Source: Balneolaceae bacterium (GTDB taxonomy: Bacteria; Bacteroidota; Rhodothermia; Balneolales; Balneolaceae). From it: 64,000 nucleotides of DNA. Numbering within the stretch: position 1 is the first letter of the stretch; each line of letters starts with the position of its first letter. A program made the translations under genes and the position numbers. Below, piece by piece: positions 1-64,000 of this stretch. The stretch is taken from assembly GCA_018401935.1 (NCBI GenBank), contig JAGYJQ010000009.1, positions 1 through 64,000 of the forward strand, written 5' to 3'. Below the pieces are notes generated by a model. The model had not been told where the DNA came from. It did no database searches and saw nothing but the letters and a program-made list of their open reading frames with translations.

Positions 1-447
1 CGCTTACACAATACGGGATACCGCTTTTCTAAGTATCAGTGTAGTCGTACTTCAAGCAATTGTAACAGGTTCAGTAGTACTGATCTAGTTTTCGTGCGCT
101 TGGGTGAGATTTACCTAAACCGAGCGGAAGCCAAATTGCGTAGTGGCGATGCCGCCGGAGCTTTGGCTGATGTGAATACGTTGCGCGCTTCACGTGATGC
201 TCGACCTGCTCAAACCCCACCAGCTCTAGCGAGCATTACCATAGACGAGTTATTCCGCGAGAGAGGCTTTGAATTATACTGGGAAGGTCAACGACGATCC
301 GATCAAATACGTTTCGGACGTTATGAGGATAGCTGGACAGAAAAAACCAGTACCGATGTTACTAAGCGTCTATTTCCTATTCCTCAAAGCGCAATTGACG
401 CGGCATCCAACGAACAAAATTACTTGGTTCAAAACCAGGGATACTAA
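1..447 (+). CDS. SusD/RagB family outer-membrane lipoprotein, C-terminal part (5' end outside window)
   Basis: The reading frame is open from the first base, so this is the 3' end of a longer gene; the GTG at 94 lies inside it and is not the start. Visible features are the helical stretch LGEIYLNRAEAKLRSGDAAG, typical of the C-terminal TPR-like part of SusD proteins, then RGFELYWEGQRRSDQIRFG and the terminal FPIPQSAIDAASN...QNQGY, which match the usual SusD ending. SusD proteins are surface lipoproteins that deliver glycans or other nutrients to a SusC TonB-dependent channel, whose gene normally lies just upstream and would be outside the window. The substrate cannot be read from this fragment. 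Confidence 0.9.
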   Translation, partial: RLHNTGYRFSKYQCSRTSSNCNRFSSTDLVFVRLGEIYLNRAEAKLRSGDAAGALADVNTLRASRDARPAQTPPALASITIDELFRERGFELYWEGQRRSDQIRFGRYEDSWTEKTSTDVTKRLFPIPQSAIDAASNEQNYLVQNQGY

Positions 448-480
448 ACTCCTGTTTTAATTGTAGTAGTAAAAGAAAGG

Positions 481-515
481 GCTATCCCTCAGCTGGTTGG
501 GGGGTAGCTTTTTTT
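481..515 (+). terminator. Rho-independent terminator after the SusD gene
   Basis: An 8-bp stem (GCTATCCC at 481-488 with GGGGTAGC at 501-508, one G-U pair) is followed directly by seven T residues. It separates the SusD transcript from the downstream PHP phosphoesterase gene. Confidence 0.75.
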
Positions 516-542
516 ATAATAAGATTATACTATGTTCCCATT

Positions 543-2090
543 ATGAAACACACTGTACCTTTTTCGATCTATTCTCTTGCGATACTTTTTTTGTTAACAA
601 TTAATTCACAGGCCAAAGCTCAAAATCAAGCTCAAGCCCAAGTTTGGTCTACGGAACAGCCCATTGCGATAACCAATCAACTCATTGAAGGCTCGGTACA
701 GCCTGCTGAGGCCTTAAGCTATAGGTTAGAACCCTTTTCTGTACCCGAAGGTATTGGACGCATAGAAGTAACTATTGAATATGAGGGTAAATCGGAATAC
801 GCCGAAATAGAAATTGGCTTATACGATCCAGAGCGTTTTCGTGGGACCAGCCGTTTTTCTAAAGAATCCTTCTTTGTGGAGTTACACCGTGCTACTGCAT
901 CTTATCATCCAGGGCCAATCCTCCCCGGGAAGTGGAATATTTCGTTGGCCTTTCCAACGATCAAGCAGCCTACTAACTATCGCATTTCGATCACCATGAC
1001 ACCCCTCAATAATCCAGCTTATACGGGAGCATCAGATCTGGTTGTTCAGGATGAACAGCGATGGTATGCCGGTGACTTTCACACGCACACGGGGCACAGT
1101 GATGGATTTGGTTGTCAGAATATAAAGGGAGAACGTGGGCCTTGCCAAGTGTATCAAATTGTGGAAGCGGCCACCCGTTACGACTTAGATTTTGTGGGTA
1201 TTGCAGATCATAACACGGTTAGTCACCATCAAGATATGGCTATTATTCAACCCTTATATCCCGATTTATTGCTAGTGCGCGGGGTCGAATTAACTACCTA
1301 TTTTGGCCATGCTAACGTTTTTGGCAGTAGCACACCCATTGACTTTAGACTCGGTCATGAGCAGTGGAGTTTTCTGGATGTGCAAGACGAAGTTGAGCGC
1401 TTAGGAGCTACCGTTTCGTTAAACCATCCTGGAAGAAAAACAGGAGCTTCATGTACGGGTTGTGGATGGAATGCACCCAATACGGCATATGAGCGGCTAC
1501 AGGTTATTGAAATTATTAATGGAACCAATGTGGAAAATGAGATAGCTGGTATCCCATTCTGGCAGAATTTGCTCGATCAAGGGTATAAAATTACCGGTAT
1601 AGGAGGTAGTGACGATCATGGGGCAGGTTTTGGTAGCGCTCATCCAGGAATCCCAACTACTATGGTGTATGCCCCCGAACTCTCCGAAAAATCGTTGTTG
1701 GAGGCGGTTAAAGAGGGGAATGTCTACCTGAAAACGAAGGGCCCGGATGGACCCTCACTCGATTGGCGAATTGAATTGGGAACGCAATATTGGCACATGG
1801 GAATGAACATTCCTAAGGAAATAGTTCTATCGGGCCAAGGTAGCGCGCAGGAGCTTAGGCTTTCGATAATGGTGGAGTATAATGAGCTGCAGACCGTAGA
1901 AATCATCCATAATAACCAAATATTGGATCTAGATTGTACAGAGGATACGCAAACCAGTGAGCTGGGTACTGTTACATGGTCTTGTTCATTACCCGACTTG
2001 GATGCAGGGTGGATTCGCCTTAATCTTCGCGATGCATCGACCCAGGAAATTACGGTGGTTGCTAATCCCATCTATCTTGGCCGGAACTAG
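543..2090 (+). CDS. Secreted PHP-domain phosphoesterase, CehA/McbA family
   Basis: The 515-residue protein begins with a Sec signal peptide (hydrophobic core at about residues 9-20, cleavage likely near AKAQ at 23-27). After a beta-rich N-terminal region comes a PHP metallohydrolase domain from about residue 175. Metal-binding motifs are visible: H180-T-H182-T-G-H185-S-D187, the IADHN motif around 220-224, VRGVEL...GHANVFG, SLNHPG and GGSDDHG around 355-360. CehA/McbA proteins are metal-dependent phosphoesterases or esterases; here the enzyme would act in the periplasm or outside the cell. The substrate is unknown. A following secreted EEP-family hydrolase suggests use of extracellular phosphate esters, which is inference. 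Confidence 0.85.
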   Translation: MKHTVPFSIYSLAILFLLTINSQAKAQNQAQAQVWSTEQPIAITNQLIEGSVQPAEALSYRLEPFSVPEGIGRIEVTIEYEGKSEYAEIEIGLYDPERFRGTSRFSKESFFVELHRATASYHPGPILPGKWNISLAFPTIKQPTNYRISITMTPLNNPAYTGASDLVVQDEQRWYAGDFHTHTGHSDGFGCQNIKGERGPCQVYQIVEAATRYDLDFVGIADHNTVSHHQDMAIIQPLYPDLLLVRGVELTTYFGHANVFGSSTPIDFRLGHEQWSFLDVQDEVERLGATVSLNHPGRKTGASCTGCGWNAPNTAYERLQVIEIINGTNVENEIAGIPFWQNLLDQGYKITGIGGSDDHGAGFGSAHPGIPTTMVYAPELSEKSLLEAVKEGNVYLKTKGPDGPSLDWRIELGTQYWHMGMNIPKEIVLSGQGSAQELRLSIMVEYNELQTVEIIHNNQILDLDCTEDTQTSELGTVTWSCSLPDLDAGWIRLNLRDASTQEITVVANPIYLGRN

Positions 2091-2128
2091 GCCCACCTTA
2101 TTAATTTTTCAACTACACCATACCGATC

Positions 2129-3097
2129 ATGTTTTGTCTTTGTTCCCATAAAATTTCTACTCAAGGTCTTTTTCGCACCAGCTTGTACGGTTTCGCTGTA
2201 CTAGTATTTAGCTTATCTATGACCTCGCTGGCCCAAGCTAGCGCGAATAATCCGGAATCTATGACCTCGCTGGCCCAAGCTAGCGCGAATAATCCGGAAC
2301 CTAACCGCCTACGAGTGATGACCTACAATATTCGCTTTGACAACCCGGCTGATGGGGTGCATGCCTGGCCTAACAGAAAAGAGTTAGTAGCCAGCGTGAT
2401 CCGTTTCCATAAAGCGGATATCATAGGTGTACAAGAGGCTTTGGAGCATCAAATTCGGGATTTGATGGAGTTACTACCGGGTTATGATTGGGTGGGGGTG
2501 GGGCGAAACGAGGATGGCGGCGGTGAATTTAGTGCTATTTTATACCGAAGCTCTGTCGTTACGGTGAAAGAAGCTCAAACTTTTTGGCTTTCAGAGTCTC
2601 CCGATGTTCCTGGAAGTCAGTCCTGGGATGCTTCTCTTCCTCGTATTGCTACTTGGGCTCATTTTGTTACTAAGGCTGATGAGCGAGAGCTCTTTGTGCT
2701 GAACACCCATTTCGATCACAGAGGGGAGCAGGCCCGTCTTGAAAGTGCGCGATTGGTTAAAGAACAAGCTTCCAAATTAGCGAATGGGTTACCGGTAATA
2801 ATAATGGGGGATTTAAATGCAACCCCGGAGCAGCCACCTCTTGCATTGCTTTCAGACACTCCTTTGCTTGATGGCCGGTCTTTGCAAGACGGGTTTGTTC
2901 ACAGCTTGCAACCACATCATGGCCCAGCATCTACCTGGACGGGCTTTACTAAAATAGAAGCTGATCGGCGGATTGATTATATCTTTGCCAGTGAAGATCT
3001 GCCCATTCATTATCATGCTATTTTAACCGATAAACTCGAAGATAGATACCCGTCCGACCATCTTCCGGTGTTAGTAGAAGTCGAAATTAAGGAATGA
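2129..3097 (+). CDS. Secreted endonuclease/exonuclease/phosphatase (EEP) family hydrolase
   Basis: A 322-residue protein with a signal peptide at about 15-38 and an EEP fold from about residue 60 to the end. EEP signatures are MTYNIRFDNP near 64-73 (catalytic Asn), GVQEALEHQ (metal-binding Glu), HFDHRGEQARLESA, IIMGDLNATPEQPP (Asp/Asn pair), RRIDYIF and YPSDHLPV (catalytic His). The length and set of motifs fit the small secreted EEP hydrolases, which can be phosphatases, phosphodiesterases or nucleases; sequence alone does not separate these. The gene lies 38 bp after the PHP phosphoesterase and is probably co-transcribed with it. A perfect 42-bp tandem duplication lies right behind the signal peptide. 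Confidence 0.85.
   Translation: MFCLCSHKISTQGLFRTSLYGFAVLVFSLSMTSLAQASANNPESMTSLAQASANNPEPNRLRVMTYNIRFDNPADGVHAWPNRKELVASVIRFHKADIIGVQEALEHQIRDLMELLPGYDWVGVGRNEDGGGEFSAILYRSSVVTVKEAQTFWLSESPDVPGSQSWDASLPRIATWAHFVTKADERELFVLNTHFDHRGEQARLESARLVKEQASKLANGLPVIIMGDLNATPEQPPLALLSDTPLLDGRSLQDGFVHSLQPHHGPASTWTGFTKIEADRRIDYIFASEDLPIHYHAILTDKLEDRYPSDHLPVLVEVEIKE
2216..2299 (+). repeat. Perfect 42-bp tandem duplication in the EEP gene
   Basis: Two identical 42-bp copies (2216-2257 and 2258-2299) encode SMTSLAQASANNPE twice, at the signal-peptide cleavage region. The unit is a multiple of three, so the frame is kept and the catalytic domain is untouched. Confidence 0.95.
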
Positions 3098-3220
3098 GGT
3101 AGCCTGCATTAGGCACATAGCGTTGATACATTGATATGTAGGCAATTTAAATAGTTTACTGGTTGATTATGAGCCAGCAAAAGCCGTTATTTCGTTCAAA
3201 TTTGGGGTAAAGCGTAGCGG

Positions 3221-4702
3221 ATGTTTTTATTGGTAGTATATATAGTATTAGGTATTCAAGTAGGTCTTGTGGATAAGATGGTATCACCGCAGGACCATGA
3301 AGGTGCAGGGGACCATACGTCCGTTTATGAACGAGTGGTCTTGGAATTTCCCGGTAAAAAAAATGTGTATCTCAATTCCATTTCGGTAACACTAAATCCG
3401 GTACAGGGTCATCTATATTTCTTTGAAAATGAAATAGGGGTGTTACACAAACTAGACCCAACGGGTGGTCTAACGGTTCTAGATACCCTGGAATTTCCTG
3501 AGTCCAATGAATATCATTTTGTTGAAAGTAGGCGAAATGGTCAAGCACTGCTGTTTTGGGAGGTTGGGTTAGGAGAGGTGTACGAGTATGAAATCTCCTC
3601 CGGCTTACTGCGTCATCTCTCGGATACGGATGTAAATAAACTCATGTACTCTCATGGGGCTGTACTTGATACACAGGGTGATTTGCTTAGTTGGGGTGGA
3701 TATGGTTTTTGGGAGATGAGGAAGTTACTGCTTATCTATAGTATGGAAAAAAATGAATGGTTGTTGGGTTCCGATGGCTTTCATGATTATCAGGAATACA
3801 GCTACTTCCATGATATTTGGTACGATTCTAGTCAAGCTAAATTAGATTACCTATTCAATCTACTTATGGAGAATGGTGACATTCGATATAACGCCGGAAG
3901 CTATGATATTGAGGGTGACCGATGGGAATCTAAACGATGGTTTTCAGTTGATAAGCAAGGGGTTGATCATCGCAGATCAAGGCCATTATTTATTCAAAAT
4001 AGCTATCTGAGCGATTACAATTCGGGTATTCACTACTTGTCCAACGCTCAATTTTATAGCTCAAGGACCTATGAAATCTTGCGTCTAGACCCTGAAATGT
4101 TCCCCAATCTCAGATTCGTAGCTGGATTTTATTTAGCCAAAGAAAATGACTGGTTACTCATTGGCAAGGATGTGGATAACAGTACTACCAACCTAAAAGT
4201 TATCCGGCTACCAAATGAAGAGCTTAAGCTAAGCCCAATTCCATCGTTATCCTATCCTTGGGTGCATGCCCGTAGCTATTGGTGGGTAGGACTCCTACTG
4301 GTCCTCATCGTTGTCAGCATAGGAGTTTTTGCTTATAGAAGGAAGCATTTTATAGGCCAAAAAAATGATCGATCTCAGGTTGAATTGGGACAAAATGTAC
4401 AAGGGGTACAGGTGCGTTTCAATGGCGAGTCTGTAACTATTACCGATGATTACGTGCAACGAAGCTGGGCTCTTATTTACCGGCTAAAGCAAAGCGGTCA
4501 AGACCTTATTCGAATTAACGATTTTGATGAAGAAGTCTTTTTTGATAATCATTCTGGGCCCTTTCGATCGAGAAAGAGAAAGGCTGTGTTAAAAGCAGTC
4601 AACCGGCATATTGAAGAGCCCATCCTCAGGGTTGTTATTAACAGCATCGATAAACGGTATAAAGATATCGAGCTAGATCTAACGCTAGTTACGATTAGCT
4701 AG
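3221..4702 (+). CDS. Membrane-anchored protein with predicted beta-propeller ectodomain, function unknown
   Basis: I do not recognise the family. The 493-residue protein starts with a hydrophobic segment (MFLLVVYIVLGIQVGL), then about 330 residues rich in beta strands and repeated Trp/Tyr/Gly motifs (LYFFENEIGVLHKLDPTG, LLSWGGYGFWEMRKL) that look like Kelch-type or similar propeller blades. One clear transmembrane helix follows at about 352-372 (WWVGLLLVLIVVSIGVFAY, then RRKH). The remaining 120 residues would be cytoplasmic and contain a basic helix (GPFRSRKRKAVLKAVNRHI). The layout, an outer sensor-like domain, one helix and a small inner domain, would suit a signalling protein, but no known output domain is visible. 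Confidence 0.7.
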   Translation: MFLLVVYIVLGIQVGLVDKMVSPQDHEGAGDHTSVYERVVLEFPGKKNVYLNSISVTLNPVQGHLYFFENEIGVLHKLDPTGGLTVLDTLEFPESNEYHFVESRRNGQALLFWEVGLGEVYEYEISSGLLRHLSDTDVNKLMYSHGAVLDTQGDLLSWGGYGFWEMRKLLLIYSMEKNEWLLGSDGFHDYQEYSYFHDIWYDSSQAKLDYLFNLLMENGDIRYNAGSYDIEGDRWESKRWFSVDKQGVDHRRSRPLFIQNSYLSDYNSGIHYLSNAQFYSSRTYEILRLDPEMFPNLRFVAGFYLAKENDWLLIGKDVDNSTTNLKVIRLPNEELKLSPIPSLSYPWVHARSYWWVGLLLVLIVVSIGVFAYRRKHFIGQKNDRSQVELGQNVQGVQVRFNGESVTITDDYVQRSWALIYRLKQSGQDLIRINDFDEEVFFDNHSGPFRSRKRKAVLKAVNRHIEEPILRVVINSIDKRYKDIELDLTLVTIS

Positions 4703-4734
4703 CGATTCCTAGGCCGGGATAAATTAGGCTAGGG

Positions 4735-5376
4735 TTAATTAGGCCAAGTATCGGGGTTGTTTCTCCAGTTGGCTAGGTGTTCTAGATCATCACTCGTAAC
4801 AAAGCCTTTTTCGACGGCTACATCAACCAGGATGGTATAATCAGTGAGATTAAAAACCGGAACGTTTACCTTTGAGAAATTTTCGTTCGATTTATCAAAG
4901 CCGTAGTTAAATATGGATATGATAGCTTGAACATCGGCACCTACAAATTGTAGGGCATTGATTACCGAAATAGCAGAACCACCGGTGGAAACCAAATCTT
5001 CGATCACGACGGTTTTTTCTCCTTTGGCGACGCCCCCTTCAATTTGGTTACCCATTCCATAACTTTTAGGCTTGGCACGTACATAGGCCATAGGTTTGTT
5101 GATCTTATCGGCAACCCAAGCTGCATGTGGAATGCCAGCGGTAGCGGTACCCGTTACTACATCGATGTCGGGAAATTCTTGGCTAATAAACTCACTAAAT
5201 TTGGCGGCAATTTTGGAGCGAATATGAGGCTGCCGTAGGGTGAGGCGATTGTCGCAATAAATCGGGGAATGCCATCCTGAAGCCCAAGTAAAAGGTTCAT
5301 TAGGGCGTAAAATAACAGCATTTATTTCTAATAAATCAGCGGCCAGTTCTCTTGCAAATGTGGTGTCTATAATCAT
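4735..5376 (-). CDS. pyrE: Orotate phosphoribosyltransferase
   Basis: PyrE joins orotate to PRPP to form orotidine 5'-phosphate in pyrimidine synthesis. The 213-residue length is normal. The PRPP-binding motif TVVIEDLVSTGGSA lies at about 122-135, and the flexible catalytic loop region around VRAKPKSYGMGNQIEGG at 99-115 carries the usual Lys residues. It is the last gene of a minus-strand run pgsA-pgpA-pyrE, with an 86-bp gap after pgpA, so it may have its own promoter. Confidence 0.95.
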   Translation of the reverse strand: MIIDTTFARELAADLLEINAVILRPNEPFTWASGWHSPIYCDNRLTLRQPHIRSKIAAKFSEFISQEFPDIDVVTGTATAGIPHAAWVADKINKPMAYVRAKPKSYGMGNQIEGGVAKGEKTVVIEDLVSTGGSAISVINALQFVGADVQAIISIFNYGFDKSNENFSKVNVPVFNLTDYTILVDVAVEKGFVTSDDLEHLANWRNNPDTWPN

Positions 5377-5462
5377 GTTCTCTAAATTGGTGCTTTTTAG
5401 CTAAGTAGGTTGTGTAAACGAGGAAACAGCTGCGCTAGCATATAAACATTGAGTTATTTAGT

Positions 5463-5939
5463 CTACCAAATTTGGAAAACGATGAACCAGCCTATTCCAG
5501 CATACCATCCAGCTAAAATATCATCGAACAATATACCAAATCCTCCGCTCAATTTCTGCATACTATTCACACCTAAGGGCTTCCAAATATCAAATAGTCG
5601 AAAGAAGCCGAAGGCAACTAGAAGATGGACTAAGCTAAGTTCTCCTCCTTCAATGCCGATTGTCCAAAGCCAAGCCCATAGACTTATTCCCATGCCAGCC
5701 CATTCGTCTACTACCATAGCTCCTGGATCTTTTCCCCAGGCTGCTTCGGCTGCTGGTGCCGTCCAGAAATTAGCAGCCACACTAAAGATCACAAAACCCA
5801 CTAAGAAAGGGATTCCGAATAGCATATACCCGAAAAAGAGGAGTACGCAGGCCGCGATGCTTCCTGCTGTACCTGGGGCAATGGGGCTGTAGCCGGAACC
5901 TAGTCCGGAGGCCAGGAATCGTTGAAAAGAGGAGAGCAT
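5463..5939 (-). CDS. pgpA: Phosphatidylglycerophosphatase A
   Basis: This integral membrane protein (158 residues) removes phosphate from phosphatidylglycerophosphate to give phosphatidylglycerol. The PgpA hallmark GSGYSPIAPGTAGS is at about 14-27, followed by further family features DPGAMVVDEWAGMG and RLFDIWKPLG. Several hydrophobic helices are evident. It starts 5 bp after pgsA, the enzyme that makes its substrate, so the two consecutive steps of phosphatidylglycerol synthesis are probably translationally coupled. Confidence 0.93.
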   Translation of the reverse strand: MLSSFQRFLASGLGSGYSPIAPGTAGSIAACVLLFFGYMLFGIPFLVGFVIFSVAANFWTAPAAEAAWGKDPGAMVVDEWAGMGISLWAWLWTIGIEGGELSLVHLLVAFGFFRLFDIWKPLGVNSMQKLSGGFGILFDDILAGWYAGIGWFIVFQIW

Positions 5940-5944
5940 ACTGG

Positions 5945-6526
5945 CTAAACCGGTTGAAAAAGGTGACGATTTTGGCTTAGATAATGAAGGCCGCTATATA
6001 CCGTTATACCTGTCACAAGGATCAGCAGCCAAAACATAAGATCGGTGCTTAGAATTAGGGCCACCCAGTCGCCTAAAAAGATCGGGGCACCCTTAAATAC
6101 CCCTAGAACAAGGCCTAAATAAAGGAAAATCATCTGTATCGTGGTTTTAAGCTTGGCTAAGGAACTGGTTTGCATTTCTAGATTTTTGCGGCGAGCCCAC
6201 AATCGAAGCAAGGTGATAGAAATATCTCGTACAGCAATGGCGATGATCGCCCACCATGGAAACTGATCGGCCGCTATGAAAGGGAGAACCGCAAAGCCAC
6301 TTAGGGTGAGTAGTTTGTCTGCAAATGGATCCAAAAACGCGCCCATCGAGGTCTCGATATTGTATTTTCGTGCGTAATAGCCATCAAAAAAATCGGTGAT
6401 TGCTGCGATGATGTACACCCCAAGCGCACTTAGCTTTATCCATAGTTCTGGCTCGAAAAAAAGAACCAAAAAAACGGGGGTTAACAGTATGCGTATCGTG
6501 CTTAGTATGTTCGGGAGACGCTCCAT
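5945..6526 (-). CDS. pgsA: CDP-diacylglycerol--glycerol-3-phosphate 3-phosphatidyltransferase
   Basis: PgsA makes phosphatidylglycerophosphate from CDP-diacylglycerol and glycerol-3-phosphate in the membrane. The CDP-alcohol phosphotransferase motif is complete: D45-x2-D48-G49-x2-A52-R53-x8-G62-x3-D66-x3-D70. The 193-residue length and several transmembrane helices fit the family. It is the first gene of the minus-strand pgsA-pgpA-pyrE run and is transcribed away from cinA. Confidence 0.93.
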   Translation of the reverse strand: MERLPNILSTIRILLTPVFLVLFFEPELWIKLSALGVYIIAAITDFFDGYYARKYNIETSMGAFLDPFADKLLTLSGFAVLPFIAADQFPWWAIIAIAVRDISITLLRLWARRKNLEMQTSSLAKLKTTIQMIFLYLGLVLGVFKGAPIFLGDWVALILSTDLMFWLLILVTGITVYSGLHYLSQNRHLFQPV

Positions 6527-6676
6527 GGAGGGGAAGATACTATTTTTTTAAACCATTTTAGAGAGGTAGGCTAAAAGCTGATGTGGAAATTGAATGGGGT
6601 GAGCGACCTTTCTGCGAATTACTTCGTATTATATGCAAATACGTACTTAGCCAATAATTTCCCAATTTAGTTGTAG

Positions 6677-8032
6677 ATGATTGCACACCTTATTTCTATT
6701 GGAAATGAACTCCTGATGGGAGATACAGTGAACACCAACGCGAGTTGGCTAGGGCAATTTTTGCATGAAAGAGGAGTTCAGGTTACTCAGGTTCACACTA
6801 TCACCGATGCTCCTGAACAGATTACATCTACCATTCAGCAGGCGTTAGATAAGGCCGATTTGGTTATTTCCACGGGGGGACTGGGCCCGACCTTAGATGA
6901 TGTAACGAAGAAAAGCGTAGCGGAACTGTTTGGGGTGGGTATGCGTCACGAACCAAGGGTGGAGGAACACATAAAAGAGCTTTTTCGGCGCAGAAACCTA
7001 CCCTACTCTACATCCAATCAAGCGCAGGCATTGCTCCCGGAAAATGCAGAGTTGTTGTTTAATTCTTCTGGAACTGCACCTGGAATGTTATTTAAGCAGC
7101 AGAATTCATTGCTCGTTGTACTGCCAGGGGTCCCCCATGAAATGAAACATCTTATGTCCACACAGGTTGCCCCACGATTGCAGGAATGGGGAGCCTTGAA
7201 TGTATTAGAAACCCGCTATCTTAAGGTGGCAGGCATAGGCGAGAGTCATCTGGCTGATTATTGGTTGCATGATATTGAGGCGTCGTTAAATGAATATATC
7301 GATTTGGCTTTTTTACCTTCAACTGGTCAGGTGAGTTTGCGTCTTACGGGTCGCGGGCTTAGTCGCGAAGAGGCCAAATCTAGGGTTGATGGGCTACGTT
7401 CGAAGATTCAACAGCAGCTAGGAGACTTGATTTACAGCGATGAAAAAGAAGGTACATTGGATCGTGCACTGGGACAGATTTTGTCACAGTCTGGGTATCG
7501 TTTGGCTACCGCAGAAAGTTGTACGGGGGGATTAATGGGGCATTTGTTGACGGAAACTCCCGGTTCAAGTGCCTACGTTCAAGGAGGTATTATTGCCTAT
7601 GATAACGCCGTGAAAGTGAACCAACTAGGGGTTGAAGCCAGCGTACTTGAGCAAAAAGGGGCCGTTTGCGCAGAGGTAGCGCTTCAGATGGCCAAGGGTG
7701 TTGCAGAGCGGTTGGGTGTAGAGTGTGGTATCTCCTCTACCGGTGTGGCCGGTCCAGGGGGTGGAAGTCCCGAAAAACCGGTTGGAACCGTTTGGCTTGG
7801 GTTTTATACTCCTGCGGAACATTTTGCTGTTCGAGCTGAATTCAGCCATTCTCGGAGCCTCAACAAACTAAGATCAGTGATTACTAGTTTTGAAATTTTG
7901 CGACGCTGTCTATTGGGCATGGATGAGCTGCCCTACAGTCTACAAAAGGTGTATCCCGCATCTGTAAAGCGAATGGATCAGGCTCAGAAGGGGTCAGCGG
8001 ATACATCAACCAGAGGGGATTTACTGCATTGA
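6677..8032 (+). CDS. cinA: CinA-family protein (MoaB-like plus NMN amidohydrolase domain)
   Basis: The N-terminal half is the MoCF/MoaB-like domain (GNELLMGDTVNTNASWLG, STGGLGPTLDDVTKK). The C-terminal CinA domain from about residue 255 carries the amidohydrolase motifs ATAESCTGGLMGHLLTE and STGVAGPGGGSPEKPVG. CinA C-terminal domains hydrolyse nicotinamide mononucleotide in pyridine nucleotide recycling; the N-terminal domain is linked to ADP-ribose pyrophosphatase activity in some members. At 451 residues it is about 35 longer than usual, because of a C-terminal tail of no recognisable domain. Its stop codon overlaps the next gene's ATG (TGATG). Confidence 0.92.
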   Translation: MIAHLISIGNELLMGDTVNTNASWLGQFLHERGVQVTQVHTITDAPEQITSTIQQALDKADLVISTGGLGPTLDDVTKKSVAELFGVGMRHEPRVEEHIKELFRRRNLPYSTSNQAQALLPENAELLFNSSGTAPGMLFKQQNSLLVVLPGVPHEMKHLMSTQVAPRLQEWGALNVLETRYLKVAGIGESHLADYWLHDIEASLNEYIDLAFLPSTGQVSLRLTGRGLSREEAKSRVDGLRSKIQQQLGDLIYSDEKEGTLDRALGQILSQSGYRLATAESCTGGLMGHLLTETPGSSAYVQGGIIAYDNAVKVNQLGVEASVLEQKGAVCAEVALQMAKGVAERLGVECGISSTGVAGPGGGSPEKPVGTVWLGFYTPAEHFAVRAEFSHSRSLNKLRSVITSFEILRRCLLGMDELPYSLQKVYPASVKRMDQAQKGSADTSTRGDLLH

Positions 8033-10056
8033 TGAACAAATGGGCTTCCATAGCGCGGGTGCAACTGCTTCTGTTAGGGCTGTTTTTGCTGTGTGTAGGG
8101 GGCGCCCAAAGGGTTCAGGCGCAGCCTAACCTATCGGGTCTGGGAAGTATTCAGGCGGACACAAGCGGCTTAGCTGCTATGCAGGAGGGTCTGGAAGTGC
8201 TTGGAATTATCCCTTGGCGTTGGGCTGGGCGAAGTAGTTGGGGAGCGCGAGAGGTGAGCACGGACAGTTTGCTGAGGTGGGAGCATTATACCGATGGGCA
8301 TGCTTTTTGGGCACAGCGCAGGGACGTTATAGCGTATGAATTGGGTACCGTGGGTCGCCCATCAGGTCATTATGTGCAGGGGTTTGGGCCGGGTGATCAG
8401 GCGGTTTACTTGGAAGGAATAGACCTTAGCAACCCGATAACAGGTCTTCCAGAACTACAGTACGTGCCTATATATAAGGTGTCGTCTATTCAAGAACAGT
8501 CTACTCATCGCTTGCGTAGCGATTGGCGAGTACGCGATTATTACCTTGTTAAGCCCATTAGTACACTTAATTATGATGAATCTAGTTTCACGTACCGTAA
8601 TTTGGAATTTGGAGTGGGGCATAATTTCTCTGAGCGTAGCCATTTGGAGCTGTCTTTTTGGGACCGGAGGGCAGGAGGTGATTATCCTGCGAGTGAACTC
8701 AAAGGGAGTCAGGTCTTTGCCAAAGGCTACTATCACTTGAGCAATACCTTGCGCCTAGACGCTTGGGCAGCGAATAATTCCTTTGAAGCTGATGAATCTT
8801 TTGGCTATTCCAATGTGCCTGGAGCCTTCCCTTTTTCGGAGTACGGACCCAGTCCACGGCGTAGTTCGGTGAGTAGCAGGAGCTCTCGCAGTGACTGGTT
8901 TGTGCGCCTGGGACACCGACCAGATTCGGGCTCTGCTGCACAGTCTTCCCTACAGCTAGGACGTTCTACCCACGAATTCACCCTACCTTTTGGCACGGAT
9001 ACTACCGCTTGGAATATCCGCTCCCTCTGGTTTGCCGGTGCTACCACTTTGGAAGGCACAAATTGGGGGCTTAGCGCCGAGGGGCGTTGGTCGGGATTTA
9101 CCAATAGGGCAGGGTCAGATATTGGATTTCATTCCATCAAACGATCAAATTGGTGGGAATCTAATGCGATTCTCGAGGGGTATTGGCAGGGCATACCGAT
9201 GGCGAGCCTGAGAATGGGAGTGGAGCAGGTATTCAGCGGCGACCGGGGTGCAGCGCTAAGTGGATGGGTGGGGCTAGACCTTAATAGAAAGGATATTCGA
9301 GCCGAACTACGCTTAGGGCAAGGAAGGCAACTTCGGAGCATCCAAGAGGAGTATTGGACGTCCAATAGTTGGCGGGATGATGGGCTTAATGATGGGCTTA
9401 ATGATTCAAAAAGTCCGCTCCAACAAAGCCAATATATTTCGGCTTCGGTGGATCTTTGGCCGGAACGGTTTCTATCGCCTTGGGTGAATGCTCGATACAG
9501 TATAGAATCAGGGACTGCGTTGTTAGCACCGTCTGAGGTGGCCGAGGATGGGATGCGGATCTATTACGCGAACGAACATAGCTTTTGGTCTACGAGCATT
9601 GGTTTAGACGCCCATTCTTCACAATGGGAATATGGGCTCAGTGCAACGGCATTTAATCGTGGAAATGGGCAAATTCAATCGCAATCTGCGGAGCTTTTCG
9701 AGACCGATATGCAGTTTCGTTTACGTTCTTATGCTTTTTGGAAAGGCTATGTGTTTGAACGGGCTGCCTACACTAAAATGGGTATTCGTCTATATGGCAC
9801 CCCCATAGCTAGCCGTAATTTAGCCTTTGATACAGCCGCTCAATGGTGGTCGGTACAGCAAAATGGACTAGAGGTACAACCTGCATTCCTTCGGGCTGAT
9901 GTTGAACTATCCTCTAGAGTACGTTCTATGATGGTGTTTCTACGCTGGGAAAATGTGGGTCAAGGAGTTTTGGGCCCAGGATATTTTGGAGCCGATAGCT
10001 TTCCTATGCCAGGCCGAAGATTGGTAGTAAGTATTAAAGCGATATTTCGAAATTAA
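8032..10056 (+). CDS. Outer-membrane beta-barrel protein with plug-like N-terminus
   Basis: I chose the ATG at 8032, which shares a base with the cinA stop, over the TTG at 8029. The protein (about 675 residues) has a signal peptide ending near QRVQAQ at about residue 30. Residues 100-160 (GPGDQAVYLEGIDLSNP) resemble the plug region of TonB-dependent receptors. The rest is made of alternating aromatic beta strands typical of a barrel, ending in PGRRLVVSIKAIFRN. No TonB box or carboxypeptidase-like domain is obvious, and the cargo is unknown. A 12-bp in-frame duplication (9379-9402, DGLN twice) sits in a loop. Overlap with cinA suggests co-transcription, but no functional link is clear. Confidence 0.75.
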   Translation: MNKWASIARVQLLLLGLFLLCVGGAQRVQAQPNLSGLGSIQADTSGLAAMQEGLEVLGIIPWRWAGRSSWGAREVSTDSLLRWEHYTDGHAFWAQRRDVIAYELGTVGRPSGHYVQGFGPGDQAVYLEGIDLSNPITGLPELQYVPIYKVSSIQEQSTHRLRSDWRVRDYYLVKPISTLNYDESSFTYRNLEFGVGHNFSERSHLELSFWDRRAGGDYPASELKGSQVFAKGYYHLSNTLRLDAWAANNSFEADESFGYSNVPGAFPFSEYGPSPRRSSVSSRSSRSDWFVRLGHRPDSGSAAQSSLQLGRSTHEFTLPFGTDTTAWNIRSLWFAGATTLEGTNWGLSAEGRWSGFTNRAGSDIGFHSIKRSNWWESNAILEGYWQGIPMASLRMGVEQVFSGDRGAALSGWVGLDLNRKDIRAELRLGQGRQLRSIQEEYWTSNSWRDDGLNDGLNDSKSPLQQSQYISASVDLWPERFLSPWVNARYSIESGTALLAPSEVAEDGMRIYYANEHSFWSTSIGLDAHSSQWEYGLSATAFNRGNGQIQSQSAELFETDMQFRLRSYAFWKGYVFERAAYTKMGIRLYGTPIASRNLAFDTAAQWWSVQQNGLEVQPAFLRADVELSSRVRSMMVFLRWENVGQGVLGPGYFGADSFPMPGRRLVVSIKAIFRN

Positions 10057-10086
10057 TTCTATTTTGCACTAAACAATCAACAGGCT

Positions 10087-10959
10087 ATGAGTTACTTATT
10101 AAAAGAAGGCTTTGCAGGACTAAGACGAACAAAATGGGCGTCCATGACCTCCATTTTTTCCCTCAGTTTAGCCCTATTGCTCCTAGGGGTACTGTTTCGA
10201 CTCTCCTATAATTTATATGATCGGGCGTTGAGTTTACGAGACTCGGTCGAACTAGAAGTTTTTCTATACGACTTAGATGATCAAGATATCCAATCAATGG
10301 AGCAGGCGTTGCTATCTTTAGACGAGGTTGAAAGTACTAGTTTTATTTCTAAAGATAGTGCTGCAAGTATAATGAGGGCTGAATTTGGATCGGGAGTGGA
10401 GGACTTGGTGGCCTTGGATTTCCTGCCAGCTTCATTTAAACTTAGCTTAAGTAGAGATATACCTGCAGAGGAAATTATAGAAGTAGCAGCAGAATTAGAG
10501 GGGTGGGTTGGCATTGAGAATGTGAAATATAATGCATCTCTTCTCCAGCTATTGGAAACCAATCTTCAAACCCTTACGCGAATGGGTACAGGTATAGGCT
10601 TGCTGGTCCTTTTAGCCGCGATGTTGCTGGTCTTTAATACCATACGATTAACGGTCTATGCCCGACGCGATGTGATAAAAGCAATGAAATTAGTGGGGGC
10701 AACCAATGGGTTCATCCGTGCTCCTTTTGTGATAGAAGGGATTTTACAAGGTATTATCGCTGGTGGAATGAGTGCTATTGTGCTGCACCTGAGCTTTGCA
10801 CGCTTGTTTCCGAGATTAGCCCCTGAATTTGGGTTGTTGGTTTGGCCATTTGGGCAATGGTATTATCTGATTGGGGGTATGATGGTCTTATCGATACTGA
10901 TGGGCTGGCTTGGGAGCCGTTGGGCGGCAGGCACCTTTATTCGTAAGACTCAGCTATAG
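10087..10959 (+). CDS. ftsX: Cell division protein FtsX (ABC permease-like)
   Basis: FtsX partners with the ATPase FtsE and controls peptidoglycan hydrolases at the division site. The 290-residue protein has the expected layout: an N-terminal cytoplasmic LLKEGFAGLRRTKWASM followed by a first membrane helix (about 20-43), a large extracytoplasmic domain (about 50-160, VELEVFLYDLDDQDIQ... start), and three more helices in the FtsX permease domain with the conserved RRDVIKAMKLVGATNGFIRAPF. ftsE is not next to it, as is common in Bacteroidota. This is the last intact gene before the damaged block. Confidence 0.9.
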   Translation: MSYLLKEGFAGLRRTKWASMTSIFSLSLALLLLGVLFRLSYNLYDRALSLRDSVELEVFLYDLDDQDIQSMEQALLSLDEVESTSFISKDSAASIMRAEFGSGVEDLVALDFLPASFKLSLSRDIPAEEIIEVAAELEGWVGIENVKYNASLLQLLETNLQTLTRMGTGIGLLVLLAAMLLVFNTIRLTVYARRDVIKAMKLVGATNGFIRAPFVIEGILQGIIAGGMSAIVLHLSFARLFPRLAPEFGLLVWPFGQWYYLIGGMMVLSILMGWLGSRWAAGTFIRKTQL

Positions 10960-10983
10960 GCTCAAAGATTGTTCTTGGGGGGG

Positions 10984-11453
10984 TTACTTAAGAGCACTCT
11001 TACGATGCTCGCAGGCTTCTATGTCTTCGCAATGTCCATAAATTGGAGGAATGCGATTCCAATGTTCATCCCATGAATTCGGCCAATTAGTTGTGTTTGA
11101 GACCACCAATACGTGGGTCACAAAACTCCCTAACACATGCCCACACTCATTGCAGATTATGTGATCGTGTTGTTGATAGGCATAAGCCGTCTGTATGATA
11201 CGACTCTTCCCGAATTGTTGGCGTTGCACCAATCCGGGATTCAACCTATCATCTGTTGTTACACGGCAGCAATGACCACGTACCTTCTGCTGCATACTGA
11301 AAAAGAGTCCATCGGCATCAAAATGACCATCGGAACGGTAGATTCTTCCAAACCATGAACCGCTCGGGGGTCTGACGTTGGTTACCTCTTTAAGTAAGAC
11401 CTAAAAATTTCTTTTACTAAAGCGATCGTTTCTTCGTGTGCCGGATGCGCCAT
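10984..11453 (-). pseudogene. Fur-family metal-responsive regulator, frameshifted
   Basis: Pieces of a Fur protein occur in different frames: MAHPAHEETIALVKEIFRS from the ATG at 11453, then IYRSDGHFDADGLFFSMQQK (the usual winged-helix entry), GLVQRQQFGKS, and QQHDHIICNECGHVL with the HxH and CxxC metal ligands. The segment for the DNA-recognition helix is garbled. Several single-base indels are needed to join the pieces. Since the neighbouring genes are broken the same way, sequencing error is more likely than true gene loss. Fur-family members repress iron, zinc or peroxide genes; the metal cannot be inferred. Confidence 0.75.
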
Positions 11454-11722
11454 AAGGAGTACTCAAATAATTATTGGGGCCAATGGTCTCATTTACACGA
11501 GATCACTTCAGATTTTTCCTTAAATAATATACCAAATGTTGCAATATGAACGAAATAAGATGGAAATAAGAACTCCTTCGCTATTATTTTTGCTTCTGAA
11601 GCTAATTCAAGGTCACTGTGAACATTACTGTGAATATAGTGAAAACGAAAATGTAGAGATTTTCACGTGGAATGCTATATTCCAAGATAGTCACCATCCA
11701 TTTAGTCTAGTTGTTATGCCTA
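11454..11722. other. Divergent intergenic region between the fur-like and acyl-CoA ligase remnants
   Basis: This would hold the promoters of both flanking genes. I see no convincing promoter, RNA gene or protein. A short reading frame through it has no recognisable similarity. Base-level detail is unreliable here. Confidence 0.4.
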
Positions 11723-13571
11723 ATGATAGCACCTTTGGATACGCTGACCGATTTATACGTTAATCTTTCTAAAAAGATCCGCCAAAACAAGGCTGTTTTT
11801 CATCATAAATTAGATGCCTCTATTGGCTTTGAACCGGTGTACTGGGATCAGTTACCGAAGATGTACAAGCCCTTGCAGGTTACCTAGCAAGTAAGGGAAT
11901 TAAGAACGGAGACCCAGTTGGTATATTAAGTGAAAAACTGGTACGAGGCGGTAGTAGACTTAGCCATATTCAACTATTAGGTGGAATTAATGTTTCCTCT
12001 ACACGACCTTGCCTCCCAATCAGTGTGAGTATATTTTGCAGGATTCACAGGCTAAAAATCTTTTTTGTATCGACTGGAATTCAGCTTAAAAGGCTGTTGA
12101 AGTCTTTGAAAACTGCCCAGAATTAGAAGAGGTAGTAAAGACCAGAATGCCAAAGAATAAAAACTCATGGAGCATGATTTTGTTCGCCTATTTGATCATG
12201 CTATGAGAGAAGGGAAAACGGTACAAGGAGCACGAAGATACGATACAGGGCTGTGCTAAAAAAGTAAAGCCCGACGATGTATGTACCCTTATTTACACTT
12301 CAGGGACTATATGAAAGCCAAAAAGGCGCTATGCCCATAATATTTGTAGTAATGTTAAAGCAGCAACCCATCATATTTACTGGGATGACAAGGATGCCTG
12401 TTTGTCTCTTTTTTTACCTCATGCCACTCCTTTGAACGAACAGCCGGCTACTATGCCATTATCTCCTGTGGTGCTGGAAATCTATTACGCAGAAAGTGTG
12501 ACATGGTGTCCAAAATTTACCGGAGGTAAAACCGACCGTGGTTATCTCAGTACCACGACTCTTGAGAAAATCTTCAACGTGATTAATAAAATGTAAAGGC
12601 AGCGCCGTAAAGCAGAAAATTAAATGGGCGCTCAGCACAGGGCAAAATATGTAGATGGAAAAAGAGGGCTGGTTTCAGTGCAAAAATCAATTGCTGATAA
12701 ATTGGTATTTGACAAATTAAAAGAAAACTGGCGGGCGTGTCCGTCTTTTTGTCTCTGGAGGAGCCGCTCTTTTCCACCGGATATAGATACCTTTTTCAAT
12801 GCGCAGGGCTACCTATTCTTCAAGGATATGGCCTAACTGAAACCTCACCCGTGATGACTGCTAACCGGCCGGGCGATTTAATGGTCGGTATGGTAGGCAC
12901 GGTGATTCCTGGGGTAACCGTTGGGATTCAAAGCTTAGAAAAAGGAGAGATTATTGCTCAAATAAGTGGGGAAGAGTATCCAACCAATCTGAGTTCAGAG
13001 GCAGGGGAGATCCTATGTAAAGGGCCTAACGTAATGAAGGGCTATTGGCGTAACGAAGAAGCAACCAAAGAAATGATTGATTCGATGGCTGGCTACACAC
13101 TGGTGATGTGGGGAGATTTGTGAACGGATATCTGAAAATAACCGATCGAATTAAGCACATGCTGGTGAATGCTGGTGGGAAAAAATAATATTTATCCAGG
13201 ACCTATCGAGGATATGTTCAAGTCAAGTAACGGATTGACTGGGGTTAGTTGTAGTCGGGGAGGGGCAAAACTTTTTATGGCAGCTCTTATCGTACCTGAT
13301 TTTGAGGTACTCAAAAGTTTGCGGATGCCCAAGGTTTGTCCTATGCCGATATGGATGAGTTGTTGGAATTGGACGAGGTAAAATCTGTGTACAAAAAAGA
13401 AATGGTGCGTTTTCAAGAGTCTGGCTTCCCAATGAAAAAATTCGTGATTTCCGCTTATTGGCCAATGAGTTTACGGTTGAAACGGTGAGATTACCCGACT
13501 ATGAAGGTGAAACGCCGCGTCATCGCCGAAAATACGCCTATCTAATCAGTGATATCTTCAAGGATGACTAA
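11723..13571 (+). pseudogene. Long-chain fatty acid--CoA ligase (AMP-forming), frameshifted
   Basis: Fragments in all three frames together make a FadD/FAA1-type acyl-CoA synthetase: MIAPLDTLTDLYVNLSKKI at the start, ALAGYLASKGIKNGDPVGIL, the AMP-binding P-loop area around 12285-12310 (TLIYTSGT expected, partly garbled), GLTETSPVMTANRPGD near 12825-12870, GEILCKGPNVMKGYWRNEEA near 13000, and the C-terminal KVKRRVIAE/KYAYLISDIFKDD ending at 13571. The enzyme would activate fatty acids for beta-oxidation or lipid synthesis. Many indels interrupt it, in line with the rest of the block from 10984 to 19555. Confidence 0.85.
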
Positions 13572-13586
13572 GGTCTTGTGCTGATT

Positions 13587-13998
13587 TTATGCCTGTTTTC
13601 GAGCAGCAATAAAGGACTGTACAGCCCGAATTAAAAGCCCACACATCAAAAACATGGCCGACCGCGCGTAGGTGGCTAGTATTGTTCGATCTCACCGCCA
13701 CCAAGGGCTTCGAATAAACCTGGGATTGCCGATAGTACCAAAATACCTAGTAGCGCAAGTCCAGCGGCCGCGTGCATCATGTGCTTGCGAAGAGACTTCT
13801 TTTTTACCCAGCCATCCAAAAGTACAAACAGAATACCGAAAAGGATGGTATCAATGCGGTAACACTTTCCTGCCCTGTTCCCAGATAGGAAGCAGCGCCT
13901 AAAATGATAAGTAATATGCCTAACGATAAGGTGAGATTTTTGTATGATAGGTAGAGTATTAAACTTGGGTTTCCATCTTGAGTTTCCATTAGGTTCAT
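13587..13998 (-). pseudogene. Small multi-helix membrane protein, frameshifted
   Basis: Joined across frames, the minus strand gives a protein of about 130 residues with three or four hydrophobic helices: LSLGILLIILGAASYLGTG, then ALIPSFFGILFVLLDGWV, HMMHAAAGLALLGILG and ARSAMFLMCGLLIRAVQSF, ending in IAARKQA at 13587. The first helix pair and the ALIPSFFGI motif recall small uncharacterised membrane proteins of Bacteroidota and Planctomycetota. No function is known to me. At least two frame changes are needed. Confidence 0.6.
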
Positions 13999-14106
13999 GT
14001 AAACTGAAGTCGAACATAGCCGTGCTGCCAAAGATGTAGGGCCTTCCGTACCATGGTCCCTATTTTGAGGCAGGTTTTACATTGAACTGTAGTGAATAAT
14101 ACAGCT

Positions 14107-14681
14107 TTATTCGGTATTTTTTGAAAATATCCGTCCAAAACCTATGGCTTCTTCTATGTACTCACCCAATGAAAGAGTTTTAGATTGATTCGCGCACGTA
14201 ATCTCGTCAATTGGCGCGCTGGATAAATTGTTCCAAAACCGGAAAATACCCATCTATATCGTTTACGCGATAATGGTCGTTGTGAAAGCCTAACTGCCGC
14301 CATGTTAATATTTCAAAATTCATCGAGAGTGCCAAAACCACCTTGGTAAAATGACAAAAGCATGAGATAGCTCCTCCATTTTTGCTGGGTGTGCATATCT
14401 GGGGTTTCGATGGGCTCACTAAGCCCAGTATAAAAGTGACTTCCTTACCTTTAAGGCCGTTGGGATTATGCCTATAACCTCCGTTCTGGGCAAGTACTGC
14501 TTCGGCAACACGGCCCATCATCCCGATTTTCCCTCCTTCCAAAGACAAGGCCTGTGGACCGCTTCGCTATATCATGGCTCCAGCTGGTCGGCAGACTCGC
14601 CGAAGATAGGCTGGGGGAGCGAGATCCGCAGTACACGCAAATTTGCCCATATACCAGTACTTCTTGCATTAAACTTTGCAT
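14107..14681 (-). pseudogene. LOG family protein (TIGR00730 Rossmann fold), frameshifted
   Basis: The fragments ICVYCGSR near the start, GLVFGGG/GKIGMMGRVAEAVLAQNGG in the middle, and LDEFFEILTWRQLGFHN plus VNDIDGYF towards the end match LOG-family proteins, which cleave ribose phosphate from nucleotides (cytokinin-type phosphoribohydrolases). The PGGxGTxxE motif can be recognised only in broken form around 14330 (GGFGTLDEFFE when frames are joined). Its ATG overlaps the stop of the cysteine desulfurase (TAATG), so the two were one operon. Confidence 0.8.
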
Positions 14682-15834
14682 TAAACCAGTGTAAACATTC
14701 TGGAAAGTACGGCTTCTAATGAATGAACCAACCGGCTTATGTCTTCTTTGGTGGTATGTTTGCCAAAGCTATTCGAATGCTTGATTTGGCTTGTTCGGCT
14801 TGCCGCCCCAGGGCGCGAGTAGCACGAGAGGGTTCTACTGTCCAGAGGTGCACGCCGAGCCATTAGAGACACAAATACCTTCGATGTCCAAGCAGAAGCA
14901 TTTCTCCATCAATTCCACGTTTCTCGGCATTGTGAAAGCAAAATTGGTTATATGATGAACCCTGGCTTTCCATTTTATTTCCACTGCAGGCATGCAGGTG
15001 GGCCTGTAATTCGCTAAGGAGATGTTGGTTAAGCTCCTGGTATGTTTTGAGCTGATGTTCCATGGTACGGGTTGGGTGATTTCTAAGGCCTTAGCAAACC
15101 CAATAACACCTGGTACGTTTGTGGTTCCTCCTCTTCTGCGTCGCTCTTAGAGCTACCTGTAAGCTAGGGCATCCATCGACTTCCGTTACGTACATACATA
15201 AGCCCAATGCCTTTTGGGCCATAAATTTTATGGGCACTTCCACTTAGAAAATCCACTCCTAATTCCTGAACATTCACAGGTATTTTTCCCAGACTTTGAC
15301 CGCATCGGTATGAAATAAAACGCCCTTTTCACGGCAAAGATCGAGAGTTTTTTAGATCATTTACCGATCCAACTTCATTGTTGACATGCATTAAGCTAAC
15401 CAAACATGTTTTATCGCTCAGGTGCTGTCTAAGGGTATCCAACTCAACAACACCGTCGTTGTTTAAGGGTACCATGAGCAGGTTTGAATCCTTTCATTTT
15501 GGATAGTTCAATAGGATGCAAAACGGCATGATGTTCTCAGGGGAGGTAATAAAGTTCGTTTTTATCGCCAGCAAGAGCCATTACTCCTTGAACTACTGCA
15601 TTGTCACTTTCTGTCCCACCCGAAGTAAAGATGATTTCAGAGGGTTCTGCTCCGATGATGGCCGCAATTTGTTCTCGGGCATCTTCTACAATGACCTTGG
15701 CTCGTTGGTCTAAATGGTGCGCCGAATTTGCATTGCCATACTCGGAGGTTAAATAAGGTAACATAGCTCTAGAACCCTTTTGTCCAGAGGTGTAGTTGCG
15801 GCATAATCAAAATAAACCTGAATGTGGGAGTCAT
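14681..15834 (-). pseudogene. Cysteine desulfurase (NifS/IscS type), frameshifted
   Basis: The N-terminal part is well preserved: VYFDYAATTPLDKRV, SEYGNANSAHHLDQRAKVIV and IIFTSGGTESDNAVVQG. Further on, the pyridoxal-phosphate Lys region is scrambled, but the C-terminal substrate loop reads VSNGSACTSGTVEPS, with the catalytic Cys of the class I SGSACTS motif, and the end reads TTKEDISRLV. The enzyme takes sulfur from cysteine for Fe-S clusters and tRNA thiolation. The likely start is the ATG at 15834 with one base missing shortly after. Numerous indels; probably intact in the organism. Confidence 0.88.
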
Positions 15835-16119
15835 ATCGTCTGCGCTAAACCTATTAGAACTGTACGAGGAAGTAACATTTTTGGTGAGTTAATATAGAAT
15901 AAATTAGGGAAACCGGCCGACAGTTATTCCCTCAATATGTAGGATTTCCTGCATTTCCATGCATAGGAAAAGTTTTAAATGGCACGGGGGATGCGTAAAT
16001 TACCCAATACAGGTAGTCCATGCGTTATCCTATACCGAAAATGCACGGACAACATAAACCCGAGTGGAAACTTTCGGGTTCATCATCCATCATAGCATTC
16101 ACTCATTAAAGGTCTAGAA
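15835..16119. other. Divergent intergenic region before pgk
   Basis: This gap separates the minus-strand cysteine desulfurase from plus-strand pgk. It contains one clear 7-bp inverted repeat (AACCCGA at 16057-16063 with TCGGGTT at 16074-16080) without a T tract. I see no other feature, and the sequence quality is low. Confidence 0.4.
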
Positions 16120-17294
16120 ATGGCAAAGAAACGCTACATGATATTGACGTAAAGGGAAAAACAGTGTTAATGTGGTCGATTTCAATGTACCCATCATAGA
16201 AGGTACCATAACAGACGATAATCGGGTAGTTCAAGCACTTCCCTCTATACAATATGTTGTTGACCAAGGAGCCAAGCTTGTGCTGACCTCCCACTCTGGG
16301 ACGACCAAAAGGAAGTCCAGATCCTGAATTCTTTTGGAACCGGTAGCTCAACACCCAGCTAGTTTAGTTGACGTACCGGTTCATTTCGCCCATGACTGCA
16401 TTGGTGAGGCTGGTGGAAAAAGTAATTTCATGCGAAAGAGGGTGAAATTGTGGTGCCTGAAAACGTTCGCTTCCATGCTGGTGAAACTGAAAATGACCCT
16501 CATTTTGCTAATGCTTATGGCCCATGCCCATGTTTTTGTGAATGATGCCTTGGATCTTCCCATCGTGCCCATGCTTCAGTCGCAGGAGTCACAGCCTACA
16601 TGGAAGATCTGGTTTCAGGGTTTTTACTGAAAAAGAGATCACCCATTTAAGTGACAGTGTGAATGACCCTAAGCGCCCATTCGTGGCTATTTTTAGGAGG
16701 GGCTAAAGTGTCGGATAAAATCCCAGCATTCAGCGTTTATTAATGCAAAGGGATACCATTATTATTGGTGGAGGGATGGCCTATACATTTTTAGCAACCA
16801 AGGGATATTCGGTAGGGAATTCTTTGTTAGAGGAAGATAAATACCGATGGCTAAAGCATTGATGGAGCAAGTGCTCGAGGCAGGGGTTAACTTCCGATGC
16901 TGCCAGTTGACTTAGTCATTGCAGATGGATTTTTCAAACGATGCCAACAGAAAAGTAGTGGTTGCAGATGGTATTTTAGATCATTGGGAATCATTGGATA
17001 TAGCCCTGAAACCATCAAGCTGTTTAGTGCAATAACTCAAGCAAAAACGGTGTTCTGGAAATTCCAGGCCAATGGGAGTATTTGAAATGCCTAATTTTGC
17101 GGTTGGGACTAGTCTATTGCCTGTGGGCCTTAGTCACTGCGACGGAGCATGGAGCTACCACTATTATAGGTGGAGGAGACTCTGCTTCGGCTATCAAACA
17201 AGCCGGCCTGAGTGACCAAGTGTCTCATGTCCACAGGTGGTGGAGTTGGTTTGGAATATTTAGAAGAAAAGAATTGCTAGGCTTTCTCATCTAA
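16120..17294 (+). pseudogene. pgk: Phosphoglycerate kinase, frameshifted
   Basis: Pgk makes ATP from 1,3-bisphosphoglycerate in glycolysis. Across three frames the family landmarks appear in order: MAKKRYM at 16120, DDNRVVQALPSIQYVVDQGAKLVLTSH equivalents near 16210-16300, EPVAQHPASLVDVPVHFAHDCIGE near 16340, VVPENVRFHAGE near 16450, GGAKVSDKI near 16700, and the phosphate-binding [20 protein letters not shown] plus STGGGV near 17140-17240. About a dozen indels break it. It is the only pgk candidate in the window, and glycolysis genes such as tpiA are intact elsewhere, so a real loss is unlikely. Confidence 0.9.
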
Positions 17295-17457
17295 ACTGAT
17301 AAATAATACATTGTCTTAGATTGTTCTGTTGAGAGAAGATTCATGTAGCTGGTTGAATGAGGATTGATTAGATGGAAAGAAATTTCTGATCGGAATACCC
17401 AAAGCTTCATGCTAAGTGGATATTAGCAGCACGAAATTCAAAGATAATGGAGAAAAG

Positions 17458-18479
17458 ATGAGTCAAAGTAGAAAGGAATTCTGAGACAGGTGTTGCCGGA
17501 TTAGCGGGATTGGCACTTTTACGGCCACTCAGGGACCGGCTAAAGAGAACAGCCTAACAAAATGCTTCCAAAGGGCCTGCCTTCGTCCAAGTGAATCCTA
17601 TAAAACCAGTCGTTGTATCGACCTGGATTCATGGCATAGTGGCCAATGAAGAAGCCTGAGAGTCCTAGAATGGGGGGACTTCGTTAGATGCGGTAGAGTT
17701 AGGGCGTCAAAACTGCGGAAGTGGATCCTACCAATCAATCCGTAGGGCTTGGGGGTTCCCAGATAGAGAAGGAAGGGTTACCTTGGATGCCTGTATAATG
17801 AACCATGAGCAGCAATGCGGTTCGGTGGCCTTTTTGAACACATTGTACACCCTATTTCGGTGGCTAGAAAAGGGATGGAGGAGACTCCACATGTGATGCT
17901 GGTGGGGAAAGGAGCATTACAATTTGCAGAGCAGCAGGGCTTTTTAAACGTGAAAACTTGCTCACCGAGGCTTGAAAAAGCATGGCGAAAGTGGCTTGAG
18001 GATTCTGGTACGCCCGGTGATCAATGTGGAAAATCACGACACCATTGGTATGTTGGCCTTAGATGATTCGGGCAATATCTCTGGGGCATGCACCACGAGT
18101 GGCGCTGCTTATAAGATGCATGGTCGGGTAGGGGATTCACCGATCATTGGTGCGGGTCTATACTAGACAATGAGGTGGCGGCGCGGTGGCTACCGGACTT
18201 GGTGAAGCAGTCATTCGATCTGCCGGAGCTTCGGTGGTCGTTGAGTTGATGCGCCAAGGGTATACTCCTCAACAGGCTCAGAAGAGGTGATTGCACGGAT
18301 TATTTCAAAGGAAAAAGACCCTAAATCACTGCAAGGGTGTTATAGCCCTTAACAAGCAAGGACAAGTAGGAGGGAGTGCTATTCATCCAGGATTTAATTA
18401 TGCTTTATTATCAAAAGAGCATGAAAATGGGATGATCGACGCGCCACATTTGTTTAGCAGAGTAGATGTTGGGTGTTAG
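17458..18479 (+). pseudogene. N4-(beta-N-acetylglucosaminyl)-L-asparaginase (glycosylasparaginase family), frameshifted
   Basis: The fragments follow the Ntn-hydrolase glycosylasparaginase layout: an N-terminal SRKEF...TGVAGLAGLALL that looks like a twin-arginine signal in broken frame, [29 protein letters not shown] near 17850, the autocleavage and nucleophile region [20 protein letters not shown] near 18040 (Thr nucleophile in HDTIGM), and TSGAAYKMHGRVGDSPIIGA near 18100. The family splits the GlcNAc-Asn bond of glycoproteins, or acts on isoaspartyl peptides. Export by Tat would place it in the periplasm. Frameshifts as in the whole block. Confidence 0.85.
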
Positions 18480-18570
18480 GCACCGATTACTCATTAAAAA
18501 ATATAAATGGTAAGGAATGCATTGGCTTAAGGGTCTTACCTTATACCAATATTAAATAAAACAGAATCAT

Positions 18571-19034
18571 ATGAGTTCATTAAATAAAGTAATGTTGATT
18601 GACGCTTAGGCAGGATCCTGAAGTCCGGATACACCCAATCAAACACCGCAGTAGCCACCCTAAACCTAGCCACAAACGAGCGATACCGAGATAGCAACGG
18701 TGAGTATCAAGACAAAAACCGAATGGCACCGAGTAGTAGCATGGGGGAAGAACGGCCGAGATATGTCAGCAGTATCTCACGAAAGGTTCAATGATCTACG
18801 TTGAAGGTCCGCTTCAAACCCGCAGGGGAAGACAAGCAGGGTCAAAAATATACCACTGGAGGTGAAGGCCTTACAAATGACGATGCTAGATAGCCGAGGA
18901 AGTAGCGGTGGTGGTATGGCGGAAATGCCGTCATCTCCTAATTCCAACAACGCTCAAAGCAGTGGAGCTAGTGCGAGTCAGGGAGTCAATAAACGGTCAA
19001 TTTAGACGATATCGATGACGATTTACCTTTCTAA
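18571..19034 (+). pseudogene. ssb: Single-stranded DNA-binding protein, frameshifted
   Basis: The start MSSLNKVMLI, the OB-fold core ([36 protein letters not shown]) and the acidic C-terminal tip IDDDLPF are all present but in different frames. SSB coats single-stranded DNA, and its tip recruits replication and repair proteins. The tip is perfectly kept just before the stop, which argues that the gene is functional and the frame breaks are sequence errors. The order ssb then gldE is a known arrangement in Bacteroidota. Confidence 0.9.
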
Positions 19035-19051
19035 CTGGTGGATGTATATTG

Positions 19052-19587
19052 ATGGATTCAGAGTGGTGAGTTTGAATTAACCACCCTATCCATCCAATTA
19101 GTCATCATGATTCTTGGATTGGTTTTTTCAGCCATATTCTGATCTGAAGTTGCCTTTTCTCGCTCATAAAACAGGATTTACTCAATAAAGACGAAGCCTT
19201 TTCTCAGATAGATGGGAGGGTGGCTACGATGCTTAATCAACCGCGGCTGCTAGTCATTTACCATTGGCAATACCTTTGCCAATATCATTGCCTCTGTCAT
19301 GGCGGCGGTGATTACTGGTTCACTAATGGGTTTTACCGATGCCCCTGAGTTTTTGGTCTACACCATTGAAGTGATCAAAATTTACTTTTGTTATTTTAAT
19401 TTAGTGAAATTGCCAATTCTGTTATTTCGATCAATAATCCCCTTCGCATATCCAGGAAGTTGGGGCGGGTTCATTTATTTCATTTACATTCTACTAAAAC
19501 CTTTAGCCAAGGTAATACAGAAAGTACTGTTAGTTTGGAGCGAGTGTTACCAAAAGTTCTAATACCTTTAGTTCGGATGACATAAAA
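19052..19587 (+). pseudogene. gldE: GldE-like CNNM/CorC transporter-type protein, damaged N-terminal half
   Basis: This is the membrane (CNNM/DUF21) half of the protein that continues intact from 19588. Readable stretches are FELTTLSIQLVIMILGLVFS, SEVAF, DAFSQIDGRVATMLNQPR, and TGSLMGFTDAPEFLVYTIEV. The usual FSGSEVAFFSL motif is broken near 19138 by missing bases. From about 19555 (SSNTFSSDDIKMMAE) the frame is continuous into the intact part. In Bacteroidota GldE is tied to gliding motility, and it belongs to the CorC/HlyC family. The last indel here marks the right border of the damaged block. Confidence 0.8.
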
Positions 19588-20343
19588 ATGATGGCTGAAG
19601 TAAGTGAGCAGGAAGGTTCGATCAAAGAAGATGAGAGGGAGATTATTGAAAATGTTATTGAATTTGGGAATATAATTGTTCGTGAAATAATGACTTCACG
19701 GGTTAATATAATTGGGGTATCTGTGGATGATTCACTCCCAGATGTACTCGCTCGGATCCGTGAACACAGCCTCTCCAGAATGCCACTCTATGAAAATGAC
19801 TTAGATACTATTCATGGGGTCATCTATGCCAAGGATATTCTGCCTTTTATTCACTCAGAAGGAGATGATCAAATTATCAATTGGAAGACCATTTCACGCA
19901 AGGCATTATTCATACCGGTGACAAAAAAACTGGATGATTTACTTCGGGATTTTCAGCAAGAAAAAACACATATGGCAGTGGTCGTAGATGAATATGGAGG
20001 AACGGAAGGAGTGGTTACCATGGACGATATATTGGAGGAATTAGTTGGTGAAATGGTAGATGAAGGAGACGAGGAAGAAAGGCTGTACAAAAGGTTCAAA
20101 AATGGAATTTATGTGTTCGATGCTCAAATAGACCTCGATGATATGGAGGATGTTTTAGAACGTAAACTTACCACAGAGGAAGACGATTTTGAGACATTGG
20201 GCGGGCTAATCTACAGTCTTACCGAGAATCTACCTATGGTTGGTGAGCGGGTTATTTACAAGGATGTTGAATTAACCGTTCATTCAGTACAAAAAAATAG
20301 GATAAAAAAAGTTCGGGTAAAGTTGCTTCCCACCTCAACCTAA
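19588..20343 (+). CDS. gldE: GldE-like protein, intact C-terminal half (CBS pair plus CorC/HlyC domain)
   Basis: The 251-residue open frame is the cytoplasmic half of the same gene; the ATG at 19588 is internal, not the natural start. It has the CNNM-to-CBS junction EDEREIIENVIEFGNIIVREIMTSRV (split here as IIENVIEFGN and REIMTSRV), two CBS motifs (about 35-150, with HLY-type EYGGTEGVVTMDDILEELVG), and a C-terminal CorC_HlyC domain (KNGIYVFDAQIDLDDMEDVL to the end) typical of HlyC/CorC proteins. Such domains sense nucleotides or Mg2+. It is followed 6 bp later by murB. Confidence 0.85.
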   Translation: MMAEVSEQEGSIKEDEREIIENVIEFGNIIVREIMTSRVNIIGVSVDDSLPDVLARIREHSLSRMPLYENDLDTIHGVIYAKDILPFIHSEGDDQIINWKTISRKALFIPVTKKLDDLLRDFQQEKTHMAVVVDEYGGTEGVVTMDDILEELVGEMVDEGDEEERLYKRFKNGIYVFDAQIDLDDMEDVLERKLTTEEDDFETLGGLIYSLTENLPMVGERVIYKDVELTVHSVQKNRIKKVRVKLLPTST

Positions 20344-20349
20344 TACCGT

Positions 20350-21393
20350 ATGGCAATTACTATTGAGCAACAGGTGCAATTATCAACCCATACTACAATG
20401 GGTGTATCTGCTACGGCTCAGTATGTTGCGCGAATTGACAGCGTGGAAGCATTAGCAGAAGCCCTTGCTTGGGCGAAGAAAAATAAGGTGTCGGTACTCG
20501 TGCTAGGAGGAGGGTCAAATGTACTTTTACCGAGTCATTATAAGGGGTTGGTTCTACTTATTGAGCTTAAAAAAAAGGGTGTTATCCTGGAAAATGAACA
20601 TTCGGTAGAATTGCAAATTGGAGCCGGTGAGAACTGGCATGAGTTGGTTGAATGGACAGTGGAAAAAGGATGGTTGGGATTGGAAAATCTGGCACTCATA
20701 CCTGGTAGTGTTGGAGCGGCGCCTATTCAGAATATAGGTGCGTATGGCGTAGAAGTTGAAGAATACATTACCAAGGTACAATACTTGCACACTCAAACCA
20801 TGAACCTTTGTTGGATAGAAAGAGAAGAGTGCGACTTTGGTTACAGAAACAGCATTTTTAAAAATGAACTAAAAGCAAAGGCCATTATTACAGAAGTACA
20901 GTTTAAGTTACCTAAAAAAGCTCAACTTAGAACAGAATATGAATCATTGAGATCTTTTTTAAGGCAGCAAGGAATTCATGAACCCAGCCAACAACAAGTT
21001 TTTAAGGCGGTCATTCAGGTACGCCAGTCACGACTTCCTGATACTCAAAAACTGGGAAGTTGTGGGAGTTTCTTTAAGAACCCGGTACTCCCCTCTGAGC
21101 AAGTTGACCGTTTGAAAACTCATTTTCCCGATGTAAAAACCTATCCTATGCCCGATGGTTACATCAAAGTGGCGGCTGGTTGGCTCATAGACAAAGCGGT
21201 GGGTAAAGGCTTTAGAAAAGGTCAAGTTGGTACCTATGATCAACAAGCCTTAGTTATTGTGCATCACGGGGGAGCTAACGGTGACCAGGTTCGTGAATTT
21301 GCTAGCTTTATTCAAGGTGAGGTATTGAATATGTTTGGAATTTCTTTAGAAGCTGAAGTGCACATTATCTCGGCAAATAGTGATGACGCTTAA
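20350..21393 (+). CDS. murB: UDP-N-acetylenolpyruvoylglucosamine reductase
   Basis: MurB reduces the enolpyruvyl group to give UDP-MurNAc in peptidoglycan synthesis, using FAD and NADPH. The 347-residue length and the motifs are those of the type I (E. coli-like) enzyme: FAD-binding VLVLGGGSNVLLPSHY, GSVGAAPIQNIGAYGVEV, the FGYRNSIFK segment with its Tyr/Arg, the catalytic Ser in LGSCGSFFKNP near residue 237, and AAGWLIDKAVGKGFRKG. It follows gldE closely and ends in a strong hairpin. Confidence 0.95.
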   Translation: MAITIEQQVQLSTHTTMGVSATAQYVARIDSVEALAEALAWAKKNKVSVLVLGGGSNVLLPSHYKGLVLLIELKKKGVILENEHSVELQIGAGENWHELVEWTVEKGWLGLENLALIPGSVGAAPIQNIGAYGVEVEEYITKVQYLHTQTMNLCWIEREECDFGYRNSIFKNELKAKAIITEVQFKLPKKAQLRTEYESLRSFLRQQGIHEPSQQQVFKAVIQVRQSRLPDTQKLGSCGSFFKNPVLPSEQVDRLKTHFPDVKTYPMPDGYIKVAAGWLIDKAVGKGFRKGQVGTYDQQALVIVHHGGANGDQVREFASFIQGEVLNMFGISLEAEVHIISANSDDA

Positions 21394-21415
21394 AAAAAGC
21401 TACCGGCGATAATAA

Positions 21416-21448
21416 AAAAAGTGAGGGGCAGTCAAGCCTCTCACTTTT
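21416..21448. terminator. Bidirectional terminator between murB and the porin gene
   Basis: A stem of AAAAAGTGAGGG against CCTCTCACTTTT with an 8-base loop lies between the convergent genes. Read on the minus strand it is followed by a long U run, and on the plus strand by TTTTGATTT, so it can stop both transcripts. Confidence 0.8.
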
Positions 21449-21487
21449 GATTTAGTCAGTCGATATAACATTTCTTTGGAATAGAAG

Positions 21488-21515
21488 TTAGCCCCGCAAT
21501 TGACTGCGAGGCTAA
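21488..21515 (-). terminator. Hairpin just after the porin gene
   Basis: An 11-bp stem with one mismatch (TTAGCCCCGCA with TGCGAGGCTAA) and a 6-base loop sits 28 bp past the porin stop. It lacks a good U run, so it may act as an RNA 3'-end stabiliser rather than a terminator by itself. Confidence 0.4.
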
Positions 21516-21542
21516 AAGCAGTTCTTCTTCTAAACGGAGAAT

Positions 21543-22208
21543 CTAGAGTGAAATCCCTGCTAAGATGTATAGCTGTTCCGAATCTGGATTAAAGATAACC
21601 GCACCACTAATGGGTAGGCTGAAACTATCGGTTATCTTAAGTTCCTTTGACTTAGTCACCCCAATATTTACGAGTCCAAAGTCCCCTGTGCTGGAATGCC
21701 ATCCATCGCCAGCACCCACAAATACATCGGCAGCTGAACCGGAGTAACCTAATTCAAAGTATATATCACCACCAGCAGAACCTGCACCAGCAGCCTCGTT
21801 GAGTATATAATTAGCACCAATAGAAAGGCTGCCCATGCTATATCCTAGGTTCACTTCAAAGGCGTGACTGTCTCCATCGAGGTAGTCACTACCTGGATAG
21901 TAGTAATCGGTTAATCCAATGCTCAAATCACCCAGGCTAAATGAAGCATAAAGGTCCATTTCCTGGAAACCATCGTAACCTTGAGAGCCCCAAGCGCCGA
22001 CAGTTAGATCTCCAGCTGCAGCTTCCACATAAGGTTGCCACGAAGGACCTGAGTATGCCACCCCTCTCCATACGTAAGTGCTAACTAGATCTACGCCAGT
22101 GCTAACTTCTAGCTGAGCAGAAGCTTCTTTACTCCCAGAGATGCTTATGAGCGCAGCAAGAGCAAGAATTGAGAGAGTGTGTGTTAGGGTATGTTTAATT
22201 GATTTCAT
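21543..22208 (-). CDS. TorF-family putative porin (Gcw_chp-like), linked to amt
   Basis: The 221-residue protein has a signal peptide (about 1-31, ending near SKEASAQ) and a small outer-membrane barrel rich in Gly, Tyr and Ser. The opening STGVDLVSTYVWRGVAYSGP and the following alternating strands (LSIGLTDYYYPGSDYLDG, DIYFELGYSGS) match the TorF/Gcw_chp family (TIGR02001). It lies 77 bp downstream of amt on the same strand, a pairing often seen in Bacteroidota, so it may let ammonium or small nitrogen compounds cross the outer membrane; that role is inference. Confidence 0.8.
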   Translation of the reverse strand: MKSIKHTLTHTLSILALAALISISGSKEASAQLEVSTGVDLVSTYVWRGVAYSGPSWQPYVEAAAGDLTVGAWGSQGYDGFQEMDLYASFSLGDLSIGLTDYYYPGSDYLDGDSHAFEVNLGYSMGSLSIGANYILNEAAGAGSAGGDIYFELGYSGSAADVFVGAGDGWHSSTGDFGLVNIGVTKSKELKITDSFSLPISGAVIFNPDSEQLYILAGISL

Positions 22209-22285
22209 AAGTATTGTATTGATAAAATGTTGAGTAATTAATTGTAATATCTGTTTAGTTTGTATGTTCTAGAGGTCAGGTTTGG

Positions 22286-23581
22286 CTACCCAATTCCTGC
22301 AGAAGGTGTGAATTCTGGATAGGCTTCGGCATCGTGTTCATGAATATCTAAGCCCATTTCTTCCAATTGTTCGGTTACACGAAGAGGTAACATGGCGTTA
22401 ATCACTTTAAATAGTATATAAGAAACAGGGAAGGTCCAGGCGAAAGCAGCTCCTATACCAATCAACTGTACTCCTACAACTTCTAGAGAAAAACCGCCCA
22501 TGTCGAAAAGTCCAGCAGCTAAGGTACCCCAAGCACCGCATACCCCGTGTACAGAGACCGCGCCCACGGCATCATCAACCTTCTTTTCGAGTAATTTCAT
22601 AGAGTAATGAACCAACACTCCTGCAATAGCACCGGTGATGATGGCAAAACCAGGGCTCAGATTTGCACAACCTGCGGTAATACCCACTAAACCTGCTAAA
22701 ACACCATTCAGGGTTACCGCGCCATCAGGTTTTCCATTGGTTATCCAGGTGATTACCATAGCGGCTGTCGCTCCAGCTCCCGCAGCTAAGAAAGTATTAA
22801 GGGCAATAAGAGCAATGGAGCTATCACCTGTGGTCGTTGAACCAGCATTAAAACCAAACCATCCCAACCAAAGAATAAAGACACCTAAGGCTGCTAGCGG
22901 CAAGCTGTGCCCTTTAATAAGTTGAGGCTTCCCATCTATGTATTTTCCAGCTCTTGGGCCTACGACCATCGCGCCAGCTAATGCGGCCCAACCGCCCACA
23001 GAGTGTACCACGGTAGATCCAGCAAAATCAATGAATCCCAGTCCTTCTAACCATCCGCTGCCATTAAACAAGCTACCCCAAGCCCATGATCCAAAGACCG
23101 GGTAAATGAAGGCAGTGATTAGCACAGAGAAAATCAAATAGGAGTTAAATGCGGTGCGCTCGGCTACAGCACCGGAAACAATGGTGGCTGCAGTAGCTGC
23201 AAACACGGCTTGAAAAAAGAAAAAGGTATAGGACCATTCGGTAGAATAATCTCCTATTTCACCCAATAGAAAACCATCGGTTCCAATCCATCCGCCAGCA
23301 CTAGTGCCAAACATTAATCCAAATCCTACCAGGAAAAAAGCCAAGCCCCCTGCAGAGACGTCCATGACGTTTTTCATGATAATATTAACCGCATTCTTTG
23401 CTCGGGTAAAACCAGTTTCTACTAAGGCGAACCCCGCTTGCATAAAAAATACCAAGCAGGCTGCGATGATGGTCCAAACATAATTTAGGTTGTCTTGCAC
23501 TGTCGCGGCATCTATCTCTTGAGCAAAAAGAGGAAGAGTACCTATTAAAAGCGTCAATGCAGTAGTTAGCGTACGTTTCAT
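22286..23581 (-). CDS. amt: Ammonium transporter
   Basis: The Amt/Rh protein (431 residues) has a cleavable signal peptide (about 1-20, ending LPLFAQ) and eleven membrane helices. The twin pore histidines are visible in STVVHSVGGWAALAGA and SVHGVCGAWGTLAAG. The phenylalanine gate region and the signature DFAGSTVVH are kept. The C-terminal tail GLDIHEHDAEAY matches the part of AmtB that contacts a PII protein, so control by PII is likely, although no glnK is in the window. First gene of the amt-porin unit; two AGCG repeats lie upstream. Confidence 0.95.
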   Translation of the reverse strand: MKRTLTTALTLLIGTLPLFAQEIDAATVQDNLNYVWTIIAACLVFFMQAGFALVETGFTRAKNAVNIIMKNVMDVSAGGLAFFLVGFGLMFGTSAGGWIGTDGFLLGEIGDYSTEWSYTFFFFQAVFAATAATIVSGAVAERTAFNSYLIFSVLITAFIYPVFGSWAWGSLFNGSGWLEGLGFIDFAGSTVVHSVGGWAALAGAMVVGPRAGKYIDGKPQLIKGHSLPLAALGVFILWLGWFGFNAGSTTTGDSSIALIALNTFLAAGAGATAAMVITWITNGKPDGAVTLNGVLAGLVGITAGCANLSPGFAIITGAIAGVLVHYSMKLLEKKVDDAVGAVSVHGVCGAWGTLAAGLFDMGGFSLEVVGVQLIGIGAAFAWTFPVSYILFKVINAMLPLRVTEQLEEMGLDIHEHDAEAYPEFTPSAGIG

Positions 23582-23665
23582 AAATAAATGAGTTAATGAG
23601 TATTTACGGGCTAAATTTACTTAGCAGAATCGCAAAAACAAATAAAAAAATTAATCAAATATTAC

Positions 23666-23701
23666 TGAAAGCGTTTTTAATTTATGTGAAAGCGCTTTTT
23701 T
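23666..23701. promoter_or_regulatory. Candidate operator pair upstream of amt
   Basis: Two copies of TGAAAGCGYTTTT (starting at 23666 and 23687) lie 21 bp apart, two helical turns, about 90-120 bp before the amt start codon. A similar AGCGTT and AGCGCTT pair with the same spacing lies upstream of the glutamine synthetase gene. The binding protein is unknown. Confidence 0.4.
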
Positions 23702-23860
23702 GCTTCAATAATTACTGTAATTTATTTTGAGTTCATGTATTTTTTAGGACCCTTTCATCAAGGGTTTCAGGGGTTGATAGTCTTAATTGCACGCACTTTT
23801 ACTAACAAACACTGCGCTAGAAATCTTATCTTTATCTAAAGCACTAACTCACCACATATT

Positions 23861-25156
23861 ATGATTGAACGATACTCGCGCGAAGAAATGATAGCAATTT
23901 GGACCGAGCATGCACAGTTTCAAGCTTGGCTAGACGTTGAATTAGCGGCTTGCTGGGCTTGGTCTCAAATAGGGGTGATACCTCAAAAGGATGTAGATAC
24001 TCTCTACCAAAAGGCCACCTTTTCGTTGGATCGTATCAAAGAGATTGAAGAACAAACACGACACGATGTAGTAGCCTTTACTCGCGCAGTTTCTGAAACC
24101 CTGGGTAACGAAAAAAAATGGGTGCACTACGGACTTACTTCCACCGATGTGGTTGATACCGCCTGGGGTGTTCGTTTAAAAAAGGCCAATCAAATACTCC
24201 GAAATGACCTCCATCGGATGATTGATGTACTTAAAAACAAGGCCTTAGATTATAAGTATACCATGATGATGGGACGTACCCATGGGATACATGCCGAGCC
24301 CACTACCTTTGGATTAAAGTGTGCCTTATGGTATGCAGAGATGCAACGAAATCTGGAACGATTTGAACAAGCAGCCGATGCGGTTGAGTTTGGAAAGCTA
24401 TCGGGATCGGTAGGAACTTTTGCGAATATTCCACCTGAGGTGGAGACTCACACCTGCAAAAAATTAGGCCTAAAGCCAGCGCCAATCTCCACCCAAACCT
24501 TGCAACGAGATCGCCATGCGCATTATCTGTCTACTTTAGCTTTAATTGGTTCAAGTCTCGAAAAAATGGCAGTAGAAGTGCGTCACTTGCAGCGCAGCGA
24601 AGTACGAGAGGTAGAAGAAGCTTTTCGTAAAGGACAAAAAGGTTCCTCGTCCATGCCGCATAAACGCAATCCAATCAGTTCTGAAAACATCACCGGTTGT
24701 GCCCGAGTACTTCGAGGATACATGCTTACTGCCTTTGAAAACATTCCCCTTTGGCATGAACGTGATATTTCTCACTCATCTGCCGAGAGGATTATATTAC
24801 CCGATGCTACAATGTTATTGGATTATATGCTCCATCGTTTTGCCAATGTCATGGAAAACCTGGTGGTTTTTGAGGACAATATGGAGTCCAACATATGGAA
24901 AACGCACGGACTCGTATTTTCTCAACGGGTGTTGAACAAACTCATCGATCAGGGAATGGTGCGTGAACAAGCCTATGATGCTGTTCAACCATTAGCGATG
25001 CGCGCCTGGAAGGAGCAAATTCCATTTAAGCCTTTGGTTCAAGAAGACCCGGTCATTAGCAGTCAGCTTAGTTCCGAGGTGATTGACGAACTGTTCGATT
25101 TAGCCCATCACAGCAAACAGGTCGATCAGATTTTTGCGCGGGTTGGACTAGATTAA
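23861..25156 (+). CDS. purB: Adenylosuccinate lyase
   Basis: PurB acts twice in purine synthesis, splitting SAICAR and adenylosuccinate with release of fumarate. The 431-residue protein carries the fumarase/aspartase-superfamily signature [12 protein letters not shown] near 265-277, with the mobile catalytic Ser loop, the general-acid His in [16 protein letters not shown] near 139-153, and [13 protein letters not shown] near 88. It is monocistronic, convergent with the menaquinone genes. Confidence 0.95.
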
Positions 25157-25204
25157 GCCGCTAAACTGCCTATTTTACTGCCCACTTCATTGCCTGTTGC
25201 TATA

Positions 25205-26743
25205 CTATTTCCCTCGGGGTAATGCATACAAGCTCTGCAAACTAGCTACGTTCAGTTTCCCGAGTGAAGTACGTGGTAGTGAAGTCAAGTAGAGGAACTC
25301 TTTGGGTAGATGGGAAGCTGGGAGAGATGAACGGCGGCATTGTTCTAATAGTTCTTCGGAAAAAAAGGGTTCTAGCTCTGTTAGTGCGCCGAATGACTTA
25401 GCTTGAATGTTTTTTTGGATGCTTGGCGCTAACATGGTCAAAACCGGCACAATGAAAGCCACAACCTTTTGACCCCATTTAGGATCATTAACTCCAATTA
25501 TGGCGCAATCATGCACATATGGATGCTGCTTTAGACATTTAATCACCCAGTCTACGGCTATATTCTCACCACCACTTACGATGCGATCTAGTCTACGAGC
25601 TTGAATGTATAACAGGCCTTTCTCATCTACTTTACCTATGTCCCCCGTACAAAACCACCCTTGTTCATCAAAGCTTTGTAGGAGTCGATTTTGCGAAGGT
25701 TCAGGAGAGAAAATCTGGGTACCCATCAACCAGATAATCGGGTCATTAGTGTCCTCTTCATAGCGTAGTTCTATGGATTGAGCTGGGTGCATCTGTCCAA
25801 CAGGTAGCGGTTCTTTTAGGGGCTTTGGGAGTTCGGAAGCGGGGATTGAGCATATATGCGCAAAGGTTTCGGTCATCCCGTAAGTAAGTAATATGGGCCA
25901 TCCTAAATTGCCTGCTTCATCTATATCAGGAGCATTAGTAGGTCCGCCCCCCAAAATAATGAAGCGGAACACCTCAGAAACTAGGGGGAAAATGTTTTCG
26001 GTGCGATTGTGCTCGAGCCATTTATGAAGTTGGGTGGGTACCATCGATATTACCCGGCATTGGTGCCATCCATTTAGCCAAGAATTCCAACGTTGAACAT
26101 CCGATGAACTACTGAGGCTTATGGATGAGTGAGAAAGCAGTGATTTTAAAACTATACTCAGAGCCCCAATATGATGCAGGGGTAGGCACAGTCCCCAACT
26201 CTGGTTTGGGCTTAGTTGTACTTGAGCTTGTGTGGCTTGATAGGCTGCCCAAAGCTGAGAATGTCGAAGAGGGATTCTTTTTGGTCTGGAACTACTGCCC
26301 GATGTAAACAAGAACGCAAAAGGAGTTTTGTTCACGATTAAGCTAAGTTCGCGAGTGGTTTGTTTTTGACTTGGAATTAGCGACAACCATTGGGTGTGAA
26401 GCGCTGAAATATCCCTGCCATTTAAAAAGCTCGTAAATGGTATTTCTTGGGTGGCTTCACGCATTTGAGAGTTGGTCCATGTTGGGTCAACGATACAGAA
26501 GGGTATCTCTGATAGGAATAAACCCGCAACTAGGCAACAAAGCTCAGCAGAATTATTGCTTTGAAGGATGTAGGTGTGGGGTTCATCTTGATGAGCTTCT
26601 AACCAATTTGGTAGCTTTTGACTATATAAAGCTATATCGGAATATCTAATTGATTGGTTTTCAACACTTGCAGCATGTAAAAAAATGAAATCAGAAGAAC
26701 ATGTAAATAGAAATTCTTGTGGTATGTCCATCGAAATACTCAT
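25205..26743 (-). CDS. menE: o-Succinylbenzoate--CoA ligase
   Basis: MenE activates o-succinylbenzoate with CoA in menaquinone synthesis. The 512-residue protein is an AMP-forming ligase: P-loop FLFTSGSSSRPKRIP near 143-157, LTYGMTETFAHI near 288, GWFCTGDIGKVDEKGLLYI near 355 and the A8/A10 region RRLDRIVSGGENIA, with the catalytic Lys near the C-terminus (SLGKLNV). Assignment to MenE rather than another acyl ligase rests on its 4-bp overlap with menC and the presence of menA just upstream. Confidence 0.88.
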   Translation of the reverse strand: MSISMDIPQEFLFTCSSDFIFLHAASVENQSIRYSDIALYSQKLPNWLEAHQDEPHTYILQSNNSAELCCLVAGLFLSEIPFCIVDPTWTNSQMREATQEIPFTSFLNGRDISALHTQWLSLIPSQKQTTRELSLIVNKTPFAFLFTSGSSSRPKRIPLRHSQLWAAYQATQAQVQLSPNQSWGLCLPLHHIGALSIVLKSLLSHSSISLSSSSDVQRWNSWLNGWHQCRVISMVPTQLHKWLEHNRTENIFPLVSEVFRFIILGGGPTNAPDIDEAGNLGWPILLTYGMTETFAHICSIPASELPKPLKEPLPVGQMHPAQSIELRYEEDTNDPIIWLMGTQIFSPEPSQNRLLQSFDEQGWFCTGDIGKVDEKGLLYIQARRLDRIVSGGENIAVDWVIKCLKQHPYVHDCAIIGVNDPKWGQKVVAFIVPVLTMLAPSIQKNIQAKSFGALTELEPFFSEELLEQCRRSSLPASHLPKEFLYLTSLPRTSLGKLNVASLQSLYALPRGK

Positions 26744-28044
26744 CCTTGCTGCTCGATAATGGGTGTAAGTCTATTGCGCGCTATGAACAGGCCTAGATGT
26801 TGGACTGTGTTGCTATATTCAGGACTTGTACTGTGGGGATGATGATCAAAATAGGTCGCATGTAACGAGTAACTTCCCTGTTGTATTTCGGGCACCAGAC
26901 TACGTTCAGGACTTAGATAATCCTCTATAAGCCAACGACCTGTATCTAGTCCATGTGCCAAATGATACCCAGTAAGTTGGTTACTCATCCAAGCCAGGGT
27001 GGCTAGGGTATATCGTGCAATGATGCCATCGAATGCACTACTAAATATGCAGGTTTGGCCTTTTTCAAGGGCTAAAACGCAGCGTTGAATCATTTCTGGA
27101 ATTCCACCACTTAGTGTTGGTTTGAGTACAAAATAAGAGATGTTTTCTTGGCCTAATAGCGAGGTAAAGGACGAGAAATCTACACTGCTTTCATCCGCTG
27201 CCATTGCTGGTGCTTCGGATGTTAGCTCCAGACAAAAGCTGGTAAAGGTAGTAGGGGCAACGGCTTGTTCTATATATTCTATGGCAAAGCGATGATAGTC
27301 CTTCTGATAAGGCTTAAGGGATTCAGATTCCCACTTCCCATTAGGATCTAGTCGGAATTTCATACCAGGTAAGTTATCCTGGATAATAGCCACTCGATTC
27401 AAATTTTCTTGATGTTCCGTACCTACCTTCATTTTAATTGTTGTAACTCCCTCTGACCAAGCTTTTTGGGCTAGCTTGAGTGATTCTTCTGGACTTGCTA
27501 TAGGAAGTAAAGCATTAATAGGGATTTGGGCATCATGATTTTTTTCACTTGAAAAAGAATCGACCATTTGAGACGAAGTCTGTGTAGTGGCTGAATAAAC
27601 AGGGGCTAGTTCATAGGCATGATCGCGAACTAAGTAGTAAAGTGGGCGATTTTCTCTTTGGCTGCCCCAATCGTAGAGCATCATGCTTAAGGCAAATTGG
27701 ATCGATGGAAAGTTAGTTGGAATACATGAGTAGAGTAGATCTGTTGCGCGTTGTGCGTAGGTGTAGTCAAAAAAAAGTCGGCTATCACTCTTTTTTTGGG
27801 GCAAATGAGCCTGCAAAAGGTGTAACTGCTCCTCAAGCTGTTCTTTATGCGAAACAAGTAGGTTTTTACAGTCCTTAAGACTCTCACTAGAAAAACCGGG
27901 AAGGGGAGCACATTCCCCCCAAGCCGAACCCGTTGAATGCTTCCACTCAATTAGGATTCCTTCACGCGATGAGCCCATAGATCCTTTAGCCTGTATAAAT
28001 TCAGACGTAAATGGACTGTTATAGGTATAAAAATGAAGACTCAT
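26740..28044 (-). CDS. menC: o-Succinylbenzoate synthase
   Basis: MenC dehydrates SHCHC to o-succinylbenzoate. It belongs to the enolase superfamily. Catalytic features are the KxK motif in TTIKMKVG near 203-210, metal-binding RLDPNGKWE, EYIEQAV and AADESS, and the second Lys in YFVLKPTLSGG. At 434 residues it is longer than the usual 320-370, with an extra stretch around 75-95. Its 3' end overlaps menE by 4 bp (ATGA), indicating translational coupling. Confidence 0.9.
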   Translation of the reverse strand: MSLHFYTYNSPFTSEFIQAKGSMGSSREGILIEWKHSTGSAWGECAPLPGFSSESLKDCKNLLVSHKEQLEEQLHLLQAHLPQKKSDSRLFFDYTYAQRATDLLYSCIPTNFPSIQFALSMMLYDWGSQRENRPLYYLVRDHAYELAPVYSATTQTSSQMVDSFSSEKNHDAQIPINALLPIASPEESLKLAQKAWSEGVTTIKMKVGTEHQENLNRVAIIQDNLPGMKFRLDPNGKWESESLKPYQKDYHRFAIEYIEQAVAPTTFTSFCLELTSEAPAMAADESSVDFSSFTSLLGQENISYFVLKPTLSGGIPEMIQRCVLALEKGQTCIFSSAFDGIIARYTLATLAWMSNQLTGYHLAHGLDTGRWLIEDYLSPERSLVPEIQQGSYSLHATYFDHHPHSTSPEYSNTVQHLGLFIARNRLTPIIEQQG

Positions 28045-28161
28045 TGGAAGTGTTCTATTTTACATTTTCATGATATATTCGGCCTTAATTTAGTCGTTTT
28101 ATCCTATACACGGTTAGTAACTAACTATGTATGATTGTAGATACCTAGGCTGGCCACACAG

Positions 28162-29073
28162 CTATGGGATGACTAAGCCTATGGTAAATAAAACTCCATA
28201 TAGAAACATAAATGCGGCCGTTTTTTCTAAGGTTCCATTGAGCGTTGATTTTTCCTCATGTGACCAAATTTCAGAAAGTAATTTCAGGGATAAAGGAATA
28301 CTCAGATATGGTAAAAAGATCCAAACAGAAGCGTCTAATCGAACAAAAAAGTGAGGGGGTATTGCATGGGCTAGCCCAAGTAGTACAGTGTACTCCCATT
28401 TTAAGGCCTTTTCTCCAAATAAGACCCCTAAGGTTTTCTTTCCGCTGACTCTATCCTGATCCACATCGCGTAAATTGTTAACCACTAGTATATTTGTGCT
28501 CAGTGCGCCCGGTATAAGTGCCGCCCAAAAACTCATACTCGACCACTCAAGGGTGTTTAAATAATAGGTGGTCATGGTGGCAACTAGACCAAAATATGCG
28601 AAAACAAAAAGATCGCCGAGCCCATTGTAGCCAAGAGGGAACGGGCCTCCTGTATACATAATGCCAAATACCAGAGAACTAAGCCCAATCGCCAACACAA
28701 TGGCTCCACCAACATATACCAGATACAACCCAACAAGCAATGCCAATATCATCGTGAGGTAAGCGGCCATTTTCATCGTGACTGGTTGTATAAGCCCAGC
28801 GGCGGTCATTCGCCTGAAACCAACACGGTCGGCTCGGTCGCTGCCCTTTTTGAAATCATAATAATCATTGGCAAAGTTGGTGCCAATTTGAATGAGAGTG
28901 GCACACAATAAAGCGATTAGACTCACCAAAACATTTAAACTATCCTGCAAGTAGGCTAAGCTAGCCCCAATAATTACAGGTGTGTAGGCTGCGGTCAGGG
29001 TCTTCGGTCGTGCAGCCTGTATCCAGTTATGTATGGAAAAAGATGATGACATAGTTATGATAAAATACGGCAT
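28162..29073 (-). CDS. menA: 1,4-Dihydroxy-2-naphthoate polyprenyltransferase
   Basis: MenA attaches the isoprenoid chain to dihydroxynaphthoate in the membrane. The UbiA-family Asp-rich motif NFANDYYDFKKGSDRADR is at about 67-84, and the second one NNLRDVDQDRVSGKKTLG lies near 200. About eight hydrophobic helices are visible. The natural start may be the Met at 29052 (MSSSFSIHNW) rather than 29073. It comes first in a minus-strand run menA-menC-menE; menB, menD, menF and menH are not in the window. Confidence 0.92.
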   Translation of the reverse strand: MPYFIITMSSSFSIHNWIQAARPKTLTAAYTPVIIGASLAYLQDSLNVLVSLIALLCATLIQIGTNFANDYYDFKKGSDRADRVGFRRMTAAGLIQPVTMKMAAYLTMILALLVGLYLVYVGGAIVLAIGLSSLVFGIMYTGGPFPLGYNGLGDLFVFAYFGLVATMTTYYLNTLEWSSMSFWAALIPGALSTNILVVNNLRDVDQDRVSGKKTLGVLFGEKALKWEYTVLLGLAHAIPPHFFVRLDASVWIFLPYLSIPLSLKLLSEIWSHEEKSTLNGTLEKTAAFMFLYGVLFTIGLVIP

Positions 29074-29165
29074 AATTACGTCTAAAGGTGGATAGCTTAA
29101 AAAAATTATGGGCTACAGCGAATGCGCTTAAGAAATTTGCATTACAAACGGTTATAAAGCCCTTT

Positions 29166-29193
29166 AGCGTTAATAAATTAGATAAAAGCGCTT
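29166..29193. promoter_or_regulatory. Candidate operator pair upstream of glutamine synthetase
   Basis: TTTAGCGTT (29163-29171) and AAAAGCGCTT (29184-29193) place their AGCG cores exactly 21 bp apart, as in the amt upstream region. They end about 45 bp before the predicted -33 promoter element. Confidence 0.4.
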
Positions 29194-29238
29194 CCAAATA
29201 GATTAAATTATAGTGTAATTAGAATTAGACTTAAATAA

Positions 29239-29271
29239 ATTGGGTGAATTAAATAAAATGCTTTATATTTG
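29239..29271 (+). promoter_or_regulatory. Bacteroidota-type promoter of the glutamine synthetase gene
   Basis: A -7 box TATATTTG (29264-29271, consensus TAnnTTTG) is preceded by ATTG at 29239-29242 as the -33 element, with a 21-bp spacer in the accepted range. The predicted transcription start would be about 30 bp before the ATG. Confidence 0.6.
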
Positions 29272-29306
29272 TGTCGTTAAACTCAAACATCTGAATTTTA
29301 CTATAT

Positions 29307-30317
29307 ATGTCATACGCAAAACTCGAATATATCTGGCTAGATGGGTATAAGCCGACCCAAACACTTAGAAGTAAAACTAAGGTTGTGCACAACTTTAGTG
29401 GAAATTTAGAGGATTGTCCCATGTGGTCCTTTGATGGTAGTTCAACCGAACAGGCCGAAGGTAGCAGTTCAGACTGCTTACTCAAACCAGTTGCCATTTA
29501 TCCAGATCCGGACCGTGAGCATTCTTACCTCGTCATGACTGAAGTACTAAATGCAGATGGTACTCCGCACGAGTCCAACGGACGTGCAATGATCGATGAA
29601 GATGATGTCGATTTTTGGTTTGGTTTCGAGCAAGAATATTTCCTTATAGATCCAGAAACCAACCTACCGCTGGGTTTCCCAGCTGGTGGATATCCGGCAC
29701 CCCAAGGACCTTACTATTGTGGTGTAGGTGCAAAATCAGCATACGGAAGAGAAATTATTGAAGAGCATTTGGACCTTTGTTTAAAAGCAGGTCTTAACAT
29801 CGAAGGTATTAATGCAGAGGTAGCAGCCGGCCAATGGGAGTTTCAAATATTTGCTAAAGGTGCGGCACAAGCGGGTGACGAAATTTGGGTAGGTCGTTAC
29901 CTTATAGAGCGTACTGCCGAAAAATATGGTGTTGTAGTAGATTATCATCCAAAACCACTGGGAGATACAGATTGGAACGGCTCAGGTATGCATGCTAATT
30001 TCTCTAATGGTAAAATGCGTGATGAGGGTGGTGAAGCCTATTTCACAGCGGTATGTGATGCTTTTGGAAACTTTATACAAGAGCATATTGATGTATATGG
30101 TGCCGATAATCACATGCGGTTGACAGGCAAGCATGAAACTCAGTCCATTGATAAGTACAGCTATGGTGTATCCGATCGGGGCGCTTCAATCCGTATTCCA
30201 GTGGGTACCGTGGAGGACGGTTGGTTAGGACGACTTGAAGATCGACGACCAGCATCTAATGCAGATCCTTACAAAGTTGCTGCACGTATCATTAAAACGG
30301 TACGTACAGCGGGTTAA
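29307..30317 (+). CDS. Glutamine synthetase, type II (eukaryote-like)
   Basis: The enzyme makes glutamine from glutamate, ammonia and ATP. At 336 residues it has the short GSII form, unlike the 470-residue GSI or 700-residue GSIII. Motifs are the N-terminal YIWLDGYKPTQTLRSKTK, MWSFDGSSTEQAEG, metal-binding FGFEQEYFLID and EVAAGQWEFQI, ATP-site WNGSGMHANFS and GASIRIPVG. GSII is known from eukaryotes, actinobacteria, rhizobia and some Bacteroidota. It has no adenylylation loop, so control is probably at the transcript level. A promoter lies before it and a strong terminator after it. Its nearness to amt suggests a nitrogen-assimilation neighbourhood. Confidence 0.93.
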   Translation: MSYAKLEYIWLDGYKPTQTLRSKTKVVHNFSGNLEDCPMWSFDGSSTEQAEGSSSDCLLKPVAIYPDPDREHSYLVMTEVLNADGTPHESNGRAMIDEDDVDFWFGFEQEYFLIDPETNLPLGFPAGGYPAPQGPYYCGVGAKSAYGREIIEEHLDLCLKAGLNIEGINAEVAAGQWEFQIFAKGAAQAGDEIWVGRYLIERTAEKYGVVVDYHPKPLGDTDWNGSGMHANFSNGKMRDEGGEAYFTAVCDAFGNFIQEHIDVYGADNHMRLTGKHETQSIDKYSYGVSDRGASIRIPVGTVEDGWLGRLEDRRPASNADPYKVAARIIKTVRTAG

Positions 30318-30338
30318 ACACAGCCCTGCTCTATTTAT

Positions 30339-30371
30339 AAGCCTGTCTTTTTTGGAAGACAGGCTTTTTTT
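30339..30371 (+). terminator. Rho-independent terminator of the glutamine synthetase gene
   Basis: A perfect 11-bp stem (AAGCCTGTCTT with AAGACAGGCTT), loop TTTTGG, then seven T residues. It lies 22 bp after the stop codon. Confidence 0.93.
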
Positions 30372-30483
30372 ATGGAATGAATTCGCTTAAGTCACCGTTA
30401 GTCATAGGTATACACAGTAATATAAAGTACCGGTTTGGTATCATAATCAGGGCAACAAAATCGTTTTGCTCATTAGGTTATTG

Positions 30484-30957
30484 ATGGATTCACTAAATAA
30501 ATTTATTCGCACTATGTATATAGTAAGAGTAGTTCGAACTTTTATATTTATCGCACCATGCCTCTTGTTTAGTAGTGGCTTCACCGTAGAAAAAGAACTT
30601 TTCTCTACTTTCACCTTAGTGGTGGAAGGGGTCGAAAATCCAGTAGGGGAGATTAGAATTGCTGTATTTGACTCAGAAAATAGATATTTAGACGAACCTC
30701 GTTATGCCGAAATTGTGCCCGTTAGCGATACAATGATAGAGTGGCAGATAGAAGATTTAGCGTATGGTCAATATGCTATTGCCGTATATCATGACAAGAA
30801 TAAAAATGGAAAACTAGATACCAATCTTCTCGGAATTCCAACAGAGAATTACGGCTTCTCAAACAATGCTAGAGGTAAATTTGGCCCAGCAAGCTGGGGT
30901 CAGGCCAAATTTTTAGTGAAGGATCGCTCAGCAGTACATCGAATAAAGATAGAATAA
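30484..30957 (+). CDS. DUF2141 domain protein, secreted
   Basis: I start at the ATG at 30484; the frame is open to a TTG at 30466, and the Met at 30514 (MYIVRVVRTF) is a second option just before the hydrophobic segment. After the signal sequence (IFIAPCLLFSSGF) comes a single DUF2141 domain: TLVVEGVENPVGEIRIAVFD, LAYGQYAIAVYHDKNKNGKL, and GIPTENYGFSNNARGKFGP. DUF2141 proteins are small beta-sandwich exported proteins; their role is not known. The DKNKNGKLD stretch resembles a calcium-binding loop. It stands alone between two terminators. Confidence 0.85.
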   Translation: MDSLNKFIRTMYIVRVVRTFIFIAPCLLFSSGFTVEKELFSTFTLVVEGVENPVGEIRIAVFDSENRYLDEPRYAEIVPVSDTMIEWQIEDLAYGQYAIAVYHDKNKNGKLDTNLLGIPTENYGFSNNARGKFGPASWGQAKFLVKDRSAVHRIKIE

Positions 30958-31036
30958 TAGCGTACATAAGGACGTCTCTCGTTGCATAATGGGAGTGCAT
31001 TCAGCGAGGCTTAAAAACGTAGGATTTTTCTATCCG

Positions 31037-31354
31037 TTAAAATTGTACAGCCGTACCAGTAACACTTACCATGAGCATACTGCCAGTATCCCCAATGGTT
31101 TCGTAGTCTACGTCAATTCCAATTATTGCATTCGCGCCAAGTTGAAAAGCCTTTTCTTCTAACTCGCTAAATGCGATACGTCTCGCCTCTTTTAATTCTT
31201 TTTCATAAGAGGCTGATCGGCCACCTACGATATCGCGAATTCCAGCGAAAAAATCTTTAAAAATATTTGCTCCTAGTATGGCCTCACCGGTTATAATACC
31301 GAGATACTGGTTTATCACCTTTCCTTCGAGATGGTTGGTTGTAGTCATTATCAT
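31037..31354 (-). CDS. YbjQ/UPF0145 family protein
   Basis: The 105-residue protein matches the YbjQ family throughout: [20 protein letters not shown], the central [20 protein letters not shown], and [19 protein letters not shown]. The family forms a pentameric small beta/alpha fold and is sometimes called heavy-metal-binding; its role is uncertain. The second Met (31348) could also be the start. Single gene with no close partner. Confidence 0.9.
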
Positions 31355-31466
31355 GGAAGTGTTCCTAATTTGTTACGTCGTGAAGACTGCTTTATAAGTG
31401 AGGTTTGTACATCAGATTCGCCTAAAATATAATATTAGCTAAAAAATTGATACCCATGGGCAAAAA

Positions 31467-31495
31467 AAAAGCCTTCTCGATGGAGAAGGCTTTTA
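31467..31495 (-). terminator. Terminator of the RRM protein gene
   Basis: An 8-bp stem GCCTTCTC/GAGAAGGC (31471-31478, 31483-31490) extended by A-T pairs, with a 9-base U run on the minus strand. It lies about 20 bp past the stop of the RNA-binding protein gene. Confidence 0.88.
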
Positions 31496-31512
31496 TACAG
31501 TCAGTGTGATGA

Positions 31513-31788
31513 CTAGCGACGGAAGTTATCACGTCTTGGTCGTTCTTCACGTGGACGAGCTTCGTTCACTTTACAAGAACGTCCATCAATTTCTGCTCCA
31601 TCGAGATCTTCGATAGCAGATCTTGCTTCGTTGTCGTCATCCATTTCTACAAATCCAAAACCTTTGGATCGGCCAGAATATTTGTCTGTAATAACTTTTG
31701 CGGAACTAACGGTTCCATAAGCTTCAAAGACTTCGCGTAATTGGTCATCAGAAACCCCATAGCTAAGATTTCCTACGTAAATGTTCAT
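31513..31788 (-). CDS. RRM-domain RNA-binding protein
   Basis: A single RNA recognition motif fills the 91-residue protein: RNP2 is IYVGNL at 3-8 and RNP1 is KGFGFVEM near 43-50, with the aromatic residues used to stack on RNA. A short Arg/Glu-rich tail (RPREERPRRDNFRR) follows. Such proteins are common in Bacteroidota and cyanobacteria, often act on mRNA stability or translation, and some are cold-induced. Its own terminator shows it is monocistronic. Upstream lies 175 bp without a gene; nothing else seen there. Confidence 0.93.
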   Translation of the reverse strand: MNIYVGNLSYGVSDDQLREVFEAYGTVSSAKVITDKYSGRSKGFGFVEMDDDNEARSAIEDLDGAEIDGRSCKVNEARPREERPRRDNFRR

Positions 31789-31963
31789 ATCAAAAAATAA
31801 TTAAGTAATTAAAGTTACGGAGAGAAGCAGACAGCAACAGCTACAGGATTCAAAGAAACGTACATCTGGATATCATACCCAATCCAACTATAAATTACGG
31901 TATTAATCAACCAACACCAACAAAATTATCCACATTGCTATTCTGGTGGTCTAGAATCAGATC

Positions 31964-32452
31964 TTACTGCAGATTAGTTGATTTTTTTAGGGATTGCTCA
32001 GCCATGTCTTGATGAAATTCAAGTAACCTTGTTTGTAGCTTTTTGGAGCTATTTGCCAAGATTCTACAGGCAAGTAAACCTGCATTTTGAGCTTTACCTA
32101 TTGCGACGGTTGCAACCGGGATTCCATTGGGCATTTGTACGATCGAATAAAGACTATCCACACCGCCCAAAGCATTTGTTTGTATCGGTACACCAATTAC
32201 GGGTAAGATGGTGTGACTCGCAACCATGCCAGGAAGGTGTGCGGCACCACCAGCACCAGCAATAATAACTTTAAGGCCTCTTTTGGAAGCATTTTTGGCA
32301 TATTCTGCCATATAATCGGGTGTTCTATGGGCAGAGACTACTTTTTTTTCGTAGCTAACACCCATCGTGTCCATTATTTCTGCAGCTTCTTTCATGGTAG
32401 ACCAATCACTATCGCTACCCATAATTAATCCGACCTCAATGTTATCTGCCAT
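31964..32452 (-). CDS. purE: N5-carboxyaminoimidazole ribonucleotide mutase
   Basis: Class I PurE converts N5-CAIR to CAIR in purine synthesis. The motifs are [14 protein letters not shown] at the N-terminus, [11 protein letters not shown] (catalytic His near 48), and [18 protein letters not shown]. The length of 162 is normal. It follows purK, which makes its substrate, 78 bp downstream on the same strand. Confidence 0.95.
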
Positions 32453-32530
32453 AGAAGAATTCCTTACTAACTTAGTGTGTACTTAAAATTACACATTAGA
32501 GGAACAACAAAAAAATGTGTGAATCAACTA

Positions 32531-33763
32531 TTAAATTTGGATGCTTTGGGTTAAATGAATAGCCCGTTCGTAGACACTGTTACTATCATTACCTAAAAGA
32601 GTGTAATGCCCCATCTTTCTTCCGATTTTACTCTGAACTTTACCATACATGTGCAAGTGGCCATTGGGTTCGGAGAGTAGGTGTTCGTTGAATTCAACTT
32701 GAGCATTTCTATTTTGTGTACCTAATAAATTAATCATTACACAAGCTGGGTGGGTAAGTTCAGTCGATCCAAGGTCTAAGCCTAGTACGGCTCTTATATG
32801 ATTCTCGAATTGGGAAGTTACACAGCCCTCTATGGAGTAATGACCTGAATTATGTGGACGAGGCGCGGATTCATTCAATAAAACATCGCCAGTAGACGTA
32901 TAGAAAAACTCAAAGGCAACAATACCTCTTGTATCTAACACCTTCATAGCTTGTAAGGCGCGATTTTGAGCCAGTTTTTTTATGGAATCGGGTACTCTTG
33001 CTGGGGTAACTACTGCCACGCAAATATGGTTTGATTGAACTGTTTCGCAACATTCGTACACCGAATACTCCCGCCCGTTATGCGCAACTTGGACGGCTAA
33101 TTCGTGACTGAAATCAATAAATGCCTCGGCCAGGATATGGTGACCATTTTGGCCTCCCAGTTTGGTAAACATATCTACAGCATCACTCAAATCAGAAACA
33201 GTTGCATTCCCATACCCATCATATCCACCCTTGGAGGACTTGAGTACAAATGGCCAGCCATATTGGTGACCAAAATCTTTTAAATCTTCGTGGCTATGGA
33301 TTTGTTTATAGGGGGTAACGGGTATTCCGGCCTCTTCAAAACTTTGTTTTTCAACGATTTTGTTTTCAATTTTAGCAAAGCCATCTGGGCTTGGATAAAT
33401 AGGTGTACCTGATTTGAGTTGAACTTGATGTAACACGCTTGAATCTATGAACTCATTTTCCAAGGTTAACACATCACACTTCTGAGCAAATTCCGTCATC
33501 GCTTCTACATCATCAAAAGAACCAGTTGTTACCTTTGGACTCATATAATGCATGGGTTCATGACTATTACGGTCCGTATAGGCGGCTACTTGAATGCCAA
33601 GTCTGTAGGCTTCAATAGCACTCATCTTAGCCAATTGACCTGCTCCTAAAAAACCAATGGTAAATGAAGCAGGGATGGTTTGTGATTCGGTGATGAGACT
33701 TTTGGACCTTTTGGTATCGGTCATTTTGTGACTTTTTGGGTTAATTGATAGATAATTAGCCAT
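32531..33763 (-). CDS. purK: N5-carboxyaminoimidazole ribonucleotide synthase
   Basis: PurK is an ATP-grasp enzyme that carboxylates AIR with bicarbonate. The N-terminal nucleotide motif FTIGFLGAGQLAKMSA begins at about residue 34, so about 33 residues precede the usual start; the Met at 33724 (MTDTKRSK) is a possible alternative. Other motifs are FVLKSSKGGYDGYGN, EAFIDFSHELAVQV and FFYTSTGDVLLNESAPRPHN. purK and purE form a two-gene unit. Confidence 0.93.
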   Translation of the reverse strand: MANYLSINPKSHKMTDTKRSKSLITESQTIPASFTIGFLGAGQLAKMSAIEAYRLGIQVAAYTDRNSHEPMHYMSPKVTTGSFDDVEAMTEFAQKCDVLTLENEFIDSSVLHQVQLKSGTPIYPSPDGFAKIENKIVEKQSFEEAGIPVTPYKQIHSHEDLKDFGHQYGWPFVLKSSKGGYDGYGNATVSDLSDAVDMFTKLGGQNGHHILAEAFIDFSHELAVQVAHNGREYSVYECCETVQSNHICVAVVTPARVPDSIKKLAQNRALQAMKVLDTRGIVAFEFFYTSTGDVLLNESAPRPHNSGHYSIEGCVTSQFENHIRAVLGLDLGSTELTHPACVMINLLGTQNRNAQVEFNEHLLSEPNGHLHMYGKVQSKIGRKMGHYTLLGNDSNSVYERAIHLTQSIQI

Positions 33764-33891
33764 CGCTTGTACTACAAAATAACGCGTTCATAACTTAGCT
33801 AAAAGTACAATTTGATTGTAGTTTCAGGCGGCTGAGAATTGCTTATACAATAAAGTGGACTATTGTGTATTTTCAGAACAAATAACGTACA

Positions 33892-34968
33892 ATGGATTTA
33901 GAAAAAAAATTACAACAACTCAAAGCTCGCTACAATGAATTGAATGCAGCTATGAGTGATCCTGGTATATTTGATGACCCAGAAAACTATACCAAGCTTA
34001 CCAAAGAAAGAAGTGATCTTGAAGAAGTGGTGCTGGATTTTGATCGATACACTGAATTAAAGGGACATTTTCAGGGTAATATTGAGCTAATCGAGATGAA
34101 CGAGGATCCTGAAATCACCGAAATGGCCGTATCTGAGAACAAAGAACTCAAAACAGAATTAGCTCGAATAGAAGATGAACTTAAAATTAAGTTGGTTCCT
34201 AAAGATCCTGAGGATTCAAAAAACGCGATAGTAGAGGTTAGAGCTGGTACAGGGGGAGATGAGGCTGCTATCTTTGCAGGAGATTTATTTGAAATGTATC
34301 GTCGTTATGCGGATGATTTAGGGTGGAAACTTCAGATTTTAACGTTGAATGAGTCTGAGAAAGGTGGGTACAAAGAGATTAGCTTCTCCCTTGAAGGACA
34401 AGAAGTGTTTGGTAAAATGAAGTATGAGTCTGGAGTCCATCGGGTTCAACGGGTTCCTGCTACCGAAAGTCAGGGCAGGGTACACACTTCAGCGGCAACT
34501 GTTGCAGTATTGCCTGAAGTAGAAGAGGTGGATATTCACATTAACCCGAGTGATTTACGGATCGATACGTTTCGAGCGAGTGGGGCCGGTGGGCAGCATG
34601 TCAATAAAACGGATTCCGCTATTCGAATTACCCACGAGCCTACAGGTATTGTTGCAGAGTGCCAACAAGAGCGTTCACAGCATCAAAACAAAGAGAAGGC
34701 GATGGCTATGCTTCGTGCCCGAATGTACGATATCGAGTTGGAAAAAAAGCAAAAAGCCAGGGCTGCAGAGAGAAAAAGTCAGGTCTCCACAGGTGATCGC
34801 TCTGCAAAAATCAGAACCTATAACTACCCACAGGGTCGACTAACCGATCATCGAATTAATCTTACCCTCTATAATCTTGATGCGGTTATGAAAGGTCAGA
34901 TACACGAAGTCATTGAAGGATTGCGCATTCAAGATAATCTAGAAAAAATGCAAGAAATGGCAGAATAA
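33892..34968 (+). CDS. prfA: Peptide chain release factor 1
   Basis: RF1 ends translation at UAA and UAG. The 358-residue protein has the GGQ peptidyl-tRNA hydrolysis motif in [13 protein letters not shown] near residue 232, and the codon-recognition P-A-T tripeptide in [16 protein letters not shown] near 188, which separates RF1 from RF2 (SPF). N-terminal coiled-coil region at about 1-110. Divergent from purK. Confidence 0.95.
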
Positions 34969-35003
34969 AACCTGCCTGCGCAACGATTCCTCAGGCTAAA
35001 ATA

Positions 35004-36608
35004 CTACACTCTTGGTGCGGCACTTAAAAGCTCTTTACTAGCCTGGGATTCAAATTGTTTAAAGTTGTTTACGAACATTTGAGCCAATTCTCTAGACTTT
35101 TTATCATATTCCATGGCATCATCCCAGGTATATCGAGGAATGAGCACCTTTGAAGGGACATCGGATACTTGAATGGGTACCTGAAATCCAAAAATGGGAT
35201 CTTTTACGTATTCCACTTTGTCAAGGTTCCCTGCGATAGCTTCACTGAGCATTTTTCTAGTATAACGTAACTTAATACGTTCTCCTGTTCCAAATTCTCC
35301 GCCAGTCCATCCCGTATTTACCATCCAGACCTTAGCTTTGTGCTTTTTGATTTTTTGAGCCAGTAATTCAGCATACACGGTTGGATGTAAAGGCATAAAA
35401 GGTGATCCAAAACAAGCCGAAAAAGTTGCTTGGGGTTCGGTAACACCTCGTTCGGTACCAGCCACTTTTGCGGTGTATCCACTGATAAAATGATACATAG
35501 CCTGTTCGGGAGTAAGTCTTGAAATAGGAGGTAGTACCCCAAAGGCATCTGCCGTTAGAAAAATAATATTCTCTGGATGGTTTCCCATACCGGTTTCGCT
35601 TGCATTTGGAATAAAATCGATAGGGTACGAGCAGCGCGTGTTTTGTGTAAGACTTACATCGGTAAAATCAGGTTCTCGATTTTTATCTAAAATGACATTC
35701 TCAAGAATGGTACCAGGCATTTTAGTGGTAGCGAAAATCATGGGCTCACCTTTTTCACTAAGATTAATGGTCTTAGCGTAACATCCGCCCTCAAAGTTAA
35801 AGATTCCTTCGTCGCTCCATCCGTGCTCATCATCACCTATCAGCGTTTTTGAGGGATCAGCAGATAGTGTTGTTTTACCGGTTCCTGAAAGCCCAAAAAA
35901 TACAGCAGATTTCCCATACTTATCATGATTCGCTGAGCAGTGCATGGCCATGATACCCTTTTTGGGAAGTAGGTAATTCATTACGGAAAATACCCCCTTT
36001 TTTACCTCCCCAGAATACATTGTCCCACCAATAAGTATAATCTTTTTCTCAAAATTACAGAGGATAAAGGTACTACTTTTTGTTCCATCAACTTTTGGAT
36101 CTGCCTCGAAAAAAGGAGCTGCTACCACCGTAAAGTCTGGTTCAATATCCGCTAGTTCTTCTTCATTTGGGCGGATAAACATATTATGGGTGAATAGGGC
36201 ATGGTAGGCTACCTCACTTACAACTCGGACATTAAGTCGGTTTTGAGTATCGGCGCCACAAAAAGCATCTTTAACAAACAGACGTTTATCTCTGAGGTAT
36301 TTCTGAACTTTAGTAAACAGATTGTTAAATACTTCTTCGCTAGCTGGTTGATTTACTTCACCCCAATCTATTTCATCTTGTATGGAGGGCTGCTCTATAA
36401 TAAATCGGTCTTTTGGAGATCGGCCAGTAAACTTACCGGTGTGAACAAGTAACGCATGATCAGCGGTTAAAATAGCCTCGCCATGAAGAATGGCATGTTC
36501 GTATAGTTCCGATGGGTTTAAATTCCAGTACACTTCATCGTTTTTGTCTAATCCTAAATAGTCTAACCCAACTTTACTTCTGGGGTGTACATCGTAGTCT
36601 GCTTTCAT
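35004..36608 (-). CDS. pckA: Phosphoenolpyruvate carboxykinase (ATP)
   Basis: PckA makes phosphoenolpyruvate from oxaloacetate for gluconeogenesis. The 534-residue length and the motifs fit the ATP-dependent type: P-loop FFGLSGTGKTTLSADP near 240-255, the kinase-2 stretch LIGDDEHGWSDEGIFNFEGG, FTGRSPKDRFIIE near the N-terminus (substrate Arg), and GERIKLRYTR. It is monocistronic and convergent with prfA. Confidence 0.95.
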   Translation of the reverse strand: MKADYDVHPRSKVGLDYLGLDKNDEVYWNLNPSELYEHAILHGEAILTADHALLVHTGKFTGRSPKDRFIIEQPSIQDEIDWGEVNQPASEEVFNNLFTKVQKYLRDKRLFVKDAFCGADTQNRLNVRVVSEVAYHALFTHNMFIRPNEEELADIEPDFTVVAAPFFEADPKVDGTKSSTFILCNFEKKIILIGGTMYSGEVKKGVFSVMNYLLPKKGIMAMHCSANHDKYGKSAVFFGLSGTGKTTLSADPSKTLIGDDEHGWSDEGIFNFEGGCYAKTINLSEKGEPMIFATTKMPGTILENVILDKNREPDFTDVSLTQNTRCSYPIDFIPNASETGMGNHPENIIFLTADAFGVLPPISRLTPEQAMYHFISGYTAKVAGTERGVTEPQATFSACFGSPFMPLHPTVYAELLAQKIKKHKAKVWMVNTGWTGGEFGTGERIKLRYTRKMLSEAIAGNLDKVEYVKDPIFGFQVPIQVSDVPSKVLIPRYTWDDAMEYDKKSRELAQMFVNNFKQFESQASKELLSAAPRV

Positions 36609-36790
36609 AGCTTCTAGTTATATCGTTTAATGCGGTATTTGATTTGGCTAAAGATAGAATTCTAGAGAGAGTTCAAATATTCAAGCGTGTTTCAACACGT
36701 CATTTATATTGCAATTATAAGGAGCTTAGCAACAACTCTCAAAGATTAGCTTTAGGTTTAAAAAAGCAGAACCAAAAAAGAGCCATTACA

Positions 36791-37201
36791 TTACTGTTTA
36801 GCCCATGCTTGGTATCCACCGATAAGATTTTTTACATCTTTAAAGCCTAGGCGTTCCATCATAAGCTCTGAAGCTTGAGAGCTTCTGTTGCCCGAACGGC
36901 AATACACTAAATAGGTGCTATTTTTATCGAGTACGCTAAGTTTTTCTTGAAAGTCAGGTTGGTAAAAGTCAAGGTGAATAGCACCTTCAATAGCCCCTGC
37001 ATTAACTTCAGCTAAGGTTCTAACGTCTAAAATTATCACTGAATCCTGTTCCATAAGTGCTGCGAAGGTAGTAACATCAACATCATCAACGGTACCTTGC
37101 ATCGCTTGAGTTACGTCTGATGCATTGTCCATTCCTTTTTCGGGGGTTGACGTACAGGCTAACAATCCATTTACCAGTAGAGCTATCCCGAAAAGCCTCA
37201 T
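36791..37201 (-). CDS. Rhodanese-domain lipoprotein
   Basis: I place the start at the ATG at 37201 (MRLFGIALLVNGLLAC) because it gives a proper lipoprotein signal with lipobox LLAC; the frame is open for 34 more codons upstream. After a short linker comes a single rhodanese domain with the active-site loop YCRSGNRS, whose Cys carries sulfane sulfur, preceded by IILDVRTLAEVNAGAIEGA. It is expected to sit in the periplasm on a membrane and to transfer sulfur or reduce disulfides; the substrate is unknown. Confidence 0.87.
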   Translation of the reverse strand: MRLFGIALLVNGLLACTSTPEKGMDNASDVTQAMQGTVDDVDVTTFAALMEQDSVIILDVRTLAEVNAGAIEGAIHLDFYQPDFQEKLSVLDKNSTYLVYCRSGNRSSQASELMMERLGFKDVKNLIGGYQAWAKQ

Positions 37202-37482
37202 AAATGAGTTTTTGGTTGGTAGTCTTAGTACATAAGATGAAATAAATTGTTCCGTCCATTTGGGCTTAAAAACAGGGTGTTCTTTCGGTCTATGTTGGGT
37301 CATAGGTACTCAATTTAGTGGACGTTGATGTTTGGCTGTGAAGTAATACGCAAGTTCATAATAAGGAATTTATGGGCATCGTTCCGCCTGTTATTATAAG
37401 CGGTAGGAACCCGAAAAAAACACAAATACTAAGCGTCAACTTTAATATCTTTCGAGTCTAAATTAGTAGGATAAATAGAGTT

Positions 37483-38928
37483 ATGAATACCATCGATCAT
37501 AAAGATTTTGAAGCGGTAATTGGCTTGGAAGTACACGCCCAATTACTAACTCAAAGCAAAGCATTTGCTCCTGTAGCGGCGCAGTATGGCCAGGCACCCA
37601 ATACCCAAGTTAGTCCTTTGTGTCTAGGCCACCCAGGCACTTTGCCACTAGTAAATGAAAATTTAGTCCGTTACATCATTAAAATGGGTTTGGCTACCAA
37701 TTGCTCTATTGCCCCTAAATCTATCTTTGCCAGGAAAAATTACTTTTATCCTGATTTACCAAAAGGTTATCAGATTTCTCAGTTTGATACACCTATTTGT
37801 GAAGGTGGATACATTGACATAGAAGTGGAAGGGTACACCAAGCGCATAGGGATTACGCGTATTCACATGGAAGAGGATGCCGGAAAATCCATTCATGATC
37901 AAGATCCCTATAATACCTTGGTAGATTTAAACCGTGCGGGAACACCGTTGATTGAAATAGTGTCAGAGCCTGATTTGCGTACTCCACAAGAAGCCTACGC
38001 CTACCTGTCTAAAATTAAACAGATTGTTCAATATCTTGAGGTCTGTGACGGAAATATGGAAGAGGGGAGTTTACGCTGCGATGCGAATGTTTCGGTTCGA
38101 CCAAGGGGTAGAGAAAAATTTGGTACTCGGACCGAGCTCAAAAACATGAATTCCTTTAGAAATGTAGAAAAAGCCATTGATTTTGAAATTTATCGGCAAA
38201 TCGAGCTCATAGAAGCAGGTGGAGAAGTCGTTCAACAAACCAGGCTGTGGGATACCAGTAAAATGGAGACTCGAATCATGCGATCTAAGGAGGAGGCACA
38301 TGATTATCGATATTTTCCAGAACCAGATCTCCCGCCTATTATTGTAACTAATGATTTATTGGATGAGATAAAGGCAGAGTTACCGGAGCTTGCCCATGTA
38401 CGTCAAGAGCGTTTTGTGGAGCACTATCAACTCAGTGAAATCGATGCGGTTACCTTAACAGAGAATCGATATCTAGCCGATTTTTTTGAAGAGCTGGTCT
38501 CCGAAAGTGGCCATGTGAAAGCCTCGGTTAGTTTAGTTTTAAGTGACGTTCTCCGAGTGCTAAATGAGCAAAGTATTAGCATAAAAGAATTCCCTTTATC
38601 GGTGCAAAGATTAGCTGAATTGTTGGATCTTAGAGCGTCAGATAAAATCAGCTCTTCCGCTCAACAGACCATATTTAATGCCATGTTAGAGCAAGATACC
38701 CCAGCGCTTGAATTAGCAGAGGCGTTGAATGTATTGCAGGTATCGGACACAAACTATATGGATGATTTGGTGCAGCAAGTTATTGAAGCGAATCCAGATG
38801 AAGCCCAGCGGTACCGAGAGGGTAAAAAGCAATTGATGGGATTCTTTGTGGGACAGGTAATGAAAGCGTCCAAAGGAAAGGCCAACCCTAAAATGGCCAA
38901 TGAATTTGTTCGTAAATATTTAGATTGA
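37483..38928 (+). CDS. gatB: Asp/Glu-tRNA amidotransferase subunit B
   Basis: GatB, with GatA and GatC, amidates Glu-tRNA(Gln) or Asp-tRNA(Asn). The 481-residue protein starts with VIGLEVHAQLLTQSKAF and contains KNYFYPDLPKGYQISQFD, DLNRAGTPLIEIVSEPD and YRYFPEPDLPPI. The C-terminal YqeY-like tail domain (about 400-481) with KASKGKANPKMANEFVRK ends the protein. gatA and gatC are not next to it, as usual in this phylum. Confidence 0.95.
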   Translation: MNTIDHKDFEAVIGLEVHAQLLTQSKAFAPVAAQYGQAPNTQVSPLCLGHPGTLPLVNENLVRYIIKMGLATNCSIAPKSIFARKNYFYPDLPKGYQISQFDTPICEGGYIDIEVEGYTKRIGITRIHMEEDAGKSIHDQDPYNTLVDLNRAGTPLIEIVSEPDLRTPQEAYAYLSKIKQIVQYLEVCDGNMEEGSLRCDANVSVRPRGREKFGTRTELKNMNSFRNVEKAIDFEIYRQIELIEAGGEVVQQTRLWDTSKMETRIMRSKEEAHDYRYFPEPDLPPIIVTNDLLDEIKAELPELAHVRQERFVEHYQLSEIDAVTLTENRYLADFFEELVSESGHVKASVSLVLSDVLRVLNEQSISIKEFPLSVQRLAELLDLRASDKISSSAQQTIFNAMLEQDTPALELAEALNVLQVSDTNYMDDLVQQVIEANPDEAQRYREGKKQLMGFFVGQVMKASKGKANPKMANEFVRKYLD

Positions 38929-38938
38929 GAGTCTGATA

Positions 38939-40390
38939 ATGAATAAGATAATAGCAACAACGACCATAGGTGCGAAGACGCCAAAACTGAAGGAAGCAGT
39001 GATAAGAAGATTCCTATTCCTTGAGGGTACCATCTCCCCCTTTGGAATCAGAGGTGTCTTTGTGATGTTGTTTTATATTTTTCTAGTAAGCCAGTGCAAC
39101 CGCCCAGAACCTATGAATCAAAGCTACTTTGCTGTTGAAATTGATGTGGCAGATTCGTTAGATCAAACCCGTAATAGGCAAGGTTTTGAATTTTTATTAT
39201 ACTCTCAAGAAGCTCAAAATAGTGTTATTGATACCCTTTTTATAGGAAAAACCGATAGTTTGGGTCAAATTAAGGGTACCATAAGCTTTGATGAAGCAGG
39301 AGCTTATCCCCTCCAAATAAGCCGGGATGGAAGCCCAATTTTAAGTATGAGAGTCCTATTAGCAGCAGGAGATTCCGTGCTTTTCACCGGAGAATTTCCA
39401 GGCATTGGTAAAACGTTGAAGGTAGATTCCAGAGAACAGCGGGCGGTAGATGTCTTTGACCGGGTCGATGCAGGATTTACACGTACCCGTCGATTTATTG
39501 CTATAGGAGCACTCGCCGATACCGCTATTGTAGGTGAATTACGAAAGTGGGCCAATTTATATGAACAGGTCTTCCGGGATTATCCGGGTACCTTTGCTTC
39601 CTCTTTCGCACTTGAGGCAGCGGTGCAAATACTCTCAGACATTGATCAACAGAAAATGATGGCCCTGATTAATGAAGGCCTCGATAACGAACAATCACTG
39701 GGGCTTGCCTTAACCTTTGGAAAAGACTACGTAAGTACAACCAGTGGTTTTGATCAAGGGGTTCACTATTTAGACTCCTTGCAGTCACTCGTTACCAATA
39801 AGGAAGAAGCCCGAGCAATCGATCAAATGCTCATTGAGTTGTATTATGATTCCTTACGAGTTGATGAGGGAAAGGAGCGGTTAGAGCGATTCAAGCGCTT
39901 GTACGAGGAAGAAGATCTTTCGTTTTGGTATAAAAACATGCGCTTTGAACTCGAAGATTTAGCTCCGGGGGCATTTATCCCAGCCTTTAGTTTTGTTAGC
40001 ACAGAAGGCGACACGGTTAATGAAGAGAGTATTAAAGGATTCCCTACTTTGCTGGAATTCACCCTAATGGAAAATGGCCTATATCAACAGCAATACGAAG
40101 AATTAACCGTTAGTTACCAACTTTTTGCTCCTCGTGGGTTTCAGGTGTATACAATGGCCTTTGATGAAAGTGCTACCACCATATTGGCGTTTTTTGAAGA
40201 AAGAGATCGCTTTTGGTCAATTGCGGAACCACCAACAATGAACCGAAAATCTCTGGTTGAAACCTTCAATATCCAATACTATCCAACACGAATACTGGTC
40301 GATCCTCAAGGCCGAATTATCCGGAAATTTATTGGTGAAGAACTGGATGATTTTATACCCTATCTCACACCACACTTAACCTCGAACTAA
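38939..40390 (+). CDS. Thioredoxin-like lipoprotein lacking the CxxC site
   Basis: The C-terminal ~140 residues have the TlpA/AhpC-like fold pattern (FIPAFSFVSTEGDTVNEESI, FPTLLEFTLMENGLYQQQYE, RGFQVYTMAFDE, FNIQYYPTRILVDPQGRII). Where TlpA proteins have WCxxC there is TLMENGLY, so no redox Cys pair exists. The N-terminal half resembles DUF4369. A lipobox VSQC lies near residue 50, so the natural start may be the Met at 39065 (MLFYIFLVSQC). It begins 10 bp after gatB. Likely an anchored periplasmic protein with a non-redox role. Confidence 0.75.
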   Translation: MNKIIATTTIGAKTPKLKEAVIRRFLFLEGTISPFGIRGVFVMLFYIFLVSQCNRPEPMNQSYFAVEIDVADSLDQTRNRQGFEFLLYSQEAQNSVIDTLFIGKTDSLGQIKGTISFDEAGAYPLQISRDGSPILSMRVLLAAGDSVLFTGEFPGIGKTLKVDSREQRAVDVFDRVDAGFTRTRRFIAIGALADTAIVGELRKWANLYEQVFRDYPGTFASSFALEAAVQILSDIDQQKMMALINEGLDNEQSLGLALTFGKDYVSTTSGFDQGVHYLDSLQSLVTNKEEARAIDQMLIELYYDSLRVDEGKERLERFKRLYEEEDLSFWYKNMRFELEDLAPGAFIPAFSFVSTEGDTVNEESIKGFPTLLEFTLMENGLYQQQYEELTVSYQLFAPRGFQVYTMAFDESATTILAFFEERDRFWSIAEPPTMNRKSLVETFNIQYYPTRILVDPQGRIIRKFIGEELDDFIPYLTPHLTSN

Positions 40391-40408
40391 TATTGTAATC
40401 TATTTATT

Positions 40409-41218
40409 ATGCGAAAATTTCTAATTGCGGGTAACTGGAAAATGAATGGAGGAGCAGAATTTACCTCCGACTTATTATCTGCCATAAAAGCGCGAAAGAC
40501 GGCCATTTCTGAAGATGTAGATGTGTTGGTTTGTCCAACTTTTGTCTCATTATCTATGGCTATTGATCAACTGCACGAAAGCGATATACTCGTGGGGGCT
40601 CAAAACATGCATGAAGCAGAAAAAGGAGCCTATACAGGCGAGATAAGTGCATCTATGTTGGTAGAGGCAGGATGTAGTTACGTCCTTTTAGGGCACTCTG
40701 AGCGGCGGGCTTATTTTCATGAAGATGATGCCTTAGTCCGCGAAAAATTACACACTGCGCTTAGCTATGACCTAGCTCCGATAGTATGTGTAGGAGAATT
40801 ATTAGAAGAACGTAAAGAGAATCGACATTTAGAGGTGGTTAAAACCCAAACTCTTGCTGCTTTCAACGGTCTTACCGAAGAACAAGCAGTTCAAGTCGTT
40901 CTGGCCTATGAACCGGTATGGGCTATTGGCACCGGAGAGACAGCAAGCCCAGAACAAGCACAAGAAATGCACGCGTTTATTCGCTCCATTTTGACGGAAC
41001 AATTTGGAGAAGCAGCCCAGGCTATTCGTATTCTCTACGGGGGGAGCATGAAGCCAACTAATGCTCATGAATTACTAAGCCAACCGGATGTTGATGGTGG
41101 GTTAATAGGTGGTGCAAGTCTAGACGCAGAAAGTTTTGTGAGCATCGTTGAAACGGCGGAAGCATTGAGTCGTTCTGCGGGTGCAGCCAATTCTCAAGAA
41201 TTCTCAGAGGTAGAATAG
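40409..41218 (+). CDS. tpiA: Triosephosphate isomerase
   Basis: TpiA interconverts dihydroxyacetone phosphate and glyceraldehyde-3-phosphate. Catalytic residues are all visible: Lys in AGNWKMNGG near 11, His in LLGHSERRAYF near 95, Glu in AYEPVWAIGTGE near 168, and the phosphate loop ILYGGSMKP plus GGLIGGASL. At 269 residues it has a short extra C-terminal tail. It is followed 4 bp later by purD. Confidence 0.96.
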   Translation: MRKFLIAGNWKMNGGAEFTSDLLSAIKARKTAISEDVDVLVCPTFVSLSMAIDQLHESDILVGAQNMHEAEKGAYTGEISASMLVEAGCSYVLLGHSERRAYFHEDDALVREKLHTALSYDLAPIVCVGELLEERKENRHLEVVKTQTLAAFNGLTEEQAVQVVLAYEPVWAIGTGETASPEQAQEMHAFIRSILTEQFGEAAQAIRILYGGSMKPTNAHELLSQPDVDGGLIGGASLDAESFVSIVETAEALSRSAGAANSQEFSEVE

Positions 41219-41222
41219 GGAT

Positions 41223-42506
41223 ATGAAGGTATTACTTCTAGGAAGTGGAGGAAGAGAACACGCATTGGCTTGGGCTTTATCCCGATCGCCTCTTTGCGAT
41301 ACCTTATATATAGCACCTGGTAATCCAGGTACCCACGCATGTGGAGTGAATGTGGCTTTGGATGCCTTAGATTTTGATCAAGTACTAGAATTCATCGTGG
41401 ATAAGGAAATTGGTCTTACGGTTGTAGGCCCTGAGCAACCCTTAGTTGCAGGGATAAGCGATTTTTTAGAGGCTAAGGGTCACGCTGTGTTCGGACCTAG
41501 TACCATCGCAGCGCAATTAGAGGGTAGTAAGCAATTTGCTAAGGACTTTATGGCTCGTCATAACATACCTACAGCAGCATACAAGGTGTTTACAGGGGAC
41601 TATTATGCCGAAGCACTAGCTTATGTGGATGCTCATAATCAATACCCTATAGTGTTAAAAGCGGATGGATTAGCCGGCGGTAAAGGAGTGTTAATACCAG
41701 AAAATAGAGAAGAGCTTCTAGCTGGCTTAGAAGAGCTTCGCAGAGGATCATTACAAGCCGCAGCCCAAACTTTAGTAATCGAAGAATTCATGCCTGGTGA
41801 GGAGGCATCCGTTTTTGCTTTATGTGATGGTGAACACTTTGAAATCATGGGAACCGCACAAGATCATAAACGCCAACTTGATGGTGATAAAGGGCCAAAC
41901 ACGGGTGGGATGGGGGCCTATTCACCATCTCCGCTCCTAGCAGAAGATATGCTCAATTCGGTGTCAGAAACTATCATTGCACCAACTATAGAGGGTATGG
42001 CTGCCGAAGGGAACCCCTATAAAGGTTTTTTGTATGTAGGTCTCATGATGACATCAGCCGGTCCTAAAGTAGTGGAATACAACTGCCGGTTTGGAGATCC
42101 AGAATGTCAGGTGATTATACCAAGACTTCGAAGCGATCTACTCACTCATTTAGTGCAAAGTACACGGGGAAAACTTCTAGGGGAGGACATCGTATTTGAT
42201 CAGCAATATAGAACAACAGTGGTGTTGGTTTCAGGTGGTTATCCTGTGAGTTATGATAAAGGATTTCCGATTATTGGCTTAGATGAACTCGAGAAAGTAG
42301 AAGCCGTTCAGGTTTTTCATGCGGGTACAAAGGAGCTAGATGGGCAACTATGTACTGCCGGCGGCCGGGTGCTAAATGTGGTCGGTACCGGTCCAACACT
42401 CCAAGAGTCAATATCAATGGCTTACAAAGGCCTCGAATCTATTTCGTTTGAGGGAATGTTTTACCGCAAAGATATTGGCGCTAAAGGGTTGAACCATGTT
42501 TCATGA
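41223..42506 (+). CDS. purD: Phosphoribosylamine--glycine ligase
   Basis: PurD joins glycine to phosphoribosylamine, an early step of purine synthesis. The 427-residue protein starts with MKVLLLGSGGREHALAWAL and has the ATP-grasp motifs VLKADGLAGGKGVLIPE, VIEEFMPGEEASVFAL, GPNTGGMGAYSPSP and EYNCRFGDPECQ. It is closely spaced with tpiA and overlaps the next gene by 4 bp (ATGA). Confidence 0.96.
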   Translation: MKVLLLGSGGREHALAWALSRSPLCDTLYIAPGNPGTHACGVNVALDALDFDQVLEFIVDKEIGLTVVGPEQPLVAGISDFLEAKGHAVFGPSTIAAQLEGSKQFAKDFMARHNIPTAAYKVFTGDYYAEALAYVDAHNQYPIVLKADGLAGGKGVLIPENREELLAGLEELRRGSLQAAAQTLVIEEFMPGEEASVFALCDGEHFEIMGTAQDHKRQLDGDKGPNTGGMGAYSPSPLLAEDMLNSVSETIIAPTIEGMAAEGNPYKGFLYVGLMMTSAGPKVVEYNCRFGDPECQVIIPRLRSDLLTHLVQSTRGKLLGEDIVFDQQYRTTVVLVSGGYPVSYDKGFPIIGLDELEKVEAVQVFHAGTKELDGQLCTAGGRVLNVVGTGPTLQESISMAYKGLESISFEGMFYRKDIGAKGLNHVS

Positions 42507-43603
42507 ATGTAATCTACCATCATATCAACTGGTATATACGAGTTTTATTAGAAGCTTGTACCATTAAAGCTTGTTTTTGCTACTCTCTTGTACTTAGAAG
42601 GAATAAAGAGTTACACAATTCTGGCTCTTTTAAGATCTTATACTTGTGGTTTTTGGTGTTGGCCTCCGTAGCTCAGATTGAAGTCGTAAGCGCAAACATT
42701 GGATTACGTCTACATGAACCAATTAATATAGTGAGCCAGTTCACAGCACAGAACGCAGCACACAACACATCTCATATCACCACAGTGGCCTTTAACCCAC
42801 ATGATTCGGTTCAAACGCAAGAAACGAGTTATTACCTTCCACAAAAAAATCCTATTCCCGTGGCTACCTTTACCCAAGCTTCAGCTATGATAAAGGGTAT
42901 GGATGGATTCATTGTGAGTGATAAAGCTGAGCATAAGATATACCTGTTTAGCTCAGACGGGAAACTACATATTGAAGCAGGTGGACACGGGGCCGGGGTG
43001 CAATCATTTCATGCTCCGAGTGACATAGCTAGCAATAATGGACTAAAGATCTACGTAGCAGATAAAGAAAATGGGCGTATACAAATCTTAGATCATCAAT
43101 TACATTTCCTTTCTAGCTTGGATATTACGAGCGCTAATGTAGATTATGCTATGGAATTGGATAGCTTTAGAGCTACTCGCAGCTGGAAGCCTGAAAAAAT
43201 TTGTTTACTCGATAGTGGGCATTTACAGGTGTGGGATGCTCAGGCGAAAGGTATACATCGCTTTAATTCAAAAGGGGATTACCTTGGGTTTAGTGCCCTT
43301 TCCGAAGCTATGGGTCGGATTAATTTCCTGTATTGTAAGGCCGATTACATTGAATTATATAGTACTCAAAGTCAAAAAATTGCTCGTATGAGTATCAATG
43401 GCCTTTGGCTAGGAAGCTACGATTTTACCCAAGATCGCGCGTATGAATCCAACATTTCCCTAACAACCTATGCTGGTAGATGGGATGAATTAGAAGAACA
43501 TTATGGCATGTGGGTTCATTCAATAATGGAAGAATCTAAACTATGGATATTATTTGAGCAGGCGTTGTTTTCTTTAGATGTTATTCAAAAACAGGATAAC
43601 TAG
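42503..43603 (+). CDS. Exported NHL/6-bladed beta-propeller-like protein
   Basis: The 366-residue protein has a hydrophobic signal segment (about 46-66, ILYLWFLVLASVAQIEVVSA), then repeats of NHL or propeller type: HGAGVQSFHAPSDIASNNGL, KIYVADKENGRIQIL, and MDGFIVSDKAEHKIYLFSSD. It overlaps purD by 4 bp and is followed 7 bp later by the LuxE-like gene, so it belongs to a tpiA-purD-NHL-luxE-luxC run. NHL propellers usually bind ligands or proteins. A link to the acyl-reduction pair is suggested only by position. Confidence 0.75.
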   Translation: MNVIYHHINWYIRVLLEACTIKACFCYSLVLRRNKELHNSGSFKILYLWFLVLASVAQIEVVSANIGLRLHEPINIVSQFTAQNAAHNTSHITTVAFNPHDSVQTQETSYYLPQKNPIPVATFTQASAMIKGMDGFIVSDKAEHKIYLFSSDGKLHIEAGGHGAGVQSFHAPSDIASNNGLKIYVADKENGRIQILDHQLHFLSSLDITSANVDYAMELDSFRATRSWKPEKICLLDSGHLQVWDAQAKGIHRFNSKGDYLGFSALSEAMGRINFLYCKADYIELYSTQSQKIARMSINGLWLGSYDFTQDRAYESNISLTTYAGRWDELEEHYGMWVHSIMEESKLWILFEQALFSLDVIQKQDN

Positions 43604-43610
43604 TAACTCG

Positions 43611-44777
43611 ATGGGTACAAATAGACGTCTTAATAGGAATGAACCCTTTTATATCTCCAGCCAAACATTTGAGTATATCAAGCAACGAATGCCGGAACTC
43701 TATACGTCGTTTGCTGAACCAGCCACCCCTTTTTTTTTAAACACTACCCTTAATTTCGAAGAGAAAATAGCCCAGATATTTGTTTTTCAGTACACATTGA
43801 ATCCGGTGTACCAAAAATATTGTACTGCTTTGGGTTGGTCTGTCGATGATTACTCCCGCTGTTTTGATGAGTTGCCCCCTTTATTACCCGTGCAAGCGTT
43901 TAAAGATGCATCGGTATGGACTCATGATGCTTTAGTTGGGGACACTGAGATATCCACCTATGTAACTCATTTGAAAGCAGATGATCAGCCCTTGGAATTT
44001 TTAAGTAGTGGAACATCTGCCATGCAGCGGAGCCGTCATCGTGTACTAAACCCCACATTCTATGATGCTTCTATTCGAGCTGCTTGGCAAGCTAGATTTG
44101 GCAAGGATAATTGGATTATCTGGGCCTATACACCTGGCTATTCCGAAAATCCACAATCATCTTTGCTGTATATGATTGACAGGTTGATGGAGTGGGATCA
44201 TACCCAAGAAAGTTGCTACTTATCCCTCGAGGAGTGTTTGCCATTACAGCAGTTGAATAAATTGGTGGAAGAGGGGCACCGGGTAATGCTTTTTGGCGCT
44301 GCATTTGGTTGGTTAGACCTAATCGAGCGACATGAGCGGGAGAATGAGCCACTAAGTCTTCCAAGAGAGGTATGTATTATGGAAACGGGTGGGATGAAAA
44401 CGTTTAGGCGGTCAATGTCACGTGTGGATTTGTTTGAACGCCTAGTGCAGGGTTTTAATTGCGCCCCTGAGCAACTTCACACCGAATATGGGATGACAGA
44501 GTGCCTAAGTCAAGCGTACACTTCCAAGGGACTGTGGCTGGAGAGTCCAGACTGGATGAAGATAGTAGTGGTAGATCCTGATGCGCCTGATAAGATGCTA
44601 GAACCGGGGCAGGAAGGGCGAATTGGGATCGTTGATTTAGCTAATATCTATTCATGTAGTTTTTTGTTGACCGGCGATCGAGGGATAATGGATGAAGAGG
44701 GAAGATTTCAGGTGCTTGGCCGATGGGAGCCTACCTCTTTGCGTGGATGTAACTTTCTAATGGAACAGGATGGATAA
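43611..44777 (+). CDS. LuxE/PaaK-like acyl-protein synthetase
   Basis: I start at the ATG at 43611, 7 bp after the previous stop. The protein resembles LuxE and PaaK adenylating enzymes: FEEKIAQIFVFQYTLNPVYQ, the P-loop-like LEFLSSGTSAMQRSRH, METGGMKTFRR and the adenylate motif HTEYGMTECLSQAY, then FLLTGDRGIMDEEGRFQVLG. LuxE activates fatty acids as acyl-AMP and passes them to LuxC for reduction. No luciferase genes are nearby. The gene overlaps the LuxC-like gene by 8 bp. Confidence 0.85.
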   Translation: MGTNRRLNRNEPFYISSQTFEYIKQRMPELYTSFAEPATPFFLNTTLNFEEKIAQIFVFQYTLNPVYQKYCTALGWSVDDYSRCFDELPPLLPVQAFKDASVWTHDALVGDTEISTYVTHLKADDQPLEFLSSGTSAMQRSRHRVLNPTFYDASIRAAWQARFGKDNWIIWAYTPGYSENPQSSLLYMIDRLMEWDHTQESCYLSLEECLPLQQLNKLVEEGHRVMLFGAAFGWLDLIERHERENEPLSLPREVCIMETGGMKTFRRSMSRVDLFERLVQGFNCAPEQLHTEYGMTECLSQAYTSKGLWLESPDWMKIVVVDPDAPDKMLEPGQEGRIGIVDLANIYSCSFLLTGDRGIMDEEGRFQVLGRWEPTSLRGCNFLMEQDG

Positions 44778-46029
44778 ATCAGCCCGGTCTAAATCACATC
44801 AAAGCGGCTCGAATGAGGCATACGAGTTGGGTAAGGATTGGTCGAAGCAGGCGAAAGAAAGGGCCTTTCTATTACAGGAGCACCTAATCAAGTGGTTCGA
44901 TGATGAGCAATCTGGAATGCAAGAAGCCATTCAGCAAAGTATTTCAGGTACCGATTTTACTTCTGAGGATATTTATTTTCAGCTTTCTGCTATTAAGAGC
45001 CGTCTAGAAGCGGGTGATTTAGTACACTGGATACATCAAAGCAGACACGTCAAAGACAATCAGAGGTACAAAGAATTTCGGCTCACCGAACAATCTAACA
45101 TACTATGTATTCATGCAGGCAATCTACCCCTTGTAGGTTTGCAAGATGCCTTAGCCGTTTTGATTGCTGGTCATTGCTACACGGGTAAAATTTCCCGTAA
45201 AGACCCGTTTCTTTTGCCCTCCATATTGGGATGGTTAGCTAGACAGGGTTGGGGAGCCCAAATTCATCATTGGACAATTGAATCAGTAAAACTACCTGCA
45301 AAAAATTATCAAATGGTTTTATTCGCTGGCTCAGAATCCTCCTTAGCTAACCTACAAAAAACATTAGTCAGAGTAGGGAAAATAGATGAGCAAACACCTT
45401 GGTTAAACCGCTTGGCATCGTTCTCAATAGCCTACTGTCCGAGCAAAGAAGCTGTTTTAGAACAGTCTTCGGAACTCATCGAAGCACTGATTAGACATGG
45501 CGGAAAAGGATGCCGGTCGGTTGGGGTGGTGGTGTCTCCCATTGGGCTTAATGAGCTGCGAATTCCACTAGAACACGCAATGAAAAAAGCCCTGGAACAG
45601 ACCAATTCCCTGGAACAGACCAATTCAGCGAACCTAACAAACCCTGAGATACCTTCACAAGGGACCAATCGATCTGAATCAACAAGTTTAACCTACAAAA
45701 AAGCTTACAATATCGCGGTAGATAGAGTGTTTATCGGTGTTGGAGACTGGTTGATAGAAGAGCATCCCTTTGAATATGTGCCTCTGCCAACGAATTCACT
45801 CGTGGTCTATTGGGTAAAAGCCAATCAAGAAGCCCTAATGAGTCTAGCAGAACGTTTTGGTTCGGCTTTACAGAGTATATACTATGTAGGTATCAATGCT
45901 TCAGACGTTAAAAAGCCTTATAAACATACTTTTGATATCGAATCAATCGACTCCGCTCAACGCCCTCCTTTGTATTGGAAGCCCGATGGGATTGATATAC
46001 TAAGGTATCTTTGTCCCTTCATTATTTAA
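44770..46029 (+). CDS. LuxC-like acyl-CoA/acyl-protein reductase
   Basis: This is an aldehyde-dehydrogenase-fold acyl-CoA reductase (LuxC, PF05893): SNILCIHAGNLPLVGLQDAL and the nucleophile Cys in RHGGKGCRSVGVVVSPIGL near residue 250. Together with the LuxE-like partner it should turn fatty acids into aldehydes. A low-complexity insertion follows the catalytic region at about 275-310, including a perfect 18-bp duplication (45591-45626, LEQTNS twice), which is not usual for the family. The product could be an aldehyde or alcohol for lipids or pigments. Confidence 0.85.
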   Translation: MDKSARSKSHQSGSNEAYELGKDWSKQAKERAFLLQEHLIKWFDDEQSGMQEAIQQSISGTDFTSEDIYFQLSAIKSRLEAGDLVHWIHQSRHVKDNQRYKEFRLTEQSNILCIHAGNLPLVGLQDALAVLIAGHCYTGKISRKDPFLLPSILGWLARQGWGAQIHHWTIESVKLPAKNYQMVLFAGSESSLANLQKTLVRVGKIDEQTPWLNRLASFSIAYCPSKEAVLEQSSELIEALIRHGGKGCRSVGVVVSPIGLNELRIPLEHAMKKALEQTNSLEQTNSANLTNPEIPSQGTNRSESTSLTYKKAYNIAVDRVFIGVGDWLIEEHPFEYVPLPTNSLVVYWVKANQEALMSLAERFGSALQSIYYVGINASDVKKPYKHTFDIESIDSAQRPPLYWKPDGIDILRYLCPFII

Positions 46030-46148
46030 TTCATTTATCCCTATTTTAGGACTCTCTTGAAATAGAAATTCAACAACCTTAGGTTCACACTAAGGCCTGT
46101 TGTAACACCGATGTAGAACGACGACCGTATTCATTAACACACTTTTTT

Positions 46149-48737
46149 ATGCATTCGTATAATCCAGAAGCCATTGAAAAGAAATGGCAAACATATTGGC
46201 TAGAGCAAAAGACGTTTAAAACACCCACGGATCGTAGCAAGCCAAAATACTATGTACTGGATATGTTTCCTTATCCTAGTGGATCGGGTTTGCATGTGGG
46301 ACATCCAGAGGGGTATACCGCGACTGATATAATAGCTAGGTATAAGCGAATGAAGGGGTTTAACGTGCTTCATCCTATGGGTTGGGATGCTTTTGGTCTA
46401 CCTGCCGAGCAATATGCTGTAAAAACTGGCACTCATCCACGCATTACCACAGAGCTTAATATCAAAAGATTTCGTGAGCAGTTACAAGCTATTGGGTTCA
46501 GTTATGACTGGGACAGAGAAGTGAATACCACAGATCCAAATTACTTTAAGTGGACGCAATGGATTTTCTTGAAACTCTATGAAATGGGCTTAGCCTATGA
46601 GGATGAGGTAGCGGTGAACTGGTGCCCAGAATTAGGGACTGTTTTAGCCAATGAGGAAGTCATTGATGGAAAGAGCGAGGTAGGTGGGTATCCCGTTGTT
46701 CGGCGTCCAATGCGTCAATGGGTGCTAAAAATAACTGCCTATGCAGAGCGTTTGCTTCAGGATTTGGATGAACTTGATTGGCCCGAATCTCTGAAAGATA
46801 TGCAGAGAAATTGGATAGGGAAATCTGTCGGTGCAGAAATTGATTTTGCCATAGAAGGATATGATTCCGAGCCTATTCGGGTGTTTACGACCAGACCCGA
46901 TACCTTGTTTGGAGCAACCTATATGGTACTTGCTCCTGAGCATCACTTGGTTGAAAAGATTACCAGTGATCAGCAGCGTACAGCCGTGCAGGCCTATGTG
47001 GAAAGTGCCGCGGCTAAATCGGATTTGGATAGGCAAGAACTCTCTAAAGAAAAAACTGGAGTTTGGACGGGGGCTTATGCCAATCATCCAGTAACCAAAA
47101 AGCAGATTCCAATATGGATTGCGGATTATGTACTCGCAAGCTACGGAACAGGAGCCATCATGGCCGTACCGGCACAGGATGAACGAGATTGGGAGTTTGC
47201 AGAGGCCTTTGATTTGCCGATTATACGAACCGTACAACCCGAGGAAGGATTTACAGGCAACGCGTACACGGGGGATGGTCCTGCCATTAATTCCGATTTT
47301 TTAAATGGAATGGGCGTAGAGGAGGCGAAAACCACCATGATTCAATGGCTGGAAGATCATGGTGTGGGCACCAAAGCCATTAATTATAAACTTCGTGACT
47401 GGTTGTTTTCTAGACAGCGCTACTGGGGTGAACCATTTCCGATACTCCATACCGATCAGGGTCCAGTACCACTGACCGAGGATCAACTCCCTCTAGAGCT
47501 TCCTGTTGTCGATAAATATCAGCCAACGGGCGATGGAGAACCTCCGTTAGCCAATGCAACCCAATGGGTGAACACGATTGATCCCACCACAGGTAAGCCA
47601 GCTAAGCGTGAAACTAATACCATGCCTCAATGGGCGGGATCTTGTTGGTATTATTTGCGATATATATCCCCGGATTGGGAAGGTGGCCCGGTAGACCCTG
47701 ATTATGAATCGTATTGGATGCCCGTAGATTTGTATGTGGGTGGGGCAGAACATGCGGTTTTGCATTTGCTATATGCACGTTTTTGGCATAAAGTCTTGTT
47801 CGATTTGGGTGTTGTTAGCACCAAGGAACCTTTCCAGAAATTAGTGAATCAGGGTATGATTCTTGGGGAGATGGAGTACACTGCTGCTCAAAAAAATGGA
47901 CAGTGGATACCTATTGATGACGCCGATGAGGCTACTGAAAGAGTGCGTTTAGCCGATGAAGATGTTGAGAAAAAAGGGGATCATTTTGTGGTCAAGGGCA
48001 CTGATATACGCATAGAAGCTAGAGCTCATAAAATGTCTAAAAGCCGTGGTAATGTTATAAATCCTGATCAGATTATTGAGGAATTTGGAGCGGATTCACT
48101 TCGGCTTTACGAGATGTTTATGGGACCTTTGGAGCAGGTAAAGCCTTGGAGTACAAAAGGAGTCGATGGGGTTAATAGGTTTTTACACCGAGCCTGGAGA
48201 CTATTGATCAATGATGAGGATGGTGAACTCAAGTCAACGGTCAGTGACATTGAACCAACTAAAGAACAGCTTAAAGTACTGCATACAGCCATTAAAAAGG
48301 TGAGCGAAGACATTGAAGCGATGCGATTTAATACCGCTATATCCGCTTTAATGATTTTTGTAAACGAAGCCAACTCTTGGAGCCAAATGCCTAAAACAGT
48401 GGCTCAGGATTTTGTTCAACTATTGTCCCCTTTCGCTCCTCACATTAGCGAGGAATTATGGGCGAAGTTAGGGCATACAGAAAGTGTAGCGTATCATGAA
48501 TGGCCAAGTTTCGACGAATCGTGGTTGGTAGACGACGAAATCATGTATCCTATCCAAATAAATGGTAAGGTACGCGCCGATTTGTACGTGCCAGCGGAAT
48601 TAGCGATGGACAAAGAGTATGTACTAGAACAAGCCAAAGCCCTTGAAAAAATTCAGGGCTATTTAGAAGGGAGCCGCTTAGTGAAGGAAATATTTGTTCC
48701 TAAGCGGATCGTAAATTTGGTTATCGCTCCTCAATAG
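46149..48737 (+). CDS. leuS: Leucyl-tRNA synthetase
   Basis: The 862-residue class I synthetase has the HIGH-type motif in [16 protein letters not shown] near 45 and [14 protein letters not shown] near 625, with the editing domain between ([31 protein letters not shown]). It ends with the C-terminal domain ([14 protein letters not shown]). Its last 17 bp overlap the 3' end of the convergent citrate synthase gene. No T-box or other leader structure was seen in the 119 bp before it. Confidence 0.97.
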
Positions 48738-49881
48738 GAGTATAAGCCATATTTTTTTCACCAACATAAAGTGCTCTTGGGCGTACTAGTCTGTTATGCT
48801 CCATTTGCTCCATATAGTGACCTGCCCATCCTGCAATACGGCTCATGGTAAATATACAAGTGTACAAATCTGGCTGAATGCCCATAGAAAAATAGACGGT
48901 AGCTGAAAAGAAATCGACATTTGGGTCAATATTTTTTTCACTTTTCATCGTATTCAACATATCCATAGACCAACGGTACAATTCTTCATGTCCGGTTTCT
49001 TCGCTTAGTGATTGAGCCATTTTCTGAAGGTGACGAGCTCTTGGGTCAAAAGTTTTATAAACACGGTGGCCAAATCCCATAATTTTTTCTTTTTTGGCCA
49101 ATTTATCTTTCGTAAATGCTACAGCATCGGCGTCTTTGCCTTGTTCTTCTAACTCCATTAACATGTGCATTACAGCGGTATTTGCGCCACCATGAAGAGG
49201 ACCTTTTAAGGTTCCGATAGCAGCAGTAACCGCAGAATATAAATCTGAGAGCGTTCCACCAACCGTTCTACAAGTGAAGGTAGACGCGTTCATGCCATGC
49301 TCTGCATGGAGTATTAAACATAAATCCAAGGTTTTTTCAGCCTGTACCCCAGGCTCTTCGCCGTTGAGCATGTACAGAAAATTAAAAGCGGTAGAACCAG
49401 TAGTTTGTGGTTTAATAATTTCTTTACCACTTCTAAGTCGTGAAAAAGCAGCGATGATAGTAGGTAATTTCGCTGTTATATTGATAGCTTTTTCGTAATA
49501 CGAATCGTCGGGTAGATGGATATCGGTTTCTGATAACATAGAAGTAGCCGTTCGCAAAACCGACATGGGTTTAGACTCTTTATCTACACTGTGCAGATAA
49601 TCAACAACAACTTTTGGAATATCTCTTCGGGCTTGCAGTTTCTGGGTTAAATCTTCCAGTTCGGCTGATGTTGGTAAACGGTCGTTCCACAGCAAGAAAC
49701 AAACTTCCTCAAAGGTACTTTTTTCTGCCAGTATATCTACATTGTATCCAGCATAAATAAGCTCACCGTTTTGCCCGTCAATGGAGCTTTTGGTGGTGGA
49801 AAAAGCTACTACGCCATCCAACCCTTTATTGATGTATGGGTAAAGTGTTTCGTCAAAGCCAGTATGTAAATCGTTTGCCAT
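48721..49881 (-). CDS. gltA: Citrate synthase
   Basis: Citrate synthase condenses oxaloacetate and acetyl-CoA. The 386-residue protein is of the short type (CitZ/2-methylcitrate synthase group). Active-site residues are in [14 protein letters not shown] (His), [17 protein letters not shown] (His, Arg) and [14 protein letters not shown] (Asp). It may also accept propionyl-CoA, but nothing near it (prpB, prpD) suggests that. Convergent overlap with leuS by 17 bp. Confidence 0.93.
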
Positions 49882-50045
49882 GGTGTTCCGAATTTTCGTT
49901 AGATGTTCAAGTTACTCTTGCCTTTTCGGTACCTTTCAGTGCGAGTGAATGTGAGGACTCTTCGCATTTGTGTAATAAAACAGGATGTTACGTCTCTTCA
50001 AGAGTAATTAATAAGTTAATGAAACCCAGACAATAAATTAAGTGC

Positions 50046-50810
50046 TTAAAGCGCTTTTTTTGCAGCTTCCCAATGCCTATCCATTTCTTCGAGACTTAGG
50101 TCATTTAAGGGGCGATTTTCTTTTTCTGCCTGCTGTTCTATATATCTAAATCGCTGCTCAAATTTAGCATTAGTCAGGCGTAAGCTATCTTCGGCATGCA
50201 AATTAAAAAAGCGTCCCATATTTACCATAGAGAACAATAAATCACCAAATTCTTCGGCTTGCTCCTTAGATGAACCCGAGGCTAGGGTTTCTTTGAATTC
50301 CTGGGTTTCCTCTTCGACTTTTTCCCATGCTTGTTCCCACTCAGGCCAATCAAAGCCCACATTTGCGGCCTTTTCCTGCATTCGTTGTGCTCGTATAAGT
50401 GCAGGCATTGGTTTAGGTAGTCCGTCTAAGGTCGACTTTTTACCTTCTTTCTTTTTAATCATCTCCCAATTCTCAGAAACCTCTTCTTCACTATGTACCA
50501 CTTGGTCGCCAAATACATGTGGGTGCCGCCTGATCAGTTTTTCCATGAGTGTCTCAATAACATCCTCTATAGTAAAGCGGGCACGTTCCGATGCCATTAC
50601 ACTATGGAATACTACATGGAGGAGCAGGTCCCCTAGTTCTTTCTTAAACTCCTCAAAATCATCATTTTCTAAGGCTTCCAGCGCCTCATATACTTCCTCG
50701 ACCAGGTTATCTTTTATGGATTCATGAGTTTGTTTTCTATCCCAGGGGCATTCTTTGCGTAAGATTTGAACTAGTTTAACCAGGTCTTCGAGTGTTCGGG
50801 AGGCTTGCAT
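50046..50810 (-). CDS. mazG: Nucleoside triphosphate pyrophosphohydrolase MazG
   Basis: MazG hydrolyses (d)NTPs to monophosphates as a house-cleaning enzyme. The 254-residue protein has two MazG repeats; the first has CPWDRKQTHESIKDNLVEEV, EALEALENDDFEEFKKELGD and LLLHVVFHS with the metal-binding Glu/Asp residues, the second EETQEFKETLASGSSKEQAE and EFGDLLFSMVN. It shares its start position with the end of the preceding gene (stop/start overlap at 50810) and is last in the maf-TPR-GATase-like-mazG run. Confidence 0.95.
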   Translation of the reverse strand: MQASRTLEDLVKLVQILRKECPWDRKQTHESIKDNLVEEVYEALEALENDDFEEFKKELGDLLLHVVFHSVMASERARFTIEDVIETLMEKLIRRHPHVFGDQVVHSEEEVSENWEMIKKKEGKKSTLDGLPKPMPALIRAQRMQEKAANVGFDWPEWEQAWEKVEEETQEFKETLASGSSKEQAEEFGDLLFSMVNMGRFFNLHAEDSLRLTNAKFEQRFRYIEQQAEKENRPLNDLSLEEMDRHWEAAKKAL

Positions 50811-52135
50811 TAGGTTTTTTGTTTTTTCTTTTTAGCTGCAGGGAACAAAATATTATTCAAAATGAGACGATAACCAGGACTATTTGGGTGTAAGGCCAAA
50901 TCGGTTGGTGGATCATTTACTCGGTGGGTATAATCTTCAGGATCATGTCCTGCGTAAAACGTATAGGTTCCCTGCCCAAAGGTACCGTGGATATATTTGG
51001 CTTGTTCGCGCCCCGGGCTTTCGCCAAGAACGACCACGGAAGACTTTATTTTATCGGAACGGAAGGCGGTTGTTTGACCATAAAATCCTCGAACACTGCT
51101 CACATGATTTTGGGTAAGCATGGTAGGTACAGGATCCCATTTGGCAGAAAACTCAAAAAGCGTGAAAAAATCCAGACTTTGATCGATCTCATTGATAGCA
51201 ACGGGTACATCAATGTCCGCGTGTTCGTATTCCGTTGGATTTAGGCTTATAGTAAAATTTTCGAACGCTAAGGTTGCGCTATAGTCCAAGGACTCCTGAG
51301 CGTTAGGATCGACTGGGTCCCCATCAAAAGGAGTGGGGGCAATATCGACACCTTCCGCAGCTAGAGCGACATCAAAGGTATCGGTACCGGAGCACATAGC
51401 AAATAGAAAACCACCATTACCGACATATTCTTTGATGGTTTTGGCTACGGCTAGTTTCTGTTCACTAACCTTATTAAAACCCAACTCTGTTGCCATTGCT
51501 TCCATTTGTTTTACCTGGGTGATGTACCATGGGTTGTTCCGATAATTAGCCCAAAACTTGCCATATTGCCCGGTAAAATCTTCATGATGCAAATGCAACC
51601 AATCATAATTTTGCAGGCCACCTTGAAGTACTTCAACATCCCAAATTTTATCGTAGTCAATCTCCGCATAGCTTAGCGCAAGGGTGACGGCATCATCCCA
51701 GGGTAGTGCCTGATCAGGTGTGTAAACAGCGATTCGAGGGGCTTTTTCTAAATTGACAACCGAGGTATTGGATCCGGGCGACTCCACTTCCTGAGTTATT
51801 TGTGTAGCCTGAGAGTTACTGATTACTTCGAGGGTGATATTTTTTAGGCGTGCTTGTCTAATTAGCTCTGTATTTTCATCGGTCATGAATGAACCGCCAC
51901 GGTAATTTAACAACCAAGTAGCCTTACCACCCTCGGTTAAATGGTTAAAGATGAGTCCATAAGCCTTGAGATGATTCCCCTGACTTTCATCCATGGGAAT
52001 AAACAGTTTTTGGGCGCTAAGTGGGGTGATGAGGGTGGTCGTAAGCAGTACGCCAAAAAGGCAAAATTGAGTCAGGCACCACCGTAGATTCCAAACATAT
52101 TGGAATGGGCGAGAGAAGTAATTCACATGGGTCAT
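50810..52135 (-). CDS. Exported class I glutamine amidotransferase-like protein, function unknown
   Basis: The 441-residue protein has an N-terminal signal (hydrophobic core near 24-40, ending PLSAQ). Conserved-looking parts are KLFIPMDESQGNHLKAYGL, LHHEDFTGQYGKFW, GGFLFAMCSGTDTFDVALA and HGTFGQGTYTFYAGHDPEDY. The FLFAMCSGTD stretch is like the nucleophile elbow of GATase-I folds with Cys, but the fine catalytic triad is not evident. Relatives are often labelled asparagine synthetase B, which nothing in the sequence supports. It overlaps its neighbours by a base or four, so it is strictly co-transcribed with the TPR gene and mazG. Confidence 0.7.
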   Translation of the reverse strand: MTHVNYFSRPFQYVWNLRWCLTQFCLFGVLLTTTLITPLSAQKLFIPMDESQGNHLKAYGLIFNHLTEGGKATWLLNYRGGSFMTDENTELIRQARLKNITLEVISNSQATQITQEVESPGSNTSVVNLEKAPRIAVYTPDQALPWDDAVTLALSYAEIDYDKIWDVEVLQGGLQNYDWLHLHHEDFTGQYGKFWANYRNNPWYITQVKQMEAMATELGFNKVSEQKLAVAKTIKEYVGNGGFLFAMCSGTDTFDVALAAEGVDIAPTPFDGDPVDPNAQESLDYSATLAFENFTISLNPTEYEHADIDVPVAINEIDQSLDFFTLFEFSAKWDPVPTMLTQNHVSSVRGFYGQTTAFRSDKIKSSVVVLGESPGREQAKYIHGTFGQGTYTFYAGHDPEDYTHRVNDPPTDLALHPNSPGYRLILNNILFPAAKKKKQKT

Positions 52136-54075
52136 GAGGGTATGTTTAATTGGTTTAATGCCTCACGTGCAAGTGGACTATAAAACCCACTTGGGAAAGA
52201 CAAAATCAACTCTTCATAATACGAATACAGAGCATTTGAACTTAATAAGGATGAATCTTGAGCGTTTAAATGGAATGCCGCCTGTGCTCGAAGCCACATT
52301 AGTTGTTCCCTGAGTGGGGTATTTTGTTGATTAACTAAGTAATTGTCTAAGGCTGTTACATATTCTTCTAAATTAGCCCCTAAGGAGTAAAGTACAACGA
52401 AGGCATAACCAGAAAAAGGATTGGTTTCGCTACGGGCAATTTCCCATAGCGCCACTTCGGCCTTAGTATTGTTCCCTTTGAGTTCTTCAAGCATAGCCCT
52501 TGGGAAGGCAACATTTAATTGAGCAGTTGAATCCATGGCATTAATGGTTTGTAACCAAAGCCGTAATTCCAATGCATCATTAGCATAATACGAGGTATAC
52601 TGGCGCCCTAAACTTTTTAGTTGGATGGCTGAAAATTCATAATCACCCGAATAAAAGTCGGATAGCGCTAGAAAGTATCGTGTCTTTTCGGCCATTTCAC
52701 CTGCTTTAGCTGACCGATTCGATCGAGTGAGTAATAATCTAGCTTCTGTAAACGACTCATTCGCCATAGCAAGTCGACCTTTTAAATAGTTCAGTTCTTC
52801 TGAGTAATTACCTGGAAGGCGCTCTAAGTGCTGTATGATCTGCTCTGCCTGCTGTACATCCTTATCATGGTCTAAGTAGAGCTCCGCCAAGCGAAGATGC
52901 ACATTTGCACTATGTTGATAATTGGGCGCTTCCGATCGTATTACGTTGAGTAGTTCTTTTGCCTGCTCGGTATAATATGATCGCTCAGATACGGGAATTA
53001 GGTCATAATCGTCAAGATATTTTGCCCATGACATCCAAACTTCCGCCTGCTTATCCAACGCCTGCCATTTTATTTCGTTATGCCCGATATCTGAATAATA
53101 GCGAAATGAGCTAAGTGCTTTTTCGAATTTTCTGTTTTGAAGTAATTGGTTTCCGACGCTGTAAAGCGAATAGGTGAGAGCAGGAGTATTTTCTTCGTAT
53201 CTGAGTGCGGTGCTAAATGCTCGTTCAAACAACTTGGTTTCCATGAGTAGCCAAATTTGCAATTCATAGAACGTACCATATAGCACATCATCAGGGTCCA
53301 AGGTCAACAGTAAGTCTTCCAATTCCATGATACTTATATCATACAGCAAGGGATCATTATATCGGAATAGAATACGTTGAAAACCCGATGCTTGATTAGG
53401 AGAATTTTGTATAAGAGTGAGCCAGCTTTTAACGGCCTCGTCATAGTTCCCCGCTTGCATATGAACCATTGGAATTTCTGACATGAATAGCATGGGATTC
53501 TTGAAATTTTGCTGCGCCTTTTGATATACCGTTAGAGCTTGATCAAAGGCTTTGCGATCGGCCATGGTTCTGGCGGTATTGATGTAGAGTTGCAGCATCT
53601 GTGGATGCGCTTCAAGATTCTCGTTCCAAAGAGTGAATGCGCGTTCTTCATTGCCCAAAAAAAACTCAATTTCACCTTCAATTACCCCCGTTAAAGCACT
53701 GTTGCTTCCATTTTTTTTGTATTTTTGAACTCGTTCTAAGGCTCGCTCGTACTCTTTAAGTTCAATCTCACATTCTACTAACCGATCAAAATAAATAAAG
53801 GTGTTCGGCTCATTTCGGTGTAGTCTCTCTAAAATAGGTAAGGCATCATCATAGCGCTGTTGCTGCATGAGTCTTAGTGCAATTTCTAAACGACCTCTGT
53901 CCCCAGCGTTCTGACTTTGAGCCAGAACGGGAGAGCCAGCACTAAGTAACAAGACCGCGATCACGCCTACTAAAAGTGAGGAGCTGAGCTGGAACGGAGT
54001 CCTTGGAGTGCGGTGTATTATTTGCTTGAGCATGCGTTTGATAAAATACTGATCATTGGATATAGATCTGTTCAC
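52132..54075 (-). CDS. Exported tetratricopeptide-repeat protein
   Basis: The 647-residue protein has a signal peptide (VGVIAVLLLSAGSPVLAQ near 36-53) and then TPR-like helical repeats over most of its length, e.g. ALRLMQQQRYDDALPILERL, ALTVYQKAQQNFKNPMLFM and AEQIIQHLERLPGNYSEEL. TPR arrays make protein contacts; a periplasmic scaffold role is likely. It overlaps the GATase-like gene by 4 bp, and the pair probably work together. Confidence 0.85.
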   Translation of the reverse strand: MNRSISNDQYFIKRMLKQIIHRTPRTPFQLSSSLLVGVIAVLLLSAGSPVLAQSQNAGDRGRLEIALRLMQQQRYDDALPILERLHRNEPNTFIYFDRLVECEIELKEYERALERVQKYKKNGSNSALTGVIEGEIEFFLGNEERAFTLWNENLEAHPQMLQLYINTARTMADRKAFDQALTVYQKAQQNFKNPMLFMSEIPMVHMQAGNYDEAVKSWLTLIQNSPNQASGFQRILFRYNDPLLYDISIMELEDLLLTLDPDDVLYGTFYELQIWLLMETKLFERAFSTALRYEENTPALTYSLYSVGNQLLQNRKFEKALSSFRYYSDIGHNEIKWQALDKQAEVWMSWAKYLDDYDLIPVSERSYYTEQAKELLNVIRSEAPNYQHSANVHLRLAELYLDHDKDVQQAEQIIQHLERLPGNYSEELNYLKGRLAMANESFTEARLLLTRSNRSAKAGEMAEKTRYFLALSDFYSGDYEFSAIQLKSLGRQYTSYYANDALELRLWLQTINAMDSTAQLNVAFPRAMLEELKGNNTKAEVALWEIARSETNPFSGYAFVVLYSLGANLEEYVTALDNYLVNQQNTPLREQLMWLRAQAAFHLNAQDSSLLSSNALYSYYEELILSFPSGFYSPLAREALNQLNIPS

Positions 54076-54104
54076 TAGTTAGAGTGTACACTAAAGTACG
54101 CTAA

Positions 54105-54716
54105 TTAAGGAGTGCTTAACTGCAATTCTAATGAGTAACGCTCTTTTAATGAACTAAGTTCAAGATAACATCGGCTCAGTGGAAGACCAACTACATTATA
54201 GTAATCACCCTCGATTTTTTTCACAAAGATAGCCCCCCAATCATCTTGAATTCCATAAGCTCCGGCTTTATCCATAGGACTGCCCGACGCGATATATTGA
54301 TGAATGGGGTAGGCACTTAGTGCTTGAAACCACACCTTGGTTTGCTCGTGAAAAAGGACCGGCTCTTGTAGACTTCCGTGCCTATCTACGTATTGTAGGC
54401 ACACTCCGGTATACACGTGATGATGGGTACCACTCAACCGGGCTAACATCTGGGCTGCCTCTTGTTCACTGGAAGGTTTTCCAAGAATATCGTTGTTATG
54501 TACTACAACGGTATCTGCTCCAATGACCACCGCATTCGAGTAATTAATCGCGATATCCTTGGCTTTTGCAAGGCTTAATTCTCTGACTAAGCTCAAAGGG
54601 TCTTTGGTCAATGAGTCTTCGTCTATCATGCTTGGTTGAATTTCGAAGGGTATTCCAAGCTGTTGAAGTAGTGCTTTTCTGCGCGGGCTTTGTGAGGCCA
54701 ATATAAGTTGGGTCAT
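54105..54716 (-). CDS. maf: Maf-family nucleoside triphosphate pyrophosphatase
   Basis: Maf proteins hydrolyse non-canonical or surplus nucleotides such as dTTP/UTP or m7GTP. The 203-residue protein has the SxSPRR motif in LILASQSPRRKALLQQLG, the catalytic region SNAVVIGADTVVVHN, and GKPSSEQEAAQMLARLSG, MDKAGAYGIQD. First gene of the minus-strand run that ends with mazG, so two nucleotide house-cleaning enzymes share the operon. Confidence 0.94.
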   Translation of the reverse strand: MTQLILASQSPRRKALLQQLGIPFEIQPSMIDEDSLTKDPLSLVRELSLAKAKDIAINYSNAVVIGADTVVVHNNDILGKPSSEQEAAQMLARLSGTHHHVYTGVCLQYVDRHGSLQEPVLFHEQTKVWFQALSAYPIHQYIASGSPMDKAGAYGIQDDWGAIFVKKIEGDYYNVVGLPLSRCYLELSSLKERYSLELQLSTP

Positions 54717-54983
54717 TTCTTTTATCTAGCTTTTGTCCTTATTCCTAATAATAGCTAATTTGCAACGGTCAAGAAATTAGCTTTTGTAAAGATATGTGAG
54801 TAAAAAATGAGTAAAATGTCTCAGATGAAAGTCTCATATGAATGAGATACTATTCGAAATACTTTTTACCATGCCAAATCAATCAACCAGATGCCCTTGG
54901 AACATCAAGATGATTGTACTCGTTTATGTTGAGCTTGTTTAATTTTACGTACCAGATAACAAACCCTATTTTCACCCAAAGTA

Positions 54984-55229
54984 ATGTCAAAACAAAATCT
55001 AAAAAAATCTAATAATAACATGTTTTTTTCTGCATTCAATTATAAGTTATTAGGGATTGCAGTACTACTGATTGTGGGCGGTTTTGCCGCTATGTATTTG
55101 GAAAACGAAGTTCACGGGTTTATTTCTTTGTATGTGTCACCAATTGTGGTAATGGCTGGTTACGTATTGGTCATATTTGCTATTATGAAGCATGACCGTC
55201 AAGAGACCGAAGAAGAATCCTTAGACTAA
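54984..55229 (+). CDS. DUF3098 membrane protein
   Basis: An 81-residue protein with two membrane helices (YKLLGIAVLLIVGGFAAMYL and YVSPIVVMAGYVLVIFAIM) and a charged tail. It matches DUF3098, a family typical of Bacteroidota and usually found near cell-division genes (ftsX in some genomes); here it stands alone. Function unknown. Confidence 0.85.
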   Translation: MSKQNLKKSNNNMFFSAFNYKLLGIAVLLIVGGFAAMYLENEVHGFISLYVSPIVVMAGYVLVIFAIMKHDRQETEEESLD

Positions 55230-55366
55230 CTATCTGTATGTGTTTTTCAGGGTAGCTTAATCATTAGTCATTATACCAAACAAACCCTAAAAATGACCAT
55301 GCCGTAAAGGATAAATAGGGAAAAGGTAGTACCGGCGCTAAAGAATTGTGAAGTACAGAAACATCC

Positions 55367-56194
55367 GTGATTGACAGAATAACTAATATTTTCCTGCTTT
55401 TTTTACTCATTTTGGGCTTTGTTTCCGTTGCAGACGCAGAGGTTCAGCAAAGAATTCTATGGGCAGTTGTAGCGGGCGGTGTATTCGCTGCACTCTCATT
55501 TTTCTTGAATTGGCTCACTCTTGATGGTTCTACTTCCGCTTGGTTACTAGGAGTTATTACCTTTGGTATCGCTGGGATAGAGGGGGCTGCGATACTGTTA
55601 TTTTTTTTCATAAGTAGTTCATTGTTATCTAAGAACAGTCGAAGCGTGGACGATGTAAGAGAACTTAAATTTCGTAGAACAGGCGCTCAGGTTTGGGCAA
55701 ATGGATTTTGGTTTGGATTTTTCACCCTACTTGGATTATTGGTAGATCTTGAGCTTTTTAAGGTAGCTGCATATTCAAGTATCGCCTTTGCCACCTCAGA
55801 TACATGGGCTTCTGAAGTTGGAGGCAATCGTATAAAAGGCGTAACCTGGTCTATCAATGGGTTAAAAAAAGTACCTCCTGGAACCGATGGAGCTATAAGC
55901 ATTGCTGGTACTTTAGCCGCAATAGGTGGTGCATTGAGTATTGGCTTACTCGTAGGTTGGTTATTGCCAGCGAATTCCTTGGTCATGGCAATATTGGTGG
56001 CTAGCACTGGATTGATTGCGACCTTCATGGATTCTTGGTTAGGAGCGCATCTTCAGGGTCGAACGTTAGTGAGTACAACAAACCGGTTTTTTTCTTATCA
56101 ATTTTTGTATGTTGGCAATAATACAGTTAATTGGTTGTCCGCTGGACTGGCGAGTCTGTTAACCATCGTTATTTATTTAATTATTCAGCAGTGA
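55367..56194 (+). CDS. DUF92/VTE6-like membrane protein
   Basis: The 275-residue protein has about seven hydrophobic helices and the DUF92 features LDGSTSAWLLGVITFG, FATSDTWASEVGGNRIKG and VPPGTDGAISIAGTLAA. Family members in plants (VTE6) phosphorylate phytyl phosphate; bacterial members may be lipid-phosphate kinases, but this is by family only. It ends 2 bp before the symporter gene. Confidence 0.85.
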   Translation: MIDRITNIFLLFLLILGFVSVADAEVQQRILWAVVAGGVFAALSFFLNWLTLDGSTSAWLLGVITFGIAGIEGAAILLFFFISSSLLSKNSRSVDDVRELKFRRTGAQVWANGFWFGFFTLLGLLVDLELFKVAAYSSIAFATSDTWASEVGGNRIKGVTWSINGLKKVPPGTDGAISIAGTLAAIGGALSIGLLVGWLLPANSLVMAILVASTGLIATFMDSWLGAHLQGRTLVSTTNRFFSYQFLYVGNNTVNWLSAGLASLLTIVIYLIIQQ

Positions 56195-56196
56195 GT

Positions 56197-57498
56197 ATGT
56201 GGTATAAAAAATTACATTGGCAAATCATTATTGGTTTATTCTTAGGACTAGCTTGGGGTTTGTCGTCTAGTATCCTAGGGTGGAATGAGTTCACAACAGA
56301 ATTTATAAAACCCTTCGGAACCATTTTTGTCAAGTTATTAAAGCTCATTGCTGTACCCTTAGTCTTAGCATCATTGGTGGCGGGTGTAGCCAGCTTAAAC
56401 GATACCACAAGGCTTTCACGAATGGGTGGGAAAACAGTTCTCATCTACATGATTACCACCTTGCTGGCCATAACTATAGGCTTGGTGACGGTAAATACCT
56501 TTCAGCCTGGAAAATCCTTACCCCAGGAAACCATGGATAGCCTTCAGGCAACCTATTCTAGTTCACTTGAAGAACGGAGTTCTTCAGCGGAGGAAGTACT
56601 CAATAGGGGGGTTTTAGACTTTGTGGTTGATGTGGTCCCCGATAATTTTTTCGCCGCTGCCTCTGACAATTCAAGGATGCTTCAAATAGTATTTGTAGCC
56701 ATCTTACTGGGAGTTGGAATCATTCACATGGGAGGTGAAAAAGCGAAAACATTAGTCACGGTATTTGATGCATTTAACGACGTTATCATTCTCATAGTCG
56801 AACTTATCATGAAAACGGCACCGTTTGGTGTTTTTGCGTTAATGGCGTCACTCATTATTGATTTAGCAGGAGACGATTTAGGAAAGGCTCTCGAGTTACT
56901 TGGAGCGTTAGGATGGTATAGTTTAACCCTCGTTTTTGCCCTATTAGTCCATGTCTTTTTGGTGTATAGCTCTATGTTCAAGATTTTTAGTAAGGATATA
57001 AGTCTTTTTCAATTCTTTAAAGCTATACGTCCGGCTATGTTACTTGGTTTTAGCACGAGTTCAAGCGCAGCTACCTTACCCGTCACGATGGAGCGGGTAG
57101 AGAAAAATCTAGGAGTTGACGAAGAGGTGACTAGTTTTGTCCTACCAGTAGGAGCCACGATAAATATGGATGGAACCAGTGTGTATCAGGCGATTGCAGC
57201 GGTATTCATTGCCCAGGCATTAGGGATGGACCTGACCATTGCTCAGCAGCTCATGATTGTTGTAACCGCCGCGGCCGCTTCTATAGGTGCTGCTGGTGTG
57301 CCTGGAGCCGGTATAGTCATGCTAGTGGTTGTCCTTGAAACTATTCAAGTACCCACCGCGGGAATAGCCCTAATTTTAGGGGTTGATCGAATTTTAGATA
57401 TGTGCCGAACCGTAGTAAATGTTACGGGGGATGCCGCTGTAGCCTATGTGGTAGCTTCTACCGAAGGTTTACTTAACGAACCCAATTTCGATGACTAA
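56197..57498 (+). CDS. Dicarboxylate/amino acid:cation symporter (DAACS family)
   Basis: I start at the ATG at 56197 (MWYKKLHWQ), 2 bp after the DUF92 stop; the frame extends 22 codons further upstream into that gene. The glutamate/aspartate carrier signature is complete: the Ser-rich hairpin FSTSSSAATLPVTMERVEKN, the NMDG-type motif in VGATINMDGTSVYQ, and the tip loop ASIGAAGVPGAG, then DRILDMCRTVVNVTGDA with the Asp and Arg that bind substrate side chains. It imports glutamate, aspartate or C4-dicarboxylates with Na+ or H+; which one cannot be told. Confidence 0.92.
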   Translation: MWYKKLHWQIIIGLFLGLAWGLSSSILGWNEFTTEFIKPFGTIFVKLLKLIAVPLVLASLVAGVASLNDTTRLSRMGGKTVLIYMITTLLAITIGLVTVNTFQPGKSLPQETMDSLQATYSSSLEERSSSAEEVLNRGVLDFVVDVVPDNFFAAASDNSRMLQIVFVAILLGVGIIHMGGEKAKTLVTVFDAFNDVIILIVELIMKTAPFGVFALMASLIIDLAGDDLGKALELLGALGWYSLTLVFALLVHVFLVYSSMFKIFSKDISLFQFFKAIRPAMLLGFSTSSSAATLPVTMERVEKNLGVDEEVTSFVLPVGATINMDGTSVYQAIAAVFIAQALGMDLTIAQQLMIVVTAAAASIGAAGVPGAGIVMLVVVLETIQVPTAGIALILGVDRILDMCRTVVNVTGDAAVAYVVASTEGLLNEPNFDD

Positions 57499-57572
57499 TC
57501 ATCGGAGGTTTAGTTGGGTTTTTAGGTAGTTAACTCATAACTGTACTTTGCTTTAACCTAATCTTTACATAC

Positions 57573-58391
57573 ATGAAATCTAAGCTAATTCAGGGCGTTG
57601 AAGTCCCTGAACTAGGACTTGGTACCTATAAACTAATCGGTAAACAAGCCGAAGAAACCATCAAAACAGCCATAAGGCTGGGGTACCGCCATATAGACTC
57701 AGCACAAGAATATCGAAACGAAGCGGAAGTGGGCAGAGCTATTAAAGCTACGCACATTTCGAGGGAGGAATTTTTTGTTACAACCAAAGTGGAGAGAAGC
57801 CTTCTGGAAGCAGATAAGCTCTACTTATCGGTTGAATCCTCTCTGCTCAAATTGAAGTTAGAGTACATCGACTTACTCCTGATCCATTGGCCCAATCCAC
57901 AGGTTCCTTTGGACCAAACAATGGAGTCTATGCTTATACTAAAAGAGCAAGGTAAGGTCGCGCATATTGGGGTAAGTAATTTTCCACTATCCTTGTTAAA
58001 ACAAGCAAGAGAAGAGTATTTGGCCCCTATATTTTGCAATCAAGTAGAATATCACCCTTTGTTGGGGCAGTTTGATTTACTTGATTATGCATTGGAACAC
58101 GATCTCATGATTACTGCCTATTCCCCATTGGCCCAAGGACGACTAGTGAACAACCCTGTGTTGGCAGAAATAGGGAAGAAATACCAGAAATCAGCCGCAC
58201 AAGTTGCCTTGAAATGGTTACTTGAACAAGAACAGGTGGTGGCTATTCCAAAAGCGACAACCCTAGAACATTTGCAAGCCAATTTAGAAGCCACCCAGTT
58301 CGATTTAGATGATGACGATTTCTTTGCAATCGACGATTTGGAAAAAAATATTCGGTTGGTAAACCCAGATTTTGCTCCCGATTGGGATTGA
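57573..58391 (+). CDS. Aldo/keto reductase (2,5-diketogluconate reductase-like)
   Basis: A 272-residue NADPH-dependent reductase. The tetrad is visible as Asp and Tyr in YRHIDSAQEYRNEAEVG near 43-59, Lys in FFVTTKVERS near 73-80 and His in LLLIHWPNPQVP near 107. The NADP motif AIPKATTLEHLQANLEA is near 226. The family reduces aldehydes and ketones of many kinds; the substrate is unknown. It is monocistronic. Confidence 0.93.
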   Translation: MKSKLIQGVEVPELGLGTYKLIGKQAEETIKTAIRLGYRHIDSAQEYRNEAEVGRAIKATHISREEFFVTTKVERSLLEADKLYLSVESSLLKLKLEYIDLLLIHWPNPQVPLDQTMESMLILKEQGKVAHIGVSNFPLSLLKQAREEYLAPIFCNQVEYHPLLGQFDLLDYALEHDLMITAYSPLAQGRLVNNPVLAEIGKKYQKSAAQVALKWLLEQEQVVAIPKATTLEHLQANLEATQFDLDDDDFFAIDDLEKNIRLVNPDFAPDWD

Positions 58392-58392
58392 T

Positions 58393-58560
58393 TTAGGACC
58401 AGCGAGCCAACGCAATTACGCTTGAGTCAGTGTTCATAAGCTGTAGTTGATTCGCCATTCTTTGCACTTTTATAGGTACCTGAGCCCCTAACTCGTTAAG
58501 AAAGATCAAATCAAACCAACGTAAATAATGCCGCTCTGTTGGCGTAAGTATTTCAAGCAT
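58393..58560 (-). CDS. Possible small protein or gene remnant
   Basis: A minus-strand frame encodes 55 residues from the ATG at 58560: MLEILTPTERHYLRWFDLI..., ending ALARWS. The frame continues open for about 13 codons upstream without a start. The composition looks protein-like (amphipathic, Trp and Leu rich) and it lies in the gap between the reductase and the riboswitch, so it may be a short gene or the remains of one. No family recognised. Confidence 0.3.
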   Translation of the reverse strand: MLEILTPTERHYLRWFDLIFLNELGAQVPIKVQRMANQLQLMNTDSSVIALARWS

Positions 58561-58625
58561 CCAGTCAACATAGTAGCTGCCATTTAATTCATAGAGCGTT
58601 TATATTATCAAAACTCTTTGAAATA

Positions 58626-58818
58626 GTGATGGTTCTCTTAAAAGAGATGAAAAGGGAATCCGGTGTAAATCCGGAGCTGTACCCGCAACTGTAATTCCAT
58701 TTGAATGTATTCATTGTACTAGTGAGTCATCCATTTGAACCCTACGAGCAAATCTTGCCACTGTTAGTCCGCTAACGGGAAGGCCTCGAGGTGGAAAAGT
58801 CAGGAGACCTGCCATCAA
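58626..58818 (+). promoter_or_regulatory. Cobalamin riboswitch
   Basis: The conserved core is plain: AAAAGGGAATCCGGTG at 58650-58665, CCGGAGCTGTACCCGCAACTG around 58671-58691 (split: CCGGAGCTGT, ACCCGCAACTGTAA), GCCACTG with GGGAAGGC near 58758-58783, and the B12 box AGTCAGGAGACCTGCC at 58799-58814. Such RNAs bind adenosyl- or methylcobalamin and shut off transport genes. It precedes the BtuB-like receptor gene. A hairpin near 58844-58866 (GGAAATTTT with GAATTTCC) may be part of the expression platform. Confidence 0.95.
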
Positions 58819-58870
58819 CGCATCAAGCATCTATTTCTCAGGAAATTTTCGGGAGCTAGAATTTCCGTGG

Positions 58871-58912
58871 GCAATTATCAACACGCAATTATCAACACGC
58901 TATTATTAACAA
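58871..58912 (+). repeat. Three 14-bp tandem repeats before the BtuB-like gene
   Basis: GCAATTATCAACAC occurs twice exactly (58871-58884, 58885-58898), followed by a diverged third copy (58899-58912). The period is not a multiple of three, and the repeats end 8 bp before the first ATG, so they are in the leader RNA. Confidence 0.85.
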
Positions 58913-58920
58913 GCAAGTAG

Positions 58921-60588
58921 ATGCCACGCGAAAGCGGTATATCTGTTTGTGAATACCATGTGATGGGTAGATTTTCACCTTCGTTCAACAGGACTGCTGT
59001 AATTGCAGTCAATCGGCTTTACAATAAACTGTTCACTGGTTTGTTCTGTGGCCTGAGTCAAAGCCTGGCAGATGTTCTATCTGTGTACAAAGCTATGCGA
59101 GGGTACTGCTACTGTCTTTGGCTTGCATTCCTATTCTTACAGAGTACGTTCAATCCTGGCATTTATGCAAATGCTCATGAGCTGCACATAGAATCTAAAG
59201 ATACGTTGGCACTTCCACCCCCCATTGGTCTTGGTGAAATTGAAATTATAGCTGAAAACCCATACCAAGATTTTCAACTACTTAGTACTCAGTATGGTCG
59301 ATTATCAAAAGAAATTTTAGAACTTAGATTAGCGTCGCATATGGGGAGTATTGCACAAGAATTTAGCTCCGCTTATGTGCAAACCAACGGGCCCGGAAGC
59401 TTAGCATTACTTTCACAAAGAGGGTTGCCAGCTTCTAGAACCCAGGTAGTTTGGAATGGTTTCGGGTTACATCACCCCATGTTAGGAGTGGTCGATTTAT
59501 CCTTAATACCAAGTAATCTGTTTGATGCGGTACTGTTTACTCCTGGCTTAGGGCAGACTCGATTTGGAGGGAGTGGAGCGGGCTCGATGCACATTCTTCA
59601 ACAACCGTTTGATGGGGAGAAAATAGCTATTCAACAATCGATTGGTAGTTATGGGACAAAGCAGTCTACTATTCATGCGGCATCTTCAAAGCAAGGGATA
59701 TCTTGGGATGTAAGGCTGTATAACAAGACAGCCGAAAATAATTTTGGCTATAAAAAACGAGTATTTGATTCAGATCAGCGAGCCGTCGTACCCAAGTGGT
59801 TTACTCGTACGAATAACGAAACCCAATCCCATTCGGTCATGTTCAATTTTAGGAAGGAATCCGATGTAGCTACCCTGGAATCTTCTCGGGATAAGGCTTC
59901 AGCTAAAAAGAATCCCTCATTCCGCACTTTTATTGCCAACAGTGAATATCAAAGTACTTTTTGGGCTTTTACGCAGGACAACAACGTACCAGGAAGCAAG
60001 CTATCGCCAACTCTTAGGGCGAGTCAAGAGGATGATTTCCTACGTTGGATGCAAGGGCTACGTTGGGGGGTGAGGAATCAGTGGAGAATGCAACATTTTA
60101 GTCAGTGGCAGTCACTCGATTTCCAAGATCCTGACAAAGACATTGATAGTGAGAGTGACATTTGGAGTAGCATTTTTCGACTGGAACACCAAGGCAGAAT
60201 AGGGGAGCGTGCTTTATTGCAAAGCTCAGCAGAGTGGTCTAGTACGGGTGTTCAAAGCTCGGACTACAACGGAACTCGCTCTCGGTGGTCACTTTCTCAT
60301 AGGCACTCAATGCAGCGTGAGTTCGGCACGAAAAGCGTTCTTCGAGCGGATATACATCAAGCCTTTTACAACGATTTTGGGTGGAATTGGTCGGGTGAGG
60401 TGGGTTGGAACTCGAAGTTAAGCTCGGCACTTGGGATTCGATTTCTTTCGGCTAAAAGTTCAGTCATTCCTACCTTTAACGATTTATACTGGCCGAGTTT
60501 AGGAAACCCGGATTTAAAAAGTGAGCAGGTGTATTCCCTCGAAGGAGGGCTTCAGTGGGCGCAGACTGCTACGGTGGAATGCGGGTAA
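58921..60588 (+). CDS. btuB: TonB-dependent cobalamin receptor (BtuB-like), N-terminal fragment
   Basis: BtuB carries corrinoids across the outer membrane with TonB energy. This frame holds most of the protein. The ATG at 59095 (MRGYCYCLWLAFLFLQ) starts a proper signal peptide and may be the true start; the 58 codons before it look like leader. The plug domain follows: GSIAQEFSSAYVQTNGPGSL, LSQRGLPASRTQVVWNGFGL, GGSGAGSMHILQQPFDGEKI, then barrel strands up to FNDLYWPSLGNPDLKSEQ. The frame ends at TVECG* where indels occur. The cobalamin riboswitch upstream supports the assignment. Confidence 0.85.
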   Translation: MPRESGISVCEYHVMGRFSPSFNRTAVIAVNRLYNKLFTGLFCGLSQSLADVLSVYKAMRGYCYCLWLAFLFLQSTFNPGIYANAHELHIESKDTLALPPPIGLGEIEIIAENPYQDFQLLSTQYGRLSKEILELRLASHMGSIAQEFSSAYVQTNGPGSLALLSQRGLPASRTQVVWNGFGLHHPMLGVVDLSLIPSNLFDAVLFTPGLGQTRFGGSGAGSMHILQQPFDGEKIAIQQSIGSYGTKQSTIHAASSKQGISWDVRLYNKTAENNFGYKKRVFDSDQRAVVPKWFTRTNNETQSHSVMFNFRKESDVATLESSRDKASAKKNPSFRTFIANSEYQSTFWAFTQDNNVPGSKLSPTLRASQEDDFLRWMQGLRWGVRNQWRMQHFSQWQSLDFQDPDKDIDSESDIWSSIFRLEHQGRIGERALLQSSAEWSSTGVQSSDYNGTRSRWSLSHRHSMQREFGTKSVLRADIHQAFYNDFGWNWSGEVGWNSKLSSALGIRFLSAKSSVIPTFNDLYWPSLGNPDLKSEQVYSLEGGLQWAQTATVECG

Positions 60589-60634
60589 AATTAGAAACCG
60601 ATGTTCAGCTGATATTACTGGAATAAGGTGAACA

Positions 60635-61249
60635 ATGGCATACGTTAAGGCTTTGATGGCGGGCGACGTTCAAGGCCTGAATATAGAGGCAATCACGGCG
60701 CGAGGTTTCGAATCAGACATAGCCTTAGCCTTTCAGCATGCTCGGCTTAGCGGTATGGTAAAAAGTGGGGTATACCAAGTGATTGCACATATGGATAAGG
60801 AACGCTACGAAGATGATCCGGCACTAAACAAACAACTGCGATACACTCCCGAGTGGCAGTTTAAGCATTATGTCCATCTCAGGTATAAATCTATGCAGTT
60901 AATGCTATCTAATTCTTACGTAACTGAGCGCTACAGCAGCGCTGATCACTCAAGTCCTTTTGACCCTCTTTCTGCGTATTCAACATGGAACACGGCCTTC
61001 GGTATTGATATTCCTTGGTCAGGTAATCGGCCACCGCGGCCCAAGGAAGTAACGATGGCTACTACACAAACCAACAGAAAGATTCTGGGACAGCCACTTT
61101 GGCAACTTCGCTGGAGGGTAGAGCTAAATAACATTTTTTCAGAAACCTATGAGCAGGTGCTTAACTACCCCATGCCAGGTCGACATTTTATGCTAAGCAT
61201 TCAATTAAATCGTGTAGCCCATGAAAATAGACCCTTCACGAACAAGTAG
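60635..61249 (+). CDS. btuB: TonB-dependent cobalamin receptor (BtuB-like), C-terminal fragment
   Basis: This frame continues the barrel: residues after NIEAITARGFESDIALAFQH, then QLRYTPEWQFKHYVHLRY and the ending WRVELNNIFSETYEQVLNYP followed by PMPGRHFMLSIQLN, the usual C-terminal strand. The stretch between the two fragments (about 60565-60690) can be read in a third frame as DCYGGMRVKLETDVQL and YYWNKVNNGIR, which fit the barrel. At least three indels are therefore needed, in about 110 bp. Sequencing error or a recent pseudogene are both possible. Confidence 0.82.
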   Translation: MAYVKALMAGDVQGLNIEAITARGFESDIALAFQHARLSGMVKSGVYQVIAHMDKERYEDDPALNKQLRYTPEWQFKHYVHLRYKSMQLMLSNSYVTERYSSADHSSPFDPLSAYSTWNTAFGIDIPWSGNRPPRPKEVTMATTQTNRKILGQPLWQLRWRVELNNIFSETYEQVLNYPMPGRHFMLSIQLNRVAHENRPFTNK

Positions 61250-61301
61250 TGCAGTAACTATCACATTTGTAGGCAATTTAAAATACATAAACCTAAGACT
61301 A

Positions 61302-62825
61302 ATGAATGTACTATCAAGCCGAATTGAACCGAATCAGACAGATACGAATCGAACAGAATCAAGCCGAATTGAACCGAATCAGACAATCAAACAAAAGCCA
61401 CTGACATTTCCTGTCATAGCCAAGGGGCACTTCTTTGTTTTATTCCTACTTGGTTACGCCCTTTCGACCTCACAGATGAATGCACAGGTCAATGTACAGA
61501 TGAATACACAATCAGCTTTTGAGTCCGGCGCCACCTTAGAGTACCTGCTCATTGGTAACGAAGGCGGTTTTGGTTCATCAAATGCCACGATTAGTCGGTA
61601 CAATCCGGTTACTAAGAACCTGCTGGACGGGGTATTTTTAGGTGCAAATGGTATAGGATTAGGCGATGTACTCCAAAGTTTACAGTATTATGATGGTCAG
61701 ATCTATGCGGTTATGAACAACTCAGCACAAATTGTGGTGATGGACCCTAAATCATTTACCCAGCAAGGTCTTATTTCATTACCTGATGGGGCTAGTCCCA
61801 GGCAAATACTCCATCTAAATGCAGAGATAGCCTATGTCACCGATTTATATGGAGATTTGATTCATTTGATAAACCCAGCCACACAGCAGGTACTTTCCAC
61901 CAAAATTTCGGTAGGAGATGGCCCTGAATTTATGGTCTATCATCAAGAAGCTGTTTTTGTAGGAAATTATGGCTTTGGGCAAGATTCGACCATCATGGTT
62001 ATTGATCCAGCTCAACATAAGGTGGTTGATACCTTAGTGGTGGCCTCTGGTCCGGGTCAAATAACCATGGACAACAATGGTGATCTATGGGTAGTATGCA
62101 CCGGCTATGCGGGAGATTATGACGAGCAATGGAATTTAATAGAAGGTACCCAGCGGCCTGGGGGGCTTTTTCGCATAGAAAAGGATGCTCAAGATCAACA
62201 ATGGAGGGTCACAAAGGAGTTAGAGCTCAAACAAGCAGGCATTCATCTAGGATACGATCCCAATAATGAATACCTCTATCTACAAAGCGAGGGAATCAAA
62301 CGGGTCGATCTAACCCAGTCAGTGCTAGCCCCTGAAGCTATTATTTCAGGTTCATATTATTCATTTTACTATGAGAGTGTAGGGGGTGATATTTATTTAG
62401 CCGATGCCAAAGACTATGTGAGTGCCGGCTCCGTCCGGGTGATTGATACCGAAACCCTTCAGGATTTGGATACATTTAGTGTGGGGATTATACCCGGAAG
62501 TTTTTTGGCGATCTACGCATCAGAAAGCACAGCGATTGATCAACTGGATGATGAGGGACCGAGCCTGGTTGAGTTATACCCTAATTATCCTAATCCATTT
62601 AACCCAACAACTCAGATACAATACTCCATACCGGAGAGTGGATTTGTTGAATTAGTAATTTTTAACTCGTTAGGCCAAAAAGTAGCCATTTTGGAGCAGG
62701 GTATAAAACAAAGAGGACGTTATACCCAGACGTTTAATGCACAACATTTACCTTCGGGTGTGTACTATGCACACGTATTATTTAATGGCTATCAGCGTGT
62801 TACGAAAATGTTACTAATTAAATAA
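61302..62825 (+). CDS. BtuG-like beta-propeller surface protein with T9SS sorting domain
   Basis: The frame opens at 61221, inside the btuB end; I take the ATG at 61302. After a signal segment (FFVLFLLGYALSTSQMNAQ) comes a YncE/DUF5074-type propeller: EYLLIGNEGGFGSSNATISR, GIGLGDVLQSLQYYDGQIYA, PRQILHLNAEIAYVTDLYGD and VGDGPEFMVYHQEAVFVGNY. The C-terminal ~80 residues are a type IX secretion sorting domain (YPNYPNPFNPTTQIQYSIP... GVYYAHVLFNGYQRVTKMLL). In Bacteroides, BtuG propellers of this kind bind cobalamin at the surface and sit on BtuB. There they are lipoproteins; here the protein would be attached by T9SS. Position after btuB supports a corrinoid-capture role. Confidence 0.82.
   Translation: MNVLSSRIEPNQTDTNRTESSRIEPNQTIKQKPLTFPVIAKGHFFVLFLLGYALSTSQMNAQVNVQMNTQSAFESGATLEYLLIGNEGGFGSSNATISRYNPVTKNLLDGVFLGANGIGLGDVLQSLQYYDGQIYAVMNNSAQIVVMDPKSFTQQGLISLPDGASPRQILHLNAEIAYVTDLYGDLIHLINPATQQVLSTKISVGDGPEFMVYHQEAVFVGNYGFGQDSTIMVIDPAQHKVVDTLVVASGPGQITMDNNGDLWVVCTGYAGDYDEQWNLIEGTQRPGGLFRIEKDAQDQQWRVTKELELKQAGIHLGYDPNNEYLYLQSEGIKRVDLTQSVLAPEAIISGSYYSFYYESVGGDIYLADAKDYVSAGSVRVIDTETLQDLDTFSVGIIPGSFLAIYASESTAIDQLDDEGPSLVELYPNYPNPFNPTTQIQYSIPESGFVELVIFNSLGQKVAILEQGIKQRGRYTQTFNAQHLPSGVYYAHVLFNGYQRVTKMLLIK
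61314..61385 (+). repeat. 27-bp direct repeat in the propeller gene
   Basis: The 27-bp unit at 61314-61340 recurs exactly at 61359-61385, offset 45 bp, encoding SRIEPNQT twice in the N-terminal region before the signal peptide. The offset keeps the frame. Confidence 0.9.
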
Positions 62826-63285
62826 ATGCTCGTTATGCTGATCTTCAGTAATATTTTCTAATTATTATATAATAATAGTATAATAATTAATTTTATATAC
62901 ACTATATAATATAATGATTAATTTATTATGTGGATAACTTTTCCACCTTGTGAAAACTCTCTTGACATCAGAATAAAGGCGATTATAAGTGCTTTAGAGC
63001 CCTATTTTTAATCTATTGAAAGATTGTATAATATAGTTTACAGCTTATTCTTGATACTCTAAAATGAATGTCCCTTGGTGATATTATTCCTAATTTTTAC
63101 AATGTGGATAAGTGTGGGTAATTGTGGAAAAGAAATTCAGATTTAATTTGTTAGCGTACATTTGAGCATATATATTAGTTGTCACTTCTTATGCTGACGT
63201 ACTAGCTAATGGAGTCAACATATCATCAATGCAGGCGTAACCTGTAACGACACTAACGAGAAATTAACGCAAACGAAGTAGCCAC
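62826..63285. other. AT-rich intergenic region with DnaA-box array (candidate oriC or DnaA-regulated promoter)
   Basis: The gap of 460 bp has a very AT-rich segment (about 62851-62930). DnaA boxes, all in the same orientation (TGTGGATAA on the plus strand), lie at 62929-62937 (perfect), 63103-63111 (perfect), 63113-63121 (TGTGGGTAA) and 63123-63131 (TGTGGAAAA). The last three start exactly 10 bp apart, one helical turn. A weaker box of the same orientation is at 62949-62957. An AT-rich unwinding element beside phased boxes is the classic layout of a bacterial origin. DnaA boxes also occur before ribonucleotide reductase genes, so a promoter role for nrdJ is the main alternative. Confidence 0.6.
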
Positions 63286-64000
63286 ATGAAATTTAATCGC
63301 TTCTATACAAAAGACACTTGGGAAACTCCATTTGATGCCCTACAATTTGACAGTCGAACCTCTGAAATAAAAAATCCAGACGGGTCCAAAGTTTTCCATA
63401 TGGAAAACGTGCAAGTACCTTCCTCATGGTCGCAGGTAGCAACCGATATAATTGCTCAAAAATATTTCCGTAAAGCGGGTGTGCCTGTGGTCCTAAAGAA
63501 AGTGGCTGAAAAAGGAGTCCCAACTTGGTTGCAGCGATCGGTAGCAGATACGGCTGCGATGAAAGACCTACCTGAAGAAGAGCGATTTACTCATGAAGTG
63601 GACAGTCGTCAAGTGTTTAACCGCCTCGCAGGTTGTTGGACGTATTGGGGATGGAAATATGATTATTTTGATAGTGAAGCCGATGCAAAAGTTTTCTACG
63701 ACGAGCTTGCCTACATGTTGGCTGCACAAATGGCCGCTCCTAACAGTCCTCAATGGTTTAATACTGGGCTACACTGGGCTTATGGAATAAATGGTCCCGC
63801 ACAAGGTCATTACTATGTAGATGCCAAAACCGGAAAACTGACCCGATCCAAAGATTCCTACACCCATCCACAACCGCATGCATGTTTCATTCAAAGTGTG
63901 GATGATGATCTAGTGAATGAAGGCGGTATTATGGACCTCTGGGTTCGTGAAGCGCGGCTATTCAAGTACGGGTCTGGTACCGGAAGTAATTTTTCCTCTA
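63286..64000 (+). CDS. nrdJ: Adenosylcobalamin-dependent ribonucleotide reductase (class II), 5' part
   Basis: The gene runs off the end of the window; 238 codons are visible from the ATG at 63286. The sequence reads FYTKDTWETPFDALQFDSRT, VPSSWSQVATDIIAQKYFRK, FNRLAGCWTYWGWK, MAAPNSPQWFNTGLHWAYG and FKYGSGTGSNFSS, which are hallmarks of the long class II NrdJ. The enzyme reduces ribonucleotides with a radical from coenzyme B12, linking DNA synthesis to the B12 uptake genes just upstream. The promoter region holds DnaA boxes. Confidence 0.93.
   Translation, partial: MKFNRFYTKDTWETPFDALQFDSRTSEIKNPDGSKVFHMENVQVPSSWSQVATDIIAQKYFRKAGVPVVLKKVAEKGVPTWLQRSVADTAAMKDLPEEERFTHEVDSRQVFNRLAGCWTYWGWKYDYFDSEADAKVFYDELAYMLAAQMAAPNSPQWFNTGLHWAYGINGPAQGHYYVDAKTGKLTRSKDSYTHPQPHACFIQSVDDDLVNEGGIMDLWVREARLFKYGSGTGSNFSS

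Follow-up and report, generated by a model that had tools for sequence, protein, structure and literature searches.

The closest described systems are BtuG1, BtuG2 and BtuG3 of Bacteroides thetaiotaomicron (structures 8bmy, 8bai, 8okv and 8p97; PMC6143338, PMC10404256), which carry a lipobox, an export signal after its cysteine and an N-terminal anchor. Lipidation had been seen as inherent to BtuG, and a lipobox was found in "nearly all" of 114 gut homologues (PMC6143338). Changing the anchor cysteine of a B. thetaiotaomicron BtuG leaves the protein undetectable, the lipid signal of BtuG2 is needed for its stability, and BtuB2 holds the lid at the cell; when btuB2 is deleted, BtuG2 appears in the supernatant (PMC6143338). 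Further surface B12 binders of Bacteroidota loci are the accessory lipoproteins BtuH, BtuJ (DUF4465) and BtuK, which differ from the protein described here in having other folds or, as BtuK1 (9s6c, 17% identity by Foldseek), a distant propeller. More than 70% of DUF4465 proteins are predicted lipoproteins, and T9SS delivery is not mentioned for them (PMC13398666). A surface lid over a TonB-dependent barrel is a feature also of the SusCD and RagAB pedal-bin transporters, although their ligand is a different one. SusD-type lids are lipoproteins with a fold unrelated to BtuG, and the described cargo of the type IX secretion system (T9SS) consists mostly of enzymes and adhesins. A T9SS-delivered BtuG, or any T9SS-delivered lid of a TonB transporter, was not found described in the open-access library searched, papers that name BtuG together with T9SS, or DUF5074, included.

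The window, by which is meant the whole 64,000-nucleotide stretch of DNA analysed, comes from a member of the Balneolaceae in an uncultured marine genus and holds at its end a B12 locus in which a cobalamin riboswitch is followed by a btuB-like receptor gene, a btuG-like gene and nrdJ (Table 1). By a genome-wide count this is the only cobalamin riboswitch of the genome. CobI/CbiL, which marks synthesis of the corrin ring and was recognised in 13 of 14 control genomes, gave no match in this genome (94% completeness), which fits a dependence upon imported B12. The btuG-like product has in common with BtuG1-3 the propeller, a btuB neighbour, a cobalamin riboswitch, the ligand loop and an expected surface display, whereas it departs from them in having a predicted Sec signal peptide, no lipid anchor and a C-terminal T9SS sorting domain (hereafter the tail). 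It is a BtuG homologue, and one outside the lipoprotein class, since it is without a lipobox, as are all 43 of the tailed homologues considered below. We regard it as likely that this protein acts as a capture lid for BtuB delivered to the surface by the T9SS instead of by the lipoprotein route, its B12 binding and its localisation being predicted from its relatives and its signals.

Table 1. Features of the B12 locus in the window (positions counted from the first nucleotide of the window).
Feature	Start	End	Strand	Basis
Cobalamin riboswitch aptamer RF00174	58613	58830	+	cmscan 103.4 bits, E 9e-25, gathering threshold 31.5, full model 1-189
btuB-like TonB-dependent receptor, N-terminal part with signal, plug and most of the barrel	58921	60588	+	frame 1; Plug PF07715; weak TIGR01779 TonB-B12; tblastn with related receptors
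btuB-like receptor, C-terminal barrel part	60635	61249	+	other frame; homology to about 61210; tblastn with related receptors
btuG-like gene, propeller and T9SS sorting domain	61302	62825	+	ORF, 507 aa from ATG at 61302
Predicted Sec signal peptide (type I), hydrophobic stretch	61422	61484	+	predicted cut MNA|Q, no lipobox; read from sequence; congeners alike
BtuG-type beta-propeller domain	61539	62519	+	alignment bounds; BtuG structure matches; Foldseek
Linker from propeller to sorting domain, about 22 residues	62520	62585	+	length alike in almost every tailed homologue
C-terminal sorting domain (Por_Secre_tail / TIGR04183)	62586	62822	+	PF18962 and TIGR04183 above curated cut-offs
nrdJ start, B12-dependent ribonucleotide reductase	63286	63999	+	NF005736 E 3e-134; gene continues past window edge; also downstream in congeners

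That the gene codes for a BtuG-like DUF5074 propeller, as the original prediction had it, is borne out by the Pfam match to DUF5074 (E 4e-17, 62.7 bits against a cut-off of 27.2) and by phmmer, with which the best nine matches among PDB sequences are BtuG chains or close relatives along the whole propeller (E 2e-33 to 1e-30), the best solved-structure matches being BtuG1-3 of Bacteroides. Structure prediction, proposed at the outset as a check and run on six congeners in a shallow alignment, gave a propeller model of moderate confidence (pTM 0.63, mean pLDDT 65), for which the top 13 Foldseek matches all belong to the BtuG family (E 5e-20 to 4e-18, about 30% identity). The numbering of BtuG2 taken from PDB chain 8bn0 agrees with the residues given in PMC10404256, and so the BtuG2 contacts named there can be compared with the window. 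According to that paper, 13 residues of BtuG2 make hydrogen bonds with the ligand and the loop from Asn54 to Thr64 is one arm of the "pliers" that grip it; the comparison covers the positions named in the text. The loop reads NEGGFGSSNAT in the window, and Asn54, Gly56, Phe58 and Asn62 are retained in 93-100% of tailed homologues. Tyr239, Tyr316 and Tyr335 are conserved in the window propeller, an aromatic residue (Tyr or Phe, by alignment) lies at or beside the position of Trp194, and Trp272 is not conserved. When btuG is compared by codon between the window and five congeners, dN/dS comes to about 0.09-0.14 for the propeller and to 0.05-0.23 for the sorting domain, purifying selection which argues that the ORF is not a chance one and that the tail, too, is under selection.

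A BtuG-fold surface protein might instead take another ligand, such as a different tetrapyrrole or a metal complex, and be merely co-regulated with B12 uptake. Its corrinoid binding is a prediction from sequence, Trp272 is missing, and the related propellers of hydrazine synthase and NirN are among the weaker Foldseek matches. All propellers other than BtuG, however, score many orders below the best matches, the contact loop is conserved, and a cobalamin riboswitch and a BtuB-like partner accompany the gene in nearly all loci, so that a different ligand seems highly improbable.

At the N-terminus of the btuG product the hydrophobic signal stretch ends without a cysteine (KGHFFVLFLLGYALSTSQMNA|Q) and hence, by sequence reading, without a lipobox; the type I signal peptide, assigned by eye and with a hydropathy rule, has the standing of a prediction. 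The n-region (61302-61421) is unusually long at some 40 residues and repeats an SSRIEPNQT motif that is a direct repeat in the DNA, the BtuGs of congeners also having long n-regions, of differing sequence; the frame itself stays open upstream as far as an ATG at 61221. At the C-terminus both Por_Secre_tail PF18962 (E 1.3e-8, 35.5 bits against a cut-off of 27) and TIGR04183, the T9SS type A sorting domain (E 2.2e-9, 37.1 bits against 23), are matched. In its missing lipobox and in its T9SS tail the protein therefore reads as originally predicted, and T9SS genes, whose absence would have spoken against export by this route, are present in the genome: SprA at 1490 bits, the PorV family above its cut-off at 196 bits, and 44 Por_Secre sorting domains above cut-off. 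With T9SS type A cargo (TIGR04183/PF18962) the protein shares the predicted type I signal peptide, the YPNPFNP start and basic end of the tail, and SprA and PorV in the genome; it differs as a putative capture lid of a TonB-dependent transporter, a kind of cargo that was not found described. The model for the PorU sortase (NF033707) matched sorting domains only in this 94% complete genome, which leaves anchoring by a sortase unsupported there, and next to a PorV homologue stands a gene in whose product no peptidase domain was recognised. A protein of 1281 aa (L281, 842-4687), which matches the sorting domain weakly and has zero Pfam domains, is encoded directly ahead of a PorV homologue and is possibly a divergent PorU-like partner.

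The original prediction paired the BtuG-like protein with a BtuB-like receptor; a receptor gene does adjoin, but in the window its frame is broken. Several small indels disrupt it at about 60564-60680 in this assembly, some 120 bases across which homology with related receptors carries on in another frame (tblastn), and the rest of btuB is open. Each of five congeners (L090-L094) has the receptor as a single uninterrupted ORF of 747-787 aa, and the order of receptor, btuG and nrdJ is kept in four of them, the contig of the fifth ending after btuG. For the receptor of one congener (L090) the only PDB matches are BtuB3 and BtuB2 of B. thetaiotaomicron (E 2e-30 to 1e-26), which identifies the pair in the window as a BtuB-BtuG pair. 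With the indels clustered and the congener receptors intact, the break looks more like a local sequence or assembly error, or a very recent loss, although the pair could be broken in the window's own strain. A decaying locus, with btuB a pseudogene and btuG a leftover (the other tailed loci being unaffected), would account for a frame that breaks several times in about 120 bases, and a local assembly error would do so equally well. Against decay, btuG is open and under purifying selection, the riboswitch still scores 103 bits, and the locus is the sole one with a cobalamin riboswitch in a genome that has nrdJ and in which CobI/CbiL was not recognised, and so with five congeners intact we find decay quite improbable.

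How general the arrangement is can be judged from its class, where BtuG homologues occur in 144 of 245 genomes and from which, together with a few from elsewhere in the phylum, 116 homologues were read, most with their flanks. A T9SS tail of about 100 residues without a lipobox is found in 43 and a lipobox without a tail in 73, and among the 116 none has both and none has neither, the lipobox being called by the hydropathy rule. So strict an either/or is to be expected if each signal is by itself enough to bring the protein to the surface; it backs the identification of both signals but is no surprise in itself. In 72 of the 73 lipoprotein forms the lipobox cysteine lies near the propeller, after which at most nine residues follow, and in 61 of these 72 the residues just after the cysteine are net acidic, as an export signal would be. 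The 73rd (L266, genome G292) has an inserted domain of about 110 residues between lipobox and propeller. From cysteine to propeller the lipoprotein forms have a median of 14 residues, whereas the tailed forms have a median of 4 from the predicted mature N-terminus to the propeller (16-22 in the window's own genus), with some 22 residues of linker from propeller to tail; the short N-side spacing and the C-side linker suggest that the tether has moved to the opposite end of the propeller. The N- and C-terminal ends of closed propellers lie near each other, and so the geometry of a lid could be retained.

A search for fusions of DUF5074 with T9SS domains next to btuB, likewise proposed at the outset, thus turned up 43 tailed cases in the class and beyond, and in 41 of them the gene immediately upstream, in the same orientation, codes for a receptor, as it does in 65 of the 73 lipoprotein loci; for one of the two remaining tailed loci the flank is too short to judge. 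The cobalamin riboswitch was present in all 32 tailed loci searched with enough flank. That a tailed form is found where the T9SS is present and a lipoprotein where it is absent was considered and rejected, as SprA occurs in all 78 genomes tested, the 48 with a lipoprotein form as well as the 30 with a tailed one, and a missing T9SS does not explain the choice of anchor.

The main rival to a lid delivered by the T9SS is that the tailed BtuG is exported, has its sorting domain cut off and becomes a soluble, high-affinity corrinoid carrier that picks up its ligand in the medium before docking on BtuB, or else a sponge that denies neighbours B12. Such a carrier would agree with the scant N-terminal linker (median 4) and free 22-residue linker before the tail, with the lack of any PorU-type sortase recognised above cut-off, with the entry of BtuG2 into the supernatant upon btuB2 deletion (PMC6143338) and with the action of added BtuG as a corrinoid sponge in coculture (PMC13374852). 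It would be a protein counterpart of a siderophore, with which bacteria would forage for B12 away from the cell. However the gene is tied to a receptor gene in 41 of 43 loci, like that of the lipoprotein lid, a divergent PorU can escape detection, and loss into open water would presumably be costly for a free-living cell; a released carrier is on balance rather unlikely. A case apart, which also bears on release, is a 589-aa protein (L040, 5528-7294, minus strand) with DUF5074, an Ig-like/HYR domain and a T9SS tail, encoded immediately after a cobalamin riboswitch and lacking an adjoining receptor gene, and this is a candidate secreted B12 binder.

Quite how the two forms came about was addressed with a maximum-likelihood tree built from 330 columns of the propeller domain, without tail or signal. 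On it the tailed BtuGs stand in at least two places, and probably in four: four changes of the tail label are needed, of which the starred branches force at least two, and a quick tree built from the partner receptors calls for six, counts that carry no direction. That the tailed form arose once in the class is rejected (AU test, p 4e-4). The window's family holds both kinds, in different genera, and nrdJ lies downstream in loci with a tailed form (L090-L093) and in loci with a lipoprotein (L063, L070, L071, L073 and L074). The homologues from outside the class are all lipoproteins but one, which suggests that the lipoprotein form is the older.

The best-supported account of the tailed BtuGs is that of a T9SS-delivered lid, and the known lid on the B12 transporter probably has a second way of being built. 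Scarce B12 would act through the cobalamin riboswitch to switch on the btuB-like and btuG-like genes; the BtuG product would cross the inner membrane via Sec with a cleavable signal peptide, and its C-terminal sorting domain would take it through the type IX system across the outer membrane. Retention at the surface may be by the sorting domain or its exchange product, by contact with BtuB, or by both. As BtuB2 holds BtuG2 at the cell, a non-lipidated lid kept by barrel and tail is plausible by analogy. The propeller would then capture a corrinoid and hand it to BtuB for TonB-driven import, to feed B12-dependent enzymes such as the neighbouring NrdJ. Counting against a lid are the change at Trp272, the pTM of the model and the receptor frame broken in this assembly.

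Tailed BtuGs occur in many relatives, the window's own genus included, and recur across a bacterial class, so that in several lineages the anchor appears to have been exchanged for a T9SS tag with the BtuB partner and the riboswitch regulation unchanged. This offers a natural experiment upon the roles of the lipid anchor and of an N-terminal hinge in lid opening, and it links the field of T9SS with that of TonB-dependent uptake. For the annotation of B12 uptake in environmental Bacteroidota it follows that searches for lipoproteins only would overlook the tailed BtuGs.

Some loci of the survey have unusual layouts. In two loci of one family (f31; L039, 7109-8770, and L043, 7031-8374, reverse-complement coordinates) the gene after that of a lipoprotein BtuG codes for a second propeller, one with a match to the BtuG model and with a T9SS tail, so that both anchor types adjoin, and each locus has a third tailed protein; another locus (L042) has a comparable tailed protein after btuG, without a match to the BtuG model. 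In a further genome (G191, locus L035) two cobalamin riboswitches (363-580 and 4225-4446) lie 3.9 kb apart, one before btuB-btuG and the other before genes for proteins of 327 aa and 823 aa, which, judged by eye on their translations, resemble subunits of ribonucleotide reductase.
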